From Aquimarina amphilecti (GTDB lineage: Bacteria; Bacteroidota; Bacteroidia; Flavobacteriales; Flavobacteriaceae), in contig NZ_FOAB01000007.1 of assembly GCF_900109375.1 (NCBI RefSeq), forward strand, positions 62,001-126,000: a DNA stretch of 64,000 nt, read 5' to 3'. The notes beneath the pieces are model-generated. The model did no database searches, was not told the origin of the DNA, and saw only the letters and a list, made by a program, of their open reading frames with translations. The position numbers were made by a program, and so were the translations under genes. This document shows positions 1 through 64,000 of this stretch, piece by piece (position 1 is the stretch's first letter; the number at the start of each line of letters is the position of its first letter).

Positions 1-15
1 ATAAAATAAGGAGAT

Positions 16-1101
16 ATGCGACTTAAAAATTATTTTCAAAAAAATGGAGCTGTTGGGACCTTCCTTGCAGCCTCTCTACTTATGTTGACATCTTGCGGTT
101 CTTATGAGTATGCATCTTACGACGATGGTATTTATGGCGAAGCAAGAAGCCAAAGAAGTTATGAACCACAACCAACCACAACCAAAACAGAAACTAATTC
201 TAATTATTATTCTAATTACTTTTCAGAAAAATCTGCTCAGATTGACAATGTTATAGAGCAGGAAGCTATTTTTACAGATATAGATTCTTATTCTAGTGAA
301 AATTATAATCCTTCTGACACAACTAATGTGGCCTTAGCTTATGAATCTGGACAACCTGCATGGGGTAGTGATTATGATGAAGTATCGGTAAATATAATCA
401 ACACCGGATGGAATAACTGGGGATATAATGCCTGGGGACCTGGTATAGGCTGGGGATGGAACAACTGGGGATATAATTCTTGGGGATGGAATGCTGGATG
501 GGGACCTGGATTCGGATGGGGATGGAATGCCGGATGGGGATGGAACGCTGGATTTGGATATGGAAATCCCTATTGGTATGGTGGTGGATTTTGGTGTCCT
601 CCTTATTACAATTATGGATATGGCTCATTTGGAAGAAATCGAATCGCATATAATAGAGGTCTAAGAAATCGAGGATTTAGAAACGCATATGCAAGCAATT
701 ACAGAAGTAGAAGTACTTATAATTCTAGATCAAGAAACTATAGCAATAATAGATCACGAAGTCGTTCATACAATAGTAGAAGTAACTATAATAATAGAAG
801 AAGGATTTCTGCTAATAACAATAGAAGAACAAGAACCTCAACGTATTCAGGAGGAACTAGATCATCCAATAGTGGCACATATTCTCGATCAAGACCTAAT
901 ACCTCTAACAGAAGTAACACTAGATCCTACAGAGGAAGCTCTAGAAGCAGTTCAGGAACGAGAAGTTATTCTGGATCAAGAAGCGGAAGCAGCAGAAGCT
1001 CCGGATCCTACAGAAGCAGCAGTAGTAGATCTAGTAGAAGTAGTGGATCCAGATCTAGCGGTAGTCGTGGAGGAAGAAGCAGTCGTGGAGGAAGAGGTTA
1101 A
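16..1101 (+). CDS. Gly/Trp-rich and Arg/Ser-rich putative lipoprotein
   Basis: A 361-residue protein of unknown function. It starts with a lipoprotein signal peptide (lipobox LTSC, Cys27), so it should be anchored in an outer or inner membrane leaflet. Residues about 128-206 are a low-complexity stretch built from WGW, WNAGWG and NNWGY units. From about residue 207 to the end it is a very basic tail dominated by Arg, Ser, Gly and Asn (RSRS, SGSRS, RGGRG). ATG follows an AAGGAG only 2 nt away, an unusually short spacing. It could be a surface-exposed, self-associating or polyanion-binding lipoprotein, but that is inference from composition only. Overlapping frames in the repetitive tail are composition shadows. 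Confidence 0.8.
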   Translation: MRLKNYFQKNGAVGTFLAASLLMLTSCGSYEYASYDDGIYGEARSQRSYEPQPTTTKTETNSNYYSNYFSEKSAQIDNVIEQEAIFTDIDSYSSENYNPSDTTNVALAYESGQPAWGSDYDEVSVNIINTGWNNWGYNAWGPGIGWGWNNWGYNSWGWNAGWGPGFGWGWNAGWGWNAGFGYGNPYWYGGGFWCPPYYNYGYGSFGRNRIAYNRGLRNRGFRNAYASNYRSRSTYNSRSRNYSNNRSRSRSYNSRSNYNNRRRISANNNRRTRTSTYSGGTRSSNSGTYSRSRPNTSNRSNTRSYRGSSRSSSGTRSYSGSRSGSSRSSGSYRSSSSRSSRSSGSRSSGSRGGRSSRGGRG

Positions 1102-1239
1102 AACTTTCTTTAAAATTTCAAAAAAAAATAAATTTATTCGATTTAGATAGGGATGCAACTCATTACAAAGTGGTATCCCTATTTAAACCATTAACCTGTT
1201 ATGTAACAACAACAGGTTTATCAAATATTGCAACATATT

Positions 1240-2748
1240 ATGAAAAAGATATTTTTGTTAATTGGTCTATTATCACTATCCTTCATAAATGCCCAAGATA
1301 TTACAGATGCAGTAAGATACTCTCAACAAGAGATTTTAGGAACTGCACGTTTCAGAGGAATGAGTGGTGCATTTGGTGCTTTGGGTGGAGACATGTCGGC
1401 TTTACAAATAAATCCAGCAGGGTCTGCAGTGTTTTTAGGCTCCTCCGGATCTATAACCCTATCCTCATCAAACATCCAGAACGACACTAATTATTTTAAC
1501 GGTTTTAGTGAAGCCTCATCTTCCAATTTTAATTTTAATCAAGTTGGTGCTGTTTTTATATATAACAATCAAAGTCAATCTTCTATTCTGAACAAGATAT
1601 CACTAGGGATAGCATATGATCAAACCACTGATTTTGCAGAAGAATTATTTGCATTTGGAAGAAGTAATAATTCTATTGACAACTTTTTCCTAAGTGAAGC
1701 GCAAGGTATCCCTTTAGACCTATTAACACCTAGAGCAGGAGAAAGTCCAGATGATCTTTATGGTTTTTTAGGTGAAACACAAGGCTATGGAGCACAACAA
1801 GCATTTCTAGGTCATGAATCATTCATTATTGAAGCAAATGACCTTACTGATCCTAATAACACTGGATATTTCTCTAATGTTGCACCGGGAGTTTTTGATC
1901 AAGATTATTATTACGAAAGTACGGGTTTAAATGGAAAATTTACAATAAACGGGGGTACTCAAATACACGATAGGTTTTACATTGGTGTAAACCTAAATTC
2001 TCACTTTATCAATTATGATAAAATTACGAGATTCGAAGAATTTAATAATAATACAGGAAGCATTGTTAACGAAATTGCTTTTACCAACAGATTATCGACT
2101 ATTGGAGCAGGTTTCTCAGCGCAGGTAGGAGGAATACTAAAAGTATCACACATGCTTCGAATTGGTGCTTCATTAGAATCTCCCACATGGTATTATATCG
2201 AAGAAGAAACAACACAAAGAGTAATTACAGACGGAGCAAACGGAAGAATTAACTTAGACCCTAACGTAATTAACATATTTCCAGAATATCAGTTACGTAC
2301 TCCAGCAAAAGCAACCGGAAGTATTGCTGTCTTATTTGGAAAACGAGGATTAATTAGTTTAGATTATTCTTATAAAGATTATTCATCTACCGAATTTGAT
2401 TCTGATGAAGGTCTTAATTTTTCAGATCTAAATAGAGAAATCGAAAACACCTTACAAGGAGCTTCTACACTTAGAATTGGAGGAGAACTAAGGAATGGGA
2501 ACTGGAGTTTTAGAGGTGGTTATAGTTATGAAGAAAGTCCATATAAAAATGAACTTATCTTAGGAGATAGAACTGGATTATCAATGGGAGTAGGATATAA
2601 TTTTGGTAAAGTAAAATTTGATGTTGCTTATGACTATTCAGAACAAGACCGTATAGAACAATTCTATTCCAATTCAGCTTTCACCAATTTTGCAACAGTA
2701 GAAAGCTACAGAGATAACCTAACTTTCACTTTAAGTTTAAATTTGTAA
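1240..2748 (+). CDS. OmpP1/FadL-type outer-membrane protein
   Basis: A 502-residue outer-membrane beta-barrel of the OmpP1/FadL/TodX type, a family associated with uptake of hydrophobic compounds. The ATG at 1240 is preferred over an in-frame TTG at 1228 because it gives a clean Sec signal peptide (MKKIFLLIGLLSLSFINAQ). After it comes the family-like segment ARFRGMSGAFGALGGD followed by INPAG, comparable to the N-terminal NPA hatch region of FadL relatives. The C-terminus ends in an amphipathic strand (FTLSLNL). It is monocistronic, and its 3' end faces a bidirectional terminator shared with the convergent gene. The substrate cannot be told from sequence. Confidence 0.85.
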   Translation: MKKIFLLIGLLSLSFINAQDITDAVRYSQQEILGTARFRGMSGAFGALGGDMSALQINPAGSAVFLGSSGSITLSSSNIQNDTNYFNGFSEASSSNFNFNQVGAVFIYNNQSQSSILNKISLGIAYDQTTDFAEELFAFGRSNNSIDNFFLSEAQGIPLDLLTPRAGESPDDLYGFLGETQGYGAQQAFLGHESFIIEANDLTDPNNTGYFSNVAPGVFDQDYYYESTGLNGKFTINGGTQIHDRFYIGVNLNSHFINYDKITRFEEFNNNTGSIVNEIAFTNRLSTIGAGFSAQVGGILKVSHMLRIGASLESPTWYYIEEETTQRVITDGANGRINLDPNVINIFPEYQLRTPAKATGSIAVLFGKRGLISLDYSYKDYSSTEFDSDEGLNFSDLNREIENTLQGASTLRIGGELRNGNWSFRGGYSYEESPYKNELILGDRTGLSMGVGYNFGKVKFDVAYDYSEQDRIEQFYSNSAFTNFATVESYRDNLTFTLSLNL

Positions 2749-2774
2749 AACATATAATAAGTCGCTTTTAGATA

Positions 2775-2812
2775 CAAAAAGGAGTTGATTATTCATCAAC
2801 TCCTTTTTGTTT
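2775..2812. terminator. bidirectional rho-independent terminator
   Basis: A perfect stem with arms AAAAAGGAGTTGAT and ATCAACTCCTTTTT around a 5-nt loop, with T-runs in both directions. It lies between two convergent genes and can serve both. Confidence 0.85.
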
Positions 2813-2824
2813 TATAACACAACA

Positions 2825-5800
2825 CTATCTTATTAATGAAAAACTAGCATTAAACTCTTTCATTATACCATTTTCTGTATATCTCACTTTAAACCAATAC
2901 TCACTGGACGGTAATAGATTTCCATTATAAGTTCCATCCCACGTCCCTAAAGAACCTAAATCCTTTAAAAGCTTTCCTGATCTATTAAAAATTAGAATTC
3001 CATTAATCTGAACATTATCATTCCCTACAATCCCCCAACTCTCATGAAAACCATCTCCGTTAGGTGTAAAATATCTTGGGTAATCAACCACAAATTCCAC
3101 CGATAGTTCAATCTCTCCACACATAAAAACATCTCTTACATATACAAAATGCTCTCCTCTAGACACTCTGGTAAATATTGGAGAAGATTGCCAATCACCC
3201 GAATCTAATCTATATTCATACTCCCCTATCGCATCAGAACCTACCATCACCTCAATAGTGGCATTATCAGAAAAAGCACCAGAAAGCAATTCTACCGTAA
3301 AATCTTCTATTTGAGGTGGATATGACTCTACAACTGTTGTTTCTACTACAGAAACACACATTGTCCTGTTATTTGTTACTAATACAGAATATTGACCTGC
3401 AGTCGTGGGACTATAAATCGCACCAATTTCTCCAGGAATTTCATTTCCAGTTGTTGCTGTAACCCCAACATACCATTGAAAATCATAAATAGTATCATCT
3501 AAGCTTGTATCGATTACATCTGTTGGAATTAAATTGATAATCACTCCATCATTTTCTAAACAAAGCACATACTCTTCTTCCAAAGTAAAGTCAGGAAGTG
3601 CATTTACTATCAACTGAACTGGAATCACCCTAAAACAATCATTACCCATCGCTAATGGATCAACACGCACATATACCACTTGATTAAATATTTGCACGTT
3701 CTGATATGCTAAAGGAGATGAAATTGTATTCGCATTACCTAATTCAGCATCTTGCATCAACTCATAATAATCAATATTATAATCAGAGATACTCAAATCA
3801 TTAGATATGTCTGCATCATTTAAATTAAGAATATCTTGTACCGCCAAAGTAAGATCAAAAACACCCACACCTTCTTGATCCGACTCACAAGTCTCCAAAG
3901 CTGTTGGAGATATATTAAAATCATCATACAACGTAGTACGCAATTGAAGTGTTACACTAGAAAAACAACTATTATCCGTATCTCTACCCACAACTATTAA
4001 TTCTCTGATTAATGTAGTATTCATATAAGAAGCTGGATTAGGAATAGCATTATCCGTATCTACGTCGTTTTGAGACTCATAATATGCTAAAACAATATTT
4101 GTAGCACCTCCTGTAATCTGATCTTCTCTAAGCGTTAAATTATAAACAGTATTAACCTGATCACTACACAAATTAATAGGATCAGGATTAATTAATTCTG
4201 GATTATGAAGCACTTGTAAATCAAACGAAATTGTAGACCTAAAACACTCATCAACATCTGCAGTTCCATTATTGTTATCATCTGATTGCACTCTTACCCA
4301 TATTGTTTGTGGGTTAGACTCATTCGTAAACACACCTGTAATTTGTCCTGTATTATTTACAGCCTCAATTTCTGTTCTATGATAACTAACCAGCAATGTT
4401 CCAGTTTGAGAACCAATTACTTCAGCATTTTTTTCTGTTAAATCAAAAGTTGCTCGACCAGGATCATCACTACACAATCTAAAATCGGTCACGGGATTAT
4501 TTTCAGGTAAAGCCGCAACTTCTAACCGAATATGCTGTCCTAAACCTAAACATCCATTACTAGAACCATCATCAACTCTTATATATAGATTTTGAACAAA
4601 AGGAGACACTTCATTTCTGTGGTTCGAAAGATCAATGATTGCATTCTCTTCAGCCAAAGCATCTGCTAAATTTTCATAATATGTAACTATTAGAACTTGA
4701 CCAGCAGGATATAATGCAGTAACCTGATTTGTAGCATCACTGAAATCAAAACTTGCAATCCCATTAGTATCATCATTATCCATATTCACATCATCACAAA
4801 CCCTATACGTTAAATTAAAACTTGCTGGAATCTGAGTAGCAGACACAACTAAATCAATCTGAGCAGTTCTAAAACAACCTTTATCCGTTTCTATTCTTGA
4901 AAACACTGTACTATTTATCGGGATAGGATTAGAATACGCCGTAAAGTTGACAATTTGATTCGCTGGATCAGCATTTATAGCAGCAATCTCCGTAAGATAG
5001 TACGAGAAGAATTCATTAACAGCATTTGAAGAAATCAACGTATTAGCTTCTGACAAGTTAAACAAAGAAATACCATCCGTATCATCATCACATTGCAACA
5101 AAGACACAATCGGAGTCACAACTGGAAGAGGGTTAACTATTAACTGAAAACTTGTAGTCTCAAAACAACTTTGCTCAGATGTATTATGGATTCTTGCATA
5201 TACAGTCTGAGGATTAGTTATGTTCGAATAATTATTTGGCAATTCTGTCCCTAAAACACCGGCATCCGCATCAGCTTGAGATTCATATAAAGAAACAACG
5301 AAATCCACAGAGTTCTGAGTTCCTAAAACCTCTACTGCCACATTAGAAAGATCAAACTCCACGACACCGTTAGTATCATCACCATCCAGCGCATTATCAC
5401 ATAATTCTATATTCATAGGAACATTCGCTACTGGATTCTCATATACCCTCAATACAAAAGAAATTATTTCGAAACATATTTGATTCGTTCCACCTATCCT
5501 AGCCCATATCACTTGATCTGCTACAGTATTTACAAAATTATCTGGATCGATAATGATATTATCACTTGCTGCACCCGTATAATTTTCTGCATCTTCCTGG
5601 GTAAAATGATAGGTCACGGTAAATTCAGTTGGATCTTGAGCACCTAAAATAATAGACGTATTCTGAGTAAGATCAAAAGCCTCAATTCCATTACCATCAT
5701 CATCACATGCCGATAAATCCATAGGCGTGTTTGCAATAATAGGTGGAGTATAAAAAGTAATCAAAATTTCATCTGTCTCAGTATTCCCATCTATATCCTC

Positions 5801-6550
5801 TATTAACAATTGATACCTTCCAGTCGTCGTAACAGTATATGTAGGACTAGTTTCTCCTGAAATAATATCAAAAACCATTGTAGTCTCATTAAAAACAGAC
5901 CATTCATAACGTATTGCTCCATCCGATGTCCCATCTAAAACAACAGGATCAGAACCACAAATATCTTGGTTAGGCCCAAGTGTCGCTTCCAATATAGAAC
6001 AGTCAGTAGAGCCAGTACCACCTGTCTGCTGAAAATTAATAAAACCAGGTTGCTCCGAAAAATTAGTAATTAAAACAAGATAAAAGTCTCCGGCTGTAGC
6101 CGCAGGAATATTCATTGTCTCGACAGCATCTGGCAAATAACTACAATCTACTGTATTCCCTGCGGTTAGCTGCGCAGTACAAGGAGAAACAGGATCAGGA
6201 AATGGTCCGTAACATATAAAGTCGACATCTAACTGTGTTCCTGTTCCATCCTCATTAGTCGATTGTGAAATACGAAACGTTAATGCACCCGTATCATCTA
6301 TCTGCAGGTAATACCAAGCAGGGAAAGGCTGTGTAGTTAAACACCCATAATTCGGGCCAATTTCAGAACTACTAACACAACTAGAATTAGAACTATTACA
6401 ATTAGGAAAAACAATACCTGTAGTACTACAAAAAGGATCAGCGCCATCATCCCCTACAGAATCAGCACAAACAGAGCCTTGTGCGATACTAAAATTCGTA
6501 TAAATAAAAAAAAACAAAAATAATATGGATGCAGGTATACTTTTACTCAT
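2825..6550 (-). CDS. T9SS-secreted repeat protein with type-B (gliding-associated) C-terminal domain
   Basis: A 1241-residue cell-surface or secreted protein. ATG at 6550 is chosen over an upstream TTG, giving a signal peptide ending near SIAQG. The N-terminal ~180 residues match the N-terminus of the neighbouring paralogue (CSxx..FPN, CLTTQPFPAWYYL, LDVDFICYGPF). Next is an Ig/PKD-like segment, then about eight modules of ~95-100 residues, each opening with a Cys-Asp-rich motif followed by F-[DN]-L (for example ACDDDGNGIEAFDL, LLQCDDDTDGISLFNL). The last ~85 residues are the T9SS type-B sorting domain (YFTPNGDGFHE, IFNRSGKLL, WDGTYNGN, SSEYWFKV, SLIR at the end). Likely an adhesin; the ligand is unknown. 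Confidence 0.85.
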   Translation of the reverse strand: MSKSIPASILFLFFFIYTNFSIAQGSVCADSVGDDGADPFCSTTGIVFPNCNSSNSSCVSSSEIGPNYGCLTTQPFPAWYYLQIDDTGALTFRISQSTNEDGTGTQLDVDFICYGPFPDPVSPCTAQLTAGNTVDCSYLPDAVETMNIPAATAGDFYLVLITNFSEQPGFINFQQTGGTGSTDCSILEATLGPNQDICGSDPVVLDGTSDGAIRYEWSVFNETTMVFDIISGETSPTYTVTTTGRYQLLIEDIDGNTETDEILITFYTPPIIANTPMDLSACDDDGNGIEAFDLTQNTSIILGAQDPTEFTVTYHFTQEDAENYTGAASDNIIIDPDNFVNTVADQVIWARIGGTNQICFEIISFVLRVYENPVANVPMNIELCDNALDGDDTNGVVEFDLSNVAVEVLGTQNSVDFVVSLYESQADADAGVLGTELPNNYSNITNPQTVYARIHNTSEQSCFETTSFQLIVNPLPVVTPIVSLLQCDDDTDGISLFNLSEANTLISSNAVNEFFSYYLTEIAAINADPANQIVNFTAYSNPIPINSTVFSRIETDKGCFRTAQIDLVVSATQIPASFNLTYRVCDDVNMDNDDTNGIASFDFSDATNQVTALYPAGQVLIVTYYENLADALAEENAIIDLSNHRNEVSPFVQNLYIRVDDGSSNGCLGLGQHIRLEVAALPENNPVTDFRLCSDDPGRATFDLTEKNAEVIGSQTGTLLVSYHRTEIEAVNNTGQITGVFTNESNPQTIWVRVQSDDNNNGTADVDECFRSTISFDLQVLHNPELINPDPINLCSDQVNTVYNLTLREDQITGGATNIVLAYYESQNDVDTDNAIPNPASYMNTTLIRELIVVGRDTDNSCFSSVTLQLRTTLYDDFNISPTALETCESDQEGVGVFDLTLAVQDILNLNDADISNDLSISDYNIDYYELMQDAELGNANTISSPLAYQNVQIFNQVVYVRVDPLAMGNDCFRVIPVQLIVNALPDFTLEEEYVLCLENDGVIINLIPTDVIDTSLDDTIYDFQWYVGVTATTGNEIPGEIGAIYSPTTAGQYSVLVTNNRTMCVSVVETTVVESYPPQIEDFTVELLSGAFSDNATIEVMVGSDAIGEYEYRLDSGDWQSSPIFTRVSRGEHFVYVRDVFMCGEIELSVEFVVDYPRYFTPNGDGFHESWGIVGNDNVQINGILIFNRSGKLLKDLGSLGTWDGTYNGNLLPSSEYWFKVRYTENGIMKEFNASFSLIR

Positions 6551-6765
6551 TACCAATCTTTAAATAAATGATAAAACAGCTTTGTTTATTAAATTCAAGG
6601 CTTTCCTATATAAAACAATCATACCAAAAGAAACCCTAACAAATAATATCAGAAAAACTAAAAATAACTCAATGACAAAAAATTACACGTAGTTAGTTGA
6701 CAAAATTTAAAAAGCACTTTTTAAAAAACTACAAATACCTAAGAAAAAGCTGAATTTAATACAGT

Positions 6766-8298
6766 CTACCTAATTAAAGAAAAACTACCTGCAAATACTC
6801 TTCTTCCTCTATTTGGATCACGATCTGATTGCTCATTAAACTCCACTCTAAACCAATATTGAGAAGAAGGCATTAAATTTCCATTGTAAGTTCCATCCCA
6901 ACCCGCTCCAGTTGGGTTAAGTTGTTTTAACAATTTTCCCTGTCGATCAAATATGTATACTAATGCAGGAGTTGGTTGATCTTCTGGATTGATTAAATTC
7001 CAAGTTTCATGAAAACCATCTCCATTTGGTGTAAAATATTTAGGATATCCTAAAATCATAATATCTACGGATGTCCTCTCATTATCTGGACAATTAACAT
7101 ATCGAGCTACAATGCGATAATCACCTGGAGGAACTCCTTCAAATATTGGAGAAGACTGATAAGGTCTAGATTCTACAAAATTACCATCCATATTTACATC
7201 TCTATCTAATCGATATTCAAAATCAGTAAAGCCTTCAGCTTCAACTATTGGATCTGTAGATATTTCTGCTGTTATGGTATAACTACCCGAAAATGATTCT
7301 TCGGTAATATTATAACCAACTTGAAATGTAATTTGAGAAACATCCAAAACAGAAACTTGATCAGGAGAATCCGGCACTTCAACATCATTTACATCAAAAC
7401 CTCTTAACCTATATATTCCATTAGAAGTCACATTATCATAAAAAGGAAAAGTAGCACCAGGGATATCTACAAAATTAGTATCCCCTAAATCCGCCCTAGA
7501 CCATTGAAAGGTTTCTGCTGCAGGAACAGCCGGTGGTCCAGTACTTGCAGGAAATCTTCCTTCTATTGTTAAAGGGAACTCACCACAAGTAGCGATTCTA
7601 TCCTGAGGAATTCCAGGCTCTAAAACACTACAATCTGTAGTTCCTGCCCCATCTTCTCCAAGATTAGTTTGTTCTAATTGTATCACTCCCGCTTCATCAG
7701 AAAAATTAGTTATCAATACTATATAAAACTCCCCTGTTTGCGCGTTAGGAATTGTGAATGTTTCTATAAAATTATCATCTGATGTCCTTGCATAACTACA
7801 ATCTACAATATTGGTGTTATCTTCATCTCCAATATAAAAGTCGGGTTCATCTGCATTGTTAACACATTCAGCTGGACGAATATTATCTCCATCACCATTA
7901 AGATCGCATCCTCTAGACAGTTCATCATCACAATTAACTATAAAAGAAGTCTGAAATGGACCCCAAGCAATAAAATCAACATCAAGCTGTCTTTCGTCGC
8001 GGTCCAAACGGTTATCTCCATCAGTATCCATCCATTGCCTTATATCAAAAACCAATTCACCAGATTCATCAATAAGTAAAAAATACCAAGAAGGGTTTGG
8101 GGTAGTATTTAAACAACCAACTTCTCCTAAACCATCAATATCACCTATAGTATTAGGAAATGTTAATTCTAGAGAAGCATCAGAACAAAAGGGTTGAGCA
8201 TTTCTACAGGCGACATCAAAGTCCTGCGCGTTTATTAGTGCGCTGTTCAAAAAAAACAGCACAGACAATAATAAGATTTGAGGTAGTAATTTTGTCAT
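6766..8298 (-). CDS. T9SS-secreted protein with type-B C-terminal domain
   Basis: A 510-residue paralogue of the following minus-strand gene. Signal peptide MTKLLPQ..LINAQD. The N-terminal domain shares PFCSD, FPN, CLNTTPNPSWYFL and LDVDFIAWGPF with its neighbour. It contains Asp-rich stretches resembling calcium-binding loops (DTDGDNRLDRDE, DLNGDGDN) and a single Ig-like domain. It closes with the T9SS type-B sorting domain (YFTPNGDGFHETW, FDRQGKLLKQL, WDGTYNGNLMPSSQYWFRV, GSFSLIR). The series of ~95-residue modules found in the neighbour is absent here. Separated from the neighbour by ~215 bp of AT-rich DNA; the pair probably arose by tandem duplication. Confidence 0.85.
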   Translation of the reverse strand: MTKLLPQILLLSVLFFLNSALINAQDFDVACRNAQPFCSDASLELTFPNTIGDIDGLGEVGCLNTTPNPSWYFLLIDESGELVFDIRQWMDTDGDNRLDRDERQLDVDFIAWGPFQTSFIVNCDDELSRGCDLNGDGDNIRPAECVNNADEPDFYIGDEDNTNIVDCSYARTSDDNFIETFTIPNAQTGEFYIVLITNFSDEAGVIQLEQTNLGEDGAGTTDCSVLEPGIPQDRIATCGEFPLTIEGRFPASTGPPAVPAAETFQWSRADLGDTNFVDIPGATFPFYDNVTSNGIYRLRGFDVNDVEVPDSPDQVSVLDVSQITFQVGYNITEESFSGSYTITAEISTDPIVEAEGFTDFEYRLDRDVNMDGNFVESRPYQSSPIFEGVPPGDYRIVARYVNCPDNERTSVDIMILGYPKYFTPNGDGFHETWNLINPEDQPTPALVYIFDRQGKLLKQLNPTGAGWDGTYNGNLMPSSQYWFRVEFNEQSDRDPNRGRRVFAGSFSLIR

Positions 8299-8673
8299 GT
8301 TTTATATAACGTAGGTTAGTCTATTTTCTTGTGTAGGAATTAAATTTACTAATTTTAAAAATATAGAGTGCATAAAACAATGATATTATTTATAATTGTT
8401 AACATAGCTTTCACTAAGTAAAACGACAAAATCGTATCTTTGCAGCCTGTTTATAATTGATTTTATTTGAATTTGAGAAATCCCTTGAATTTATTGATAA
8501 ACATCGACATATAAATTGTAGGAAATTTAGAAAAAGAATTGCTTTGAGTTTTAAACAACCTAAGGTCTGATTTTGAAAGAAACATATATCGAAAAAACGA
8601 TGCGCTATAATTTAGTCAATAGCTGTTTTTACTCATAATTCTTTTTATTTGATAATAACAAAATTTTGAACTT
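8299..8673. other. folE upstream region with short reading frame
   Basis: A 375-bp non-coding stretch between divergent genes. It holds a -7 box (TATCTTTG at 8435-8442), implying a plus-strand leader of roughly 225 nt before folE. Inside that leader a 12-codon frame, MRYNLVNSCFYS, runs from ATG 8600 to the stop at 8636-8638. Whether it is translated is unknown. I see no clear riboswitch fold or terminator in the leader. Confidence 0.4.
8435..8442 (+). promoter_or_regulatory. Bacteroidota -7 promoter box (TATCTTTG)
   Basis: Exact match to the Bacteroidota primary sigma -7 consensus TAnnTTTG in an otherwise AT-rich gap upstream of folE. A canonical -33 TTG at the right distance is not evident (CTTTC is found there). 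Confidence 0.5.
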
Positions 8674-9351
8674 GTGAAGATAGACAAGGCCCTTGAAGCT
8701 ATTGAAGCGCTAGGTGATAATCATGTAGCTACTAGCGCGACAACTCCTCTGAGAGAAGATGCATTTAAATTAAGTGATCAAGAAAAAATTGCTTCGATCA
8801 GAGAAGATGTAAAGCATATTATGGAAACTTTAGGATTAGACCTTAGCGATGACAGTCTTAAAGGAACTCCTCAACGAGTTGCAAAAATGTTTGTTAACGA
8901 AATTTTCTCTGGATTACATCCTGAAAGAAAACCAGACGCCTCTACATTCGACAATAACTATAAGTACGGTGAAATGCTTGTAGAAAAAAATATTACAGTT
9001 TATTCTACCTGCGAACATCATTTACTACCAATAGTAGGCCGTGCTCACGTAGCTTATATTTCTAATGGTACTGTAGTTGGATTATCTAAAATGAATCGTA
9101 TTGTAGATTACTATGCAAAACGTCCACAAGTACAGGAGCGTCTAACTATGCAAATTGTACAAGATCTTCAAGTAGTTTTAAACACTAAAGATGTAGCTTG
9201 TGTTATAGATGCCAAACATCTATGTGTAAATTCTAGAGGTATTAGAGACATAGAAAGCAGTACAGTTACCAGTGAATTTGGAGGGAAATTTAAAGAAGAT
9301 GCTGTACGAAGAGAATTTTTAGACTACATAAAATTAGATACTACATTTTAA
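8674..9351 (+). CDS. folE: GTP cyclohydrolase I
   Basis: A 225-residue GTP cyclohydrolase I. It converts GTP to 7,8-dihydroneopterin triphosphate, the first step of folate/pterin synthesis, as a cytosolic homodecamer. The zinc ligands are visible: Cys113 and His116 in TCEHHLLP, and Cys184 in KHLCVNSRGI. LKGTPQRVAKMF and GLSKMNRIV are further family signatures. The start is GTG; no in-frame ATG lies near. Its N-terminal extension (ALGDNH..TPLREDAF) is typical of flavobacterial homologues. It opens a probable folE-cysS-yidD run with short gaps (40 and 8 nt). Confidence 0.97.
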   Translation: MKIDKALEAIEALGDNHVATSATTPLREDAFKLSDQEKIASIREDVKHIMETLGLDLSDDSLKGTPQRVAKMFVNEIFSGLHPERKPDASTFDNNYKYGEMLVEKNITVYSTCEHHLLPIVGRAHVAYISNGTVVGLSKMNRIVDYYAKRPQVQERLTMQIVQDLQVVLNTKDVACVIDAKHLCVNSRGIRDIESSTVTSEFGGKFKEDAVRREFLDYIKLDTTF

Positions 9352-9391
9352 TTTTATCTTTAACTAATAACTATAATCACTTATCAAAATT

Positions 9392-10888
9392 ATGGCAATA
9401 GCTCCGTTGTACAAAACTCAGGAACTAAAGATTTACAATTCCATTTCGAGTCAAAAAGAAATATTCACTCCAATTACAGAAGGTAATATCGGAATGTATG
9501 TTTGTGGTCCCACGGTTTATAGTAATGTACACTTAGGAAATTGTCGCACATTTATCTCCTTTGATTTAGTCTATAGATATCTTAAACATTTAGGATATAA
9601 AGTTCGTTATGTCCGTAATATAACGGATGCTGGACATTTGGAGAATGACGCTGAAGAGGGAGAAGATAAAGTTGCTAAAAAAGCACGATTAGAGCAACTA
9701 GAACCTATGGAGATTGTACAACGTTACACATTAGATTTCCATAATATTCTAGCTAAATTCAACAATATACCTCCGAGTATTGAACCTACTGCCACTGGCC
9801 ATATTGTAGAGCAAATTGAAACCATAAAAACCATAATTGAAAATGGTTTTGCATATGAAGCTAATGGCTCTGTGTATTTTGATGTAAAGAAGTTTAATGA
9901 GACTAATGATTACGGAAAGTTAAGCGGTCGTAATCTCGAAGATATGATTGCCAATACCAGAGAATTATCTGCGCAAAGTGATAAAAAAAACCCACAGGAT
10001 TTTGCTCTGTGGAAAAAAGCGGACCCAGAACATATTATGCGCTGGCCTTCTCCTTGGAGTGATGGTTTTCCTGGATGGCATTTAGAGTGTACTGTAATGA
10101 GTACTAAATATCTAGGTGAAAGATTTGATATTCACGGAGGTGGAATGGACCTTAAGTTTCCGCATCACGAATGTGAAATTGCACAAGGAGAAGCGGCCTG
10201 TGGAGTAACACCTGTAAATTACTGGATGCACGCTAACATGCTTACGCTAGATGGCAAAAAAATGTCTAAATCTACAGGAAACATATTATCACCAGCTGAA
10301 ATATTCAATGGAGAAAGCGATAAATTAAATAAAGCCTTCGCTCCTAGCGTTGCTAGATTTTTTATGTTGCAAGCCCATTACAGAAGCATATTAGATTTTT
10401 CTAATGACGCCCTAGAAGCCTCAGAAAAAGGTTTTTATAGATTGATGGAATCCATCGAAACATTAGAAAATTTAAAAACTAGTAATTCTACGGAAGGATT
10501 AAATATTCATAACTGGATTAAAGAATGTTATGATGCGATGAATGATGATTTTAATAGTCCAATTCTAATTGCCAAACTTTTTGAAGCCGTAAAATTCATT
10601 AATTCTGTAAAAGAAGATAAAGCATCAATATCTAAAGACGATTATAATCAAGTTCGAAGAACAATGAACGAACTTGTTTTTGATGTTCTTGGATTAGTAA
10701 ATATTAATGAAGCTTCTTCGGATATTAGTGACAAACTATCTAGCACTGTTGAATTATTAATTCAATTAAGAGCTGAGGCAAGAGCTAATAAAGATTTTGC
10801 CACTAGTGATAAAATAAGAGATGAATTATTAGATATGGGAATTCAACTTAAGGATGGTCGTGAAGGAACTACTTTTACTCTAAACTAA
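9392..10888 (+). CDS. cysS: cysteinyl-tRNA synthetase
   Basis: A 498-residue class I aminoacyl-tRNA synthetase that charges tRNA-Cys. The HIGH-type motif is HLGN (47-50) in [13 protein letters not shown], and KMSKS is at 290-294. The zinc site that selects cysteine appears as Cys38, Cys233 (GWHLECT), His258 and Glu262 ([10 protein letters not shown]). Full length for the family. It lies 40 nt after folE and 8 nt before yidD on the same strand, suggesting cotranscription. Confidence 0.97.
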
Positions 10889-10896
10889 TTTAACAC

Positions 10897-11172
10897 TTGA
10901 TTTTGGGTTCAAATTTAACCTTAAAAAAAATTTTAATAGCCCCCTTTATTGGGCTTGTAAAACTATATCAAAATCTAATTTCACCTTTGACACCAGCTAC
11001 ATGTCGTTATCAACCTACTTGCTCCCACTACACAGTAGAAGCACTAGAAAAACATGGGCTGTTAAAAGGAGGGAAACTGGCTATAAAGCGTATTTTTAGT
11101 TGTCATCCTTGGGGCGGCAGTGGTTATGACCCTGTTCCGGATGCCAATACCAACAAAAAAAAAGAAAGTTAA
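10897..11172 (+). CDS. yidD: membrane protein insertion efficiency factor YidD
   Basis: A 91-residue protein of the YidD family (DUF37), a small membrane-associated protein linked to YidC-dependent insertion. Family signatures are visible: [38 protein letters not shown], with the conserved Cys residues. The start is TTG at 10897, 8 nt after the cysS stop; another TTG two codons later is possible, and there is no ATG. The amphipathic N-terminus ([16 protein letters not shown]) fits membrane association. Confidence 0.93.
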
Positions 11173-11267
11173 CTCAACCCAATATAGGTTTACCTCATTA
11201 TTGTTTTATTTATAATTTTGAGTTCAATTAAATACCTATATTTACCCTAGAAAAAATAATTTCCCAC

Positions 11268-12218
11268 ATGATATTCTCTAAAATAGTTTGGAATCCTATA
11301 GAAGGATTTGATCTTGGTTTTTTTGTTATTCGTTTTTACAGCTTAATGTTTGTCGTTGCATTCTCTTTAGGCTGGTATTTAATGAAGAAAATATATATCC
11401 GTGAAAAAATTTCTATGGAAAAACTAGATTCTGTATTTATTTATGCAGTTATCGGTACTTTACTAGGAGCGAGATTAGGTCATGTATTTTTTTATGATTG
11501 GGATTATTACAGAAATAATTTATTGGAAATCATATTACCTTTTAAATTCAATCCAACGTTTGAATTTATAGGTTTTAGAGGTCTTGCAAGTCATGGAGCT
11601 GCGATTGCATTTATTATTGCTATGTACTATTATTCTAAAAATGTTCTAAAAAAACATCCTTTATGGATTATGGACAGAGTAACCATACCAGCAGCTGTAG
11701 GAGGAATTTTTGTTCGACTAGGAAACTTTTTTAATTCTGAGATTATCGGTGAGCCATCTGGCGAATCCGCTTTTGGTGTGAAATTTATAAGAGATGGACT
11801 AAGTAAAGGAGAAGCAATACGAGAAACTGGAATTAAAAATGTTAATGAAGCGTACTCCGCTATCGTCAACAATCCAAAATTTGCTAATCTACTAGAAGCA
11901 ATACCGTATCGTCATCCCGCTCAATTATATGAAGCATTCGGATATATATTCGTTTCCTTAATACTTTGGTTGTTATATTGGAAAACAGACAAACGAAATA
12001 ACAGAGGGTTTTTATTTGGGATGTATATGATGCTTATATTTATTGTTCGTTTCATTGTAGAGTATGTAAAAACAAGCCAGGATGGCTTTGGAGATGGACC
12101 TAACGGAATACTCTCTACTGGTCAGTGGCTAAGCATTCCTTTTATATTAGTTGGACTCTATTTTGTAGTAACAGCTAAGAAAGTTAAAGAAGACACAAAG
12201 TCATACACCTTAAAATAA
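11268..12218 (+). CDS. lgt: prolipoprotein diacylglyceryl transferase
   Basis: A 316-residue multi-pass inner-membrane enzyme that transfers diacylglycerol from phosphatidylglycerol to the lipobox cysteine of prolipoproteins. Signatures: FRGLASHGAA, RLGNFFNSEIIG, RHPAQLYEAFGY and the C-terminal SxGQWLSIPF. About seven hydrophobic segments can be traced. It lies 95 nt downstream of yidD and may be in the same transcript or have its own promoter. A bidirectional terminator follows. The many lipoproteins in this window depend on this enzyme. Confidence 0.96.
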   Translation: MIFSKIVWNPIEGFDLGFFVIRFYSLMFVVAFSLGWYLMKKIYIREKISMEKLDSVFIYAVIGTLLGARLGHVFFYDWDYYRNNLLEIILPFKFNPTFEFIGFRGLASHGAAIAFIIAMYYYSKNVLKKHPLWIMDRVTIPAAVGGIFVRLGNFFNSEIIGEPSGESAFGVKFIRDGLSKGEAIRETGIKNVNEAYSAIVNNPKFANLLEAIPYRHPAQLYEAFGYIFVSLILWLLYWKTDKRNNRGFLFGMYMMLIFIVRFIVEYVKTSQDGFGDGPNGILSTGQWLSIPFILVGLYFVVTAKKVKEDTKSYTLK

Positions 12219-12234
12219 GGAACTACCTAAAAAA

Positions 12235-12278
12235 TAAAAAGAGGATAATTTTAAAAAATTATCCTCTTTTTATTTTTT
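12235..12278. terminator. bidirectional terminator between lgt and prfA
   Basis: Stem arms AAAAGAGGATAATT and AATTATCCTCTTTT with an AT loop, flanked by A-rich and T-rich runs. Positioned between two convergent genes. Confidence 0.85.
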
Positions 12279-12297
12279 AGGTTATTATTTACAGCAC

Positions 12298-13374
12298 TTA
12301 AAAAACCTCATTAGATTCTTTTAGTTTCTCTGTATTTTCAACCAATTGTAATTCATCTATTATTTTCTGGATATCTCCATTAATAATATTACCTAAATCA
12401 TACAAAGTCAACCCTATACGGTGATCAGTCACCCTGCCTTGTGGATAATTATATGTTCTAATTTTTGCAGATCTATCACCAGAAGAAACCATGCTCTTAC
12501 GCTTTTCAGAATCAGCAGCTTGTTTCTTTTCCAATTCGATATCGTATAAACGGGAACGCAGTACTTTTAATGCTTTCTCTAAATTTTTATGAGATGATTT
12601 CTGATCCTGACAACTAACAATCATACCTGTCGGCTCGTGATGTAACTTAATAGCAGAATACGTAGTATTTACAGATTGCCCACCGGGACCTGTAGAAGTA
12701 GTTCGCTCTATTCTTACCTCTGTCATATCAAGTTCTACATCAAACTCTTCTGCCTCTGGCAGCACCATTACAGTTGAGGCACTAGTATGCACTCTTCCTT
12801 GAGTCTCTGTCTGAGGAACACGCTGCACACGATGCACGCCCGCCTCGAACTTCATTGTTCCGTATGCATCTTCGCCATTTACTTCGAAAATAATTTCTTT
12901 ATATCCTCCACTAGTTCCTTCACTTAGATCTACCACACTAGTACTCCATCCTTTACCTTCACAATATTTAGTATACATTCTAAATAAATCTCCAGCAAAA
13001 ATACTTGCTTCATCACCACCAGTTCCAGCACGAATCTCTACTACACAGTTTTTAGCATCTTCTGGATCCTTAGGCACTAACATATACCTTATTTTCTCTT
13101 CTAAAGCCGGCAACTCTTCCTTGGCTTCTTCTAACTGCATTTTAGCCATCTCCACCATTTCTGCATCACTACCATCTGCAATAATCTCTTCTGCTTCCTT
13201 CTTATTATTAGTCAACTCCATATAATGATCTCTTTCATCCATCAATGCTTTTAGATCCTTGTATTCTTTATTGAGCTGCACATACCTCTTGCGATCAGAA
13301 ATAATATCTGGTTGAATAATAAGATCAGTTACCTCATCAAATCGTTGCTTTACAATATTTAATTTATCAATCAT
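12298..13374 (-). CDS. prfA: peptide chain release factor 1
   Basis: A 358-residue class I release factor that reads UAA and UAG. The ATG at 13374 ([12 protein letters not shown]) is chosen because family members start there; an in-frame GTG ten codons upstream is probably unused. The codon-recognition motif is the PxT type (PQT, 187-189, in VQRVPQTE). The peptidyl-hydrolysis GGQ loop is at 231-233 in TGPGGQSVN. The N-terminal coiled-coil domain 1 is intact. Convergent with lgt; divergent from the small membrane protein at 13497. Confidence 0.97.
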
Positions 13375-13496
13375 AGTTCTATCTATCCTGTAAGTGGAAT
13401 TCACAAAAGTACGTTTTTTTGTCCAAAGGTCATATTGACTTTTAATATTCTGAAGCAGAATTATTAATCTAAAAAAATTGTATTTTTACGTTTCAA

Positions 13497-13868
13497 ATGA
13501 TAAATCACTCCTATACATATAATCACAAACTGATTTTTAGTTGGTTTATCACACTCTTACTTTTCTTAGGTATTGGCGGCTATACGAATTACACTCAACC
13601 AATTTCTTATGAAAATACTATTGAATTAGTAATTTCTACAAAGGAAGACATCCCTGAAATTGCTTCTTACAACAAAGCAATAGAGAGTAACAAAAAATTC
13701 ATTTACAATAACGCTGACTTACGATTCCTATCTAAGCTTCATAATACAATTTACTTCATTAAGAGTAAAGAATTCAACAATACCATTTCTTTAACTCTAA
13801 AACACAAAAAATTCTTTCCAAAAGATAATAATTATACTTCTGAGGAAAATTCTTTTCATATAGGGTAA
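13497..13868 (+). CDS. small membrane protein of unknown function
   Basis: A 123-residue protein I do not recognise. It has one N-terminal hydrophobic segment (IFSWFITLLLFLGIGGY, about residues 13-29), followed by a polar domain rich in Asn, Lys and Ser. It may be a single-pass membrane protein or a secreted protein with an uncleaved signal anchor. It lies 70 nt upstream of a second small membrane protein on the same strand. Coding use is consistent with the surroundings, but no homologue comes to mind. Confidence 0.55.
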   Translation: MINHSYTYNHKLIFSWFITLLLFLGIGGYTNYTQPISYENTIELVISTKEDIPEIASYNKAIESNKKFIYNNADLRFLSKLHNTIYFIKSKEFNNTISLTLKHKKFFPKDNNYTSEENSFHIG

Positions 13869-13962
13869 TCCCTTTTCTTTCAAGGCTTTTTAGCCATTAT
13901 CAAAACAACAAACAATTCGCCACTATCATCGACTGATAGTGCATTACATTATTCTTAAAAAA

Positions 13963-14160
13963 ATGAAAAGATTAAAAAAAATTATACGACGTATAGTTCT
14001 AGTTATGTTTATTATTATGGTCGCTATGATTCCTGTACCCATCTTTTTTCAAAAAAAAGAAGGAAAATTCAACGACGATAACAGTATAGAACTTGTAGAA
14101 ACGAAACAAGAAGAAACAGAAACAAAAACAGTTCAATTCAATGATGAGTTAGGATCATAA
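13963..14160 (+). CDS. small single-pass membrane protein
   Basis: A 65-residue protein starting at ATG 13963 (an in-frame GTG eight codons upstream is less likely). A very basic N-terminus (KRLKKIIRRI) precedes a transmembrane segment (VLVMFIIMVAMIPVPIFF). The tail is acidic and Gln/Thr-rich (ETKQEETETKTVQ). The positive-inside rule predicts a cytoplasmic N-terminus and periplasmic tail. No function is inferred. Confidence 0.55.
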   Translation: MKRLKKIIRRIVLVMFIIMVAMIPVPIFFQKKEGKFNDDNSIELVETKQEETETKTVQFNDELGS

Positions 14161-14353
14161 TAAGCTTATTAAAACAATGAAAGCTTCTAAACTAAAGAGT
14201 CTGGAAACAAATTTCTAGGCTCTTAAAAAATATATTCTTAATAATAATATATTGGAATTAACGTCAAGTCAAAGAACTTAAACACCATTACTGGTAGTAT
14301 AATTTTATAAAATTCAATTAAGGATTCAAATTTAATTACGACTTTTAAATATA

Positions 14354-14842
14354 ATGAGTAATTTCAAAATAGGATTAGGTGGAGGATGTCATTGGTGTAC
14401 AGAGGCCGTTTTTCAATCATTAAAAGGAGTCATTTATGTAGAACAAGGCTATATTTCAAGCATTGAAAAAAACAGTTCTTTTTCTGAAGCTGTTATTGTA
14501 TCCTACAACCCAAAGATAATAACTACAAAAGATTTAATTACCATTCATTTACTAACTCATAAAAGCACCATTAATCATAGTTTCAGAGAAAAATACAGAA
14601 GTGCTATTTATTATTTTAACGACAATCAAAGATCTACCATCGAAACTATTATTACTGAATTGAGTAAAGATTTCAACAACGAATTAATTACAAAAATCAT
14701 GGAGTTCAACATATTCAAACCCTCCAGAAAAGAGCTTATTAATTATTACCAGAATAATCCTAAAAAACCATTCTGTAAAAAATACATAGACCCAAAACTA
14801 GTGTTACTTAGAGAAAGGTATTCTGACAAAATGCATTTATAA
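14354..14842 (+). CDS. divergent peptide-methionine (S)-S-oxide reductase (MsrA-like)
   Basis: A 162-residue MsrA-family protein. MsrA reduces methionine-S-sulfoxide in proteins. The active-site motif is GGCHWC, with catalytic Cys12 where most MsrA have GGCFWC. Also seen are EAVFQSLKGV, a shortened SEAVIVSYNPKII (the usual GHAE motif is missing, only Glu45 kept), a THKSTIN segment in place of HDPTTLN, YRSAIYYF, and a distal Cys141 that could resolve the sulfenate. The distance from bona fide MsrA is considerable, so activity is likely but not certain. It ends 6 nt before the end of a convergent methyltransferase gene. Confidence 0.75.
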   Translation: MSNFKIGLGGGCHWCTEAVFQSLKGVIYVEQGYISSIEKNSSFSEAVIVSYNPKIITTKDLITIHLLTHKSTINHSFREKYRSAIYYFNDNQRSTIETIITELSKDFNNELITKIMEFNIFKPSRKELINYYQNNPKKPFCKKYIDPKLVLLRERYSDKMHL

Positions 14843-14848
14843 CTACTT

Positions 14849-15493
14849 TTACCTTACTGTGGCTACCGTTGCATATTGAGGGAAACGAATATCTAAGTGC
14901 ATAAACAATACAGGGATATTATATAAAATCGGTTTTATTGAACGGCTTTTATTAATTCCTTCATGCATTACAACAGTATACCCTTCTTCTTCATACATCC
15001 TACGAATGCTTTTTCCTGTAAAAAAACGATAATGCGTTTTATCCATTACTCCATAACTTTCATACCGCCACTCTTTCTTAAATAATACTTTCATAAAAGT
15101 ATTATGATACCTCACATTAGGAATAGAGCTTATCACAACGCCTCCTTTAGAAAGCTTTGATTTTATCGTTTGCAATACTGTATATGGATCCGTAAGATGC
15201 TCTAAAACATCATTAAAAAAAATAACATCGAAATAATCATTTGGTAATTCATCCAAATAATTTTCACAAGGTCCTGCAAAAACTTTATGTAGTGTTTTCT
15301 CTGCAATTACAGCTTCATCAGGCATTAATTCAATCCCCCAAACTTCTGCTCCAGTTTTCTCCTTAACAACATTCGCAAAAGCACCATTACCACAACCAAC
15401 ATCCATCACTTTTTTAGCATCCAAAGGCAGATACTTGATCATTTCATGTCGTACATTATCATAGTAACCAGTAGGCTTGTTATCGTAATCCAT
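14849..15493 (-). CDS. class I SAM-dependent methyltransferase
   Basis: A 214-residue Rossmann-fold methyltransferase. Motif I is VMDVGCGNGAFA; the post-I acidic residue is in EVWGIELMPDE; motif IV is YFDVIFFNDVLEHLTDP, the common Methyltransf_11/23 pattern. The substrate is unknown; relatives often sit in polysaccharide or small-molecule pathways. It starts 8 nt downstream of purM on the same strand and may be cotranscribed with it. Confidence 0.85.
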   Translation of the reverse strand: MDYDNKPTGYYDNVRHEMIKYLPLDAKKVMDVGCGNGAFANVVKEKTGAEVWGIELMPDEAVIAEKTLHKVFAGPCENYLDELPNDYFDVIFFNDVLEHLTDPYTVLQTIKSKLSKGGVVISSIPNVRYHNTFMKVLFKKEWRYESYGVMDKTHYRFFTGKSIRRMYEEEGYTVVMHEGINKSRSIKPILYNIPVLFMHLDIRFPQYATVATVR

Positions 15494-15501
15494 AGTATTA
15501 T

Positions 15502-16683
15502 TTAGTTGTAAGTATATGTTCCGAATTCGCTATTGATTGTCAGTTTCTTTTCATCTGAACTCTCAACGCGACCGACTATTTTTGCATCTACATTAAAGCT
15601 TTTAGAAATTGAAATAATTTCATCTGCAATCTCAGCAGAAACATACAATTCCATTCGATGTCCCATGTTAAAAACCTGATACATTTCTTTCCAATCAGTA
15701 CCTGAATTTTCTTGAATCAATTGAAACAAAGGAGGCACATCAAATAGATTATCTTTAATAATATGTAATTTATCTACGAAATGTAAAATTTTAGTTTGAG
15801 CTCCTCCACTGCAATGAACCATTCCATGAATTGTCGAACTATCAAACTTAGATAAAATTCTTTTTATAATCGGAGCATATGTTCTTGTCGGTGATAACAC
15901 CAGTTTACCTGCATCAATTGGTGAATTGCTAACCTCATCGGTAAGGTTTGTTTTTCCAGAATACACTAGTTCCGAAGGCACTGCTGCATCAAAACTTTCA
16001 GGATATTTCTCTGCTAAAACTTTATGAAATACATCGTGACGTGCAGAAGTAAGACCATTACTTCCCATACCGCCATTATACTCTTTTTCATAAGTAGCTT
16101 GACCAAAAGAAGCCAAACCTACTATCACATCTCCTTCTTTTATATTCGCATTATCAATAACATCATTACGCTTTACACGCGCAGTTACTGTAGAATCAAC
16201 TATAATCGTTCGCACCAAATCTCCTACATCTGCTGTTTCTCCTCCTGTAGAATGAATAGTAACTCCAAAGCTCTTCAACTCTTCTAGCAGTTCTTCTGTT
16301 CCATTAATAATTGCAGAAATCACTTCTCCAGGGATCAAATTCTTATTTCTTCCTATGGTAGATGACAACATAATATTATCAGTAGCTCCAACACATAATA
16401 AATCATCTATATTCATTATTAAAGCATCTTGAGCTATGCCTTTCCAAACAGAAACATCTCCCGTTTCCTTCCAATACATATAGGCAAGAGAAGACTTAGT
16501 ACCAGCCCCATCCGCATGCATTATCAAACAATAATCTTGATCACCTGTAAGATAATCTGGAACTATTTTGCAAAATGCCTTTGGAAAAAGACCTTTATCT
16601 ATATTCTTGATAGCACTATGGACATCTTCTTTAGATGCTGAAACTCCACGCTGAGCGTAGCGTTTACTTACTTCTTGACTCAT
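15502..16683 (-). CDS. purM: phosphoribosylformylglycinamidine cyclo-ligase (AIR synthase)
   Basis: A 393-residue PurM of the long form found in Bacteroidota. It closes the imidazole ring in purine synthesis (FGAM + ATP to AIR). ATG 16683 gives MSQEVSKRYAQRGVSASKEDV, the normal start; a 40-codon upstream extension is AT-rich read-through containing a terminator hairpin. Visible signatures: MHADGAGTKSSLAY, NIDDLLCVGA, STGGETADVGDLVR, MVHCSGGAQTKI. The terminator of the upstream curli operon lies just before it, so purM has its own promoter. Confidence 0.95.
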   Translation of the reverse strand: MSQEVSKRYAQRGVSASKEDVHSAIKNIDKGLFPKAFCKIVPDYLTGDQDYCLIMHADGAGTKSSLAYMYWKETGDVSVWKGIAQDALIMNIDDLLCVGATDNIMLSSTIGRNKNLIPGEVISAIINGTEELLEELKSFGVTIHSTGGETADVGDLVRTIIVDSTVTARVKRNDVIDNANIKEGDVIVGLASFGQATYEKEYNGGMGSNGLTSARHDVFHKVLAEKYPESFDAAVPSELVYSGKTNLTDEVSNSPIDAGKLVLSPTRTYAPIIKRILSKFDSSTIHGMVHCSGGAQTKILHFVDKLHIIKDNLFDVPPLFQLIQENSGTDWKEMYQVFNMGHRMELYVSAEIADEIISISKSFNVDAKIVGRVESSDEKKLTINSEFGTYTYN

Positions 16684-16751
16684 TATTACAGTATTATACG
16701 GATAGTAAACCGCAAAGATAATTGAATTTAATTCAATCGCTAAATTGAATA

Positions 16752-16794
16752 TAAAAAATCCCAAATTCAAGTATAATATTCTTGAATTTGGGAT
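16752..16794 (-). terminator. rho-independent terminator closing the curli operon
   Basis: A 14-bp perfect stem (16758-16771 with 16781-16794, arms ATCCCAAATTCAAG and CTTGAATTTGGGAT), followed on the minus strand by TTTTTTAT. It lies directly after the last gene of the minus-strand curli cluster. Confidence 0.88.
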
Positions 16795-16817
16795 GAATCC
16801 CACTATTCTTTAATTTT

Positions 16818-18314
16818 TTATTCCCAATCTGCCATAGAAGCATTCGTAATTAAATCTGCTCTATTAGCAATCTCTACGATTGACATTGTTTGTATGTTTT
16901 TTTGTGATATCCCGTCATTAGAAGTATTCACAAAAATCACAGAAGCTTCATTAGGAGAAAACCTCCCATCTAAATCATTAGTTCCTGCTGGCTTTTCTAT
17001 AGAAATATCTAAACTAGAATTATCACTAAAGTCATAAATAAACATATGCGAATCTAGCTGTCTATAATCACTACTTTCAAATCCAGAAACATCTCGATTA
17101 TACAAAAGCTTAGTTCCATCAACAGAAAGATTAATACTTCCTGCCGCTCCAGAAACTCCAGTTAGAATGGTCTCAAGCACCGCACCCGATGTATTTATAG
17201 TAAAAATTTCTACCTCATAACCATCGAGGTTATTTGTCTTAAGAACAATTACATTATTATCATCATTCGTATCTACTTCCGAAATAAGATCTCCATTAAC
17301 TGTCTGGTAAACGAGAACCAAACCACTTCCATCAACATTAATACTATACAGTTTATCTTGATTAGGAAACAACAATTTAGCTCCATTTTCAGTCCAAGAA
17401 AAGTCAATCTCACCTAGATTAAATCCAGCAACAGAAACCTGAGAAGTAACTTGCATCATTTGAGAACCATCCTCATTCATTGTAAACAAATGAGTCTGCG
17501 AACCAACAGATTGTAAAAAAGCAATTTTACCTGTTCCTACGTGACGTCTTGGCCTAAAACTATTTTTAGTTTCTGAAGTCAATTGAATCTCAGTACTTCC
17601 TTGTTCATCAGCAGAATAAATCACTCCATTATCCCCAATTGTTCTAGCGTATATGATTCTATTATTTGGCGGATTCATAGTCTCAAAAGCAAAACTACTA
17701 CTGTTTACAGGATCATTAATTTCATCATTACTACTTACTTGCCAAAAATACTTTACCTTATACGAAAGGTCAGTAAGAGTGTATGTTGTATCTGTAATAT
17801 TCTCAAACACTTCTACTTCAGAATTCTCATCATTTCTTAACGTAATTGTATAAGTAAGAGTGTCATCGTCAGGATCAGATCCAGTCCAAACCAATACAAC
17901 TTCTAATGGTTGATCTACAGAATTATCTGTCGGAGAATCTAGGATTGCAGCATCTGGTGGTCTATTACCTGCTGTCTCTATATCCATCTCAAAAACTATT
18001 TCCAATTCCCTATCCGCAATTATAGATATTGCTTCAAATTGTGCTAATAATCCATCCCTCTGAGCGGCAAGAGAATAATCTCCTGAAGGAACATTCTCAA
18101 TAAGATACTCTCCATTAGCATCCGTAAAAACGGTACTAGAAGAAGGATTTGTAGATATCTTCACATTTTCTAAAGGTTCATTTGTTCCCACAGCCACTAC
18201 TCTTCCTTTAACAGCCCCTAAACCTTCTAAATCTATAGTATCTTCACTACATGATGTGATAGCAAATACTATAAATATGATTATTATTTTTATTATGTGT
18301 TTTTTCATTTTCAT
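16818..18314 (-). CDS. curli-operon lipoprotein with carboxypeptidase-like and beta-propeller domains
   Basis: A 498-residue lipoprotein, last gene of the curli operon. Start at ATG 18314 (or 18308), 7 nt after csgG. Signal peptide with lipobox AITSC. Next is a carboxypeptidase-regulatory-like beta-sandwich (VKGRVVAVGTNEPLENVKIS..TDANGEYLIENVPSGDYSL), then a fibronectin-III-like domain (PPDAAILDSPTDN..WTGSDPDDDTLTY..WQVSSND). From residue ~215 come repeated TolB/WD40-like blades (KIAFLQSVGSQTHLFTMNEDGSQMMQV, LLFPNQDKLYSINVDGSGL, KLLYNRDVSG). It could act as a surface scaffold or fibre-attachment partner; this role is inferred only from the operon position. Confidence 0.8.
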   Translation of the reverse strand: MKMKKHIIKIIIIFIVFAITSCSEDTIDLEGLGAVKGRVVAVGTNEPLENVKISTNPSSSTVFTDANGEYLIENVPSGDYSLAAQRDGLLAQFEAISIIADRELEIVFEMDIETAGNRPPDAAILDSPTDNSVDQPLEVVLVWTGSDPDDDTLTYTITLRNDENSEVEVFENITDTTYTLTDLSYKVKYFWQVSSNDEINDPVNSSSFAFETMNPPNNRIIYARTIGDNGVIYSADEQGSTEIQLTSETKNSFRPRRHVGTGKIAFLQSVGSQTHLFTMNEDGSQMMQVTSQVSVAGFNLGEIDFSWTENGAKLLFPNQDKLYSINVDGSGLVLVYQTVNGDLISEVDTNDDNNVIVLKTNNLDGYEVEIFTINTSGAVLETILTGVSGAAGSINLSVDGTKLLYNRDVSGFESSDYRQLDSHMFIYDFSDNSSLDISIEKPAGTNDLDGRFSPNEASVIFVNTSNDGISQKNIQTMSIVEIANRADLITNASMADWE

Positions 18315-18321
18315 CAGGGTT

Positions 18322-19797
18322 TTATCCTTTAGGAACTTCACCGTTTTCAATTACTTTTCTATTTCTATTTTTTAGTTTTCTAAGCTCTTTATCTTCTTTT
18401 CTTTTTTGCTTACGGAGCTCTTTATCCATTTTCAATGGGCTTTTGAAATACCAGCTTAAACCTAAAGAAAAATTAAAATATTGATCATCCCTTTTTCCTT
18501 GTGTTACATTATCTAACTTATCACCCAAAACAAGATTATGAGTAGCGTTTACCGAAACCCCTATATGATCAGAAACTAAATACTCAATACCTCCACCATA
18601 CTGGAACTTAAAAAATGTTCTATCAAAATCATCACTACTTACAGTCCCCATTCCCCCAAAGAAATAAGGTGTCAGTTTCTCAAAAGGCAATAAAGTTAAT
18701 TCAGCATTTACATCTATAGCATTAAAGCCTTCTGAAAATGATCCTTCATTTCTCAATTCAAACTTACTAAGACTTGCATTCACATTTAGATATGGATTAA
18801 AATACCATTTCCCTCCTACTCCAATAGAATAAGACAAATCAGCATTATTATAGTCACCACTTATTAACGCCATTCCACCATTCGCAAATACGGACTTCTC
18901 TCCCCTTCTTTCTTTAAAATATCGTTCATAGAGCCCTGTATTTTGTGCTTCATTTTTCTCGTTATTATAATCAGCTACTAACTCATTTATTTCCTCTGGT
19001 TCCGCTTTAGAACTCCACAACTTATCTTCTATCCCTTCTATTATAAGAGCTTCGACTGCTTTTTCTATTGCTTCAGAAACTGCTATTTGTCCAGGTTCAT
19101 TTTTAGTAAAACCTGTTTCTGCTTCTAACAATCTACTAAATTTAACATATCTAAAAAAACTCGCATCCAACGCCTGTGATAATATTGTTTTAGAAACATA
19201 TACAGTTTTTAAAATTTTACCACTAGACGTAGAAACAGCTCTTAAATACACTGTGATTCTATCTTGCCTATATTGAGTAGAACCGCCTATCCCAAAATAT
19301 CTTGCTCCTAATCCTCCAGTAATAATATTAGAGTCATAAGAGACAATTCCTCCCTCTAAAATAATACCAGCATACAATAAAGGTGGTAATTGAGGTTCTT
19401 TAGAATTTTTATTCTTTCTATATTCTTTTCTAGTAGAACGAATAATATTCCGTTCATTCAATAAATTACTTAGATTTTCTCTTTCTATAGGAACAAACCA
19501 TTTGGAATCTTCTAGAGCTTTAACCAAAATAGTAGTCGCTCCTTGAGTAACAGCAGTACTAAATGTACTTCCTGCCTCTGTTGGTTTATATTGACCAGTT
19601 TGATCTCTAAATTTATAGACACCAACAACTACGGGCTCTATAGGTCTAGGAAAATCCCTTAAAGTCTGGGTCAATTTTGTATCCTCACCAATCCTTGCCT
19701 GTTCTATTGTAATAGGCTGATTAAAATAAGTACCACATCCAGATAACAATATTGTACAAGAAATTACTAGAATTACTTGATAAAACTTATGATGCAT
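18322..19797 (-). CDS. csgG: curli secretion channel lipoprotein CsgG with C-terminal beta-barrel-like extension
   Basis: A 491-residue protein. Residues 1-~260 are CsgG, the outer-membrane lipoprotein that forms the nonameric curlin export pore: lipobox LLSGCG (Cys21), VVGVYKFRDQTGQYK, FSTAVTQGATTILVKALEDS, ERENLSNLLNER, YAGIILEGGIVSYDSNI. Escherichia coli CsgG stops near 277 residues. Here a further ~200 residues follow that look like an outer-membrane beta-barrel (GGKWYFNPYLNVNASLSKFE, PYFFGGMGTV, QYGGGIEYLVSDHIGVSVN, NFSLGLSWYFK), then a Lys/Arg-rich tail. Sits 6 nt after csgF. Confidence 0.92.
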   Translation of the reverse strand: MHHKFYQVILVISCTILLSGCGTYFNQPITIEQARIGEDTKLTQTLRDFPRPIEPVVVGVYKFRDQTGQYKPTEAGSTFSTAVTQGATTILVKALEDSKWFVPIERENLSNLLNERNIIRSTRKEYRKNKNSKEPQLPPLLYAGIILEGGIVSYDSNIITGGLGARYFGIGGSTQYRQDRITVYLRAVSTSSGKILKTVYVSKTILSQALDASFFRYVKFSRLLEAETGFTKNEPGQIAVSEAIEKAVEALIIEGIEDKLWSSKAEPEEINELVADYNNEKNEAQNTGLYERYFKERRGEKSVFANGGMALISGDYNNADLSYSIGVGGKWYFNPYLNVNASLSKFELRNEGSFSEGFNAIDVNAELTLLPFEKLTPYFFGGMGTVSSDDFDRTFFKFQYGGGIEYLVSDHIGVSVNATHNLVLGDKLDNVTQGKRDDQYFNFSLGLSWYFKSPLKMDKELRKQKRKEDKELRKLKNRNRKVIENGEVPKG

Positions 19798-19803
19798 TAA
19801 AAA

Positions 19804-20211
19804 TTAATTAGGAATTATTACTTGAGATTGATCTCCGGTGCTAGTGTCCAAAATGTTTATTACCAATCCCTCTCCAGATGGGAAAATTTCGATAAACAAT
19901 GTTCCGAAACTAAAAGTACCTTCAGTCAGCCCTTCTTGTCCAAACTGTTCATTAAACAAAGTTCTGGATATCTGACTTAATAATTGGTTATTTAGACTTT
20001 CTGTAAATCTTTCTAACTCTGATCTATCATCAGCATTTGGATCGTTTTCGTCTGTAAATGTATTCTGAGCTTCTGCAGAACTTAATAGCCATTGATAATT
20101 GAAAGTATCACCTCCAAAAGCAGGGTTTTTTGGCCTATACACTAAATCTTGTCCGTAGCTAAAATGAAAAGCTGAGAAAACAAGTAAAGTAGTTACTATG
20201 ATTGACTTCAT
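19804..20211 (-). CDS. csgF: curli assembly component CsgF
   Basis: A 135-residue secreted protein of the CsgF family, which caps the CsgG pore and couples export to surface nucleation. Signal peptide ends at SYGQ. The mature N-terminus (DLVYRPKNPAFGG) is the CsgF hallmark that inserts into the pore; NYQWLLSSAEAQN and the C-terminal GEGLVINILDTSTGDQSQV also fit. Between csgE (16 nt) and csgG (6 nt). Confidence 0.94.
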   Translation of the reverse strand: MKSIIVTTLLVFSAFHFSYGQDLVYRPKNPAFGGDTFNYQWLLSSAEAQNTFTDENDPNADDRSELERFTESLNNQLLSQISRTLFNEQFGQEGLTEGTFSFGTLFIEIFPSGEGLVINILDTSTGDQSQVIIPN

Positions 20212-20227
20212 ATATTTTAATAAGTAA

Positions 20228-20950
20228 TTAATACTGAAAAATATCTCTTTTTTGTTTTTTAAGATCTTTAAAATATTTGTAAACCCGGCGTATAGAAATT
20301 TTAGACATTTGTTCTAAATATTCTATATCAGGTTTTCCTAGGAATTCATGAATGACTCTATCTTCTATCTTAACCTGAATAATAGTACTTCTACCAAAAC
20401 TGAGTTTTTCATAAACACCGACTATCTTAGAACCATTAATTCTATTTAGTGTATAAGAATTATAAAAAAACTCATAAAAGTCCTTTCCTGGTTTTGTTTT
20501 TGTTTCTTCAATAACAATACCTTTTAATTCGATACCATCATCTTCTACATATTCTTCTTCTTTTTCTTTTTCTTTCGTTTCTTCATTAAAAGCAATTCGA
20601 TCTTTACCCACAATTGTTTCCTCTTCATAAACTAACAAGAGTATCACAATTTTATCTTCTTCATCAACACCTATTGATGCAGTTGCCAGGCTTTTTTGCT
20701 CATTGGCTTCTAAAGTAAACCTACCTTCTTGATTGTTTTTAGTTACATTATTTTTGCTGTTTGTTCTAAAAACTGAAAATGTATATTTTAAACTTTTATA
20801 AACCTCTGTAGCGTTTGTTGCTTCGGCACTAACAGAAATAATATCATCTATTCTTTCTGTTTTAATCTTAGCAACAACTTCTATATTGGTATACTGACCA
20901 TTAGAAAATTGAAATACTAAAAGAAACAGTATGACCAGTTTAAAATTCAT
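20228..20950 (-). CDS. csgE: CsgE with N-terminal CsgH-like domain
   Basis: A 240-residue periplasmic protein. The C-terminal part (about 145-240) is CsgE, the adaptor that delivers curlin to CsgG: GKDFYEFFYNSY, TIIQVKIEDRVIHEFL and a helical C-terminus match the family. E. coli CsgE is ~129 residues. The extra N-terminal domain (~20-125), a beta-rich segment with FSVFRTNSKNN, GRFTLEANEQKSLATASIGV and KIVILLLVYEE, resembles CsgH, the curlin-binding amyloid inhibitor of alpha-proteobacteria; this is inference from strand pattern. An acidic linker (KEKEKEEEYVEDD) joins them. Confidence 0.85.
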   Translation of the reverse strand: MNFKLVILFLLVFQFSNGQYTNIEVVAKIKTERIDDIISVSAEATNATEVYKSLKYTFSVFRTNSKNNVTKNNQEGRFTLEANEQKSLATASIGVDEEDKIVILLLVYEEETIVGKDRIAFNEETKEKEKEEEYVEDDGIELKGIVIEETKTKPGKDFYEFFYNSYTLNRINGSKIVGVYEKLSFGRSTIIQVKIEDRVIHEFLGKPDIEYLEQMSKISIRRVYKYFKDLKKQKRDIFQY

Positions 20951-20971
20951 AAAAAGTAATAAAAATGTCGT

Positions 20972-21487
20972 TTAAAAACTCCTAACAATAATTGTACGAG
21001 CATTACCTGTCATTTTAAACTTTAAATTTTTAGATAGCTCGTTGCTACCAAATCGTTCGAATGAGAGGTTATCTCCTTCTTGAAGAATTTCGAGATTTGT
21101 TGAAATATCACGATTAAATGAAAAATCGATAACTGAATTATTATTACCGTTCTGAGTTATTAATTTTTCGATTTCTCGAGAAGTTTCATTTATATCAATT
21201 AGATTTTGTTCTCCATTCTGGTTTAGGCGAATATCAGATCTCTCCGCTGTTATATTAGAAAACACTTGATTATTAGTACCTACTTGCTGGATAAATACTG
21301 CGCTGTTATTTACCATACTCTCTCTTGCAAGTTGCGCGTTGGTATTATTTTGTATTTGATTCAACGTAATGAATCTATCTTGACTCCCTACCAATGATTC
21401 ATCTCGGCTCTCGTTGTTCTGAGCATAGGAATTCCCACTAAGAAATAGACCAAACGCTACGATAAAAAATGTGAAGTATTTTTTCAT
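20972..21487 (-). CDS. csgB: CsgB-like minor curlin / nucleator
   Basis: A 171-residue secreted protein with a signal peptide (MKKYFTFFIVAFGLFLSGNSYAQ). It carries degenerate curlin repeats with the Q-x(3)-G-x-N spacing (IQQVGTNNQVF, LNQNGEQNLIDI, ITQNGNNNSVI, LQEGDNLSF). The C-terminus is more divergent and basic (LKFKMTGNARTIIVRSF), as in CsgB, where the last repeat anchors the nucleator. Its place directly after the major curlin and before csgE, with few repeats, supports a nucleator role; the exact assignment is by context. Confidence 0.82.
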   Translation of the reverse strand: MKKYFTFFIVAFGLFLSGNSYAQNNESRDESLVGSQDRFITLNQIQNNTNAQLARESMVNNSAVFIQQVGTNNQVFSNITAERSDIRLNQNGEQNLIDINETSREIEKLITQNGNNNSVIDFSFNRDISTNLEILQEGDNLSFERFGSNELSKNLKFKMTGNARTIIVRSF

Positions 21488-21570
21488 TAGTAAAAGGGTT
21501 TTAAAAGTAGTAAAAGAGTTACACTAACTATAGGTCAGTGTAACTCTCTCAAATATATTAAAAATATTTC

Positions 21571-22761
21571 TTAAAGCTCTCCTCCAGAACCACTCTGTGT
21601 TACAACAGCAGCGTTACCTGTTCCACTTTGAAGAATAATACTACTATGAGATTCACCTGTTTGAGTTACAAAAGTAGTGTTACCTGTTCCAAACTGAGTA
21701 TCCTGTGCAAAGTTAGAATCTCCTAATTGGAAAATATCACTGATATTACTAGCTCCATTTTGTAAAGATTCTGCAATGTTTTCATCTCCTATTTGTCCTT
21801 GAAGTACTAAGTTTCCTTCTCCGAAAATACCAAAGTCACCTTCTTGAGAAGCAGTAGCAACATTTCCGTTACCTGATTGGAACTGACTTGCAATGTTATC
21901 ACCACCAAAAAATGCTAAGTTTTGAGTTGCAGAAACAGAGTTTCCATCACCTAATTGAGTTTGAATAATAACATTGTTATCTTCTTCATGTTGAGCAAAT
22001 GCTTCATTCTCATCTCCAGACTGTAATTGATCAACAAGACCTCCTCTAGAGTCAAATAAACTACTACCTTGTAATGAAGTAGCTACGTTACCTCCTCCAG
22101 TTTGTGATTGGATTAAGTTATTATTTGTTCCCCACTGCTCTCCACTTGCTAAGTTAGCTTCACCAACTTGTCTCTGATCAGCAGTATTAGCATCTCCTAC
22201 TTGCGCCATAGAAGCTGTATTAAAAGAACCATCCTGAATGATTAAACTAAAGTTTTCCTCACCACCTTGAGAAGTAGTTGCTGTATTTGCATCACCAAAC
22301 TGACCTTGACCAGCATAATTTAATGATCCGTTTCCAAAGAAACCAGCTCCTTCTTGAGAGATAGTAGCATTATTACCATTACCTTCTTGAAGTTGCTCAG
22401 AAAGGTTATCTCCTCCAAAATTCAATAAATTTTGAGTAGCAGAAGCAGTATTTCCGTTTCCTATTTGTACTTGATAAACTTCATTTCTATCCTCTTCATG
22501 CTGAGCGAATGCGCTATTCTTATCTCCTGTTTGCATTTGAGTAACTATTCCGTTTCTAGAAGCGAATGCATCACTACCCTGAATAGCCTCTGCATTGTTA
22601 CCTGCTCCTAATTGAGTAGTAGTATTAGTATTTGCTAAACCTACTTGTGTAATGTTTGCAGCATTCATATCACCCGATTGATCGACGCTACTAGCATTTG
22701 ACTGTGCAACCATCACTGACGCGCTTAATAAAGTTGCTAGACTAAAAATTACTTTTTTCAT
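21571..22761 (-). CDS. csgA: major curlin (CsgA-like), internally duplicated
   Basis: A 396-residue secreted amyloid subunit, first gene of the curli operon. Signal peptide MKKVIFSLATLLSASVMVAQ. About 17 curlin repeats with the Q-x-G-x-x-N-x-A pattern (ITQVGLANTN, AQVGDANTADQ, QFGTGNTTF). E. coli CsgA is ~151 residues with five repeats. Residues 24-193 and 194-363 are two copies of one ~170-residue unit with an exact 170-residue offset (SAFAQHEED at 83-91 and EAFAQHEED at 253-261; FGGDN at 115-119 and 285-289). Each unit contains non-curlin inserts such as SRNG, FGGDN and GFFGNGSL. 83 nt separate it from csgB. Confidence 0.93.
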   Translation of the reverse strand: MKKVIFSLATLLSASVMVAQSNASSVDQSGDMNAANITQVGLANTNTTTQLGAGNNAEAIQGSDAFASRNGIVTQMQTGDKNSAFAQHEEDRNEVYQVQIGNGNTASATQNLLNFGGDNLSEQLQEGNGNNATISQEGAGFFGNGSLNYAGQGQFGDANTATTSQGGEENFSLIIQDGSFNTASMAQVGDANTADQRQVGEANLASGEQWGTNNNLIQSQTGGGNVATSLQGSSLFDSRGGLVDQLQSGDENEAFAQHEEDNNVIIQTQLGDGNSVSATQNLAFFGGDNIASQFQSGNGNVATASQEGDFGIFGEGNLVLQGQIGDENIAESLQNGASNISDIFQLGDSNFAQDTQFGTGNTTFVTQTGESHSSIILQSGTGNAAVVTQSGSGGEL

Positions 22762-23094
22762 ACGTAAAATATATTAAATTTGATTAATAATACAATTCTT
22801 AAAACATTTTGGGGCGTACGATTGAGTGGTAGACATTTATTAATGCCTAACGCTCATTCTTTATAAAAAATCTGGGGGAGTTGTTCTGCAAATAAAATTT
22901 ATGCGCTATTGCAGTACAAAGCAAATTTATGAAAACCTTAAGGGTATTTTTACATATTCTGTAAGAATTCGACAAAATGCATTACGGAAAAGCCATAAAA
23001 ACCAGAGTTTTATATGATTTTGTCAAGGGTTTAACAGATATTAATTTTTTGTTAAGAATAAAACAAAAAAAATAAATGGTCAGTAAATTCTTAC
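22762..23094. other. intergenic region upstream of the curli operon
   Basis: A 333-bp gap between GSIII (stop side) and the curli operon start. It carries the probable curli promoter described separately and a G/C-richer patch around 22810-22880 (TTGGGGCGTACG, CTGGGGGAG) that stands out in AT-rich DNA and may bind a regulator. I see no reading frame and no clear terminator. Confidence 0.4.
22889..22920 (-). promoter_or_regulatory. candidate promoter of the curli operon
   Basis: On the minus strand a TTTG (22917-22920) is followed after 20 nt by TTTATTTG (22896-22889), seven of eight bases of the TAnnTTTG -7 box, with Bacteroidota-like spacing. It would give a leader of about 120 nt before csgA. 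Confidence 0.4.
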
Positions 23095-25281
23095 CTATCT
23101 TGTAAAAAGAAGCTCTCTGTACTTAGTTAAAGGCCACAATTCATCATCTACCAATAACTCTAATTGATCACAACTATATCGAATCTGATCAAAGAGAGGT
23201 TTTACTTTCTTACAATAATCCAAAGCTTTCTTTTCTACATCATCCAACTTATTGGCTTTTCTGCGTTCTTCCGTCATTTCATTAACCTTCGTATTTATCT
23301 CTCCAATATGTTTAGAAATCTCTTCTATAATCTCCATTTGTTCTTTTGCATATTTCTTAAAATCTTTATCATATAGATTCTTTAATCCAGAAACATTGCT
23401 GATTAACATATTTTGATATTTAATAGCAGTAGGTATAACATGATTTCTTGCTATATCTCCTAATACTCGGCCTTCAATCTGAATACGCATTACATACTCT
23501 TCTATTTCTATTTCATACCGAGCTTCTGCTTCTATTTTATTCATTACTCCCATTTCTTCAAATAGATTTAATGTTTTTTTAGAAACCTTAGCTTTTAATG
23601 CTTCAGGAGTTGTTTTATTATTACTAAGCCCTCTTTTCTTTGCTTCTTTCTCCCATGCTTCACCATATCCATTACCTTCAAAAAGGATGCTTTTAGATTG
23701 TTTAATATATTCTCTCAGTACATTAAAGATAGCTTCATCCTTTTTCAGACTTTTCTTATCGATTAACACATCAACCTCTTTTTTAAATTCCACAAGTTGT
23801 TTCGCCACAATAGTATTCAATATAGTCATTGGATTAGCACAATTTGCTTTTGATCCTACTGCTCTAAATTCAAACTTATTTCCAGTAAATGCAAAAGGTG
23901 ATGTTCTATTACGATCTGTATTATCCAATAAGATTTCAGGAATTTTACCAACTACATTAAGTTTTAAATCAGTTTTTTCCTTAGGAGATAACTTACCATC
24001 TGTGACTCCTTCCAGTTCTTTAAGTACGGATGTAAGTTGTTCTCCAATAAACACAGACATAATAGCAGGTGGTGCTTCATTAGCTCCTAATCTATGATCA
24101 TTACTCGCAGAAGCAATCCCAGCTCTCATCAATTCTTCATGCTCATTAATAGCCTTAATTGTATTTATGAAAAATGTTAAAAATTGAAGATTACTCATTG
24201 GTGTTTTACCAGGCCCCAACAAGTTAACACCCGTATTGGTACTTAACGACCAATTATTATGTTTACCAGACCCATTCACTCCAGCAAAAGGTTTTTCGTG
24301 CAACAAAACCTTTAGATTATGCCTCGAAGCTACTTTTTCCATAATATCCATTAATAAAGAATTATGATCTACAGCTAGATTCGTTTCTTCATAAATTGGA
24401 GCAAGTTCAAATTGATTAGGGGCTACTTCATTATGTCTAGTTTTTACAGGAATACCCAACAACATACATTCCACTTCTAAATCTCTCATAAAAGCCAAGG
24501 CTCTATTAGGAATGCTTCCAAAATAATGATCATCTAACTGTTGACCTTTAGCCGAAGAATGACCTAAAAGGGTTCTACCTGTCATTACAAGATCTGGACG
24601 GGACTCTACTAACGCTCTATCTATTAAAAAATATTCTTGTTCCCATCCTAGTGAAGCGTTCACTTTTTTTACATTTTTATCAAAGTACTTAGCAATTGCA
24701 GTCGCAGCTGTATCTACTGCCTGTAATGCTCTTAATAATGGAGTTTTATAATCTAAGGCTTCTCCTGTATACGCAACAAATACTGTCGGTATACATAGAG
24801 TAGTTCCATAAATAAACGCAGGTGAGGTAGGATCCCAAGCGGTATATCCTCTTGCTTCGAATGTATTACGAATACCTCCATGGGGAAAAGAAGAAGCATC
24901 TGGTTCTTGTTGTACAAGTTGTCCTCCTCCGAATTTCTCTATACCCAAACCATTACCTATAGTTTCAAAAAACGCATCATGTTTTTCTGCTGTAGCTCCT
25001 GTAAGAGGCTGAAACCAATGTGTATAATGAGTTACACCTTTTGACAGTGACCAATCTTTCATTGCGGATGCAATCTGATCAGCAATTCTTCTATCAATCT
25101 TAGTTCCATGATCAATCGCATCCATGACACTACTATAAGCATCCTTAGTTAAATACTGAAGCATCGTTGACTGGTTAAATACATTCTCACCAAACAACGT
25201 AGATCTACGTTCTGTTTCTGTAATTACCACAGAACTACGATTTAACGCCTCTTTTAATGCTTGGAATCTAAGTGTTGACAT
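23095..25281 (-). CDS. glnN: glutamine synthetase type III
   Basis: A 728-residue GSIII, the long dodecameric glutamine synthetase typical of Bacteroidota and cyanobacteria; it makes glutamine from glutamate, ammonia and ATP. ATG 25281 (MSTLRFQALKEAL) is preferred to a TTG 14 codons upstream. Visible: EARGYTAWDPTSPAF, NASLGWEQEYFLID, the metal-site region NQFELAPIYEETNLAVDHN, the ATP-site NGSGKHNNWS, and NRTSPFAFTGNKFEFRAVGS. Divergent from a type II enzyme 222 bp away. Confidence 0.95.
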   Translation of the reverse strand: MSTLRFQALKEALNRSSVVITETERRSTLFGENVFNQSTMLQYLTKDAYSSVMDAIDHGTKIDRRIADQIASAMKDWSLSKGVTHYTHWFQPLTGATAEKHDAFFETIGNGLGIEKFGGGQLVQQEPDASSFPHGGIRNTFEARGYTAWDPTSPAFIYGTTLCIPTVFVAYTGEALDYKTPLLRALQAVDTAATAIAKYFDKNVKKVNASLGWEQEYFLIDRALVESRPDLVMTGRTLLGHSSAKGQQLDDHYFGSIPNRALAFMRDLEVECMLLGIPVKTRHNEVAPNQFELAPIYEETNLAVDHNSLLMDIMEKVASRHNLKVLLHEKPFAGVNGSGKHNNWSLSTNTGVNLLGPGKTPMSNLQFLTFFINTIKAINEHEELMRAGIASASNDHRLGANEAPPAIMSVFIGEQLTSVLKELEGVTDGKLSPKEKTDLKLNVVGKIPEILLDNTDRNRTSPFAFTGNKFEFRAVGSKANCANPMTILNTIVAKQLVEFKKEVDVLIDKKSLKKDEAIFNVLREYIKQSKSILFEGNGYGEAWEKEAKKRGLSNNKTTPEALKAKVSKKTLNLFEEMGVMNKIEAEARYEIEIEEYVMRIQIEGRVLGDIARNHVIPTAIKYQNMLISNVSGLKNLYDKDFKKYAKEQMEIIEEISKHIGEINTKVNEMTEERRKANKLDDVEKKALDYCKKVKPLFDQIRYSCDQLELLVDDELWPLTKYRELLFTR

Positions 25282-25459
25282 AATCAAATAAGTTTTTTTT
25301 ACAAATATAAAACAAGTTTTCATTGTTAATATTAAAAAAATGCTCTTTAAAAATTAAAATAAAACCAAAATACCCCATAAAAAAGTAGGGTGTTGATAAA
25401 AATTAATAAAAAAACTACAATTGACCCCCTATTTTTTTTCGGTTATCACAAATTAAAAC

Positions 25460-25467
25460 TAATTTTG
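25460..25467 (+). promoter_or_regulatory. -7 promoter box upstream of GSII
   Basis: TAATTTTG, an exact TAnnTTTG match, 36 nt before the ATG. No TTG lies at the usual -33 distance (an oligo-T tract is there instead). Confidence 0.45.
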
Positions 25468-25502
25468 AAACCTTTAAGAGTTCAATTTATAAAGTGTTAA
25501 TT

Positions 25503-26525
25503 ATGAGTAAAGCTAAATTAGAATACATTTGGTTAGATGGTTATAAGCCAACTGCTAATCTAAGAAGTAAAACAAAAGTTGAAGATGATTTTAGTGGAAA
25601 GCTTGAAGATTGTCCAGTATGGTCTTTTGACGGTAGTTCTACAAAGCAAGCAGAAGGAGGATCTTCTGATTGTTTGTTAAAACCTGTTGCTATATATCCA
25701 GATCCAACAAGAAGAAATGGATACATAGTAATGACTGAGGTTCTTAACGCTGACGGAACTCCACATGAATCTAATGCAAGAGCTACGATTGATGATGATG
25801 GTGATTTCTGGTTTGGTTTCGAACAAGAATACTTTATTATGGACAAAAACACTCAATTACCTCTAGGTTTCCCTGTAGGAGGTTATCCTGGACCACAAGG
25901 TATGTACTACTGTTCTGTTGGAGGTAGAAATACACATGGTAGAGATTTCGTAGAAGAACACGCTGATTTATGTATTGATGCTGGTCTCAATTTCGAAGGT
26001 ATCAATCAAGAAGTTGCAAGTGGACAATGGGAATTTCAATTATTCTCTAAAGGAGCTAAGAAAGCTGGAGACGAAATATGGGTAGCTAGATACCTACTAG
26101 ATAGACTTACAGAAAAATATGGATACTATATTGAATATCACCCAAAACCAGTAAAAGGTGACTGGAATGGTTCTGGTATGCACGCTAATTTCTCTAACGA
26201 AGTATTAAGAACTTGTGGTTCTAAAGAAGTTTATGAAACTATTTGTGAAGCATTTAGACCAGTAACTAAGGAGCACATCGCTGTTTATGGTGAATTTAAT
26301 GACCAAAGATTAACAGGAGAACACGAAACTCAATCTATTAATGAATTTTCTTATGGAATATCGGATAGAGGAGCTTCAATAAGAATTCCTATTATCACTG
26401 TAGAGAATGGATGGAAAGGATGGTTAGAAGATCGTCGTCCTGCATCTAATGGTGATCCTTATAAAATCGCTGCTAGAATCGTTAAAACAGTTAAAACAGC
26501 TGATATTTCAGCAGTTACAGCATAA
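25503..26525 (+). CDS. glnA: glutamine synthetase type II (eukaryote-like GSII)
   Basis: A 340-residue GSII, the short eukaryote-type glutamine synthetase. ATG 25503 is used; a GTG three codons upstream is unlikely. Visible: LEYIWLDGY, VWSFDGSSTKQAEGGSSD, FGFEQEYFIMD, GQWEFQLF, DWNGSGMHANFS and the C-terminal RPASNGDPYKIAARI. Some Bacteroidota carry this type next to GSIII. It has its own promoter and a strong terminator, so it is a single-gene unit. Two unrelated isoforms side by side suggest conditional use under different nitrogen states. Confidence 0.95.
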   Translation: MSKAKLEYIWLDGYKPTANLRSKTKVEDDFSGKLEDCPVWSFDGSSTKQAEGGSSDCLLKPVAIYPDPTRRNGYIVMTEVLNADGTPHESNARATIDDDGDFWFGFEQEYFIMDKNTQLPLGFPVGGYPGPQGMYYCSVGGRNTHGRDFVEEHADLCIDAGLNFEGINQEVASGQWEFQLFSKGAKKAGDEIWVARYLLDRLTEKYGYYIEYHPKPVKGDWNGSGMHANFSNEVLRTCGSKEVYETICEAFRPVTKEHIAVYGEFNDQRLTGEHETQSINEFSYGISDRGASIRIPIITVENGWKGWLEDRRPASNGDPYKIAARIVKTVKTADISAVTA

Positions 26526-26572
26526 TTGATTTGATGCAAGTGTAACTAACTAAAAGTTTGTTAAACGCAATA

Positions 26573-26607
26573 ACAGCCTTCAGAATATTCTGAAGGCTGT
26601 TTTTTTA
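26573..26607 (+). terminator. rho-independent terminator of GSII
   Basis: Arms ACAGCCTTCAG (26573-26583) and CTGAAGGCTGT (26590-26600), a 6-nt loop and seven Ts. Confidence 0.92.
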
Positions 26608-26792
26608 TGTTGAATAAAAAATAGTTACCTAGTATCGATTATTATTAAATCAAAAAAAAAAATATCATATAGAAAGCGTAAAATAGCATTTACAATCTCC
26701 CAATATAGAATCTGTAGAAACGATAAAAATGTTATCTCAAAAACAAGCTTGTAGGTTCTTCTTTAAAGAATAAACAGACAAAGAAAATCCTG

Positions 26793-27746
26793 CTATTTTA
26801 AAAATACCAAGGCGATAAAAACGCAATAACAAGTAAAAATTAAAAACCCTTTTGGTCGACCTAAAACCATCTTTTTAGGAATAAAAGCTAAAGGCAATAG
26901 AATCATTGCGAACCCTAACATCCAAAATATATCTATATTCATCAAACGAGTATCCGTTACAGCAATAGGCTGAATCAAAGAAGTAACACCTAAAACTGAT
27001 GCTATATTAAAAATATTAGAACCAATAAGATTCCCTAGAGAAATTGCCTTTTCTTGCTTCAACGCGGCAATTACCGAAGCAGCCAACTCAGGCACACTAG
27101 TACCGATAGCAACCATGGTAAGTCCAATTACAGCCTCGCTAACTCCCATTTCAGTAGCTATATCTTTAGCCCCTTCTACTAGCAACTCTGAACCAAAATA
27201 CAAAGCCACACCTCCTATAAGTAACCAAAGAATCATTTTAAAATTAGATATCTTTTCTAATGAATCATCAACATCCTCTGTAGTTTTATCTGCATGTTTT
27301 CTCGCTCTTCTTATCAACAAAAACATGTATACAAATAGAGACCCCAATAACACCCCTCCTTCAATTCTAGTAAGAACTCCATCGTTATCTAAGAAAAAAT
27401 ATAGCACTAAAGACAACAGCATCATTACTGGCCAATTAAACTTATAAAAATCTTTATCTATAGCCAAAGGACCAATTAAAGCTGTAATACCTAAAACCAA
27501 CCCAATGTTAGCAACATTTGATCCAATCACATTACTCAAAGAAAGGTCAGCAGAACCTCCTAAGGCAGCTTGTAAACTTACTAACAACTCTGGCGCAGAA
27601 GTAGCAAAAGAAACCACCGTAAGCCCTATCACCATTTTCGAAAGCTTTAACCTAAAAGATAATGCTACCGAAGAACGCACTAAATATTCTCCTCCAACTA
27701 CAAGAAGTACAAATCCTATAATTACAAAAAGTATACTCTGAATCAT
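26793..27746 (-). CDS. calcium/sodium antiporter (CaCA family, YrbG-like)
   Basis: A 317-residue inner-membrane exchanger with about ten transmembrane segments. The two inverted alpha-repeats that form the ion pathway are clear: VSFATSAPELLVSL followed by SNVIGSNVANIGLVLG, and VAIGTSVPELAASV followed by GNLIGSNIFNIASVLG. It probably extrudes Ca2+ in exchange for Na+ or H+; ion specificity is not readable. A charged cytoplasmic loop (RRARKHADKTTEDVDDSLE) separates the halves. Divergent from the BlaI-type regulator. Confidence 0.92.
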   Translation of the reverse strand: MIQSILFVIIGFVLLVVGGEYLVRSSVALSFRLKLSKMVIGLTVVSFATSAPELLVSLQAALGGSADLSLSNVIGSNVANIGLVLGITALIGPLAIDKDFYKFNWPVMMLLSLVLYFFLDNDGVLTRIEGGVLLGSLFVYMFLLIRRARKHADKTTEDVDDSLEKISNFKMILWLLIGGVALYFGSELLVEGAKDIATEMGVSEAVIGLTMVAIGTSVPELAASVIAALKQEKAISLGNLIGSNIFNIASVLGVTSLIQPIAVTDTRLMNIDIFWMLGFAMILLPLAFIPKKMVLGRPKGFLIFTCYCVFIALVFLK

Positions 27747-27844
27747 ATGCTGTTAATTTGTTTGCGAATATAAAATAAGTATACCATATGTAATGAATAT
27801 TACAATCATTTTTTAGTGACAATCTTTCCCGAAAACCAAACGAA

Positions 27845-27900
27845 AACTACTAAAATAGTTAAATAACTATAAAAATAGTTGTAAAACTAATTATGTAGTT
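27845..27900. promoter_or_regulatory. triple operator AACTA-N6-TAGTT (BlaI-type)
   Basis: Three copies of the dyad AACTA-N6-TAGTT, at 27845-27860, 27865-27880 and 27885-27900. They are exactly 20 bp apart, about two helical turns, and so on the same face of the DNA. The second and third bracket the -33 box of the promoter. Dimeric BlaI/MecI repressors bind short palindromes like this, so they are the likely sites for the regulator encoded 30 bp downstream. Confidence 0.8.
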
Positions 27901-27909
27901 ATATATTTG
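27879..27909 (+). promoter_or_regulatory. promoter of the BlaI/BlaR-like operon
   Basis: TTG at 27879-27881, 20-nt spacer, TATATTTG at 27902-27909: a full Bacteroidota -33/-7 promoter. It overlaps the operator array, consistent with repression by steric block. Confidence 0.7.
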
Positions 27910-27929
27910 AACTCACCTAAAAAAATCAA

Positions 27930-28286
27930 ATGGAAAAACTTACTAATAAGGAAGAGGAGATCATGCAAGTTTTATGGAAATTAGAAAAAGCTTTTGCTAA
28001 AGAGGTTCAGGCAGAATTAAACAATACCGTTCATTATAATACAGTATCTACTATCATAAGAAATCTTGAAGAAAAAGGATATATTGATCATAAAGCATAC
28101 GGAAAAACTCATCAATACTTCCCTATCATTACAAAAGAAATGTACCGAAATAATTTTGTTAGCAAGGCGATGAGTCAATACTTTAATGATTCATACAAGA
28201 ACATGGTTTCATTTTTTGCTAAAGAAGAGAAAATTACTGCAGAAGAATTAAGAGAGATTTTAAATGTAATCGAACAAAAAAAATAA
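27930..28286 (+). CDS. BlaI/MecI/CopY-family transcriptional repressor
   Basis: A 118-residue winged-helix repressor of the BlaI/MecI family. The N-terminal HTH (LTNKEEEIMQVLWKLEKAFAKEVQAEL, VHYNTVSTIIRNLEEKGYIDH) is followed by a dimerisation region. In the family the repressor is inactivated by cleavage triggered by the BlaR1 sensor encoded next to it. The stop is 4 nt before the M56 gene, so the two are translationally close. Three palindromes in its own promoter suggest autoregulation. Confidence 0.93.
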   Translation: MEKLTNKEEEIMQVLWKLEKAFAKEVQAELNNTVHYNTVSTIIRNLEEKGYIDHKAYGKTHQYFPIITKEMYRNNFVSKAMSQYFNDSYKNMVSFFAKEEKITAEELREILNVIEQKK

Positions 28287-28290
28287 ACCT

Positions 28291-30315
28291 ATGGAAGCTT
28301 TTTTAATCTACCTAGTTAAATCCAGTATTGTATTATCCTTATTCTACATTGTTTATTTTTTTCTTTTAAGAAAGGATACATTCTTCACAGTCAATAGACA
28401 CTTCTTACTTACAGGAATCATAAGTGCTCTATTACTTCCACTCTTAGAGTTCACAACGATAGAATTTATTGAACAACCTAATTTTCAAATAATAGAAGTT
28501 AACTCATCGACTGCTGATGCTTCAGAAAATCAGACAACACCGATAGATTGGAGGCTCATACTATTTAATACATACATTATTATCACCTCTATTTTATTAA
28601 TAAGATTCATTTTTCAACTCATATCCTTACGAAGGATATTAAAAAAAAGTCCTAACAAACGAAATAATGGTTTTTCTTTCTTAAAAACTAAAGAAGATAT
28701 TGCTCCTTTTTCCTTCTTTAAATACATCATATTCAATCCTGCATTACACGGATCAAAAGAATTAGAAATGATCATAAAACATGAAAAAATTCATGCCAAA
28801 CAATATCACACATTAGATATACTGATCACTAATATTTTTGTAATATTTCAGTGGGTCAATCCATTTTCCTGGATGTATAAAAAAAGTTTACAACAAAATT
28901 TAGAATTTATCGCTGACCAAGAAGCCGTTCGAGATATTCCCTCAAAAAAGGAGTATCAATTAACACTGGTCAAAGTATCATCAAATAATTATTCATCTAT
29001 CACTAATAATTTTTATCAATCATTAATCAAAAAACGAATTGTTATGCTAAACAAAAAAGAATCAAAAAATCAAAATCTATGGAAAGCAACAATCATCTTA
29101 CCGCTGCTATGTTTATTTTTATGGAGCTTTAACACTAAAACAGAAAATCAATACATCCAAACGGAAGCTTCTGATCAAGTTACAACTACAATAGAAGAGA
29201 AAGCACCTAATGAAAATGATGACACCCTGGTGGAAGAGAAATTTCCTGCAAAGGAAGAAAACTTAACTAAGAAGGAATATCCTATCAATAATAATAGAGC
29301 TAAAGAAGAAAAAACAACTCTGCCAACAAAGTTTCCTAAACAAGAGAATGTCTCAAAGAACAAAACGGACACAAAAAAGGAAATATATCCGAAAAGTAAA
29401 AAAAATACAATTGAATTTATTATCAATAAAAAATCCACAAAAAAAGAGCTCGAAAAGATAAAGCGTATTTTAAAAAACGAATATGATGTAAAAGTAACTT
29501 TTAGTGATATCAAACGTGATAATAATAGCGATATTACTAGTATCAACATTGATATATCTTCTAAAAAGAGTAATACCAATTTTTCATTATCAAATGATTC
29601 TCCAATTAAACCTTTTGTTTTATCCTATGATAGTAAAGAGGACAAAATAAACATTGGACAATCTAATAATAACATTTGGATTAGTAAAAATAAAGGAAGT
29701 AAGCATAGCGATAAACATATTATAGAAATTAATTCTGACGATGATCAAGAAAGTATTTTTATGGTAGAAGGTGACAAAAAACACAATAAAAAGAAAAGTA
29801 GTAAGAACAAAATAATACTTAGAGGAGACGATAATAGCGATGGCCTTATCATTTCGCATTCTGATAATCAGAAAACACTTTTTGATTTTGATAACGATTC
29901 TGATAACGATCCTTTATTCATAATTGACGGAAAAGAAGCTAGCAAAAAAGAGGTGAAAAAGCTAAAATCTGATGAGATACAAACTATAGATGTATCTAAA
30001 GGAAAAGCTGGTATTAGGAAATATGGAAAAAAGGCAAAAGACGGTGTCATTCATATTACAACAAAAAAGAACGTAAAAAAAGAAACTGGTTTTGACATTA
30101 GAATAGACAAAAAGGATATCCAAATCGGATCATCTAACAATAACGAAATAAAGCCTTTAATTTTTATTAATGGAAAAGAATCCGATTATGACAAACTCCA
30201 AGAATTTAATCCAGATCAAATTGCATCTGTAAATGTCTATAAATCCTTAAAAGCTATAACAAAATATGGTTCTAAAGGAGAAAATGGTGTCATAGAAATT
30301 ACATTAAAAAAATAA
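28291..30315 (+). CDS. BlaR1-like M56 membrane metallopeptidase with TonB-plug-like repeats
   Basis: A 674-residue sensor protease. N-terminal transmembrane helices (about 5-25, 37-53, 90-112) surround an M56 catalytic domain: zinc motif HEKIH (164-168), His173 and LEFIADQ (third ligand region, 204-210). A last helix (~268-280) leads to a ~390-residue extracytoplasmic part. This lacks a penicillin-binding domain. It has a Lys/Glu-rich linker, a region homologous to the next large gene, and two modules (540-591 and 621-674) of the form PLFIIDGKE..YGKKAKDGVIHITT, like the plug strand of SusC/TonB receptors. The signal sensed is unknown. Confidence 0.88.
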   Translation: MEAFLIYLVKSSIVLSLFYIVYFFLLRKDTFFTVNRHFLLTGIISALLLPLLEFTTIEFIEQPNFQIIEVNSSTADASENQTTPIDWRLILFNTYIIITSILLIRFIFQLISLRRILKKSPNKRNNGFSFLKTKEDIAPFSFFKYIIFNPALHGSKELEMIIKHEKIHAKQYHTLDILITNIFVIFQWVNPFSWMYKKSLQQNLEFIADQEAVRDIPSKKEYQLTLVKVSSNNYSSITNNFYQSLIKKRIVMLNKKESKNQNLWKATIILPLLCLFLWSFNTKTENQYIQTEASDQVTTTIEEKAPNENDDTLVEEKFPAKEENLTKKEYPINNNRAKEEKTTLPTKFPKQENVSKNKTDTKKEIYPKSKKNTIEFIINKKSTKKELEKIKRILKNEYDVKVTFSDIKRDNNSDITSINIDISSKKSNTNFSLSNDSPIKPFVLSYDSKEDKINIGQSNNNIWISKNKGSKHSDKHIIEINSDDDQESIFMVEGDKKHNKKKSSKNKIILRGDDNSDGLIISHSDNQKTLFDFDNDSDNDPLFIIDGKEASKKEVKKLKSDEIQTIDVSKGKAGIRKYGKKAKDGVIHITTKKNVKKETGFDIRIDKKDIQIGSSNNNEIKPLIFINGKESDYDKLQEFNPDQIASVNVYKSLKAITKYGSKGENGVIEITLKK

Positions 30316-30336
30316 TGCCAATATTATAATTACATC

Positions 30337-30368
30337 AAAACTCACTTAAAATTAAGTGAGTTTTTTTA
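30337..30368 (+). terminator. terminator after the BlaR1-like gene
   Basis: Stem CTCACTTA / TAAGTGAG (30341-30348 and 30353-30360) followed by seven Ts. Confidence 0.8.
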
Positions 30369-30378
30369 TTTTAGATAC

Positions 30379-30528
30379 ATGAAAAAACAGCTTTTTATCT
30401 TTTTAGCGAAACTAAACAAACTACTGCTTCCTAGTTTCACAAAACAACGACTGGATCTTAGCAATGCTTCTAAAATACAATTACTCATCTTTGGATGGAA
30501 ACTGTACATCACCAAAAGAGCTTTATAA
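30379..30528 (+). CDS. small conserved flavobacterial protein
   Basis: A 49-residue frame starting at ATG 30379 (MKKQLFIFLAKLNKLLLPSF..). It resembles short flavobacterial proteins with the pattern K-F-L-A-x-L-N-K-x-x-L-P-S and a C-terminal GWKLYITxxAL that databases often label 'SsrA-binding protein', although it is far too short to be SmpB. An amphipathic, basic peptide; function unknown. It lies just after a terminator. Confidence 0.6.
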   Translation: MKKQLFIFLAKLNKLLLPSFTKQRLDLSNASKIQLLIFGWKLYITKRAL

Positions 30529-30654
30529 TACTGATTAAGCTCAAATTACAGACCTAAAACATAAAGAATAGTATTCTGCAACATCCATTTTGATTTTTCG
30601 TATTTATATTGAATTCATTTCAATTAAAAATCGAAAAACAAAATAATATTTAGT

Positions 30655-31476
30655 ATGAAAAAATGTATCATTTTAGGAATGGGTATACTAGGTATACTCT
30701 CGTTAACAGCATTCACCTCTCAAACGACTATAAAAATACCTCAACGTGTATCAACTGAGTTCAATGAAATTATAGCAACAATCAATAAGAATACTACGGA
30801 ACAAGAGTTAGAAGACCTCAAAATGTTTTTCTCCGAAAATGGTATTGAATTAATTGTTGAGAGAATAGAGTTTAATAGTCAAAATGAAATTACTAGTTTA
30901 AACATTATTCTCAAAAAAGGAAATGCCAAAAGCAAATATGCCTCCTCATCTTCTGAGCCAATATCTGATGTAGAACTCGGCTACAAAAATGGAAATCTTT
31001 ACATCACAAACTCTGGTATGTTTGACATTTCTTCTTGGAGAAATCAGATAGGTTTCAACAAACAAAACTTTGACCTAGATAGTATTTTAAAAAATCATAA
31101 CTTCAGATTTAACTTTGATTTTGACAAAGAAAGTGATTCTATATTTTTTAATGGTAAACATTTTGACATCGGTAGTTTAAAAAATCAAATCATGAACTCT
31201 TTTGAGTTTAAAGAAGACGAGAACGGTAATTTAATTTTTAATAGCCAACAATTTCCTTCACATTTTAGCAAGTCTAAAAAATTCAGTTTTGTAGATGATC
31301 CAGATATCGAAAAGCTAATAATTATTGACGGAAAAGAAGCTGACTTTAAAACATTAGATAAATTAGCCAAAGCAGATCAATTAGAAGAGGTAGATTTCTT
31401 AAAAGCTACCACTGCAATCAGTTTATATGGTGATAAAGCAAAAGACGGTGCTATTATCGCAACTTCTAAAAAATGA
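30655..31476 (+). CDS. secreted protein paralogous to the BlaR1-like C-terminal region
   Basis: A 273-residue exported protein (signal peptide ending near AFTSQT). Residues ~28-100 (NKNTTEQELEDLKMFFSENG, EITSLNIILKKGNAKS) align with the BlaR1-like protein's NKKSTKKELEKIKRILKNEY and DITSINIDISSKKSN segments. The C-terminus (LIIIDGKEADFKTLDKL..YGDKAKDGAIIATSKK) is one plug-like module. It is thus a soluble version of the sensor's extracytoplasmic part. It may compete with, or act as partner of, the sensor (inference). A shared terminator follows. Confidence 0.75.
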   Translation: MKKCIILGMGILGILSLTAFTSQTTIKIPQRVSTEFNEIIATINKNTTEQELEDLKMFFSENGIELIVERIEFNSQNEITSLNIILKKGNAKSKYASSSSEPISDVELGYKNGNLYITNSGMFDISSWRNQIGFNKQNFDLDSILKNHNFRFNFDFDKESDSIFFNGKHFDIGSLKNQIMNSFEFKEDENGNLIFNSQQFPSHFSKSKKFSFVDDPDIEKLIIIDGKEADFKTLDKLAKADQLEEVDFLKATTAISLYGDKAKDGAIIATSKK

Positions 31477-31494
31477 CATTATAAATCAATTCAG

Positions 31495-31533
31495 AAAACA
31501 GCTTTCACAATACAATGAAAGCTGTTTTTATTT
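31495..31533. terminator. bidirectional terminator
   Basis: Stem AAAACAGCTTTCA / TGAAAGCTGTTTT (31495-31507 and 31516-31528) with an 8-nt loop, between convergent genes. Confidence 0.88.
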
Positions 31534-31534
31534 A

Positions 31535-32047
31535 TTAGTACCCCAACAAGGAAGCTACTTTATAATTCAGCTTTTTCTTACCGTTTAAAAAGCCTAATTC
31601 CATTATAAAATTACATTGCACTATATTCCCTCCTAATTTCTCTACTAATTCACACGCAGCATTTGCTGTTCCTCCAGTTGCCAAAACATCATCATGAATT
31701 AAAACAGTATCTCCTGGCTTAATAGCATCTTTATGAATTTCTAAAACATCTTCTCCATACTCTAACCCATAGCTTTTAGAGATTACAGCAGAAGGCAATT
31801 TACCTTTCTTACGAACAGGAATAAAACCCGCACCTAATCGCTGCGCAATCATACCCCCAAGAATAAAGCCTCTCGCTTCTATACCAATAACTTTATCAAT
31901 TTTTACATCTATCGGACATAGTTGTGCTAACCGATCCGCACAATACACTAAAGCTTCTGAGTTCGCCAAAAGTGGTGTTATATCTTTAAAAACAATACCA
32001 GCCTTCGGAAAATCAGGAACATCTCTAATTAATTCTTCTAAATTCAT
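31535..32047 (-). CDS. apt: adenine phosphoribosyltransferase
   Basis: A 170-residue purine salvage enzyme making AMP from adenine and PRPP. Signatures: FPKAGIVFKDITPLL, GIEARGFILG, PVRKKGKLP and the PRPP-binding loop VLIHDDVLATGGTA. Full length. Convergent with the preceding secreted protein. Confidence 0.96.
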   Translation of the reverse strand: MNLEELIRDVPDFPKAGIVFKDITPLLANSEALVYCADRLAQLCPIDVKIDKVIGIEARGFILGGMIAQRLGAGFIPVRKKGKLPSAVISKSYGLEYGEDVLEIHKDAIKPGDTVLIHDDVLATGGTANAACELVEKLGGNIVQCNFIMELGFLNGKKKLNYKVASLLGY

Positions 32048-32421
32048 GAACGCAAAATAATGAAATTAGAAAAAAGAGTGCAAAAAATAATGAAAAACGA
32101 CTAGAGAAATAAAAGTGTTCAAAAAAACAGTCTTCAATTATTACAATTAACAACATAAAATTGATTTTTAATTATAATTTAAAACCAATTTTAAGAGTAT
32201 TAAACTACAATCTAAAACCACCCACATCTATAAACTTACAATTTATATTCAATTTCACGGATTTTTATTAAAACATTTTTCTAATCATTCTTTGATCCAT
32301 ATTTTAAATAAATACTAAAACAAACTAACTATAACCATTATAAAAACCATAGAAATCATGTAATCCTAAGCATTCTTTAATTATTAAATAAGAGATTAAT
32401 AAATTTTAAAACAAAATTAAT
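32048..32421. other. AT-rich intergenic region without recognisable features
   Basis: 374 bp between divergent apt and the SPFH gene. Extremely AT-rich. I see no reading frame, no strong hairpin and no clear -33/-7 pair. Confidence 0.5.
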
Positions 32422-33762
32422 ATGCTAACATATCTAGGAATTACCATGGTGTTTATTGGAATCACCATTTTCATAATTAAACCTTTTTTTAAAGAATCAA
32501 AAACACTACATAAGTTTACTCGAAAAAGAAATCTCTCGATGATTATAATAGGATTAGTCATGAGCGTAATTTCGGGAATGTTCTTTTATGCTGAACCAGG
32601 TACTGCTTATGCAGTTCAATACCCTTGGGGAAGTCAAAAAGCAGTTGTTCACCAGGGGATTCACACTAAAATGTGGGGACGATTGATCCCTATTCAATTC
32701 GAATTACCAATTAAATATGTAATACCCAATAAAAAGAATGAATTGGGTGAGCAAAGTAAATATGCTAATGTAGACAAAGCTAAGTATTGGGCATTTAGCG
32801 ATGCAGTAAAAGCTAGAATTGCTACTTCTGTTGTTATCAGTATAAATACAGCAGACCAAAATCAATTTTTATCGGTTGCTGATCGTAACAAAACAGAAAG
32901 AAATTTAATTCGATCTAGAATTATACCCAATATTGATCAATCTATCAAGAACACCTGTAAGCTTATGGATGCTCAAGATTATATATCTGGACAAGCTTCG
33001 GATTTTGATAGGTATTTTAAAGATCAATTAGAAAATGGAATGTATGTTCTCGAGGAGTTTATTGCTAATGAAAACAGAGAAACTATTGGAGATAGTGCCA
33101 CAGTACGAACTATTGTTAATAAGGAATCTAAACAAAAACGCTTTAGAATAAAACACCGTAATGGAGAACCTGTAAGAGAAAAAGGAAATTCATTAAAAGG
33201 ATATGGTTTAACTGTGGTACAAGCCGTAGTTACCGAAATCGACTGGGAACCGGAATTTGACAAACGCCTTCAGTTACAAAAGGAAGAAGTTGCTCAGACT
33301 CAACTAGAGAAACAGCAAGCAGAACGTGAATTCTATCGTGCTCAAAAAGAAACAGCAAGAGGTGAAGCCGAAAAAGCTGCTGAAAGAGCTAGATTAGAAA
33401 AAGAACAAATTCAAAAAACTATTGAAGCTGAAACAAAGGCTAAAGTAGCGGAGTTTAATCTTATTGAAGAGCGTAAAAATTATGAAGTTGCTCAGTTTAA
33501 AGCCAAAACCCAAAAAACAATGGCAGATGCACAATCATACGAAAATGCAAAACTAGTAACTGCCGGACTTACGCCACAGGAACGAGCAGAATGGGAGTTT
33601 AAAACCTCTGTTAATGTTGCTAAACAGCTTAAGGACTTGAAACTCCCTGAAATTTATATCCAAGATGGAAATAAATCAGGAACTGATGGAAACTTATTAC
33701 AATCTTTGATAGGAGCAGATTTAGCTAAAAAGATGATGTCACAAAAAACATCAAAAGAGTAA
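32422..33762 (+). CDS. SPFH/band-7-type membrane protein
   Basis: A 446-residue protein with two N-terminal transmembrane helices (~2-20 and ~38-56), a beta-rich SPFH/prohibitin-like domain (~60-280), and a long Ala/Glu/Lys/Gln-rich coiled coil (~285-390: QLEKQQAEREFYRAQKE, EAEKAAERARLEKEQ). The tail is polar. Such proteins oligomerise and organise membrane microdomains or protease complexes. The SPFH call rests on architecture and motifs such as VVQAVVTEIDWEPEF rather than close similarity. Confidence 0.75.
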   Translation: MLTYLGITMVFIGITIFIIKPFFKESKTLHKFTRKRNLSMIIIGLVMSVISGMFFYAEPGTAYAVQYPWGSQKAVVHQGIHTKMWGRLIPIQFELPIKYVIPNKKNELGEQSKYANVDKAKYWAFSDAVKARIATSVVISINTADQNQFLSVADRNKTERNLIRSRIIPNIDQSIKNTCKLMDAQDYISGQASDFDRYFKDQLENGMYVLEEFIANENRETIGDSATVRTIVNKESKQKRFRIKHRNGEPVREKGNSLKGYGLTVVQAVVTEIDWEPEFDKRLQLQKEEVAQTQLEKQQAEREFYRAQKETARGEAEKAAERARLEKEQIQKTIEAETKAKVAEFNLIEERKNYEVAQFKAKTQKTMADAQSYENAKLVTAGLTPQERAEWEFKTSVNVAKQLKDLKLPEIYIQDGNKSGTDGNLLQSLIGADLAKKMMSQKTSKE

Positions 33763-33774
33763 TATTAAAAAAAT

Positions 33775-33799
33775 GCGGAATGAAACTTTTTCATTCCGC
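33775..33799 (+). terminator. hairpin between the SPFH and DUF2007 genes
   Basis: Perfect stem GCGGAATGAA / TTCATTCCGC with a 5-nt loop and only a weak T-tract afterwards. A terminator, attenuator or RNA-stabilising hairpin between cotranscribed genes. Confidence 0.6.
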
Positions 33800-33821
33800 T
33801 AATATTTAAAACATATAACAT

Positions 33822-34043
33822 ATGAAAGAGCATATAAAAATATACACAGGCACTTCGATTATGGTAAACAGGTTGTCATTTTTATTAAATGAAATGAATA
33901 TCCCTTCTATAATAAAAGATTACAAAGAATCTGGAAGGTTAGCAGGTTTTGGTGTTATTGAAGGTTCAACTGAACTATTCATTTCAGATGACAATAGGAA
34001 AAAAGCTAATGAGGTTATTAAAAATTTTGAAAAAGAAATTTAG
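33822..34043 (+). CDS. DUF2007 small protein
   Basis: A 73-residue protein matching the DUF2007 'putative signal transducing protein' pattern: IKIYTGTSIMVNRLSFLLNEMNIPSIIKD, an ELFISDD strand and a C-terminal helix (KKANEVIKNFEKE). Its fold is ferredoxin-like; function in this family is not established. It follows the SPFH gene by 59 bp with a hairpin in between. Confidence 0.75.
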   Translation: MKEHIKIYTGTSIMVNRLSFLLNEMNIPSIIKDYKESGRLAGFGVIEGSTELFISDDNRKKANEVIKNFEKEI

Positions 34044-34072
34044 AAATAGTTTTATATTTTCCGAAATACCCA

Positions 34073-34080
34073 TATATTTG
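34073..34080 (+). promoter_or_regulatory. -7 box of the tRNA-Arg promoter
   Basis: TATATTTG, exact TAnnTTTG, 13 nt before the mature 5' end of the tRNA. Confidence 0.6.
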
Positions 34081-34093
34081 CACCCGCAAAAAA

Positions 34094-34167
34094 GGCCTCG
34101 TAGCATAACTGAATAGTGCACTTGATTACGGCTCAAGAGGTTGCAGGTTTGAATCCTGCCGAGGTCA
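34094..34167 (+). tRNA. tRNA-Arg (anticodon ACG)
   Basis: A complete 74-nt cloverleaf. Acceptor GGCCTCG/CGAGGTC (one G-U), D stem GCAT/GTGC, anticodon stem CTTGA/TCAAG with loop TTACGGC giving ACG (A34 read as inosine, decoding CGU/CGC/CGA), T stem GCAGG/CCTGC. Discriminator A; CCA is not encoded. Confidence 0.95.
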
Positions 34168-34177
34168 CAAAAACTAA

Positions 34178-34208
34178 AAAACCACATCCAAAAGATGTGG
34201 TTTTTTTA
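34178..34208 (+). terminator. terminator after tRNA-Arg
   Basis: Stem AACCACATC / GATGTGGTT (34180-34188 and 34194-34202) with T7 immediately downstream. Confidence 0.9.
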
Positions 34209-34406
34209 TTTTATAGAATAAGTGTCTTCTGAAAATTATTAGAACGAATATTAAGTTGCAAAATTTTCACTTTCTTTCAGATTCGTTAAAAAATACAAAT
34301 ACACATTATTAAAAGATACTGAATTAGTTTTTTAAATAAAAACTACTAAAGGCTGTTCATAAATTATGTTCCATACCTACAGAAGACATATGACAGTTAA
34401 ATTATT

Positions 34407-34436
34407 TTGAGTTTTATTATTTTGTTAATAATTTTG
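34407..34436 (+). promoter_or_regulatory. promoter of the BLUF-AraC gene
   Basis: TTG (34407-34409), 19-nt spacer, TAATTTTG (34429-34436): a full Bacteroidota promoter. The predicted transcript start leaves a ~25-nt leader before the ATG at 34470. The existence of this promoter argues against the in-frame TTG at 34407 being the start codon. Confidence 0.7.
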
Positions 34437-34469
34437 CGATTCTCTATTAGTTATAAATTAATTGTCAAT

Positions 34470-35921
34470 ATGTTAGGTTTAAAAGAAGATAGTCCATTAG
34501 AAATGTTGCGACAATTTGCTGTTTATTTTGATGCTGATTTAACTGAGAATTTTGGTGCAGCTCAGCTATTTTTAGACAACAAAGAAGGAAAAGGCAGTAT
34601 CAGTCTTTACGAAATTTTCCCTGGACTAACAGCATGGATTTATGATATTAATCTTAATTCGGAATTGGTAATTGACATGACATTTTCAGAAGACAAACCA
34701 TACTATTTTGGATATAATGTGAATGGATACCAACTACAGAAATTTCCCAATGAAGACCAATATCAAAAAATACAACAAGGTCAAAATTTTGTTATAATTG
34801 GTAAACCTGGAAATAAAGCAGAATTTATAGTTCCCAGTAATATCAATTATGAATGTTGCTATTTGATTATTAATCCTATTCTTTTACAAAATAGTTTAGC
34901 AGGAAGTAAAAGAAGATTGCAACAAGATTTAAAGGAAACATTTGACCTATCAGATAGAGAAAATCCCTATAGATACTTTGGAAACATTGACACTAGAACT
35001 GGAACATATGCAAAAATTGTAGTTCGCAATAAGAGAACGGATTTAGTAGGACGATTACTTACAGAAGGTGCGGTAATGAATTTGCTTGGGACACAAATTG
35101 AAGCACACGATTATGATATCAACACTGAAAACTTTCAACCTAATTTATCTAAAAAAGAGCTATCACGAATAACAAATTTAGGAGATTATATTTTAAAAAA
35201 TATTGGCGAAAAAATAACAATAGGCAAAATGAGTAATCATTTATCTCTTTCGCCTAAAAAACTTCAGATGGGTCTTCGTTTTTTATATGGTACTTCAGCA
35301 AACGAATATCTTACTAAATGTCGCTTAGAATTTGCGAAAGAAATGATGCATACAACAGATAAGAACATTTCAGAGATTTGTTACAGCGTAGGGTACCAAA
35401 ACAGAAGTTATTTTTCAAAAGTCTTCGAAGAACGATATGGTATTCTACCTAGTTCATATAGACAATCTTTTAGTGGAAATAATTTTTTATTTGAAATCAG
35501 TTATCGCTCTTTAGCTGCTGAAAATGTATCAGGAAATGAAGTAGACTCTATTATAAAGACCGCTAGAAATATGAATCCCCTACATAACATAACTGGAAGT
35601 ATTATATATCATCGTAAAATTTTCTTTCAAATGATTGAAGGTCCTAAAAAAGAAATTATTACTTTATTTAAAAATATAGAAAAAGATAGTAGACATAGTG
35701 ACATTCAGGTTATGTGGAAGGGTTCTAAATTGAAAAGAGACTTTTCTGATTGGTCCATGGCAACAATATCTGATGAAGGTATATTAAAAGTACCGCAGCA
35801 AGGAGAAACTAAAGAATTGGCCATCAATAACTTACTTGGGAAACTAGATTACAGAGCGCTTGCCTCAGAAAATTTATGGCGAAAAGTGAGAAATATCATA
35901 AAAATCTCTTCTAAAAATTAA
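34470..35921 (+). CDS. AraC-family regulator with C-terminal BLUF blue-light sensor domain
   Basis: A 483-residue protein. Residues 1-~220 are the same N-terminal domain as in four AraC paralogues downstream (GKGSISLYEIFPGLTAWIYD; YRYFGNIDTRTGTYAKI). An AraC HTH follows at ~226-336 (ITIGKMSNHLSLSPKKLQ; SEICYSVGYQNRSYFSKVF). Residues ~341-435 are a BLUF flavin domain, very close in pattern to AppA: SYRSLAAEN with Tyr345, RNMNPLHNITG with Asn369, FFQMIEGP with Gln387, DSRH, and FSDWSMA with Trp428 and Met430. All key residues of the FAD hydrogen-bond switch are present. A DYRALASEN echo of the first BLUF strand lies in the tail. Predicted to couple blue light to transcription. Confidence 0.9.
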   Translation: MLGLKEDSPLEMLRQFAVYFDADLTENFGAAQLFLDNKEGKGSISLYEIFPGLTAWIYDINLNSELVIDMTFSEDKPYYFGYNVNGYQLQKFPNEDQYQKIQQGQNFVIIGKPGNKAEFIVPSNINYECCYLIINPILLQNSLAGSKRRLQQDLKETFDLSDRENPYRYFGNIDTRTGTYAKIVVRNKRTDLVGRLLTEGAVMNLLGTQIEAHDYDINTENFQPNLSKKELSRITNLGDYILKNIGEKITIGKMSNHLSLSPKKLQMGLRFLYGTSANEYLTKCRLEFAKEMMHTTDKNISEICYSVGYQNRSYFSKVFEERYGILPSSYRQSFSGNNFLFEISYRSLAAENVSGNEVDSIIKTARNMNPLHNITGSIIYHRKIFFQMIEGPKKEIITLFKNIEKDSRHSDIQVMWKGSKLKRDFSDWSMATISDEGILKVPQQGETKELAINNLLGKLDYRALASENLWRKVRNIIKISSKN

Positions 35922-36127
35922 TTTAACAATTAGTGTCTCATAAACGCTACAATTAAATTGTAATAATTAGAGATAATCATCAATTAATTTTGATGCAAAT
36001 TCTAAATCATCTGTATTATTGCATTTCAATTCATTAGATATTTCCGTAATTCTATCTTGATAATCGAGTTATTATCTGCAAGAATAGAATTTAAAATAAA
36101 ATAGTTATAAATTAGTAAATAAAGATT
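35922..36127. other. intergenic DNA with a possible gene remnant
   Basis: No intact gene apart from the small frame that follows. On the minus strand, 35967-36065 reads without a stop as a helical-looking tail (LDYQDRITEISNELK..DLEFASKLIDDYL) but has a stop just upstream and no start. It may be the decayed 3' end of a lost gene, or chance. Confidence 0.2.
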
Positions 36128-36256
36128 ATGAAAAATAAAGATAACATACAAAGACCTGGTTTACGAAGAAAAAAGTTCGGAAGTAAAGCCTTTCTGAGAA
36201 ATGTAAAAAAGAAGATAAATAAAATCTCAAAACCAAAAAAAATAGGAATACACTAA
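36128..36256 (+). CDS. small, very basic peptide
   Basis: A 42-residue frame (MKNKDNIQRPGLRRKKFG..). Sixteen residues are Lys or Arg and there are none of the hydrophobic runs of a membrane peptide. It could be a nucleic-acid-binding micro-protein. Support is limited to an ATG, composition unlike random AT-rich read-through, and its place in an otherwise empty 560-bp gap. Confidence 0.35.
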   Translation: MKNKDNIQRPGLRRKKFGSKAFLRNVKKKINKISKPKKIGIH

Positions 36257-36481
36257 TCCATTTTTTTAAATCTATTCAAATATTGTATTCAAAGAAATCC
36301 AAGATTGAAACTAATGGATTTTATATTTAAACTTTAATATTTTTTATAACATTTATACACTCTAACCTTCTATTGTTTTTCTCAGCATTAACTATTTTTT
36401 AAATGATAAGAGTTAAGGACTAAATCTATTGAGTCAAAACTTTACTTCTTCTAATTGTATCTTTAAAATAAAAAAGATTCT

Positions 36482-37123
36482 ATGGAAGAGGCAACCAAAA
36501 AAGAACAAAATACAAAATTCGAAATACTACCTATTCTTAGAGATAGATATAGTCCGAGAACATTTTCATCAACTCCTATTTCTGAAACTGAACTTAGAAC
36601 TCTTTTTGAAGCAGGACGATGGGCTCCTAGCTCTTATAACAGACAACCTTGGATAGTAATTTGGGGTATAAAAGGAAGCAAGACATATGAGAGAATTTTT
36701 AATTGTTTAAGCAATTTTAATCAATCCTGGGCCAATAATGCACCAGTGCTACTGTTAAATGCTTACAAGAAAACAACAGAAGAAGGAAAAGAGAATTTTC
36801 ACGCCTTACACGATCTAGGGCTCTTTATGGGTAATATTACAGCCCAATCTCAACATTTAGGTATTGCCTTGCACCAAATGGCGGGCGTAAAATATCAAAA
36901 AGCAAAAAAAGAATTTAACTTTCCCGAAGAATATCATGTAGCTACTGCGGTAGCTTTAGGATATTATGGTGGTGATCCACAAAAATTACCTGAGGACCTA
37001 AGAGAAGAAGAAAACCCAGATAACAGAACTCGTCTTATGCAAAGAGAATTCACTTTTAATGGTGATTTTAATAATGAAACTGGGTTATACTCCTCGAACC
37101 AAGAAACCGTTTTAACCGATTAA
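36482..37123 (+). CDS. nitroreductase-family flavoprotein
   Basis: A 213-residue FMN-dependent oxidoreductase. Visible: RYSPRTFSSTPISETELRTLFEAGRWAPSSYNRQPW (FMN-binding N-terminus, quoted in parts: RYSPRTF, EAGRWAPSSYNRQPW), HDLGLFMGNITAQSQHLG, and the C-terminal VATAVALGYYGG. Family members reduce quinones, nitro compounds or enals. Followed at 91 bp by the hibernation factor on the same strand; these three same-strand genes (36482-38213) look like a stress-response unit. Confidence 0.88.
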   Translation: MEEATKKEQNTKFEILPILRDRYSPRTFSSTPISETELRTLFEAGRWAPSSYNRQPWIVIWGIKGSKTYERIFNCLSNFNQSWANNAPVLLLNAYKKTTEEGKENFHALHDLGLFMGNITAQSQHLGIALHQMAGVKYQKAKKEFNFPEEYHVATAVALGYYGGDPQKLPEDLREEENPDNRTRLMQREFTFNGDFNNETGLYSSNQETVLTD

Positions 37124-37214
37124 CTACTATAATCGTTTAAAAAAATCCACTCTAAAAAACACATACATAAATCACGTTTTTAACCATATAAACATCTATT
37201 AAAATTTAAAAAAT

Positions 37215-37514
37215 ATGAAAACAGTTTTTGAATACACTAATGTTTCTGCAAGTAATCGTTTAGAATCATTTGTAGAAGAAAAATTAACAAACCTATCCAA
37301 TAAATATCCATTTGTCATTCGCGGAGATGTATTCTTTAAGAAAGAAAACAAAGATGATGATACTGGTCATATCTGTGGTATTCGCTTAAGTGCACCAGGC
37401 CCTAGGCTTTATGCCTCTTCCGAAAAGACTAGCTTTAAAGAAGCTATTACAGAAACTATACGTGATCTAAATAATCAATTAGAAAAGCGAAAAGACAAAA
37501 TGAAAACTTTTTAA
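37215..37514 (+). CDS. ribosome hibernation factor (HPF/RaiA family)
   Basis: A 99-residue short-type HPF/RaiA protein that binds the 30S decoding region and silences ribosomes. Pattern: FEYTNVSASNRLESFVEEKLTNLSNKYP, RLSAPGPRLYASSEKTSFKEAITETIRDLNNQLEKRK. It lacks the long C-terminal dimerisation domain. Its position between redox enzymes in a stress cluster fits a stationary-phase or stress role. 18 nt upstream of the DJ-1-like gene. Confidence 0.88.
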   Translation: MKTVFEYTNVSASNRLESFVEEKLTNLSNKYPFVIRGDVFFKKENKDDDTGHICGIRLSAPGPRLYASSEKTSFKEAITETIRDLNNQLEKRKDKMKTF

Positions 37515-37532
37515 TTATAAAATCTATTAAAC

Positions 37533-38213
37533 ATGAAACTATTATTTGTATTAACCTCACACGATAAATTAGGCAATACCGGTAAAAAAACAGGTTTTTG
37601 GATTGAGGAATTTGCCGCTCCATATTACTATTTAACTGAAAAAGGAGTGGAAATTACATTAGCTTCTCCAAAAGGTGGTCAACCTCCAATTGATCCAAGC
37701 AGTGACAAACCCGAAAATCAAACAGAAGCAACAAAACGATTTCATAGTGACAAACAATTACAAGAAAAATTAAGTAAAACAATTGTGCTCTCTGAAATTA
37801 ATGAAAAAGACTACGATGCAATTTTTTATCCAGGTGGCCACGGACCATTATGGGATCTGGCAAATGACAAAGATTCTATAAGATTATTACAATCATTTTA
37901 TAATAACCATAAGCCTACTGGCTTAGTTTGTCACGCACCAGCTGCACTTAAGAACGTTAAAATAAATACAGGAGAGTATTTAGTCAAAGGAAAAAAAGTA
38001 ACTGGATTTACTAATACTGAAGAAAAAGCAGTAGAACTTATAGATGTAGTACCATTTTTGGTAGAAGATATGCTAAAGGAAAATGGAGGTATTTATAGTA
38101 AAACAGAAAATTGGAAACCATATTCTATACAAGATGGTAATTTAATAACTGGACAAAACCCTGCTTCGTCTGAAGAAGTTGCAGAAAAAATATTCAATAT
38201 GTTAAAAAATTAA
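37533..38213 (+). CDS. DJ-1/PfpI (Hsp31-like) family protein
   Basis: A 226-residue class I glutamine-amidotransferase-fold protein. Nucleophile elbow GLVCHAPAAL gives Cys133-His134; Glu25 in GFWIEEF completes the DJ-1-type site; FYPGGHGPLWDL is the oxyanion region. Relatives act as glyoxalase III, deglycase or holding chaperones (Hsp31/HchA, YajL). 18 nt after the hibernation factor; a strong terminator follows. Confidence 0.88.
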   Translation: MKLLFVLTSHDKLGNTGKKTGFWIEEFAAPYYYLTEKGVEITLASPKGGQPPIDPSSDKPENQTEATKRFHSDKQLQEKLSKTIVLSEINEKDYDAIFYPGGHGPLWDLANDKDSIRLLQSFYNNHKPTGLVCHAPAALKNVKINTGEYLVKGKKVTGFTNTEEKAVELIDVVPFLVEDMLKENGGIYSKTENWKPYSIQDGNLITGQNPASSEEVAEKIFNMLKN

Positions 38214-38237
38214 TTGTCAAAATTTAAAAACAAATAA

Positions 38238-38270
38238 AAAAATGCAGGATTTAGTATCCTGCATTTTTTT
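38238..38270 (+). terminator. terminator after the DJ-1-like gene
   Basis: Stem AATGCAGGAT / ATCCTGCATT (38241-38250 and 38256-38265), loop TTAGT, followed by T-tract; A-run on the other side. Confidence 0.88.
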
Positions 38271-38454
38271 ATTTGATCATTTTTAGAAACTCTTTATCCA
38301 AGCTAAGAATCGTCTGCTCTTGTTGCACTTATTTAAATATCGTTTAGTTTAGTCAATCTTTTTATTTTCAATCTTTACTTCTTATTACTAATAGTAACAA
38401 TATTGAATATTACAATTATAAAACCTTAAAGGTGTATAGTAAGTTTCTTGTATT

Positions 38455-38913
38455 TTAAAATACTAATTTCGATTCAAAAGGTTCAGACCATTTAGAAACT
38501 CGATCTATAGCAGGAATCAGAGTTGCAAAAACTTCAAATTTTCTATTATACACTGAAGTATTTTCCTGTAATTCCCCTAGTTTTAATACCATTGGAGTTT
38601 TTACCTCTAAAACTTGTTCTTTCACTTCTTCTGATCTTATTAAGATACTTTGCTTGCATAGAAAATCATCTTTACGCTCGTTTTTAACAACCCGCAAAAC
38701 TTGAGTGTCATCCCAATTAGAAATCAATACTGGAACATCCTTTACTCCATGAACATCATATACAAAGAGATGTAACAAATATTCCATGTTTCCAGAAACA
38801 TCCAATGGATGAAACTCTATCTTAGTTGTTATAAGGATATTGTTTTTCTTATTATCACTTACCTCCACATATTCAGGTATTTTATCTAAAATTACTTCTA
38901 CTATTTTAGCCAT
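38455..38913 (-). CDS. conserved-looking protein of unknown function
   Basis: A 152-residue soluble protein without signal peptide or membrane segments. Alternating beta-strand pattern (ILITTKIEFHPLDVSGN, YLLHLFVYDVHGVKD, VLISNWDDTQVLRVVK), suggesting an Ig-like or immunoglobulin-sandwich domain. I do not recognise the family. It sits 55 nt downstream of a small membrane protein on the same strand, in the stress cluster. Confidence 0.65.
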   Translation of the reverse strand: MAKIVEVILDKIPEYVEVSDNKKNNILITTKIEFHPLDVSGNMEYLLHLFVYDVHGVKDVPVLISNWDDTQVLRVVKNERKDDFLCKQSILIRSEEVKEQVLEVKTPMVLKLGELQENTSVYNRKFEVFATLIPAIDRVSKWSEPFESKLVF

Positions 38914-38968
38914 ACTTATTTTATTTAATTAACGTATTTTCCTACTTACCTAATCAAAATTTAGAGAG

Positions 38969-39121
38969 TTAAAAAACTTCTAAGTATAATCCAGAAGCAA
39001 TTACTCCCAATATCAAAAGCACTAAAACAATTATGATAAATCTGGTTCCTACTTTGGTTTTGGTGTTATTCTGAAAAATATAATCTCTTCTTTCTTCGTC
39101 TTCGTCTTTTACAAATTTCAT
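38969..39121 (-). CDS. small single-pass membrane protein
   Basis: A 50-residue frame from ATG 39121 (MKFVKDEDEERRDYIFQ..). A charged cytoplasmic N-terminus is followed by one hydrophobic helix (FIIIVLVLLILGVIASGLYL) and an EVF end. It lies between ALDH (21 nt) and the unknown protein (55 nt), all on the minus strand, so it is probably part of one transcript. Confidence 0.6.
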   Translation of the reverse strand: MKFVKDEDEERRDYIFQNNTKTKVGTRFIIIVLVLLILGVIASGLYLEVF

Positions 39122-39142
39122 TCTTGTATAATTTTAATATTA

Positions 39143-40504
39143 TTATTTTATATATACTGTTTTTTTATTCACAAACTCTAAAATCCCTTCTTTAGACAAC
39201 TCTCGGCCGTATCCTGAAGCTTTTGTGCCTCCAAAAGGCAACCTAGGATCTGACTTTACCATTTCATTAATAAAAAAAGCACCATCTTCAATTTTAGTTA
39301 TTTCTTTTTTGGCCTTATCAATATTTTCGGTAAAAAGCATTGTACCTAATCCGTAATTGGATTCTGAGGCCAATTGAATGGAATGTTCTTTATCTTTTGC
39401 TCTTATTATTGCCGCTACGGGACCAAAAACCTCTTCATCAAAAACTGGCATTCCTGGAGTTACATCTGTTAAAATAGTAGGTTCAAAGAAAGCTTTATCT
39501 CTTTTATTTCCAACTACTACTCTTGCTCCTTTTTTTATAGATTCGGTTACCTGATGCTCAACACCTTCTGCTAAATCAATTCTAGCTAATGTAGCTAGTT
39601 CCGTTTCCGAATGTAATGGGTCTCCTATTTTAATGTTTTTTAATGCCTTCTTAAATTTTTCTAGAAACAGATCATAAATTTCATCCTCGACTATAAAACG
39701 TTTAGCAGCTATGCAGCTTTGACCTGCATTTTGAAATCTAGCCTTTACTATTACCTGTAGATATTTGTCTAAGTCTGCATCATTCCATATAATGCAAGCA
39801 TTATTTCCTCCTAATTCTAGCACTGTCTTTTTTAAACTATTACCTGCCACCTTTGCAATTGCTCTACCAGCTTTTTCACTTCCAGTTAGACTTACCGCTT
39901 TAACTAAATCGTTAGTAATAATTTCTTCTACCTGTTCATGAGTAGCCAACACATTTTGAAAACAACCTTTCGGGTAGCCTGCCTCTTTAAATAAATCCTG
40001 AATTACTAGAGCACATCCGGTAACATTGTTCGCATGTTTCAATAAAACAGTATTACCAGCTGTTATCGTTGGAACAGCAAAGCGCATAACTTGCCAAAAA
40101 GGATAATTCCAAGGCATTATAGCGAGAATACAACCCAGTGGATCATAACTAATAAAACTTTCTCTAGCATCCGTCTTAATCAATTCATCCGCTAAAAACA
40201 TTTCTGCATTTTTTTCGTAAAATTCAATTAATGAAATGCACTTTTCTATTTCCGAAATACTTTCTTTGTATGGTTTTCCCATTTCTTGAGAAATCAAATT
40301 TGCATACTTAACTTTTTGATCGTGTAAGATATCTGCAAGTTTATTTAAAAGTTTAACTCGATTCTTTAGAGGTTTTTTTTTCCATTCATTAAAAACATTA
40401 TCTGAAGTATGAAGAATACTTTTAATTTCTTCATCATTAAACAAAGCATATTCTTTTAAAACCTCACCTGAAAAAGGGTTTCTGGTTATTATTTTATTTG
40501 ACAT
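39143..40504 (-). CDS. NAD(P)-dependent aldehyde dehydrogenase (succinate-semialdehyde dehydrogenase-like)
   Basis: A 453-residue ALDH. Catalytic Glu230 in VLELGGNNA, nucleophile Cys264 in NAGQSCIAAKRF, cofactor loop SLTGSEKAGRAI, Asn133 in MPWNYPFWQ. The short length and ELGGNNACIIW are typical of the GabD/YneI-type succinate-semialdehyde dehydrogenases, but the substrate could be another stress aldehyde. First gene of a small minus-strand unit with two short proteins. Confidence 0.92.
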   Translation of the reverse strand: MSNKIITRNPFSGEVLKEYALFNDEEIKSILHTSDNVFNEWKKKPLKNRVKLLNKLADILHDQKVKYANLISQEMGKPYKESISEIEKCISLIEFYEKNAEMFLADELIKTDARESFISYDPLGCILAIMPWNYPFWQVMRFAVPTITAGNTVLLKHANNVTGCALVIQDLFKEAGYPKGCFQNVLATHEQVEEIITNDLVKAVSLTGSEKAGRAIAKVAGNSLKKTVLELGGNNACIIWNDADLDKYLQVIVKARFQNAGQSCIAAKRFIVEDEIYDLFLEKFKKALKNIKIGDPLHSETELATLARIDLAEGVEHQVTESIKKGARVVVGNKRDKAFFEPTILTDVTPGMPVFDEEVFGPVAAIIRAKDKEHSIQLASESNYGLGTMLFTENIDKAKKEITKIEDGAFFINEMVKSDPRLPFGGTKASGYGRELSKEGILEFVNKKTVYIK

Positions 40505-40692
40505 TGTCGAGAAATTTTAAGTGATATTCAAAGATATATTCAGGGACTCAGTACTATGAGCGCTTTTGATATAAATCTTGATTCGTTTGCCAAAAAATCA
40601 TTTCCGTTAACATGCTTATGGTATGAGTCAAACTAATTATACATTTTTTTAGAAATTTGTATAAAATAAGTTTAACATTAAAAACTATAAAT

Positions 40693-41022
40693 ATGAGTAA
40701 TAACAGCAATACACTTTTAGGAATTATAGCAGGAACAGCAATAGGTGCTACTTTAGGTATATTATTCGCTCCAGATAAAGGAGTAAATACTAGGAAAAAA
40801 ATTGCAGAAGATACGCAAATGGCAAAAGACAGACTAACCAAGGAAGCTTCTCTTTTACAACATCGCATATCAGAAACGGTAACTAATCAAAAAGAGACCT
40901 TAGATACTAAAATGGAAGCATTAGTATCAGACGCTAGTTATAAAGCGGATGATGTAATTTCTCTATTGGAAAAAAAACTAGGTGAATTAAAAATAAAGAA
41001 TAAAAAATTACAGAAATCATAA
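40693..41022 (+). CDS. YtxH-domain stress protein
   Basis: A 109-residue protein (ATG 40693, chosen over an upstream TTG). One N-terminal glycine-rich transmembrane helix (LLGIIAGTAIGATLGILFAP) followed by DKGVNTRKKIAED, the YtxH signature, and a long amphipathic helical tail. YtxH-type proteins are general-stress proteins in Bacillus. Its stop overlaps the next start (TAATG), so the next gene is translationally coupled. Confidence 0.85.
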   Translation: MSNNSNTLLGIIAGTAIGATLGILFAPDKGVNTRKKIAEDTQMAKDRLTKEASLLQHRISETVTNQKETLDTKMEALVSDASYKADDVISLLEKKLGELKIKNKKLQKS

Positions 41023-41369
41023 TGGGCGTTTTTAATGCAATAAACGAAACATCGAATAAAGCTATTGATCACGGTGAATCCTATGTAAAATCTTCGCAAG
41101 AATATTACAAACTTAAGGTTTTTCAACAGCTAACTAAGTCCTTTTCATTTTTGAGTAAGCTAGCCATAATAGGTAGCTTACTTTTTCTTGGGCTAATTTT
41201 CTTAACGGTTGCAGGAGCAATATGGTTAGGTGAAATAGTAGGAAGTACTCCACTGGCTTGTATAATCATGGCTGCATCTCTTTTCTTGTGCACAATTATC
41301 GCATATTTAACTAGAAAAGAGATAGATAAAAATATAATCAAAAAAATATCTAAAGAATTTTTTGACTAA
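41022..41369 (+). CDS. holin-superfamily-like membrane protein (YqjE-like)
   Basis: A 115-residue protein with two transmembrane helices (~45-67 and ~77-97) and an amphipathic N-terminus. It fits the 'phage holin family, superfamily III / YqjE' pattern. In bacteria these are chromosomal genes paired with YtxH/ElaB-type proteins, and no phage genes are near. Overlaps the YtxH stop by 1 nt; the third gene of the trio follows 1 nt later. Confidence 0.78.
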   Translation: MGVFNAINETSNKAIDHGESYVKSSQEYYKLKVFQQLTKSFSFLSKLAIIGSLLFLGLIFLTVAGAIWLGEIVGSTPLACIIMAASLFLCTIIAYLTRKEIDKNIIKKISKEFFD

Positions 41370-41370
41370 G

Positions 41371-41574
41371 ATGAAAAAAACATATACATCATTTAAAGAA
41401 ATAGAAAATGATTTACGAAGGCTAAATCTACAACGCCAAATTTCATTAGAGGAAATGAAATTATTAAAATCCAATCTTAAAGAAGATATACAACCATATC
41501 AATGGTTTTCTACCGTTTTGAGTGCAGTAAAAAAATACGGAATACTCTATCTTATAAAAAGAATGTTTAAATAG
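41371..41574 (+). CDS. small protein of the YtxH-holin trio
   Basis: A 67-residue protein (ATG 41371, one base after the previous stop). Helical N-terminus YTSFKEIENDLRRLNLQRQIS and basic C-terminus YLIKRMFK. It resembles short flavobacterial proteins (DUF6327-like) found after YtxH/YqjE pairs; that name is uncertain. The stop lies 4 nt from the end of a convergent AraC gene. Confidence 0.7.
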   Translation: MKKTYTSFKEIENDLRRLNLQRQISLEEMKLLKSNLKEDIQPYQWFSTVLSAVKKYGILYLIKRMFK

Positions 41575-41578
41575 ATTA

Positions 41579-42643
41579 TTATAACACTCCGATCTCTTCT
41601 TCTACTGGCTGTTCAGTTTTATTTTTAAAGTCATTGGGACTAATGTCATATTTTTGTTTAAAAATTTTAGAAAAATAACTTCTACTACTGAATCCTATAG
41701 AATATACGATTTCAGAAATATTCATATCGGTAGTTCTAATTAAATCCCTGGCAGCTTCTAACCTTACGTGACGAATATACTCTGTAACTGTTCTGGCATA
41801 AAGCAATTTAAAACCTTCCTGAAGCTTTGCCTGCGGCAAACCTGTTTCTTCAGAAATTTGCTCTAACGAATAGTCCTTCGCAACATTTTTAATAATTTTT
41901 TTAGCTAAACCTCTTATTAACTTCAATTCCCTTTTCAATAAAGTCGTAGGTAATACTTCTTCTTTCATAGCACGATCATGCTGTTGAATATGCATTGATA
42001 GAATTTGATAAATCATTCCTTCAATTTGCAAAACTCTAATCATCCCTTTCTGCTTTATTTTACGTAAAGCTCCTATTTGATCGGCTAGCTTAAGATTAAA
42101 AGTTCCGAAATAAGCAAAAGATTTCTCGTGATCCTCATCCATAAAAACTTTATATAATTTTTCATTTAATTGAGAAACATTGTTTAACCTTTTCTTTAAG
42201 TATTTTTTTCTAGAAATTTGAATTACATTGATCTCTAATTTTTCTTCTTTCGGAAAATATCCATAATTGTAACCACCTTCTCTACTCGTAATGATTACAG
42301 ACTGAAATTGTTCTAAACGATGAATCTCATCTTGATATCCAAAGCGATGACCACAAAAACCTGTAAGGCAATATGCAAAATGGATAGGATTATATTCTGA
42401 CGCGTCCATAACCAACACAAATTCTTTATGAAAGATAATATCATATTCTAATAAATTGACACCCCAATCAAAAGTAATGAAACGTATTGTCCCATGAGCA
42501 TTTAAATTATTGACAGTAAGCGTATATTCACCCCATCGTTCTTGAATCTCTCCACCAATGACTTCTTGAATCTGCCTTACGGTTCCTTCAGTATCTTTTG
42601 CAGTAATATTTATATCAATGGCGGTGGTTGGATTAGATTGCAT
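41579..42643 (-). CDS. AraC-family regulator, paralogue of the BLUF-AraC protein
   Basis: A 354-residue regulator. The N-terminal domain matches its paralogues: IQERWGEYTLTVNN, HGTIRFITFDWGVNLLEYDIIF (quoted in part), FAYFGTFNLKLADQI. The C-terminal double HTH is at ~245-340 (YSLEQISEETGLPQAKLQEGF; SEIVYSIGFSSRSYFSKIFKQKYDISP). It has no BLUF domain. Its N-terminal domain probably binds a ligand or dimerises. On the minus strand a TATTTTTG box lies ~50 nt upstream of the start. Target genes are likely the adjacent stress genes (inference). Confidence 0.9.
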   Translation of the reverse strand: MQSNPTTAIDINITAKDTEGTVRQIQEVIGGEIQERWGEYTLTVNNLNAHGTIRFITFDWGVNLLEYDIIFHKEFVLVMDASEYNPIHFAYCLTGFCGHRFGYQDEIHRLEQFQSVIITSREGGYNYGYFPKEEKLEINVIQISRKKYLKKRLNNVSQLNEKLYKVFMDEDHEKSFAYFGTFNLKLADQIGALRKIKQKGMIRVLQIEGMIYQILSMHIQQHDRAMKEEVLPTTLLKRELKLIRGLAKKIIKNVAKDYSLEQISEETGLPQAKLQEGFKLLYARTVTEYIRHVRLEAARDLIRTTDMNISEIVYSIGFSSRSYFSKIFKQKYDISPNDFKNKTEQPVEEEIGVL

Positions 42644-42787
42644 ATCAAAAGTATTAAATGGTTTAGATGGTTTGTTTAACTATATACCAAAAATAATAAA
42701 CAGTTTTAGTTTTATCATAACTACGTTTATAATTTTTTGTTAAGATATATTGAAAAAGCTACTAACATATATTGATTTTATAACATC

Positions 42788-42812
42788 AAAAAAACTCCCA
42801 ATTGGGAGTTTT
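42788..42812 (-). terminator. terminator of the secreted-protein gene
   Basis: Perfect 20-bp palindrome AAACTCCCAATTGGGAGTTT (42792-42811), followed on the minus strand by TTTT. Confidence 0.8.
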
Positions 42813-42846
42813 ATAAATCACATACTTTTCATTTAATCAATACTCA

Positions 42847-43314
42847 CTAAATAGAATCGAATTCATCAACAAAAAAGTAATCCTTGTCTGCATTGTTTAC
42901 AAAATACACTCCTTCTCCAAAAATGTATTCTACATTCTTTTTATCTACCACAACTTTAAACCCTCTTTCCGTTGGCATTAATTCAAAGCTATCATTTGCT
43001 TCTTTTGTGTATCTCAATACTATAAACTTGTCATAATCACTATATAAATCATTATCAACATATATAAGTTTTGTTACCTCTTGAGGAGAAACGTTCATAT
43101 CCTGATTAACTTTTTCTTTATCTGCTTCATCTAATAAAACTCTAGCCGTTGCCGTTTTATAAACAGTAATCCTGTAAGGTATTGTCTTACCGTCTTTTTT
43201 AAAATTAAAGGTTTTAGTTGACTTTGTTTTTATAGTTTGTTCCTTAGTTTGTGCAAAAGTACTAGTCATAACAAATGCCAGTAACACTGCCGTAATTAAT
43301 TTAAAAGTTTTCAT
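42847..43314 (-). CDS. secreted protein of unknown function
   Basis: A 155-residue exported protein (signal peptide MKTFKLITAVLLAFVMTSTFAQ). The mature part is small and beta-rich (TKTFNFKKDGKTIPYRITVYKT, quoted in part; LIYVDNDLYSDYDKFIVLRY). I do not recognise it. It lies 37 nt downstream of dps on the same strand and has its own terminator, so it may be a periplasmic companion expressed with Dps. Confidence 0.68.
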   Translation of the reverse strand: MKTFKLITAVLLAFVMTSTFAQTKEQTIKTKSTKTFNFKKDGKTIPYRITVYKTATARVLLDEADKEKVNQDMNVSPQEVTKLIYVDNDLYSDYDKFIVLRYTKEANDSFELMPTERGFKVVVDKKNVEYIFGEGVYFVNNADKDYFFVDEFDSI

Positions 43315-43351
43315 TTTTAATTTGTTATATATTATTAAATTATTTAGTATT

Positions 43352-43858
43352 CTAAGCTTCTCTAATCATACTTGTATCCAAATGATCACTTGTACTTTTA
43401 GACCAAGCATTTAACATCCAACTTGATTTTTCTAATTCTCTAATATATGCTCCTATCATATCGATAGTTCCCTCGTCATTTGCTTCTTCCGCATGCGTTA
43501 ATATCAATTTCATTTGCACCAGTAATTTTTTATGATCCCCTAAAAGTTCTTTCACCATTTCTACATCTTTCATTAAAGGCATTACTTCTTCTATAGATCC
43601 CATTTTTATATATTCCTTAAATTGGCTTACGGGATGGTGTTGTAGTGTTAAAATTCTTTCAGCTATTTCATCAATTTTAACCTTAGCTTCATTATATAAA
43701 TCTTCAAATTTTATGTGTAAATCAAAAAAGTTTTTTCCTAAAATATTCCAGTGAAACCCTCTTAATTTTTGATAATATATATTGTAGTCAGCCAATAAGA
43801 TATTTAGTTCTAGTACTACTGGTAAAAGCTTTTTCTCATCCATGTTCAAATAATTCAT
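43352..43858 (-). CDS. dps: Dps ferritin-like DNA-protection protein
   Basis: A 168-residue Dps that oxidises and stores iron in a dodecamer and protects DNA from peroxide. ATG 43858 (MNYLNMDEKKLLPVVLELN) is chosen over an upstream TTG. The inter-subunit ferroxidase residues are present: His36 (FHWNILG), His48 (FFDLH), Asp63 and Glu67 (KIDEIAERIL). The N-terminus lacks a Lys-rich DNA-binding tail. Upstream of a secreted protein on the same strand. Confidence 0.94.
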   Translation of the reverse strand: MNYLNMDEKKLLPVVLELNILLADYNIYYQKLRGFHWNILGKNFFDLHIKFEDLYNEAKVKIDEIAERILTLQHHPVSQFKEYIKMGSIEEVMPLMKDVEMVKELLGDHKKLLVQMKLILTHAEEANDEGTIDMIGAYIRELEKSSWMLNAWSKSTSDHLDTSMIREA

Positions 43859-44081
43859 AGCGTTTTTATTTAAGATTAATAATATGTTTTGTAAACTCAA
43901 AGATGCTATCTCTTGTTTTGTTCATCACAAAGATACCTTGACACTATTCGCATCTTTTGCTCATATACTATTTATCTTAACTCAATTGTAAGAAAGAAAA
44001 TTTAGTGAAAATATATATCACATATTTGAAAAGAAGAATAACTCAATCTGTAAATATATATTAGGCGATAAAATAATCTTT

Positions 44082-44684
44082 TTATTCAACCAAAGGCTGA
44101 AGATTAATATAGCTATAATTTACCTCACCAATATGTTTATAAGATGTTTCTCTATCATGAAGCTTTCCCCATCCAAAATTACGCTCTATAGTTGTATCTT
44201 TATATTCTGAAAGCAAACTTTCCGAAAGCAAAATATACTCATTAATCGGAATTTTGTTTTTTAACAATCTATGAGCGATAATAACATCTTCTCCCATTAA
44301 CTTAATGTTTTTACCAATAGGTACGGCACTAATTTCATTCCCATAATGTAAAACAATTTTAAGACCAAGAATCTCCGGAATACTTCTACCTCCATCTATA
44401 TCAATATATTGTTTATGTAAAATTTTCAGTTGTTCATAAAATTCGGTGTAAAACAATCTGCACTGATATATTAGCTCCGTAAAAGTCGGTAAAGCACCTG
44501 TTTTGTAAAACAAAATAGCATCTCCTTCAATTTCTGAAACTTTAAGATCTAATTTATTCGCATAAATTACTCTGTTAAGCAATGAGGGTATGACTTTAGA
44601 GCTCAATTCTATATTCGTTGTACTCATAAATTGAGTAAATCCACTTATATCGGGTATGCACAATAGTGTTGGAATTGCATCCAT
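44082..44684 (-). CDS. DUF2652 protein, class III nucleotidyl-cyclase-like fold
   Basis: A 200-residue cytosolic protein. PDISGFTQFM (Asp12) and EIEGDAILFY (Asp55) match the two metal-binding Asp positions of class III cyclases. At the base-selecting site four residues before the second Asp it has Glu51, as in guanylate cyclases. The transition-state Asn position (G-N-x-V-N) reads GEDVI, so Ile replaces Asn, but the nearby Arg is kept (AHRLL). It may therefore be a nucleotide-binding, catalytically weak or inactive relative. 21 nt after the DUF2254 gene. Confidence 0.78.
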   Translation of the reverse strand: MDAIPTLLCIPDISGFTQFMSTTNIELSSKVIPSLLNRVIYANKLDLKVSEIEGDAILFYKTGALPTFTELIYQCRLFYTEFYEQLKILHKQYIDIDGGRSIPEILGLKIVLHYGNEISAVPIGKNIKLMGEDVIIAHRLLKNKIPINEYILLSESLLSEYKDTTIERNFGWGKLHDRETSYKHIGEVNYSYINLQPLVE

Positions 44685-44705
44685 AGTTATTAAAGTAAAA
44701 AAAAA

Positions 44706-45989
44706 TTAAAAATCTAACAATTCTAATATACGTTTTAGATTTTTATCATTTGTAATATTATCTTTTAAATCATTCATCAATGCTGTTATTTCATTTTCTA
44801 TAACTGGAATATAACTTTCATATGTTTCTTTATTACGTCTAACAAAACTTAAAGCGCTTAATAGTTCATATGACACTAAATTATCTGTTTTAGCATATGC
44901 ACGAATTGGTTCGATTACTATACGCATTAATTCTGAAACACTAATCTTGTTATGAATTATCGTAATATCACAATTTGGTAACCATATAACCGTTTGTGGT
45001 CTAATTCTTAAAACCTCCTGCATTAACAATCCCAATTTGGAAATCGCATTAATAGCTGTTCCTGGATCATTTATCCCTGGAGATAGTGCTTTTACTATCA
45101 CTTCTGTTAATTTAATCATTCCTCCGATTGCACTATCATCCTCATGTCGATTCGATAATATATATAAGCAGACATCTAATGACTCTATTTCTTCCATAGA
45201 AATAGGATTTTTAATTTTTAGAATAGGATCTCCAGCCCAAATATGTTTTTCCGCGTATGGGATTATCTCGATGATATTTTTTCTATTCTTTATAGACTCT
45301 TGTAATAAATTAATGTCAAAAGACCGATAGTACCCACTCTTTTTACTATATATAATTTTCCAATACTCCTCTTCACTCTGCCGGTTTTCACCTTTACCTT
45401 TTTCCTGTTCTTTTTTTTCTTTTGTTATTAATTTAGAACTTAAACTATATATTTTATCTATAATATTATGTATTTGTATTGCTTGCGAGATACTATGAAT
45501 AAAATAAACAAATAAACCAATACAAAACGTACCTAATAGTGCAGCTATCATAACAGAAAAACCAACAGCATTAGTAGAAGAACCATAAGCTCCAAGGGAC
45601 ATCAAAACAATTATGGTGTATAAAATAGTTCCTATGTAAAATCCCAAAATAACTTGATGCTTTTTATTAGAGATCAAACTAGGTAGAAGTCTCGGAGAGA
45701 AATTAGAAGATGCCTGGTTTAAAACTACCATCACCATAGTGAAGCTAAAAACAGTTAGAGATAAAATACCTCCAAATAAAGTAGAGAGAATAGTTCTTGC
45801 CGTTTCATTATCCTGTACCAAAAGATATGGTACCTCTTCTTTAAAAGAGGTTACAATTTCGATATTTTCTAAATACAAAAATGTAATAGCTAGAAAAAGA
45901 AAACCTATACTAATAAGTATGGGGTAAAATGCAATACTATGAAAAACACTGCTTTTGATTCTTTTAAAAAATTTTATTTTAGATTTCAT
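44706..45989 (-). CDS. DUF2254 membrane protein
   Basis: A 427-residue protein with four transmembrane helices in the first ~175 residues (SIAFYPILISIGFLFLAITF, LSLTVFSFTMVMVVL, QVILGFYIGTILYTIIVL, MIAALLGTFCIGLFVYFIH). A large cytoplasmic domain follows with the family signature ALSPGINDPGTAINAI. Function is undefined; the family is common in stress-related gene neighbourhoods. Between a flavodoxin-type reductase (19 nt) and the cyclase-like gene (21 nt), so probably one operon. Confidence 0.88.
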   Translation of the reverse strand: MKSKIKFFKRIKSSVFHSIAFYPILISIGFLFLAITFLYLENIEIVTSFKEEVPYLLVQDNETARTILSTLFGGILSLTVFSFTMVMVVLNQASSNFSPRLLPSLISNKKHQVILGFYIGTILYTIIVLMSLGAYGSSTNAVGFSVMIAALLGTFCIGLFVYFIHSISQAIQIHNIIDKIYSLSSKLITKEKKEQEKGKGENRQSEEEYWKIIYSKKSGYYRSFDINLLQESIKNRKNIIEIIPYAEKHIWAGDPILKIKNPISMEEIESLDVCLYILSNRHEDDSAIGGMIKLTEVIVKALSPGINDPGTAINAISKLGLLMQEVLRIRPQTVIWLPNCDITIIHNKISVSELMRIVIEPIRAYAKTDNLVSYELLSALSFVRRNKETYESYIPVIENEITALMNDLKDNITNDKNLKRILELLDF

Positions 45990-46008
45990 AATTATTGATC
46001 ATCTCACA

Positions 46009-46728
46009 CTAGCGATACTCTGGATTTTCAAAACTCCATCGCGTACCATCATCCCAATCAGCTCTAGAATTACCATAATTATCATACCCGCCATTGTTTT
46101 TCAATATTCTAGCTAGATGTAATAAATTATATGTCATAAACGTAGTATTTCTATTTGTAAAAGTGTTGTTTTTTGCTTTTGACTCTTTATCTAAATAACT
46201 TGGACCAGGTCCTACCGCTCCGATCCATCCACAATCAGCCTGTGGTGGTATGCTATATCCTAAGTGCTGCAAAGCATATAAAATTCCCATAGAACAATGC
46301 TTAATACCATCTTCGTTTCCAGTAACTATACATCCTCCTACTTTCCCATAGTATGCATATTGTCCTTTATTATTCAACTTATCACTCATACCATATAAGC
46401 GTTCGATTAATTTAGTAGCTACCGATGATTTTTCTCCCAACCATATTGGAGTGCCTATTATGAGTATATCAGCATTCATTACCTTTTTATAAACCTTAGG
46501 CCAATCGTCTTTTTCTGCTCCTTCTTTCTTCATATCCAACAATAATCCATAAGCAATATTATAATCTACCAACCTAAGATATTCTACTGTCACGTTCTCT
46601 GCTTTCATAATTTCCTTTGAAACTTTTATTAAACCTTCTGTGTGACTTTTCTTATCGGATTTTTTTAAAGTACAGTTTATATAAAGAGCTTTTAAATTTG
46701 AAAAACTAGATGATTTAGAAATACTCAT
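46009..46728 (-). CDS. flavodoxin-fold NAD(P)H-dependent oxidoreductase
   Basis: A 239-residue protein of the NADPH-dependent FMN reductase / flavodoxin-like superfamily. Visible: ALYINCTLKKSDKKSHTEGLI (FMN phosphate loop region, quoted in part), ADILIIGTPIWLGEKSS, YGKVGGCIVTGNEDG. Probable quinone or azo-compound reductase; substrate not determinable. First gene of a three-gene minus-strand operon with DUF2254 and the cyclase-like protein. Confidence 0.85.
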   Translation of the reverse strand: MSISKSSSFSNLKALYINCTLKKSDKKSHTEGLIKVSKEIMKAENVTVEYLRLVDYNIAYGLLLDMKKEGAEKDDWPKVYKKVMNADILIIGTPIWLGEKSSVATKLIERLYGMSDKLNNKGQYAYYGKVGGCIVTGNEDGIKHCSMGILYALQHLGYSIPPQADCGWIGAVGPGPSYLDKESKAKNNTFTNRNTTFMTYNLLHLARILKNNGGYDNYGNSRADWDDGTRWSFENPEYR

Positions 46729-46919
46729 ACTATTATTTATTAATGTGAAAATTTATAATACTAAAATTGGTGAAGTAATTTTTCAAAAGGGAGCCTGATC
46801 AAGAATTTTATTAACTCAAAGCAATTTTCTTAAAAATATCATAACAATCAAAACAGTCAATGAAAATCGTATATGCGCACAACTTATCAAGATGATGCAC
46901 ATAGATTTGTAGTGAGAAA

Positions 46920-47000
46920 ATAGGGGCTACTAAAATTAACAGAAAAATTAAAAATATATTTTTAGAGCAAATGTATTATGTCGAAACTCAGTAGCCCTTA
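46920..47000 (+). repeat. spaced inverted repeat in the leader of the 47028 lipoprotein gene
   Basis: GGGCTACT (46924-46931) and AGTAGCCC (46990-46997) can pair around a ~58-nt AT-rich loop, ending about 30 nt before the start codon. Could fold as a 5' UTR stem or be a chance repeat. Confidence 0.3.
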
Positions 47001-47027
47001 TAAATATAAATCATAAAACTTTTAACA

Positions 47028-47603
47028 ATGAAAAAATTTATAGGATTAACAATGATCATTCTTTTAATAAGTAGTTGCGATATACAACAGAAGAAAGAAG
47101 CGAAATTACCAGAAGTAGAAGTTGATATCGATACAGAAGCTGGGCAACTACCAACTTTTGATGTAGATTGGGCTAATGTAAATGTTGGAACCAAAACAAG
47201 AACTGTCTCAATTCCTAAAGTTGTTGTGGTAATGGAAGAAGAGGAAGTAGAAGTTCCTTACATCGATGTGGATATGCCAAATTCTGGAGATAAAGAAGAA
47301 CTTACGTTACGAGTGGAAGCTGAAGTTGATGGTAAAGAGCACACCATCGATATTAAGGAAATTATTGCTACCGGAAACAACTTATACGTCGTGTCTAAAC
47401 TTGAAGAAAAAGAACAAAGTTTAGGAGATAAAAAATTGAGAATTTCTGATCAAATTATTTTAAATGCTCCGGATCTTAATGTTAAACATATCATTTTAGG
47501 AGAGAAACCAAATAGAGTATTTAATGATGAATATAAATATGTAAAGGACATTAATTCATTTAAAAGTGAATTGAAGAACGCTAAAGTGATTTTCACTAAA
47601 TAG
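47028..47603 (+). CDS. putative lipoprotein of unknown function
   Basis: A 191-residue lipoprotein (lipobox LLISSC, Cys17). The mature part is acidic at first (KLPEVEVDIDTEAGQLPTFDVDWANVNV, quoted in part) with Val/Glu-rich strands (VVVVMEEEEVEVPYIDVD), then a beta-rich domain (ELTLRVEAEVDGKEHTIDI). No family recognised. Single-gene unit with a terminator, in the stress cluster. Confidence 0.72.
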   Translation: MKKFIGLTMIILLISSCDIQQKKEAKLPEVEVDIDTEAGQLPTFDVDWANVNVGTKTRTVSIPKVVVVMEEEEVEVPYIDVDMPNSGDKEELTLRVEAEVDGKEHTIDIKEIIATGNNLYVVSKLEEKEQSLGDKKLRISDQIILNAPDLNVKHIILGEKPNRVFNDEYKYVKDINSFKSELKNAKVIFTK

Positions 47604-47637
47604 TATATCTAATTCCAGATAGATATGGTTAGTTGAC

Positions 47638-47677
47638 AAAATGGCCTCTTTGGATATTCTTAGAGGTCATTTTTATT
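47638..47677 (+). terminator. terminator after the 47028 lipoprotein
   Basis: Stem ATGGCCTCT / AGAGGTCAT (one G-U) with a 12-nt loop, followed by TTTTTATTT. Confidence 0.75.
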
Positions 47678-47710
47678 TCAATAAGAATCTAACACATAAC
47701 GCCTAGTGGT

Positions 47711-48793
47711 ATGCATACAGAATTAATAACCAAAATTTTAAAAACACCTGAAACCGTTATTGACAAATTAGATCTGGTCTATGTCAATGATGAAAGGTTA
47801 AAAATAACAAGGCGTCCTTATAAAAAAGGTTTCAAATATTTCTTACGAGGAAAAGAATTATTAGAAAAGAAAAAAATTCAGAGAATTAATAAGTTAGTAA
47901 TACCTCCTGGATGGAAAAAAGTAAAGATTGCAACATTAGAAAATGGTCATTTGCAGGCAGTAGGAAGAGATCTTAAAAACCGAAAACAATATCGTTATCA
48001 CCCCCTATGGAACACTATTAGAAACCAAACAAAATTTTATAAAATGACTGCCTTTGCGGAGCAACTTCCAAAAATAAGAAAGCAAGTAGATAATGATTTA
48101 GAGCAAAAAGGCTGGCCAAAAAACAAAGTATTAGCCCTTATCATACGATTGATGGAAGAAACCCATATTAGAATTGGAAATGAGCAATATGCAAAACGAA
48201 ATAAGACATATGGTTTATCTACAATGAGAACTAGGCACGTTCATCTGGAAAAAGATAATTTAAAATTCGAATTTGTCGGAAAAAAAGGAAAAAAACATTC
48301 GATAACTCTCCGAAATAAAAAATTAATACGTTTGGTCAACAGATGTGAAGAAATACCCGGTTGGGAATTATTTAAATATTATGACTCAGCAGGCATAAAA
48401 CATAGTGTCGAAAGTAGCATGGTAAACGACTATGTTCATCAAATTTGTGGAAATCTTTATACCGCTAAAGATTTTAGAACTTGGTCAGCTACAACAATAT
48501 TTTTTGAAACATTAGCTACACTAGGAATTGCCAGTACAAAAGAAGAAACAAAAAAAAATATCATAAGGGCATATGATACTACGGCAAAGAACTTAGGAAA
48601 TACTAGAAATGTATGTAAAAAATATTATGTCCACCCAAGAATTGTAACTGCATATGAAGACGGATCAATAATAAAATCCTTCCATATCGTGCAAAAAAAC
48701 AAAAAAAGAGATCCTTATTTATCTGCTTCAGAAAATGCTATTATTCAATTATTAGAAAACTACATTCCAACATTCATAAACGATGTTGCCTAA
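47711..48793 (+). CDS. DNA topoisomerase IB (poxvirus/bacterial type)
   Basis: A 360-residue type IB topoisomerase that relaxes supercoils through a 3'-phosphotyrosine. Catalytic Tyr306 in KKYYVHP; Arg154 in HIRIGNEQY; Arg256 in AKDFRTW; core loop YGLSTMRTRHV. The N-terminal domain has the usual VIPPGWKKVKIA and QYRYHPLW. Bacterial TopIB is an accessory enzyme. It is followed at 17 bp by MscS and then AI-2E, giving a three-gene operon. Confidence 0.94.
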   Translation: MHTELITKILKTPETVIDKLDLVYVNDERLKITRRPYKKGFKYFLRGKELLEKKKIQRINKLVIPPGWKKVKIATLENGHLQAVGRDLKNRKQYRYHPLWNTIRNQTKFYKMTAFAEQLPKIRKQVDNDLEQKGWPKNKVLALIIRLMEETHIRIGNEQYAKRNKTYGLSTMRTRHVHLEKDNLKFEFVGKKGKKHSITLRNKKLIRLVNRCEEIPGWELFKYYDSAGIKHSVESSMVNDYVHQICGNLYTAKDFRTWSATTIFFETLATLGIASTKEETKKNIIRAYDTTAKNLGNTRNVCKKYYVHPRIVTAYEDGSIIKSFHIVQKNKKRDPYLSASENAIIQLLENYIPTFINDVA

Positions 48794-48810
48794 TTTAAAA
48801 ATAAAAGAAA

Positions 48811-49734
48811 ATGAATGACAAATTTATCAATGCTTGGAATAAAATGATTAAGAAGTTAGAATCTTGGCTAGATACCCTAGTTATTAATCTACCTAATATT
48901 CTAATTGCCATTTTTGTATTTACACTGGCAATAATTGCGTCTAAGTATATAAGCAAACTAGCACTTAAAGTACTAAACAGAAGTCAACTTAGACCTTCCA
49001 TGAAAAATTTGATTTCAAAAATCATATCAATATTAGTAATAGTAATTGGACTTTTTTTAATACTAGGAATTCTTAATTTAAGTAAGGCACTAAACACTAT
49101 ACTAGCTGGAGCTGGAGTCGCTGGTTTAGCGGTCGGACTAGCATTACAAGGTGCTTTAGCCAACACTTATTCCGGAATTGTACTTTCTTACATAAAGAAC
49201 CTAAAATTTGGGGATTGGATAGAAACTAATGACTATGAAGGCGAAGTTGTAGATATAGATTTAAGAGCCGTAACTATTAAACAAGTTGATAATAATTTGG
49301 TTTATATACCAAACAAATTAGTAGTAGAAAATCCCATCAAAAATTATTCAACTACTGCGCAATCACGTGTTATTTTAGAATGTGGAGTAGGTTACGAATC
49401 TGACCTAAGATTTGTAGAAAAACTTACTAAAAACACCATAGTTTCTAATTTTGAAGCTGTACAACATAAAGAAGATGTATTATTTCTATGGAGAGAGTTT
49501 GGCGATAGTTCAATTAATTACGAATTACGTTTTTGGATAAACTCTACTTCTGCTTTAGAAGTTGCTAAAGCTAAAAGTGAAACTATGATGTTAATGAAGG
49601 AAGCCTATGATCAAAATAATATTAATATTCCATTCCCTATAAGAACATTGGATTTTCCTAAAGGCTTTGAAATGAAAGATGGTAGTGATAATAAAAAAAC
49701 TACTAAGGAAACTCAATCTAAGATTAACAAGTAG
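48811..49734 (+). CDS. small-conductance mechanosensitive channel (MscS family)
   Basis: A 307-residue MscS-type channel that releases solutes on hypo-osmotic shock. Three transmembrane helices (~23-45, ~68-90, ~93-120); the pore helix shows the Ala/Gly packing pattern (AGAGVAGLAVGLALQGALAN), then the family beta domain (GDWIETNDYEGEVVDIDLRAVTI, quoted in part; YIPNKLV). Second gene of the topoisomerase operon, 20 bp before the AI-2E gene. Confidence 0.94.
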   Translation: MNDKFINAWNKMIKKLESWLDTLVINLPNILIAIFVFTLAIIASKYISKLALKVLNRSQLRPSMKNLISKIISILVIVIGLFLILGILNLSKALNTILAGAGVAGLAVGLALQGALANTYSGIVLSYIKNLKFGDWIETNDYEGEVVDIDLRAVTIKQVDNNLVYIPNKLVVENPIKNYSTTAQSRVILECGVGYESDLRFVEKLTKNTIVSNFEAVQHKEDVLFLWREFGDSSINYELRFWINSTSALEVAKAKSETMMLMKEAYDQNNINIPFPIRTLDFPKGFEMKDGSDNKKTTKETQSKINK

Positions 49735-49754
49735 TACCGTAAACTTCAAAACAT

Positions 49755-50786
49755 ATGAAAAGAATTAGTCCGATTATTATAAGACAGGTTTTTATACTGC
49801 TTCTCATTTTTGTCATTGGAGGACTTATTTTCACAGAGATTTTACCATATTTATCTGGCATTTTAGGAGCAATTACCATCTATGTTATTTTACGCAGATG
49901 GATGATTAAATTAGTTAAAAAAGGCTGGAACTCTGATCTAGCTGCCTTTACCTTAATGATAGGTTCTATTATAGGTATACTTATACCTGTAATGGGAATT
50001 ATACTAATGTTAGGAAATAAAATTGGTGATGTTACTAAAAATGTAGAAAAGGTAATACGTGCCCTAAAAGGGCGTTTTGATTTTTGGGAAAATCAATTAG
50101 GTTATGACGTAAGCTCTCAAATGGATGCTGATGGAATCACTGCCTGGATCACAGAGAATCTTCAAAATTTTGCAGGCAGTACATTCAATACCATAATTTC
50201 TATAGGAATCATGTATTTTTTGTTATATTATATGTTAACTAATAGAAAAAAATTAAGAGAGTCTCTATTCGAATATATTCCTATTAACAAAGATAATCTC
50301 AAGATTATTGGTGATGAAAGTCAAAAAATGGTTCGTTCTAATGCTATTGGAATACCACTGGTAGCTATTATACAAGGAATAGTCGCACTCATAGGTTTCT
50401 TAATTTTTGGTATTGAAGACCCTTTTTTTTGGTTTATCATTGTAACCATTGGCTCTATGATACCTTTTATTGGTACTCTAATTGGTATTATCCCCATATT
50501 TGTTATAACTCATTCTATTGGTAATATCTTTCAGGCTTGGGGCATTTTGATCTATGGATTGATAGTCGTTGGCTCTTCCGATAATCTAGTACGGTTATTT
50601 GTTCTTAAAAGATTAGATAATGTACACCCTATAATTACCCTTATTGGTGTAATCGTTGGTGTTCCTCTTTTCGGATTTATAGGACTTATTTTTGGCCCTC
50701 TTTTAATAAGTCTATTTCTTATAGTAGTACAAATTTATAAATCAGAATATGGTAAAACTAGTTCAGAAAATGAACAAATACTTTAG
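49755..50786 (+). CDS. AI-2E family transporter
   Basis: A 343-residue membrane protein with about eight helices of the PerM/AI-2E exporter family. Signatures: FLLYYMLTNRKKLRE, GIPLVAIIQGIVALIGF, ITIGSMIPFIGTLIGIIPI region and the terminal GFIGLIFGPLL. Members include Na+/H+ antiporters and permeases; AI-2 export has been shown for few. Third gene after topoisomerase IB and MscS. Confidence 0.9.
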   Translation: MKRISPIIIRQVFILLLIFVIGGLIFTEILPYLSGILGAITIYVILRRWMIKLVKKGWNSDLAAFTLMIGSIIGILIPVMGIILMLGNKIGDVTKNVEKVIRALKGRFDFWENQLGYDVSSQMDADGITAWITENLQNFAGSTFNTIISIGIMYFLLYYMLTNRKKLRESLFEYIPINKDNLKIIGDESQKMVRSNAIGIPLVAIIQGIVALIGFLIFGIEDPFFWFIIVTIGSMIPFIGTLIGIIPIFVITHSIGNIFQAWGILIYGLIVVGSSDNLVRLFVLKRLDNVHPIITLIGVIVGVPLFGFIGLIFGPLLISLFLIVVQIYKSEYGKTSSENEQIL

Positions 50787-51142
50787 AAAACATCATTACT
50801 ATAACTACGCCTTGCATATCAAACGGTAATTATGCATATAAACTGAGTTTTTTATTATTAGGTATTATTGAAAAAAGAAAGTGAATTCAATTATTTTGAC
50901 GAAAAAAATGTGTGCAAAAATATTTTTAAAACAATTTCAAGAAAACAATAATAGTTCCGTGTATGTGAAATTAATTTAGTAAAAAGAACAACATAGTAGA
51001 TAGAAATTTACAATGATCTTATTTCTTATTAGAGTTACTTTTTAGAAAATAAGCTTTGTAATTTAATCTCGAATTTGTTACTTAATAACGCTATATTTTT
51101 TTAGTATATTAGTTATTATTAATAATGATTAACCCAAATCTT
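50787..51142. other. intergenic region without recognised features
   Basis: About 350 bp of AT-rich DNA between two same-strand genes. No convincing terminator, promoter pair or small gene seen. Confidence 0.45.
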
Positions 51143-52159
51143 ATGAAGAAAACAATCTTAATTTTATCGATTTTTATTTTGAATTTTTGTTACGGACAAC
51201 AAAATATAGATGACTTATTGGCTGCTGGTATTAATGATGCTCAGCGTTTTACTTCCGATTATTTGAGACCTGCTTCAGATGGTTTAATGCATAGCATGAA
51301 TAATGGATGGTTTAACACCGCTAAATCAAAAAAACTTTTTGGTTTTGAAATTTCTCTTATTGTTAATAGTGCTTTTGTAGGCAATGATAATAAATCATTT
51401 GTCTTAGATCCTACAAACTATGAGAACCTTGATTTTAGAGATAATCCGGGAGAAGCAAGATCAGTTGCTACCGCCTTTGGAGACATTGAAAATGTTATAG
51501 TAGTAGTAGAAGGAGAAAGTACTGTTCCTGGACTTCCTGCGCAGGATGCAGAATTTGAACTACCAACAGGCTTAGGAGGGTCTAATATCAATTTTGTGCC
51601 TACAGCTTTCTTGCAAGCTAGTTTCGGTTTGATAAAAGGAACAGAAATTAAAGCCAGATTTTTTCCTAAAGTAAAAACAAATGATGCAGAAGTAGGTTTT
51701 TATGGAATTGGGCTGCAGCATGAGGTGACTTCCTGGCTTCCTGCAGATAAACTATTCCCTGTAGCTATATCTGGACTTATCGCATACACTCATTTAGATG
51801 GAAACTATGATTTTACAAATACGAATATCGTACAAGGAGAAAACCAACGTTTTGAGAACGATACGAATACTTGGTTATTTCAGGTAATTGGCTCAACAAA
51901 ATTACCTGTATTTAATGTATATGGAGGAATAGGATATCTTTCAGGAAAATCTACCACCGATCTTAAAGGAACCTATAGAGTACAATCTGGAGTTATTAGT
52001 TCAGAAACAATTGTAGACCCGTTTTCTGTAGAAAGTGAAGTTTCCGGTGTACGCGGAACATTGGGCGCTAAAGTTTCTTTGGCTTTTTTCAGAATAAATA
52101 TTGATTATACATTGGCTGAATATAACGCCTTGTCTTTTGGGTTAAATTTTGGTTTCTAA
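51143..52159 (+). CDS. outer-membrane beta-barrel protein (DUF6588-like)
   Basis: A 338-residue exported protein. ATG 51143 gives a typical signal peptide (MKKTILILSIFILNFCYGQ); ATG 51125 six codons upstream is the alternative. N-terminal QNIDDLLAAGINDAQRF and YLRPASDGLMHSMNNGW look like the flavobacterial DUF6588 group; the rest is alternating barrel strands with a terminal LSFGLNFGF. Function unknown. Confidence 0.78.
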   Translation: MKKTILILSIFILNFCYGQQNIDDLLAAGINDAQRFTSDYLRPASDGLMHSMNNGWFNTAKSKKLFGFEISLIVNSAFVGNDNKSFVLDPTNYENLDFRDNPGEARSVATAFGDIENVIVVVEGESTVPGLPAQDAEFELPTGLGGSNINFVPTAFLQASFGLIKGTEIKARFFPKVKTNDAEVGFYGIGLQHEVTSWLPADKLFPVAISGLIAYTHLDGNYDFTNTNIVQGENQRFENDTNTWLFQVIGSTKLPVFNVYGGIGYLSGKSTTDLKGTYRVQSGVISSETIVDPFSVESEVSGVRGTLGAKVSLAFFRINIDYTLAEYNALSFGLNFGF

Positions 52160-52629
52160 CAGAATCACTTTTTTGTTAGCATTCTAAATTTGAAATATCT
52201 TACATTATTTATGCTCAACTCATAAATAAAATACATTTATGAGTTGGACATAGATTAGATATAGGTCCATATTCTTATTTCATATAATTCTCTGTTTCCT
52301 TTTTCATTATTTCTGGTTACTTCAGTCCCTTTCGTAGCCTTAGTCACTTAGAAATTTAGAATTCTCTTACTACTCTATCTGCAATACTAGTATCCTATTT
52401 CGATTTTCGTTACTTTCTTTTAGAATCATCTAGATCACTTTCAGACTAAACATCTAACAAATCCATTCTTCAATTCAACAAATCAAGTTATTTATCATCT
52501 TAAAAACCTTTGAAAACTGCCTGTTTATATAAGAAAAAGTTAAAATTCAAATGAGTTAACTTTTATAGTATTTGAACAAATCGAAGCTTACCTATCCACC
52601 TATCTTTGAATAGAAATTAGAATAAATAG
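52160..52629. other. intergenic region with hairpin and -7 box
   Basis: 470 bp with no sizeable gene. A perfect 12-bp hairpin with arms CAACTCATAAAT / ATTTATGAGTTG is at 52216-52246 without a T-tract. A TATCTTTG -7 box at 52601-52608 lies just upstream of a small frame. The middle (52260-52500) shows only AT/CT-rich DNA. Confidence 0.45.
52601..52608 (+). promoter_or_regulatory. -7 promoter box (TATCTTTG)
   Basis: Exact TAnnTTTG match 22 nt before the ATG of the 32-residue membrane peptide. A TTTG lies 26 nt upstream, longer than the usual spacer. Confidence 0.5.
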
Positions 52630-52728
52630 ATGGGGCTTCATTATATTTTATTGTTTGTAAGCGCTTTTGCTTCAGGAGTTATTATAGTAGTAACTAAGGA
52701 TATTATAAAGAAAAAAACGAAAAAGTAA
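52630..52728 (+). CDS. 32-residue membrane micro-protein
   Basis: MGLHYILLFVSAFASGVIIV, then a short basic cytoplasmic tail (KDIIKKKTKK). One transmembrane helix with Lys-rich C-terminus, N-out by the positive-inside rule. A -7 box sits just upstream and the four-helix-bundle gene follows at 75 bp. Plausible but unproven. Confidence 0.4.
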   Translation: MGLHYILLFVSAFASGVIIVVTKDIIKKKTKK

Positions 52729-52803
52729 TACCCCTCTTTATAAATAAGATGTTAATCAGTAAGCATCTTTAAATAATTACTGTTCACTTAAAAATTAAAA
52801 CCT

Positions 52804-53253
52804 ATGACAACGTATTCTGAAAAAGTTGGAAACAAATTAAACGACTTATTAGAGAAAACCTATGATGCTGAGAAAGGTTTCAAAAAAGCAGCAGAGAAAG
52901 TAGACCATTCTGGTCTGAAGAACTATTTTAACCAAAAAGCTCAAGAACGTTATGATTTCGGACATGAGTTAAAAACTGAGATAAAAACATTTGGCCAGGA
53001 TGTAGATAAAGGTGGAAGCATTACAGGATCTGCCCACAGAACTTGGATGGACATTAAATCTCTTTTTTCCTCTGATAACGAAGAATCCATGCTAGAAGAG
53101 GCTATCCGTGGAGAAAAAGCTTCAGTAGAAGAATACAGTGAAGTTCTTTCTGAAACCTCTTTACCATCTAGTACACAAACTATATTGATGGAACAGAAAA
53201 ATAAAATAGTTAATGGACTATCTACTATAAAAAGGTTAGAAGATTTAAATTAA
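52804..53253 (+). CDS. PA2169/DUF2383-type four-helix-bundle stress protein
   Basis: A 149-residue helical protein of the ferritin-like DUF2383/PA2169 family. Visible: LNDLLEKTYDAEKGFKKAAE, GLKNYFNQKAQERYDFGHEL, TGSAHRTWMDIKSLFS, and LEEAIRGEKASVEEY. Members have ferritin-like carboxylate/His patterns and are found in stress clusters; a metal-dependent role is suspected, not shown. Confidence 0.86.
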   Translation: MTTYSEKVGNKLNDLLEKTYDAEKGFKKAAEKVDHSGLKNYFNQKAQERYDFGHELKTEIKTFGQDVDKGGSITGSAHRTWMDIKSLFSSDNEESMLEEAIRGEKASVEEYSEVLSETSLPSSTQTILMEQKNKIVNGLSTIKRLEDLN

Positions 53254-53263
53254 TTAACTGTAC

Positions 53264-53352
53264 AAAAGAAAAAGGTCATTCGAAATGCATAGTTTATAAT
53301 ATGGTTGTTTAGCGGGGGTTAAGAAACCTTTTTCGGATGATCTTTTCTTTTT
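53264..53352 (+). terminator. long-range inverted repeat downstream of the PA2169-type gene
   Basis: AAAGAAAAAGGTCATTCGAAA at the left pairs imperfectly with TTTCGGATGATCTTTTCTTT at the right, around a ~45-nt segment containing TAGCGGGGGTTAAG. The right arm ends in T-rich DNA. A terminator with an extended loop, or a small structured RNA. Confidence 0.4.
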
Positions 53353-53460
53353 ATTAACTAACTACTATAAAAATCTTGAAGGCTATAGCTAATTTATAAT
53401 ACTAAAAGTTACTTTATAAAAACTTTCAAAACGGTATTCATTTCTATTTATAAGTTCTTT

Positions 53461-54474
53461 CTAATTTTTCATCTTATATTCTTTAGGACTATACTTATAT
53501 TTTCTCTTAAAGATTTTACAAAAATAACTTCTACTTGTTAACCCTACGGAGTAAACGATTTCAGAAATAGTTAAATCTGTAGACCTTATAAGTTTTTCGG
53601 CTTTCTCTAAACGTACATTTCTAACAAAATCAGAAACTGTTCTTTCGAACATAAACTTGAAACCTTCTTGTAATTTAGCAGGAGACAAACTAGATTCATT
53701 ACATAATGTTTTTATACTATGTTGTATCTCTGGTGATCTTCTAATAAAATCACTTAACTCAGAAATTATCTTCAATTCCTTTTTTAACAACCCACTAGTG
53801 TTTGAATCATTGTCCATTTCTAAACAAAATTTTTCTATTTGTTTTGCCAAAATGAGATAATATCTACCTTTTTGCGACAGTAACTCTGAGATTTTATTTG
53901 TGTATTCAATACCGATTAATAATCGTAATTGCTCTGCTATTTTAAGACTATAACTCCCAGGATGAAAATGTTTTGGTTTACTGTCTATATGCTGCAATAA
54001 CTCACGAAGTTTTTTTCCGAATTGATTCGATTCTTGACTAAATTCACGGAAATACTCCCTTTTATCAATAAATATATTATTTAAAATCACTTTTTTCTTT
54101 GCAGAAATAAACACGTGATTCCGCAGCCCAGCATTACTATGTACTACAGCGGTCTGGAATTGATCTATTTGCCTTATTATACTTTCATCATCAAATCTGT
54201 GAGCGCAATCTCCTTCTAAGCAATAAAAAAATTGTAGTGATTCTTTTCCATATGAATTTATAGGCAATTCAATATCCTTAAAAACAGTGATATCAAAATC
54301 AAAAGCTTTCAACCCTTTATTTAAGCAAGTAAAACGTAATTCACCAGAACCTATTTGTTTACCTATCGTTAGTATAAATATATCCTGTTCTTGGGTAATA
54401 TCCCCTTCTAGTAGTTCTTTAAGAGCATAAATCTCCGCAGGAACGGAATCAGAATTTGCTGTTAAATGCTCCAT
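53461..54474 (-). CDS. AraC-family regulator, paralogue of the BLUF-AraC protein
   Basis: A 337-residue regulator. N-terminal domain: IGSGELRFTCLNKGLKAFDFDI (quoted in part) and HFHPGSYSLKIAEQLRLL, matching its paralogues but the most divergent there. C-terminal HTH: IKTLCNESSLSPAKLQEGF and SEIVYSVGLTSRSYFCKIFKRKY (quoted in part). No BLUF domain. A TAATTTTG -7 box on the minus strand (54540-54533) lies 59 nt upstream. Divergent from the SRAP-like gene, sharing a 243-bp control region. Confidence 0.9.
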   Translation of the reverse strand: MEHLTANSDSVPAEIYALKELLEGDITQEQDIFILTIGKQIGSGELRFTCLNKGLKAFDFDITVFKDIELPINSYGKESLQFFYCLEGDCAHRFDDESIIRQIDQFQTAVVHSNAGLRNHVFISAKKKVILNNIFIDKREYFREFSQESNQFGKKLRELLQHIDSKPKHFHPGSYSLKIAEQLRLLIGIEYTNKISELLSQKGRYYLILAKQIEKFCLEMDNDSNTSGLLKKELKIISELSDFIRRSPEIQHSIKTLCNESSLSPAKLQEGFKFMFERTVSDFVRNVRLEKAEKLIRSTDLTISEIVYSVGLTSRSYFCKIFKRKYKYSPKEYKMKN

Positions 54475-54717
54475 ATGTTATATTTAAAAATATTAAATTT
54501 TGATTTTCAACGAGTTATAAACAAGTTCAAAACAAAATTAGGAGGTATTGGTTGTGATGTTTAACGTTTTTGAGTTTTTCTATGCCCCATTTGTAAATAG
54601 ATTAAACAATTATCAACATTTAACATTTTTTAGCTCATTAAATGCGTTAGTATTTAATTGATAAGAGGTAATTTTACTACATAATTATTATTTTCTTGCG
54701 TTATGTAATATATACGT

Positions 54718-55419
54718 ATGTACAAAAAGATTTCAAATATTGCGAAACGGGAAACCATTGAGGACGAGTTTGGTATCAGGTATAAATTTCCTAGGTTATA
54801 TACTCCTCGTTCTGTCATTGATGGAACAGAGGAATCTACATTGTCTGTTATAACAACTGATCAACCAGATCATATTTCTTATGCAATTTGGGGCCTATTA
54901 CCGACAAACTATATAGATGAATGGTCAGATTTTCAGAAAGTACTAAGTACTTTAAATGTTTCACAAGAACAATTACATGCTAAAGGAATTTTCCAAGAAC
55001 CTTATCACCAAAGAAGATGTGTTATTGTAGCAACAGGTTTTTTTATTTATCACTTACACAAAGGAGCTTTATACCCCTATTATGTATCCCAAAAAAATAA
55101 AAAACCATTTTCCATTGCTGGCATCTATAACACTTTGGATGATGGATTTATAACTTGTTCAATGATTATGACAAAGGCATCTGGGATCGTAAATGAAATC
55201 CAAAACCTTAATGCTACCATGCCGATATTTATTGATAGTAAATACCGTAATACATGGTTAGATTCTAAAGCGGATTTAGGTGAAATTGATTATATACTAA
55301 ATCTTCCTAATAGATTACAATTTACGGCACATCCTATTGCAAAAGAGTTTTTCAGAAACGAGATCTCATATAGCTCTATGTTAGAGCCTGCTAACTACAA
55401 AGGCATACCTATACCTTAA
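54718..55419 (+). CDS. SRAP-fold protein lacking the canonical catalytic residues
   Basis: A 233-residue relative of SRAP/HMCES/YedK, proteins that crosslink to abasic sites through the amino-terminal Cys2. The fold markers are present: YAIWGLLP, LNVSQEQL (Asn80), RRCVIVATGFF, PFSIAGIYN, ATMPIFID. The active-site residues are replaced: Tyr2 instead of Cys2, Ile110 where Glu is expected (GFFI for GFYE), Gln162 where His is expected. No upstream in-frame MC start is possible in the shown sequence. It may bind DNA without crosslinking, or have another function. Confidence 0.8.
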   Translation: MYKKISNIAKRETIEDEFGIRYKFPRLYTPRSVIDGTEESTLSVITTDQPDHISYAIWGLLPTNYIDEWSDFQKVLSTLNVSQEQLHAKGIFQEPYHQRRCVIVATGFFIYHLHKGALYPYYVSQKNKKPFSIAGIYNTLDDGFITCSMIMTKASGIVNEIQNLNATMPIFIDSKYRNTWLDSKADLGEIDYILNLPNRLQFTAHPIAKEFFRNEISYSSMLEPANYKGIPIP

Positions 55420-55425
55420 CAATCA

Positions 55426-55737
55426 CTATATATTCTTTCCTTGTATTTCATCCTTTAATGAAGCTACATCAATTTTTAAAGTCATCGGTATCACACCATA
55501 TTTTGGACCAAGACCATCCGTTAAAAATTGTTTCAAATATGTTCGCGCCAATTGCAAATTTTTAAAAATATAAGTTCCACCAATGGTATTGGTTTCTTCA
55601 TTTATATATAAAAATAGAGAAACTAATCCTTTGGTATTTTTTAATAGGTTTTTACGAGTGTTAGATATTTCGCAAACTTTTTCGATAGTTAAGTTTGATT
55701 TAAATCTAAGATTAATTATTGCTTTTTCGTTTTGCAT
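55426..55737 (-). CDS. YdhR-like small alpha/beta-barrel protein
   Basis: A 103-residue protein of the dimeric alpha+beta-barrel type. GLVSLFLYINEETNTIGGTYIF and LQLARTYLKQFLTD (each quoted in part) match the 'putative mono-oxygenase YdhR' pattern. Monooxygenase activity is an annotation, not established. Ends 6 nt from the end of the convergent SRAP-like gene. Confidence 0.7.
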   Translation of the reverse strand: MQNEKAIINLRFKSNLTIEKVCEISNTRKNLLKNTKGLVSLFLYINEETNTIGGTYIFKNLQLARTYLKQFLTDGLGPKYGVIPMTLKIDVASLKDEIQGKNI

Positions 55738-55878
55738 ATAAGTAATGAAAATATAGGTTAAGGTGAATTTTATTATTCATCAATTAATAGCTTTCTAAGA
55801 ACTATCGAGTTTAAATTCTGAGTAAAGTTAAGATAAGAAATACTTGCAAGTTTACTTCACAAAGATAAATTATTAATA

Positions 55879-56901
55879 CTATCCTTTTTCTTTGATTTTT
55901 TTTCTATAATCCATAGGAAGTATTCCATACTGTTCGAAAAAAATTTTTGAAAAATAGCTTCTACTTTTGAAACCTATATTATATACAATTTCTGAAATAG
56001 AATCATTAGTATTTTTAATATAGTCTCTAGAAATTTCTAGTTTTAGCTGTCTTGTATACTCATTAACTGATTTGGAGTACAAAACTCTAAATCCAAGTTG
56101 TAATTTCTTAGGACTCAATCCTGCTTTTGTCGCTAGGAATACTACTGATAATGGTTCAGATATGTTATCGATAATATACGCAGATAGATTATGAATTTTT
56201 TTAATATCTTCTTTTGAAAGTGATTCAGGAAAAGATTTACCGTTTTGATAATTACTATGCTCTAACAATTGCATCGCCAAGATCAGATTTAACTGTCCTT
56301 CTATAGAAAGAGTTCTTACGATACCTGTTTTATGACTATCTTGTAATTGTTTGATTTGATCTGCTATTTTCAAATTATAATTACCATAATGTTTATAAGG
56401 AGATTTATTCTTTTCTTCCTTAAAGACAGCAAACAAATCCTTACTTAAATAAGAAAGATTATTATTTTTCTTCTTAGCATATTCTACTGGTAAAATATAA
56501 ATAAAATTCACCTTAACAGTTGTCATTTGCGGAAAAACATAAGTCTCTTCAGGTTTTTTTTTAGGGGATATAATAATATTCTGATAGCGTTCAAACGTAT
56601 AAGGTTTGTCCTCGATATCGTTAGTATAATCTAATTTCCCTTCTGATATAAAAATGAACTCAATTGGGTTTGATTTTCCAACATTAAAAACAATTTTCGT
56701 ATCCTGAGTAAAGTTAACATCATAATCTAGTAAAGAAACGCCCCAATCAAAAGAAATACTCCTTACTAATCCCTTTCCTAGTTCATTGTCAAATTCTAAA
56801 ACGTGTTCACCCCATTGAGAAACTATAGTACCTTTTAAATACGAGTTTAACTGTTCTAAAATTTTAGTTCCATCAATGCTATTAATTTTAATCTTTTGCA
56901 T
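55879..56901 (-). CDS. AraC-family regulator, paralogue of the BLUF-AraC protein
   Basis: A 340-residue regulator. N-terminal domain: IVSQWGEHVLEFDN, GKGLVRSISFDWGVSLLDYD, YKHYGNYNLKIADQIKQL; closest by eye to the 41579 paralogue. C-terminal HTH: VVFLATKAGLSPKKLQLGF and SEIVYNIGFKSRSYFSKIF. No BLUF domain. Its upstream gap (183 bp) separates it from another AraC gene in the same direction. It shares with the BLUF protein the HTH wording SPKKLQ.GLRVLYS-type helix. Confidence 0.9.
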   Translation of the reverse strand: MQKIKINSIDGTKILEQLNSYLKGTIVSQWGEHVLEFDNELGKGLVRSISFDWGVSLLDYDVNFTQDTKIVFNVGKSNPIEFIFISEGKLDYTNDIEDKPYTFERYQNIIISPKKKPEETYVFPQMTTVKVNFIYILPVEYAKKKNNNLSYLSKDLFAVFKEEKNKSPYKHYGNYNLKIADQIKQLQDSHKTGIVRTLSIEGQLNLILAMQLLEHSNYQNGKSFPESLSKEDIKKIHNLSAYIIDNISEPLSVVFLATKAGLSPKKLQLGFRVLYSKSVNEYTRQLKLEISRDYIKNTNDSISEIVYNIGFKSRSYFSKIFFEQYGILPMDYRKKIKEKG

Positions 56902-57084
56902 TCTCCTCTTAGATTCTCTGCTATATTTAAAGTTTTAAGCAAAGGAATTAGATTTAGATCAAAAAGATTAACAATTTTGAAACATATACTAACACTTTTG
57001 GTCAGTTTGCATCTAAGAAAATGACTGTTTTATATATAAAAACTGTGTTTTAAAAAGTATTTTATTGATTCTATTAGGTTTATG

Positions 57085-58128
57085 TTATGCAGATTTAGAA
57101 TCGTCTTTTTTATTCCTTACCTGATTTAAATATTGTTTTGGGTTTACACCAAATCGATTTTTAAAAAGTTTTGAGAAATAACTCCTTGAATTAATTCCTA
57201 CTTTATAAGTGATCTCTGTAATATTAAGCTCAGAAGTTTCTAGTAGTTCCTTGGCGCTATCAATCCTAAAATTTCTAATATACTCGTTTACTGATGTTTT
57301 GTAAAGCTGTTTAAAACCATTTTGTAGTGTATTTTGATTCAAACCTACTCTTTTTGCTAGATTGACCACATTATCTACACTTTCTAATTCTTCTTTTATA
57401 ATAGTAACCGCCTCTTCGATACTTTCTATTGTTGCCTGACGTAAAATTAACCTTCGATCAGGTTCATTTAAATCATCCAAATATTGCTGTAACTGATGAG
57501 TTAATATTTCGTATGCTTTTCCTTCGAGATATACTTGACGCATAAAACCTGAAAGTTCACATTCTGTAAACTCAGAAATAAACTTAGAAATTTCAAGGCT
57601 ATAATAATTTTTATAATAAAACTCATTGATTCCATTTACATCCCTAAATAGTTCTACGAGATCCTCATTCATATTTGCCAAAAAAGATTCTATTTTCCCT
57701 TCAAATAATTTTCTATTAATCTCAATGCTAAAAATACAAATTGGAGTATTTGCAGGAATTTTAAAAACATGGTTATTTTTAGGAGTACTAGAAACAATTA
57801 CGTTTTCTAATCGCTTTATTTCTCTAGATTCTTCATTTTTTTCTAATTTATGATAAAAACCAGATTCTCTATTAAATATAATCTTCAATGGATGAATTAT
57901 TCCTTTCTCTAATTCGAAATGAAAATCCTTTTTTAACAAATAATCTGTTTCGACAACTCCTATTCCAAAATCAAATTGATATGATTTAACATAACCTGAA
58001 CCAAATTCTTCTGGCAATCGTACACAATGTTCATGATTAGCGTCCTCATAAGAAACCCCTAAACTTTTAGCCAAATCAATTACAACGTCTTTTACATCGC
58101 GATCCTGGATATGTATTTTTTTCTTCAT
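57085..58128 (-). CDS. AraC-family regulator, paralogue of the BLUF-AraC protein
   Basis: A 347-residue regulator. N-terminal domain: GSGYVKSYQFDFGIGVVETD and FYYKNYYSLEISKFISEF. C-terminal HTH: VVNLAKRVGLNQNTLQNGF and TEITYKVGINSRSYFSKLFKNRF (quoted in part). No BLUF domain. Upstream on the minus strand is TACCTTTA, one base off the -7 consensus. Divergent from DUF1328; 194 bp between them. Confidence 0.9.
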   Translation of the reverse strand: MKKKIHIQDRDVKDVVIDLAKSLGVSYEDANHEHCVRLPEEFGSGYVKSYQFDFGIGVVETDYLLKKDFHFELEKGIIHPLKIIFNRESGFYHKLEKNEESREIKRLENVIVSSTPKNNHVFKIPANTPICIFSIEINRKLFEGKIESFLANMNEDLVELFRDVNGINEFYYKNYYSLEISKFISEFTECELSGFMRQVYLEGKAYEILTHQLQQYLDDLNEPDRRLILRQATIESIEEAVTIIKEELESVDNVVNLAKRVGLNQNTLQNGFKQLYKTSVNEYIRNFRIDSAKELLETSELNITEITYKVGINSRSYFSKLFKNRFGVNPKQYLNQVRNKKDDSKSA

Positions 58129-58322
58129 TTAACCTAATTCTCATATAAAGGTACTTTTAAATTAATTAATTTCTTAAAAAAAATCTTAATAAAGTAATGG
58201 AGTCAATAATAGTACTGATACAGTTAAGGTTTTATATACTATTTAAAGAGATTTGTAACACAACGATTTGACTATCAAATCACTCTGATTGCAGAGTTTT
58301 TAATAATTAAAAACAAACTATT

Positions 58323-58487
58323 ATGTTACGTTACACTATCATTTTTGTCATTTTGGCTATAGTCGCTGGAATATTTGGGTTTGGAGGTATTGCAGCTGGG
58401 GCTGCCAGTATAGCTAAAATCTTATTTTTTATATTCATTGTACTCTTTATTTTATCACTCCTATTTGGCAAAAGATTTAAAGCATAA
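58323..58487 (+). CDS. DUF1328 (YtjA-like) membrane protein
   Basis: A 54-residue protein with two hydrophobic helices: [20 protein letters not shown].. and ..[19 protein letters not shown]. The [17 protein letters not shown] hinge is the DUF1328 signature. Members are induced in stress and stationary phase in other bacteria; molecular role unknown. 19 nt before the acidic lipoprotein gene. Confidence 0.9.
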
Positions 58488-58506
58488 CCACCTAAAACGA
58501 ACAATC

Positions 58507-58689
58507 ATGAAAAAATTATTTATCTCATTTGCTGCATTATGTCTAATTATTGTGACAGTTACCAGCTGTAGAGAAAAGAAAACTACAGGAGAAAAAATTG
58601 AAGACGCAGTAGAAGAAACAGGAGAAGCAATAGAAGAGGGAGCAGATGAAGTTAAAGATGCAGTTGAAGATGCAACAGACGACAACTAA
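58507..58689 (+). CDS. small acidic lipoprotein
   Basis: A 60-residue lipoprotein starting at ATG 58507. Lipobox TVTSC (Cys20), then a repetitive acidic helix (EKIEDAVEETGEAIEEGADEVKDAV, shown in part) with a heptad-like pattern. It looks like entericidin- or CsbD-type small stress lipoproteins but is not clearly one of them. Cotranscribed with DUF1328; a terminator follows. Confidence 0.8.
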   Translation: MKKLFISFAALCLIIVTVTSCREKKTTGEKIEDAVEETGEAIEEGADEVKDAVEDATDDN

Positions 58690-58726
58690 ATATTATTATC
58701 TTGAAGATCAACTTCTATTAGTGATC

Positions 58727-58765
58727 AAAAGCGGGTATTTTGGGTAGGCCATAACCCGCTTTTTA
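58727..58765 (+). terminator. terminator after the DUF1328-lipoprotein pair
   Basis: Stem AAAGCGGGT / ACCCGCTTT with an 18-nt loop and T-tract. Confidence 0.82.
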
Positions 58766-58808
58766 TTAATCTTTATAACCTTTACTTTTTTGAAAAAAAT
58801 AAAGAACC

Positions 58809-58904
58809 GTGAAAAAAATAAGAACTACTGTTAGGTTAGCTATTTTTCTTTTTATAACATTGTTTCTTTCAATGTGTCTATTTTATTTAAGTTTATTGTT
58901 GTAA
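58809..58904 (+). CDS. possible 31-residue membrane peptide
   Basis: GTG-started frame (KKIRTTVRLAIFLFITLFLS..). Basic N-terminus and one hydrophobic helix. Weak: non-ATG start, no seen promoter, AT-rich DNA gives such frames by chance. Confidence 0.22.
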   Translation: MKKIRTTVRLAIFLFITLFLSMCLFYLSLLL

Positions 58905-58934
58905 ATCTCAACTGTAATTTTAAGTATACATATT

Positions 58935-59351
58935 TCATTTATTTTTATCTGGGTTTCTTGAAATCCCAGCACTATCTGACTGAATGAATTTGAGAAATTC
59001 AGAAGGCGTGTTCATTTGATAAAAACTTCCTTCAATTATAATTATTGGTAATCCAACTACCTCTGGATGTTTTTGAATAATTTTTAACCAATCTTGTTGA
59101 TCTAATTTTGCCTTAGGATCATATAATGCTTTATAATTAGGTAATTCTTTTTGTACTAAATCAGAAATTGATAAATCTAAACCATCAGCTATTTCACTCC
59201 ATTGTGTACCTGGAATATCTGTTTTCGATGTATCAATAGCTAAAAGCTTCTTTTCTGAAGCACTCACGTAACTTAAAGTTTGTGAACCTAGAAAAGTATT
59301 AGAGTTATAAATTAAAGTAATTTTATTTTTATCTTTTGATATGATTCCCAT
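58935..59351 (-). CDS. ArsC/Spx-like thioredoxin-fold protein without the CxxC/Cys motif
   Basis: A 138-residue protein that follows the ArsC/Spx layout: a first strand (ITLIYNSNTFLGSQTLSYV, ArsC normally I-Y-x-x-x-x-C-x-x-S), then LLAIDTSKTDIPGTQWSEIADGL, LVQKELPNYKALY, DWLKIIQKHPEVVGLPIIIIEG. The N-terminal catalytic Cys is absent; there is no Cys in the protein. It is therefore unlikely to be an arsenate reductase and may be a non-redox adaptor. Divergent from cardiolipin synthase. Confidence 0.72.
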   Translation of the reverse strand: MGIISKDKNKITLIYNSNTFLGSQTLSYVSASEKKLLAIDTSKTDIPGTQWSEIADGLDLSISDLVQKELPNYKALYDPKAKLDQQDWLKIIQKHPEVVGLPIIIIEGSFYQMNTPSEFLKFIQSDSAGISRNPDKNK

Positions 59352-59462
59352 ATTGCATTTTTTACAGTAAAAATAATATCGAATACCTTATTTTAGTAAT
59401 CCAAAACAGTTAATTAATAACTCATTTACTATTATTGAATACCATTTTATCTCTTTAGAAAT

Positions 59463-60884
59463 ATGATTATCGCTATTAGTATTTATTGTATTTTAACTGC
59501 ACTATCCATAGTGCACATTATTCTATATGGCTCTAGGCCTACGAAATCCTTAAGTTGGCTTCTTGTTGTTCTTATTTTTCCTATTCTAGGAATTCTGTTA
59601 TACGTTATTTTCGGTATCAATCGAAGAAGATTTAAATTTTTCAAGTTAAAACAAACCATAAGGAGAAGATTATATGATGAAAATTTTAAAGAACACTTAG
59701 TAAAAAAACAACAAATAGATTTTAACGATGAAAGTCGAATAAAGTTATCGAAATTAATGCGCAATAGTTCTAATTTTTCCACCTTACCAGGAAATGAAGT
59801 TCGTGTCTTACAAAATGGCAAAGAAACTTTTGATACTATTTTCAAAGAACTAGAAAAGGCAGAAAAATTTATCCACTTACAATATTATATTTTTGAAGAA
59901 GGTGAATTGGTTAATAGACTTTATAAATTAGTAAAAAACAAGCTAAATAATAATGTAGAAGTTCGTATTTTATATGATGCGATTGGCAGTTATTCTTTAC
60001 GAAAAAAGATCATCAAAAAGTTTAAAGATATTGGAGCAAAAGTATATCCCATTATGCCTTTAAATTATGGAAGTTTTTTGTTTACATTAAATTATCGAAA
60101 TCATAGAAAAATAATTATTATAGATGGTAAAATAGGATTCACCGGAGGTGTTAATATATCTGATAAATACATCAAACCTAATTCAGAATTAGGCATATGG
60201 GATGACACTCATTTATACCTAAATGGTCCTGCCGTAGATCATTTACATCGAGTGTTTATAAAAGACTATTATTTTGCTAGTAATCAAGAACTTCTTTTAA
60301 CGGATAAATATCTCCCTGAAATCAAAAATCAAGGAAACGTAGCAGTACAAATTATAGCAGGTGGCCCAGATTCTGATCACCCTTCTATAATGCAGCAATA
60401 CATTACTATGATTAATCTAGCTAAAAAATACATCTACATATCTAATCCTTATTTCATTCCTAATAGCGCTATGTTAGAGGCACTAAGAATAGCTGCCCTG
60501 AGCGGAGTTTCTATAAAACTTCTTGTGCCCAAAAAATCAGATTCTTGGTTAGCTAAATATAGTATGCTTTCTTTTTTTGAAGAGTTATTATTTTTAGGAA
60601 TTGAAGTATACCAGCAAAACAATGATTTTTTACATAGTAAAGTGATCATAATGGATGGTGATATAGCATCTGTTGGTTCTGGTAATTTTGATCATAGAAG
60701 TTTTGAACATAATTTTGAAACAAACGCTTTAATCTATGATAGAAAAATCTCGCAAAACATTTGTGATGATTTTATTAGTGATTGTAATAAAAGTATTTTG
60801 TTAAATTTCGAAGACTATAAGAGAAGATCTTTAAAAAGAAAACTATCAGAAGGAATTGCTAGATTCTTTAGTCCATTATTATAG
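59463..60884 (+). CDS. cls: cardiolipin synthase (phospholipase D family)
   Basis: A 473-residue membrane enzyme making cardiolipin from phosphatidylglycerol. Two N-terminal helices (~2-22, ~31-50), then two PLD HKD motifs: HRKIIIID with His214/Lys216/Asp221 and HSKVIIMD with His391/Lys393/Asp398. GGVNISDKYI and GSGNFDHRSF follow the motifs. Typical ClsA length. Located at the end of the stress island; membrane remodelling is a usual stress response. Confidence 0.94.
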   Translation: MIIAISIYCILTALSIVHIILYGSRPTKSLSWLLVVLIFPILGILLYVIFGINRRRFKFFKLKQTIRRRLYDENFKEHLVKKQQIDFNDESRIKLSKLMRNSSNFSTLPGNEVRVLQNGKETFDTIFKELEKAEKFIHLQYYIFEEGELVNRLYKLVKNKLNNNVEVRILYDAIGSYSLRKKIIKKFKDIGAKVYPIMPLNYGSFLFTLNYRNHRKIIIIDGKIGFTGGVNISDKYIKPNSELGIWDDTHLYLNGPAVDHLHRVFIKDYYFASNQELLLTDKYLPEIKNQGNVAVQIIAGGPDSDHPSIMQQYITMINLAKKYIYISNPYFIPNSAMLEALRIAALSGVSIKLLVPKKSDSWLAKYSMLSFFEELLFLGIEVYQQNNDFLHSKVIIMDGDIASVGSGNFDHRSFEHNFETNALIYDRKISQNICDDFISDCNKSILLNFEDYKRRSLKRKLSEGIARFFSPLL

Positions 60885-61261
60885 AATAATCTCCAAAAAG
60901 ATTAACACTTTAAAACATGAACCATCATACGTGTTTTAAACAATCATAAACTTGATATACAGCTTATAATTTTTATAATAAAAGATGCTTTTTAAACCTT
61001 CACTCTACCAGTATTTAAGGTGAAAATGAAACTCAAAAAATATTTTTTAAACTGTTGAACATAAACATATTAAAAATCACATATGGCTACCGACATTAGT
61101 GTTATATTTTAGTAAATATACAAATCACTAATTATAAAGACCTACCTAAAATGGTAGGTCTTGTTTATAAATCAAGTTTCATTAAAGCTCTAGAATTTTT
61201 CATAAGAGTTAACTAAAAAGATGAATTAAAATTATCTTGATTTCTTAAAAAGTCTTTTACT
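60885..61261. other. intergenic region with a terminator-like hairpin
   Basis: 377 bp without a gene. Only a hairpin (AAGACCTACC / GGTAGGTCTT, 61137-61162) stands out. Confidence 0.5.
61137..61166 (+). terminator. hairpin terminator candidate
   Basis: Perfect 10-bp stem AAGACCTACC / GGTAGGTCTT with a 6-nt loop followed by GTTTATAA. About 250 nt after cls; T-tract is short. Confidence 0.55.
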
Positions 61262-61861
61262 ATGATTAAAAAAAAATGCTTATTTCTTATATTAATAATT
61301 TCAGTACTAACAAATATACAAGCGCAGGGCAATCCACTAAAATCTGCCACTTTAGGGCTTAAATCTGGGATTAACTTTGCGACCGTAATAGAAAACAATG
61401 ATAACAATATCGATTTTAGAACTGACTTTTACTTAGGATTAGCAGTAGAGGCTATGATAACTGATAAGTTTGGTTTCCAAATAGAGAGCTTTTATTCTAG
61501 ACAAGGATTCAACTACGAAGATCCAATTGATTCAAAAAAAGAGGCAGTCAAAATCGATTACATTCAGGTACCAATTCTAGCAAAAGCCTATTTAGTAAAT
61601 GGACTTAATATTCAAGCAGGATTACAAATGGGATTTAAAGTTAATGAAAATATAAACTCTAACTCGTTTTTAAATAGTCATAATACGTCTACTAAAAGTA
61701 TTAAAAAATTTGATCTTCAGTTAAGTTCGGGAATAGAATATAAATTTAAAACGGGTTTCTTTACCCAAATCAGATATAACTATGGCTTATCCGAGGTCAT
61801 AGAAAATTCTGAACTTCACAATTCTATATTCTCTTTAGGAATTGGTTATATGTTCTATTAA
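61262..61861 (+). CDS. outer-membrane beta-barrel protein (PorT/OMP_b-brl type)
   Basis: A 199-residue exported barrel (signal peptide ending NIQAQ). The TLGLKSGINFATV start and ..GFQIESFYSRQGF, DYIQVPILAKAYL, QAGLQMGFKV, LGIGYMFY end are typical of the Bacteroidota eight-stranded OMP_b-brl_2 family. Function unknown. Ends 2 nt from a convergent barrel gene. Confidence 0.85.
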   Translation: MIKKKCLFLILIISVLTNIQAQGNPLKSATLGLKSGINFATVIENNDNNIDFRTDFYLGLAVEAMITDKFGFQIESFYSRQGFNYEDPIDSKKEAVKIDYIQVPILAKAYLVNGLNIQAGLQMGFKVNENINSNSFLNSHNTSTKSIKKFDLQLSSGIEYKFKTGFFTQIRYNYGLSEVIENSELHNSIFSLGIGYMFY

Positions 61862-61863
61862 AC

Positions 61864-62766
61864 TTATATCTTAAATTTTAATCCTCCACGAATGTAAAAG
61901 GTGTTCTGATCATTTATTGTTAAAACATTTTCTTGATCATCATTCCGTAATCTTATATCATTCAACAATGTATATCCAAAATAGCTATAAAAAACTAGGT
62001 GTTTAGTAAATAGATGTTCGTAACCTAATCCCCCTAAAGCTATAGTCATGGATATATTTTCTGCTACTTGATTTCCTGAACCAGTAGAATCATCAGTAAC
62101 TAATCGGTCGTTTTGAAGGTTTGCATAAAAACCATCTAAGGTAGCAAATGCCTGTAATTTATTTTTACTATTAATCGTGTACTTTAGGTTACTTTTTGGG
62201 ACTCCCAAAGAATATGACCAAGAAGGATGAAACTCCTTATAATAATTAACAAATGGTAGTGGAAATGGCCTTCCCGCCGTAGTAGAATATTGAAGTCCTA
62301 AAATCAATCGCCATGGTTTTTTTAAACCTTCATTTTTTTTGTCTTTAATAAAGAAAATTGCACCAGAGTATAATAAATCATCACTTGTAATTTTATTGTT
62401 TTCAAAATTGGAAGCAACCATGGCACCAGACTTTATGGCAAAACGCCAATCATTCTTTAATTTAAACGTATATCCTATAGTAAATTCTGCAGAACGTAAG
62501 CGATCAAATCCTGACACATCAAATGAAGTAAGATCTTCATAGTCAAAATTAACTTCTCTATATTCTAATCCAGTTACTAGATAACTTCCTTTATCATTTA
62601 ATTTTATTGGATAATTTAACAATGCTCTAAACCGTTTAAAGGAGTTGTCACTTCCTCTTTGAGGAAAATAAGTATACTCTACTCGGGCCAGATCACTTAC
62701 CTGACCTAATAGGGTAAGCGAACAGAAAAAAACAAAAATGGATATTAAAAAACAGATTTTATTCAT
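61864..62766 (-). CDS. outer-membrane beta-barrel protein (DUF6268-like)
   Basis: A 300-residue exported barrel (signal peptide MNKICFLISIFVFFCSLTLLGQ). The strand pattern VEYTYFPQRG, RFRALLNYPIKL, LVTGLEYR, FTIGYTFKL, WRLILGLQYSTTAG and the terminal FYIRGGLKFKI fit flavobacterial DUF6268-type proteins. 46 nt downstream of the PAP2 gene on the same strand. Confidence 0.78.
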   Translation of the reverse strand: MNKICFLISIFVFFCSLTLLGQVSDLARVEYTYFPQRGSDNSFKRFRALLNYPIKLNDKGSYLVTGLEYREVNFDYEDLTSFDVSGFDRLRSAEFTIGYTFKLKNDWRFAIKSGAMVASNFENNKITSDDLLYSGAIFFIKDKKNEGLKKPWRLILGLQYSTTAGRPFPLPFVNYYKEFHPSWSYSLGVPKSNLKYTINSKNKLQAFATLDGFYANLQNDRLVTDDSTGSGNQVAENISMTIALGGLGYEHLFTKHLVFYSYFGYTLLNDIRLRNDDQENVLTINDQNTFYIRGGLKFKI

Positions 62767-62812
62767 TGATATATAAATAAATAATTAAACAAAACACCAA
62801 AAACATCATCAT

Positions 62813-63613
62813 TTAGAATCGATAAGAAACTCTAATGCTTTGTTGATTAAATCCAATACCTGGCATAATACTTAAATTCTTGTTTTTCTTTTTATGAAGT
62901 TCTGGAACTAATATACCTGTAGTAGCTCCAATTGCGTATCCTAGTAATACATCTGTAAGAAAATGATTTCCTGACTGAACACGAAAGTAACTTACTACAG
63001 CTGGCAATACAGCTGCACCTGCCCAAACATATGGTTTAGCTTTAGAATTCGGAAAGTAGTCACTAAAAACCTTAGCTGCAAAAAAGGTTGCTGCCGCAGA
63101 TGCTGCAGCGTGTCCACTAAAAAATGAACGTTGTGAATCTTTTGATAATCTATCTTTTAAAGGAGCATCTTCTGCGTATACTAGAGGTCGTGGTCTATTC
63201 ACTAAACCTGCCGTAATGGTGAATAAAGCTCCAGCTGTTGCCATACTCTCGACTAACATTACCGATAATTTGCCAGAATCACGTCTTGTGTTTTTATTTA
63301 ACAACAATAAAAAAGGAGTTGCAAAAGAAGTGTAGAAAGGAATGTCACTAATCTGACTTGCTCGCTCCGAATAATTTCCAGCTGCCCAGCGATCAATAAA
63401 AAAAATATCTTCTTTATTAAGGTTTCCTAATTCCTGCTCGCTAATTCCATCTTTATTCAAAAGTAATGTAAAGCCATATACAGAACCTCCTACCGCTCCA
63501 GTAACCCATGCACCATCTATCCAAGGATTAGTTTCGTAAGGAGATTCTACTTGTGAAAAAATATTAGTTACTATAAATATTAATGTTAGTAATATTATAT
63601 ATTTAATTCTCAT
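62813..63613 (-). CDS. PAP2-family phosphatase
   Basis: A 266-residue exported or membrane-anchored PAP2 acid phosphatase (signal peptide ending near FSQVE). The three conserved motifs are present: VNRPRPLVY, SFFSGHAA, and YFRVQSGNHFLTDVLLGYAIG. Such enzymes dephosphorylate undecaprenyl-PP, phosphatidate or lipid A. Between the BamA-like gene and the DUF6268 barrel on the same strand, so likely one unit acting on lipids at the outer membrane. Confidence 0.88.
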   Translation of the reverse strand: MRIKYIILLTLIFIVTNIFSQVESPYETNPWIDGAWVTGAVGGSVYGFTLLLNKDGISEQELGNLNKEDIFFIDRWAAGNYSERASQISDIPFYTSFATPFLLLLNKNTRRDSGKLSVMLVESMATAGALFTITAGLVNRPRPLVYAEDAPLKDRLSKDSQRSFFSGHAAASAAATFFAAKVFSDYFPNSKAKPYVWAGAAVLPAVVSYFRVQSGNHFLTDVLLGYAIGATTGILVPELHKKKNKNLSIMPGIGFNQQSIRVSYRF

Positions 63614-63639
63614 ATTATAAAATTTTTGATTTTAGTTTT

Positions 63640-64000
63640 TTAAAATTTAAAAGCAAATGCGAATGAAAACCTAGCACCGTCTTCTCCTGCAAAAAGATTT
63701 AAAGTTGCTTTCATAGCATTAGTACTGTTTATCCATAGACCTCCTCCGTAATCACTATGCCATTTATCTGATCTATCATTATCAGCAATCCAGACTCTTC
63801 CAGTGTCAACGCCTGTAAATACTCCTATTTGAAGTGGTAAAATTTTAGTTTTAAATTGTTTGAAACTATATCTTATATCAGCACTACCAGCCAACGAGGA
63901 TTGACCTGTAAATCGTTCTGTTCTGTAACCGCGTAATAGATTATCCGCTCCAAGTTGAGCAGCTTGATAGAATTCATAATTCTCCCCGATATTAAATTGA
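63640..64000 (-). CDS. BamA/TamA-like outer-membrane surface antigen (partial)
   Basis: The C-terminal ~119 residues of a gene that continues beyond the right edge; the frame is open to the window end. LGADNLLRGYRTERFTG carries the LRGY/F motif of Omp85 barrels, followed by QIGVFTGVDTGRVW, WHSDYGGGLW and a terminal FSFAFAFKF strand. Probably a BamA/TamA-family or 'bacterial surface antigen' protein. 26 nt upstream of PAP2. Confidence 0.82.
   Translation of the reverse strand, partial: QFNIGENYEFYQAAQLGADNLLRGYRTERFTGQSSLAGSADIRYSFKQFKTKILPLQIGVFTGVDTGRVWIADNDRSDKWHSDYGGGLWINSTNAMKATLNLFAGEDGARFSFAFAFKF

Follow-up and report, generated by a model that had tools for sequence, protein, structure and literature searches.

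Among described systems, the BLUF proteins AppA, BluF and BlsA are some of the closest to the protein reported here, as they share its BLUF domain and have an end effect on transcription. The BLUF photoreaction requires a tyrosine and a glutamine, and in AppA-PpsR and BlsA alike the regulator is a protein of its own, bound by the BLUF protein. The same is described for BluF, which binds the regulator BluR, in the sections consulted of PMC3509220. According to a 2014 survey, 64% of BLUF proteins are short and 34% carry EAL domains; the survey counts LOV and BLUF together when it describes helix-turn-helix (HTH) proteins as occurring “quite frequently” among flavin blue-light proteins, and its section 10 names no BLUF-HTH protein (PMC4844311).

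Light perception and DNA-directed output also meet within single proteins of other kinds. EL222 has an HTH of a different type and no cupin-like domain. In EL222-type LOV-HTH proteins, a single chain senses blue light with a flavin, by LOV chemistry, and binds DNA with an HTH (PMC4844311, in part). CarH and LitR are light-responsive transcription regulators in one protein, of the MerR family and with a B12 chromophore (abstract of PMC6739363). In BLADE, an engineered protein, blue light controls AraC-type DNA binding through the LOV domain of VVD joined to the AraC DNA-binding domain (sections consulted of PMC9096073).

We analysed a stretch of 64,000 nucleotides of the Aquimarina amphilecti genome, called the window below, in which one gene codes for an AraC-type regulator fused to a BLUF domain. 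It differs from BluF-BluR in having the DNA-binding domain in the same chain, from EL222 in using BLUF, and from CarH and LitR in joining BLUF to AraC. Compared to BLADE, which is man-made and has LOV in place of the N-terminal domain, the BLUF domain is added C-terminally and the N-terminal domain is retained. The protein thus appears as a new architecture within the known one-component light-responsive regulators, its light function being a prediction. The initial annotation knew of no characterised case of such a fusion, and our literature search, conducted at the level of titles and abstracts, likewise found no description of a BLUF-AraC protein; an earlier listing is possible. None is mentioned in the sections consulted of PMC9614035, PMC4603819, PMC4844311, PMC3509220, PMC9096073 and PMC9020721.

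An AraC regulator with a C-terminal BLUF domain

The fusion gene is a single open frame (Table 1). The ATG at its head matches the starts of the relatives in alignment A1; the TTG at 34407, which the ORF lister had picked further upstream, is an unlikely start, since the relatives' starts align with the ATG. Three Pfam domains exceeded their cut-offs, HTH_18 and BLUF by far: HTH_18 (PF12833) with 71 bits for a cut-off of 33.6, HTH_AraC (PF00165, residues 293-332) with 40.1 bits for 26.6, and BLUF (PF04940) with 90.3 bits for 25. By these borders, 7 residues separate the second HTH from the BLUF domain. In the PDB, the BLUF part is nearest to AppA BLUF structures (E 5.6e-13) and the HTH part to AraC-type DNA-binding domains (best E 2.2e-10). 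No PAS or LOV domain, and no EAL, GGDEF or cyclase output domain, was detected in the Pfam scan at E 0.1. Matches to NCBIfam were all below cut-off for the best 25 of the 26 families matched, the top one being AraC with 65 bits for a cut-off of 208. The domain search proposed in the initial annotation thus returned both of its Pfam domains, and bears out the architecture that it had read, an AraC double HTH followed by BLUF. Tyr345, Asn369, Gln387, Trp428 and Met430, which we take to be the counterparts of AppA's switch residues, stand where it had placed them and align with the corresponding AppA motifs. With a domain match far above chance, and the full-length fusion recurring in other genomes (see below), the observation is confirmed.

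Table 1. Features of the window discussed in the text (positions in the window).
Feature	Coordinates	Strand	Basis or remark
tRNA-Arg(acg), upstream of fusion	34094..34168	+	
BLUF-AraC fusion gene	34470..35921	+	ORF of 483 aa, ATG start, Pfam, alignment with relatives
Cupin-like N-terminal effector/dimerisation domain (putative), about residues 1-225	34470..35144	+	Predicted structure, Foldseek
AraC double helix-turn-helix, residues 255-332	35232..35465	+	PF12833 E 1e-19, PF00165 E 3.8e-10
BLUF domain, residues 340-431	35487..35762	+	PF04940 E 8.5e-26; Tyr345, Asn369, Gln387, Trp428, Met430
C-terminal helix (LWxxVRNxI), residues 467-480	35868..35909	+	Motif common to short BLUF proteins
Nitroreductase, S30AE (ribosome hibernation type) and DJ-1/PfpI genes	36482..38213	+	Near end of conserved stress island
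Unfused AraC paralogue	41579..42643	-	
Weaker operator-like site, upstream of ferritin/Dps-like gene 43352-43900	44014..44047	-	Score 17.2
Unfused AraC paralogue	53461..54474	-	
Unfused AraC paralogue, 21-bp direct repeat upstream	55879..56901	-	
Operator-like TGTTA-N16-TGTTA, upstream of paralogue 55879-56901	56965..56998	-	Score 27.1, best in window
Unfused AraC paralogue	57085..58128	-	

The N-terminal half had been described as paralogue-type, and the window indeed holds four unfused AraC paralogues, 21-29% identical to the fusion. An AlphaFold2 model built from six sequences (mean pLDDT 65.9) shows a beta-rich domain, then helices, then the double HTH. Block pLDDT is 74-93 for residues 1-140, about 51-70 up to 230 and 64-91 up to 330; beyond that the model is poor, with about 33-56 for the BLUF part, owing to an alignment in which BLUF is present in just two rows, and about 30 for the C-terminal helix, which nevertheless appears in it. 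Foldseek placed ToxT, CsvR and Rns at the top, at E about 1e-9 to 1e-7; their TM-scores, at about 0.2-0.4, were low, so that the fold class is supported and the domain arrangement is not. In the AraC regulators ToxT, CsvR and Rns, the N-terminal domain is cupin-like and binds a ligand; with these and with AraC itself, the fusion has in common HTH_18 and, by Foldseek, possibly a similar N-terminal domain, and it differs from the AraC/XylS regulators by about 150 extra C-terminal residues containing BLUF. The N-terminal half therefore has the look of an effector domain of the cupin type found in AraC regulators, which makes the protein probably a two-input regulator, responding to a ligand and to light. 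Of the earlier proposal of a one-protein switch from light to transcription, the architecture and the complete set of BLUF switch residues stand; a pure light switch is the part that probably does not.

Conservation, spread and history of the fusion

Conservation was scored over 31 aligned fusion rows (30 distinct fusions, L089_10 being a truncated duplicate). Tyr345 is present in all 31, Gln387 and Asn369 in 30 each. Trp428 is kept in 26 rows and replaced in 5, and Met430 is kept in 20, with Leu in 10. Residue 386 is Phe in 29/31 fusion rows, compared to 3/42 stand-alone BLUF proteins, where it is mostly Val, Ile or Leu. For the BLUF part, four of the nine pairs compared gave an estimate of dN/dS, at 0.07-0.18, and the other five were saturated; for the HTH part the ratio was 0.06-0.13 in its four estimable pairs, with synonymous sites near saturation in some. 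These ratios show the BLUF part to be under purifying selection among close relatives. The LW/FW motif of the C-terminal helix was found in 29/31 fusion rows and in 27/42 stand-alone BLUF proteins, and since the two groups have this tail in common, the unit that was fused seems to be a complete short-BLUF module, tail included. In one full-length AraC-BLUF protein (G022, L130 514-1956), which sits on a very long branch, the BLUF domain is strongly diverged and reaches 44 bits; this protein is possibly a light-blind descendant.

Relatives were searched with alignment A1, up to 4 candidates per genome being scored (10 in the family of G519), and the fusion counts are lower bounds. At genus level, 66 genomes were searched and at least 9 have fusions, one of them probably being Aquimarina sp. 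U1-2. Among the matches listed, full-length or near-full-length fusions came from the source genome (G000) and from G010, G013, G022, G024, G027, G030, G050 and G051, with four copies in G027 and five in G030. In the Flavobacteriaceae, 13 of 397 genomes exceeded the threshold; at least 11 of them carry fusions, in 9 genera, and two (G252 and G401) have unfused AraC genes only. Across Bacteroidota, at least three of 395 genomes have the fusion (G000, G219 and G519). G519 belongs to another family, in which it was the single genome with a fusion among 150, at up to 10 candidates scored per genome. A scan of genome contigs gave one relative and a scan of viral contigs none; of 72,556 plasmid records, 723 matched parts of the query and none had a single place covering 80% of it.

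A search with BLUF alone in 385 Bacteroidota genomes gave 67 matches (66 above the cut-off) in 44 genomes. Four lie in frames of at least 489 aa, all of them AraC fusions (G000, two in G219, G519); the other 63 are in frames of at most 219 aa. This agrees with the initial view of the fusion as unusual. It is nonetheless a recurring protein family, and so more general than was stated at first. AraC is not the sole fusion partner of BLUF in the Flavobacteriaceae, as G317 encodes a protein joining BLUF to a guanylate/adenylate cyclase (L133 6354-7382). Stand-alone BLUF genes may also be clustered: the source genome has three in tandem, of 134-145 aa (C8, L134 7185-8651), and triplets with similar spacing are present in G013, G024 and G051.

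Trees were made for each domain by quick searches without bootstrap; they contain long branches, and the duplicate L089_10 was left out. The AraC tree contains 63 unfused relatives besides 30 fusions; fused and unfused labels change 4 times in it, compared to a mean of 25.6 after shuffling, and the strongly supported branches force at least 2 changes, a single change being excluded there. All fusions except one (29/30) group with seven unfused members in a single clade (36 rows, support 89), and the exception is the diverged G022 row on its very long branch. In the tree of BLUF domains, of which 30 come from fusions and 42 stand alone, the labels change 2 times, and a single change would be compatible with it. 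One old fusion followed by some BLUF losses would fit these trees, and it is also possible that the fusion arose more than once. The seven clade members without BLUF indicate that the AraC part is able to work without light. One of the unfused members of this clade is a G030 gene (L068 5919-6938). A distinct BLUF gene (6943-7383) lies 4 bp behind it, and the domain of this gene groups with the stand-alone ones. At the same locus (5919-8816), a convergent BLUF-AraC fusion overlaps the BLUF gene by 4 bp at its 3′ end, so that split and fused forms are adjacent.

A direct repeat of 21 bp upstream of fusion genes

Many fusion genes are preceded by a direct repeat, TGTTA-N16-TGTTA, with a period of exactly 21 bp. 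In the 150 bp upstream of 27 fusion genes, a TGTTA pair at this period was present in 8 cases, compared to a mean of 0.0 and a maximum of 1 in 200 shuffles, and at no other period from 14 to 33 was a pair found (0/27). The near-identical sisters L056 and L064 were left out of this count, and the diverged L130 out of all upstream sets. With a matrix derived from the sites, 15 of 29 fusion upstream regions scored above 15; this figure is partly circular, because the matrix was trained on fusion upstreams, whereas the period count is not. Among 459 ORF upstreams of the fetched loci, the exact pair was present in 10, belonging to 9 fusions and to the unfused paralogue 55879-56901 of the window. 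Two further ORFs scored above 15, one in L061 (17.8) and the ferritin/Dps-like gene of the window (Table 1). Among the 63 unfused relatives, the top 11 scores (21.8-27.8) all lie in the 13-member clade of paralogue 55879-56901, and of 42 stand-alone BLUF genes one exceeded 15 (L033 gene 1333-1776 of G145, 18.4). Between the repeat and a TAnnTTTG box, the spacing was 26 bases in 5 of 15 cases and 16 in 3 of 15, the latter near-identical; these spacings are listed without a null. The half-sites of AraC are likewise spaced by two helical turns, 21 bp, and the repeat upstream of the fusion's relatives may match the arrangement of AraC/XylS regulators; it looks like an autoregulatory operator.

The window fusion itself lacks the repeat (upstream score -2.7), as do its closest relatives L005, L056, L057, L072 and L121, the highest score among them being 6.9. 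Autoregulation is thus well supported, as a prediction, for part of the family only, and unsupported for the window fusion. An alternative direct repeat was sought with 9 sequences and 8 spacings. None was found before the window fusion at p 0.05; 6 of the 72 uncorrected tests passed, in L061, L066, L072 and L121, the last having its own repeat of 19 bp. The two sites of the window in Table 1 stand out in score, as 20 shuffles of the window gave none above 17, and the weaker one is a possible target of an AraC paralogue. TGTTA pairs with one mismatch were at background in the window (16 compared to 12.8). A broad regulon in the source genome was considered and found no support: the pattern TGTTA...TT...TGTTA gave 7 sites, compared to 6 for the reversed control, and a longer pattern, allowing up to 3 mismatches, gave 8 compared to 3, with 56965-56998 as its sole exact match.

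The adjoining stress island and the function proposed

The fusion lies 560 bp from the nitroreductase gene, and the stretch beyond it also codes for an aldehyde dehydrogenase, YtxH, a ferritin/Dps-like protein, FMN reductase, topoisomerase IB, DUF2383 and SRAP. Strong relatives of the nitroreductase were found in 15 of 57 genus genomes searched. An earlier blastn comparison of these loci might have missed diverged fusions and was repeated with protein profiles, which detected no BLUF domain within 1.5 kb of the nitroreductase in the 14 other genomes; the window locus served as positive control and was detected. In three genomes (G050, G010 and G052; loci L171, L172 and L173), islands with the same nitroreductase and S30AE genes have a stand-alone BLUF gene 182-303 bp upstream of a same-strand AraC gene. 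A Pfam scan of the G050 island, on which the family search of the island was run, also showed a phytochrome kinase, three response regulators and a heme oxygenase; in G010 and G052 the phytochrome was confirmed by profile, the other counterparts being judged from inspection of the sequence only. Phytochromes are present in 15 of 57 genus genomes and absent from the source genome. In at least 7 of these 15 (G002, G010, G027, G043, G050, G052 and G065), a phytochrome gene and an AraC relative share a contig and lie no more than 5 kb apart. Light input to such islands is thus recurrent; the place of the fusion is not.

Two other explanations of the gene's surroundings were tried and rejected. The neighbours listed for the 27 fusion loci differ from locus to locus, which speaks against a conserved target operon, and integration at tRNA genes gave no pattern, with tRNAs in the window and in only 3 of 26 other fusion loci. 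Two distant genomes have a homologous gene beside the fusion (cluster c49; L060 6813-7565 and L072 6678-7391), presumably pirin-like.

We consider it likely that the window fusion is a one-component, flavin-based blue-light transcription factor. That it is dedicated to the adjoining stress island is doubtful. It does border the island, the islands of three other genomes carry stand-alone BLUF and phytochrome, and an unfused paralogue is present in the fetched region of 7 of 27 fusion loci, that of the window being 5.7 kb away. Against this, the fusion of G024 is about 0.8 Mb from the AraC island, and the site before the nitroreductase scores only 8.6. Together with the lack of BLUF near the nitroreductase in 14 genomes and of an operator before the window fusion, this makes the island link, which the initial annotation had implied, weaker for the window gene.

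The BLUF domain could also be photochemically intact and signal by contact with a partner, an unfused AraC paralogue or another regulator, the fusion being a mere tether. Four such paralogues are at hand in the window, stand-alone BLUF genes adjoin AraC genes in G030 (4 bp apart, L068) and precede them on the same strand in G050, G010 and G052, and E. coli BluF acts through binding BluR (sections consulted of PMC3509220). This explanation seems improbable to us given that the HTH of the fusion is complete, above the Pfam cut-offs, and that operator-like repeats precede many of the fusion genes themselves, which points to direct DNA binding. Still less probable is that light is not the physiological signal and that the BLUF domain responds to flavin or to the redox state, or serves mainly as a structural element. 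Many redox and stress genes do surround the fusion (nitroreductase, DJ-1, ferritin/Dps-like, FMN reductase), and the Trp and Met positions vary across the family, but Tyr and Gln are kept in 31 and 30 of the 31 rows, and the BLUF part evolves under purifying selection in the pairs tested.

As a one-component regulator, the protein would bind DNA as a dimer through its AraC part, the cupin-like domain mediating dimerisation and probably sensing a small molecule. At the C terminus, the BLUF module would bind FAD and undergo, on illumination, the hydrogen-bond switch of its photocycle; this may alter the hold of the second HTH, or of the dimer, and turn DNA binding or activation of the targets up or down. 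Many members of the family probably control their own promoter through the TGTTA repeat, its 21 bp placing the half-sites two helical turns apart. In the source genome, a likely role would be to bring a stress or photo-oxidative response under the influence of blue light. A wider picture can be drawn with less assurance, and we offer it tentatively: the fusions may form a natural two-input family, in which cupin-like and BLUF domains bracket one DNA-binding domain, which arose early in the Flavobacteriaceae, reached up to five copies per genome, lost BLUF in part of its lineages, and couples light to a stress regulon common to the unfused AraC paralogues and, in some relatives, to phytochrome.

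If the protein is read correctly, a direct DNA-binding output would be added to the repertoire of BLUF domains, and the engineered light-controlled AraC would have a natural single-chain counterpart, whose predicted operator in relatives is directly testable. The role of blue light in these bacteria would then be testable gene by gene, including in the genomes that have four or five such regulators.
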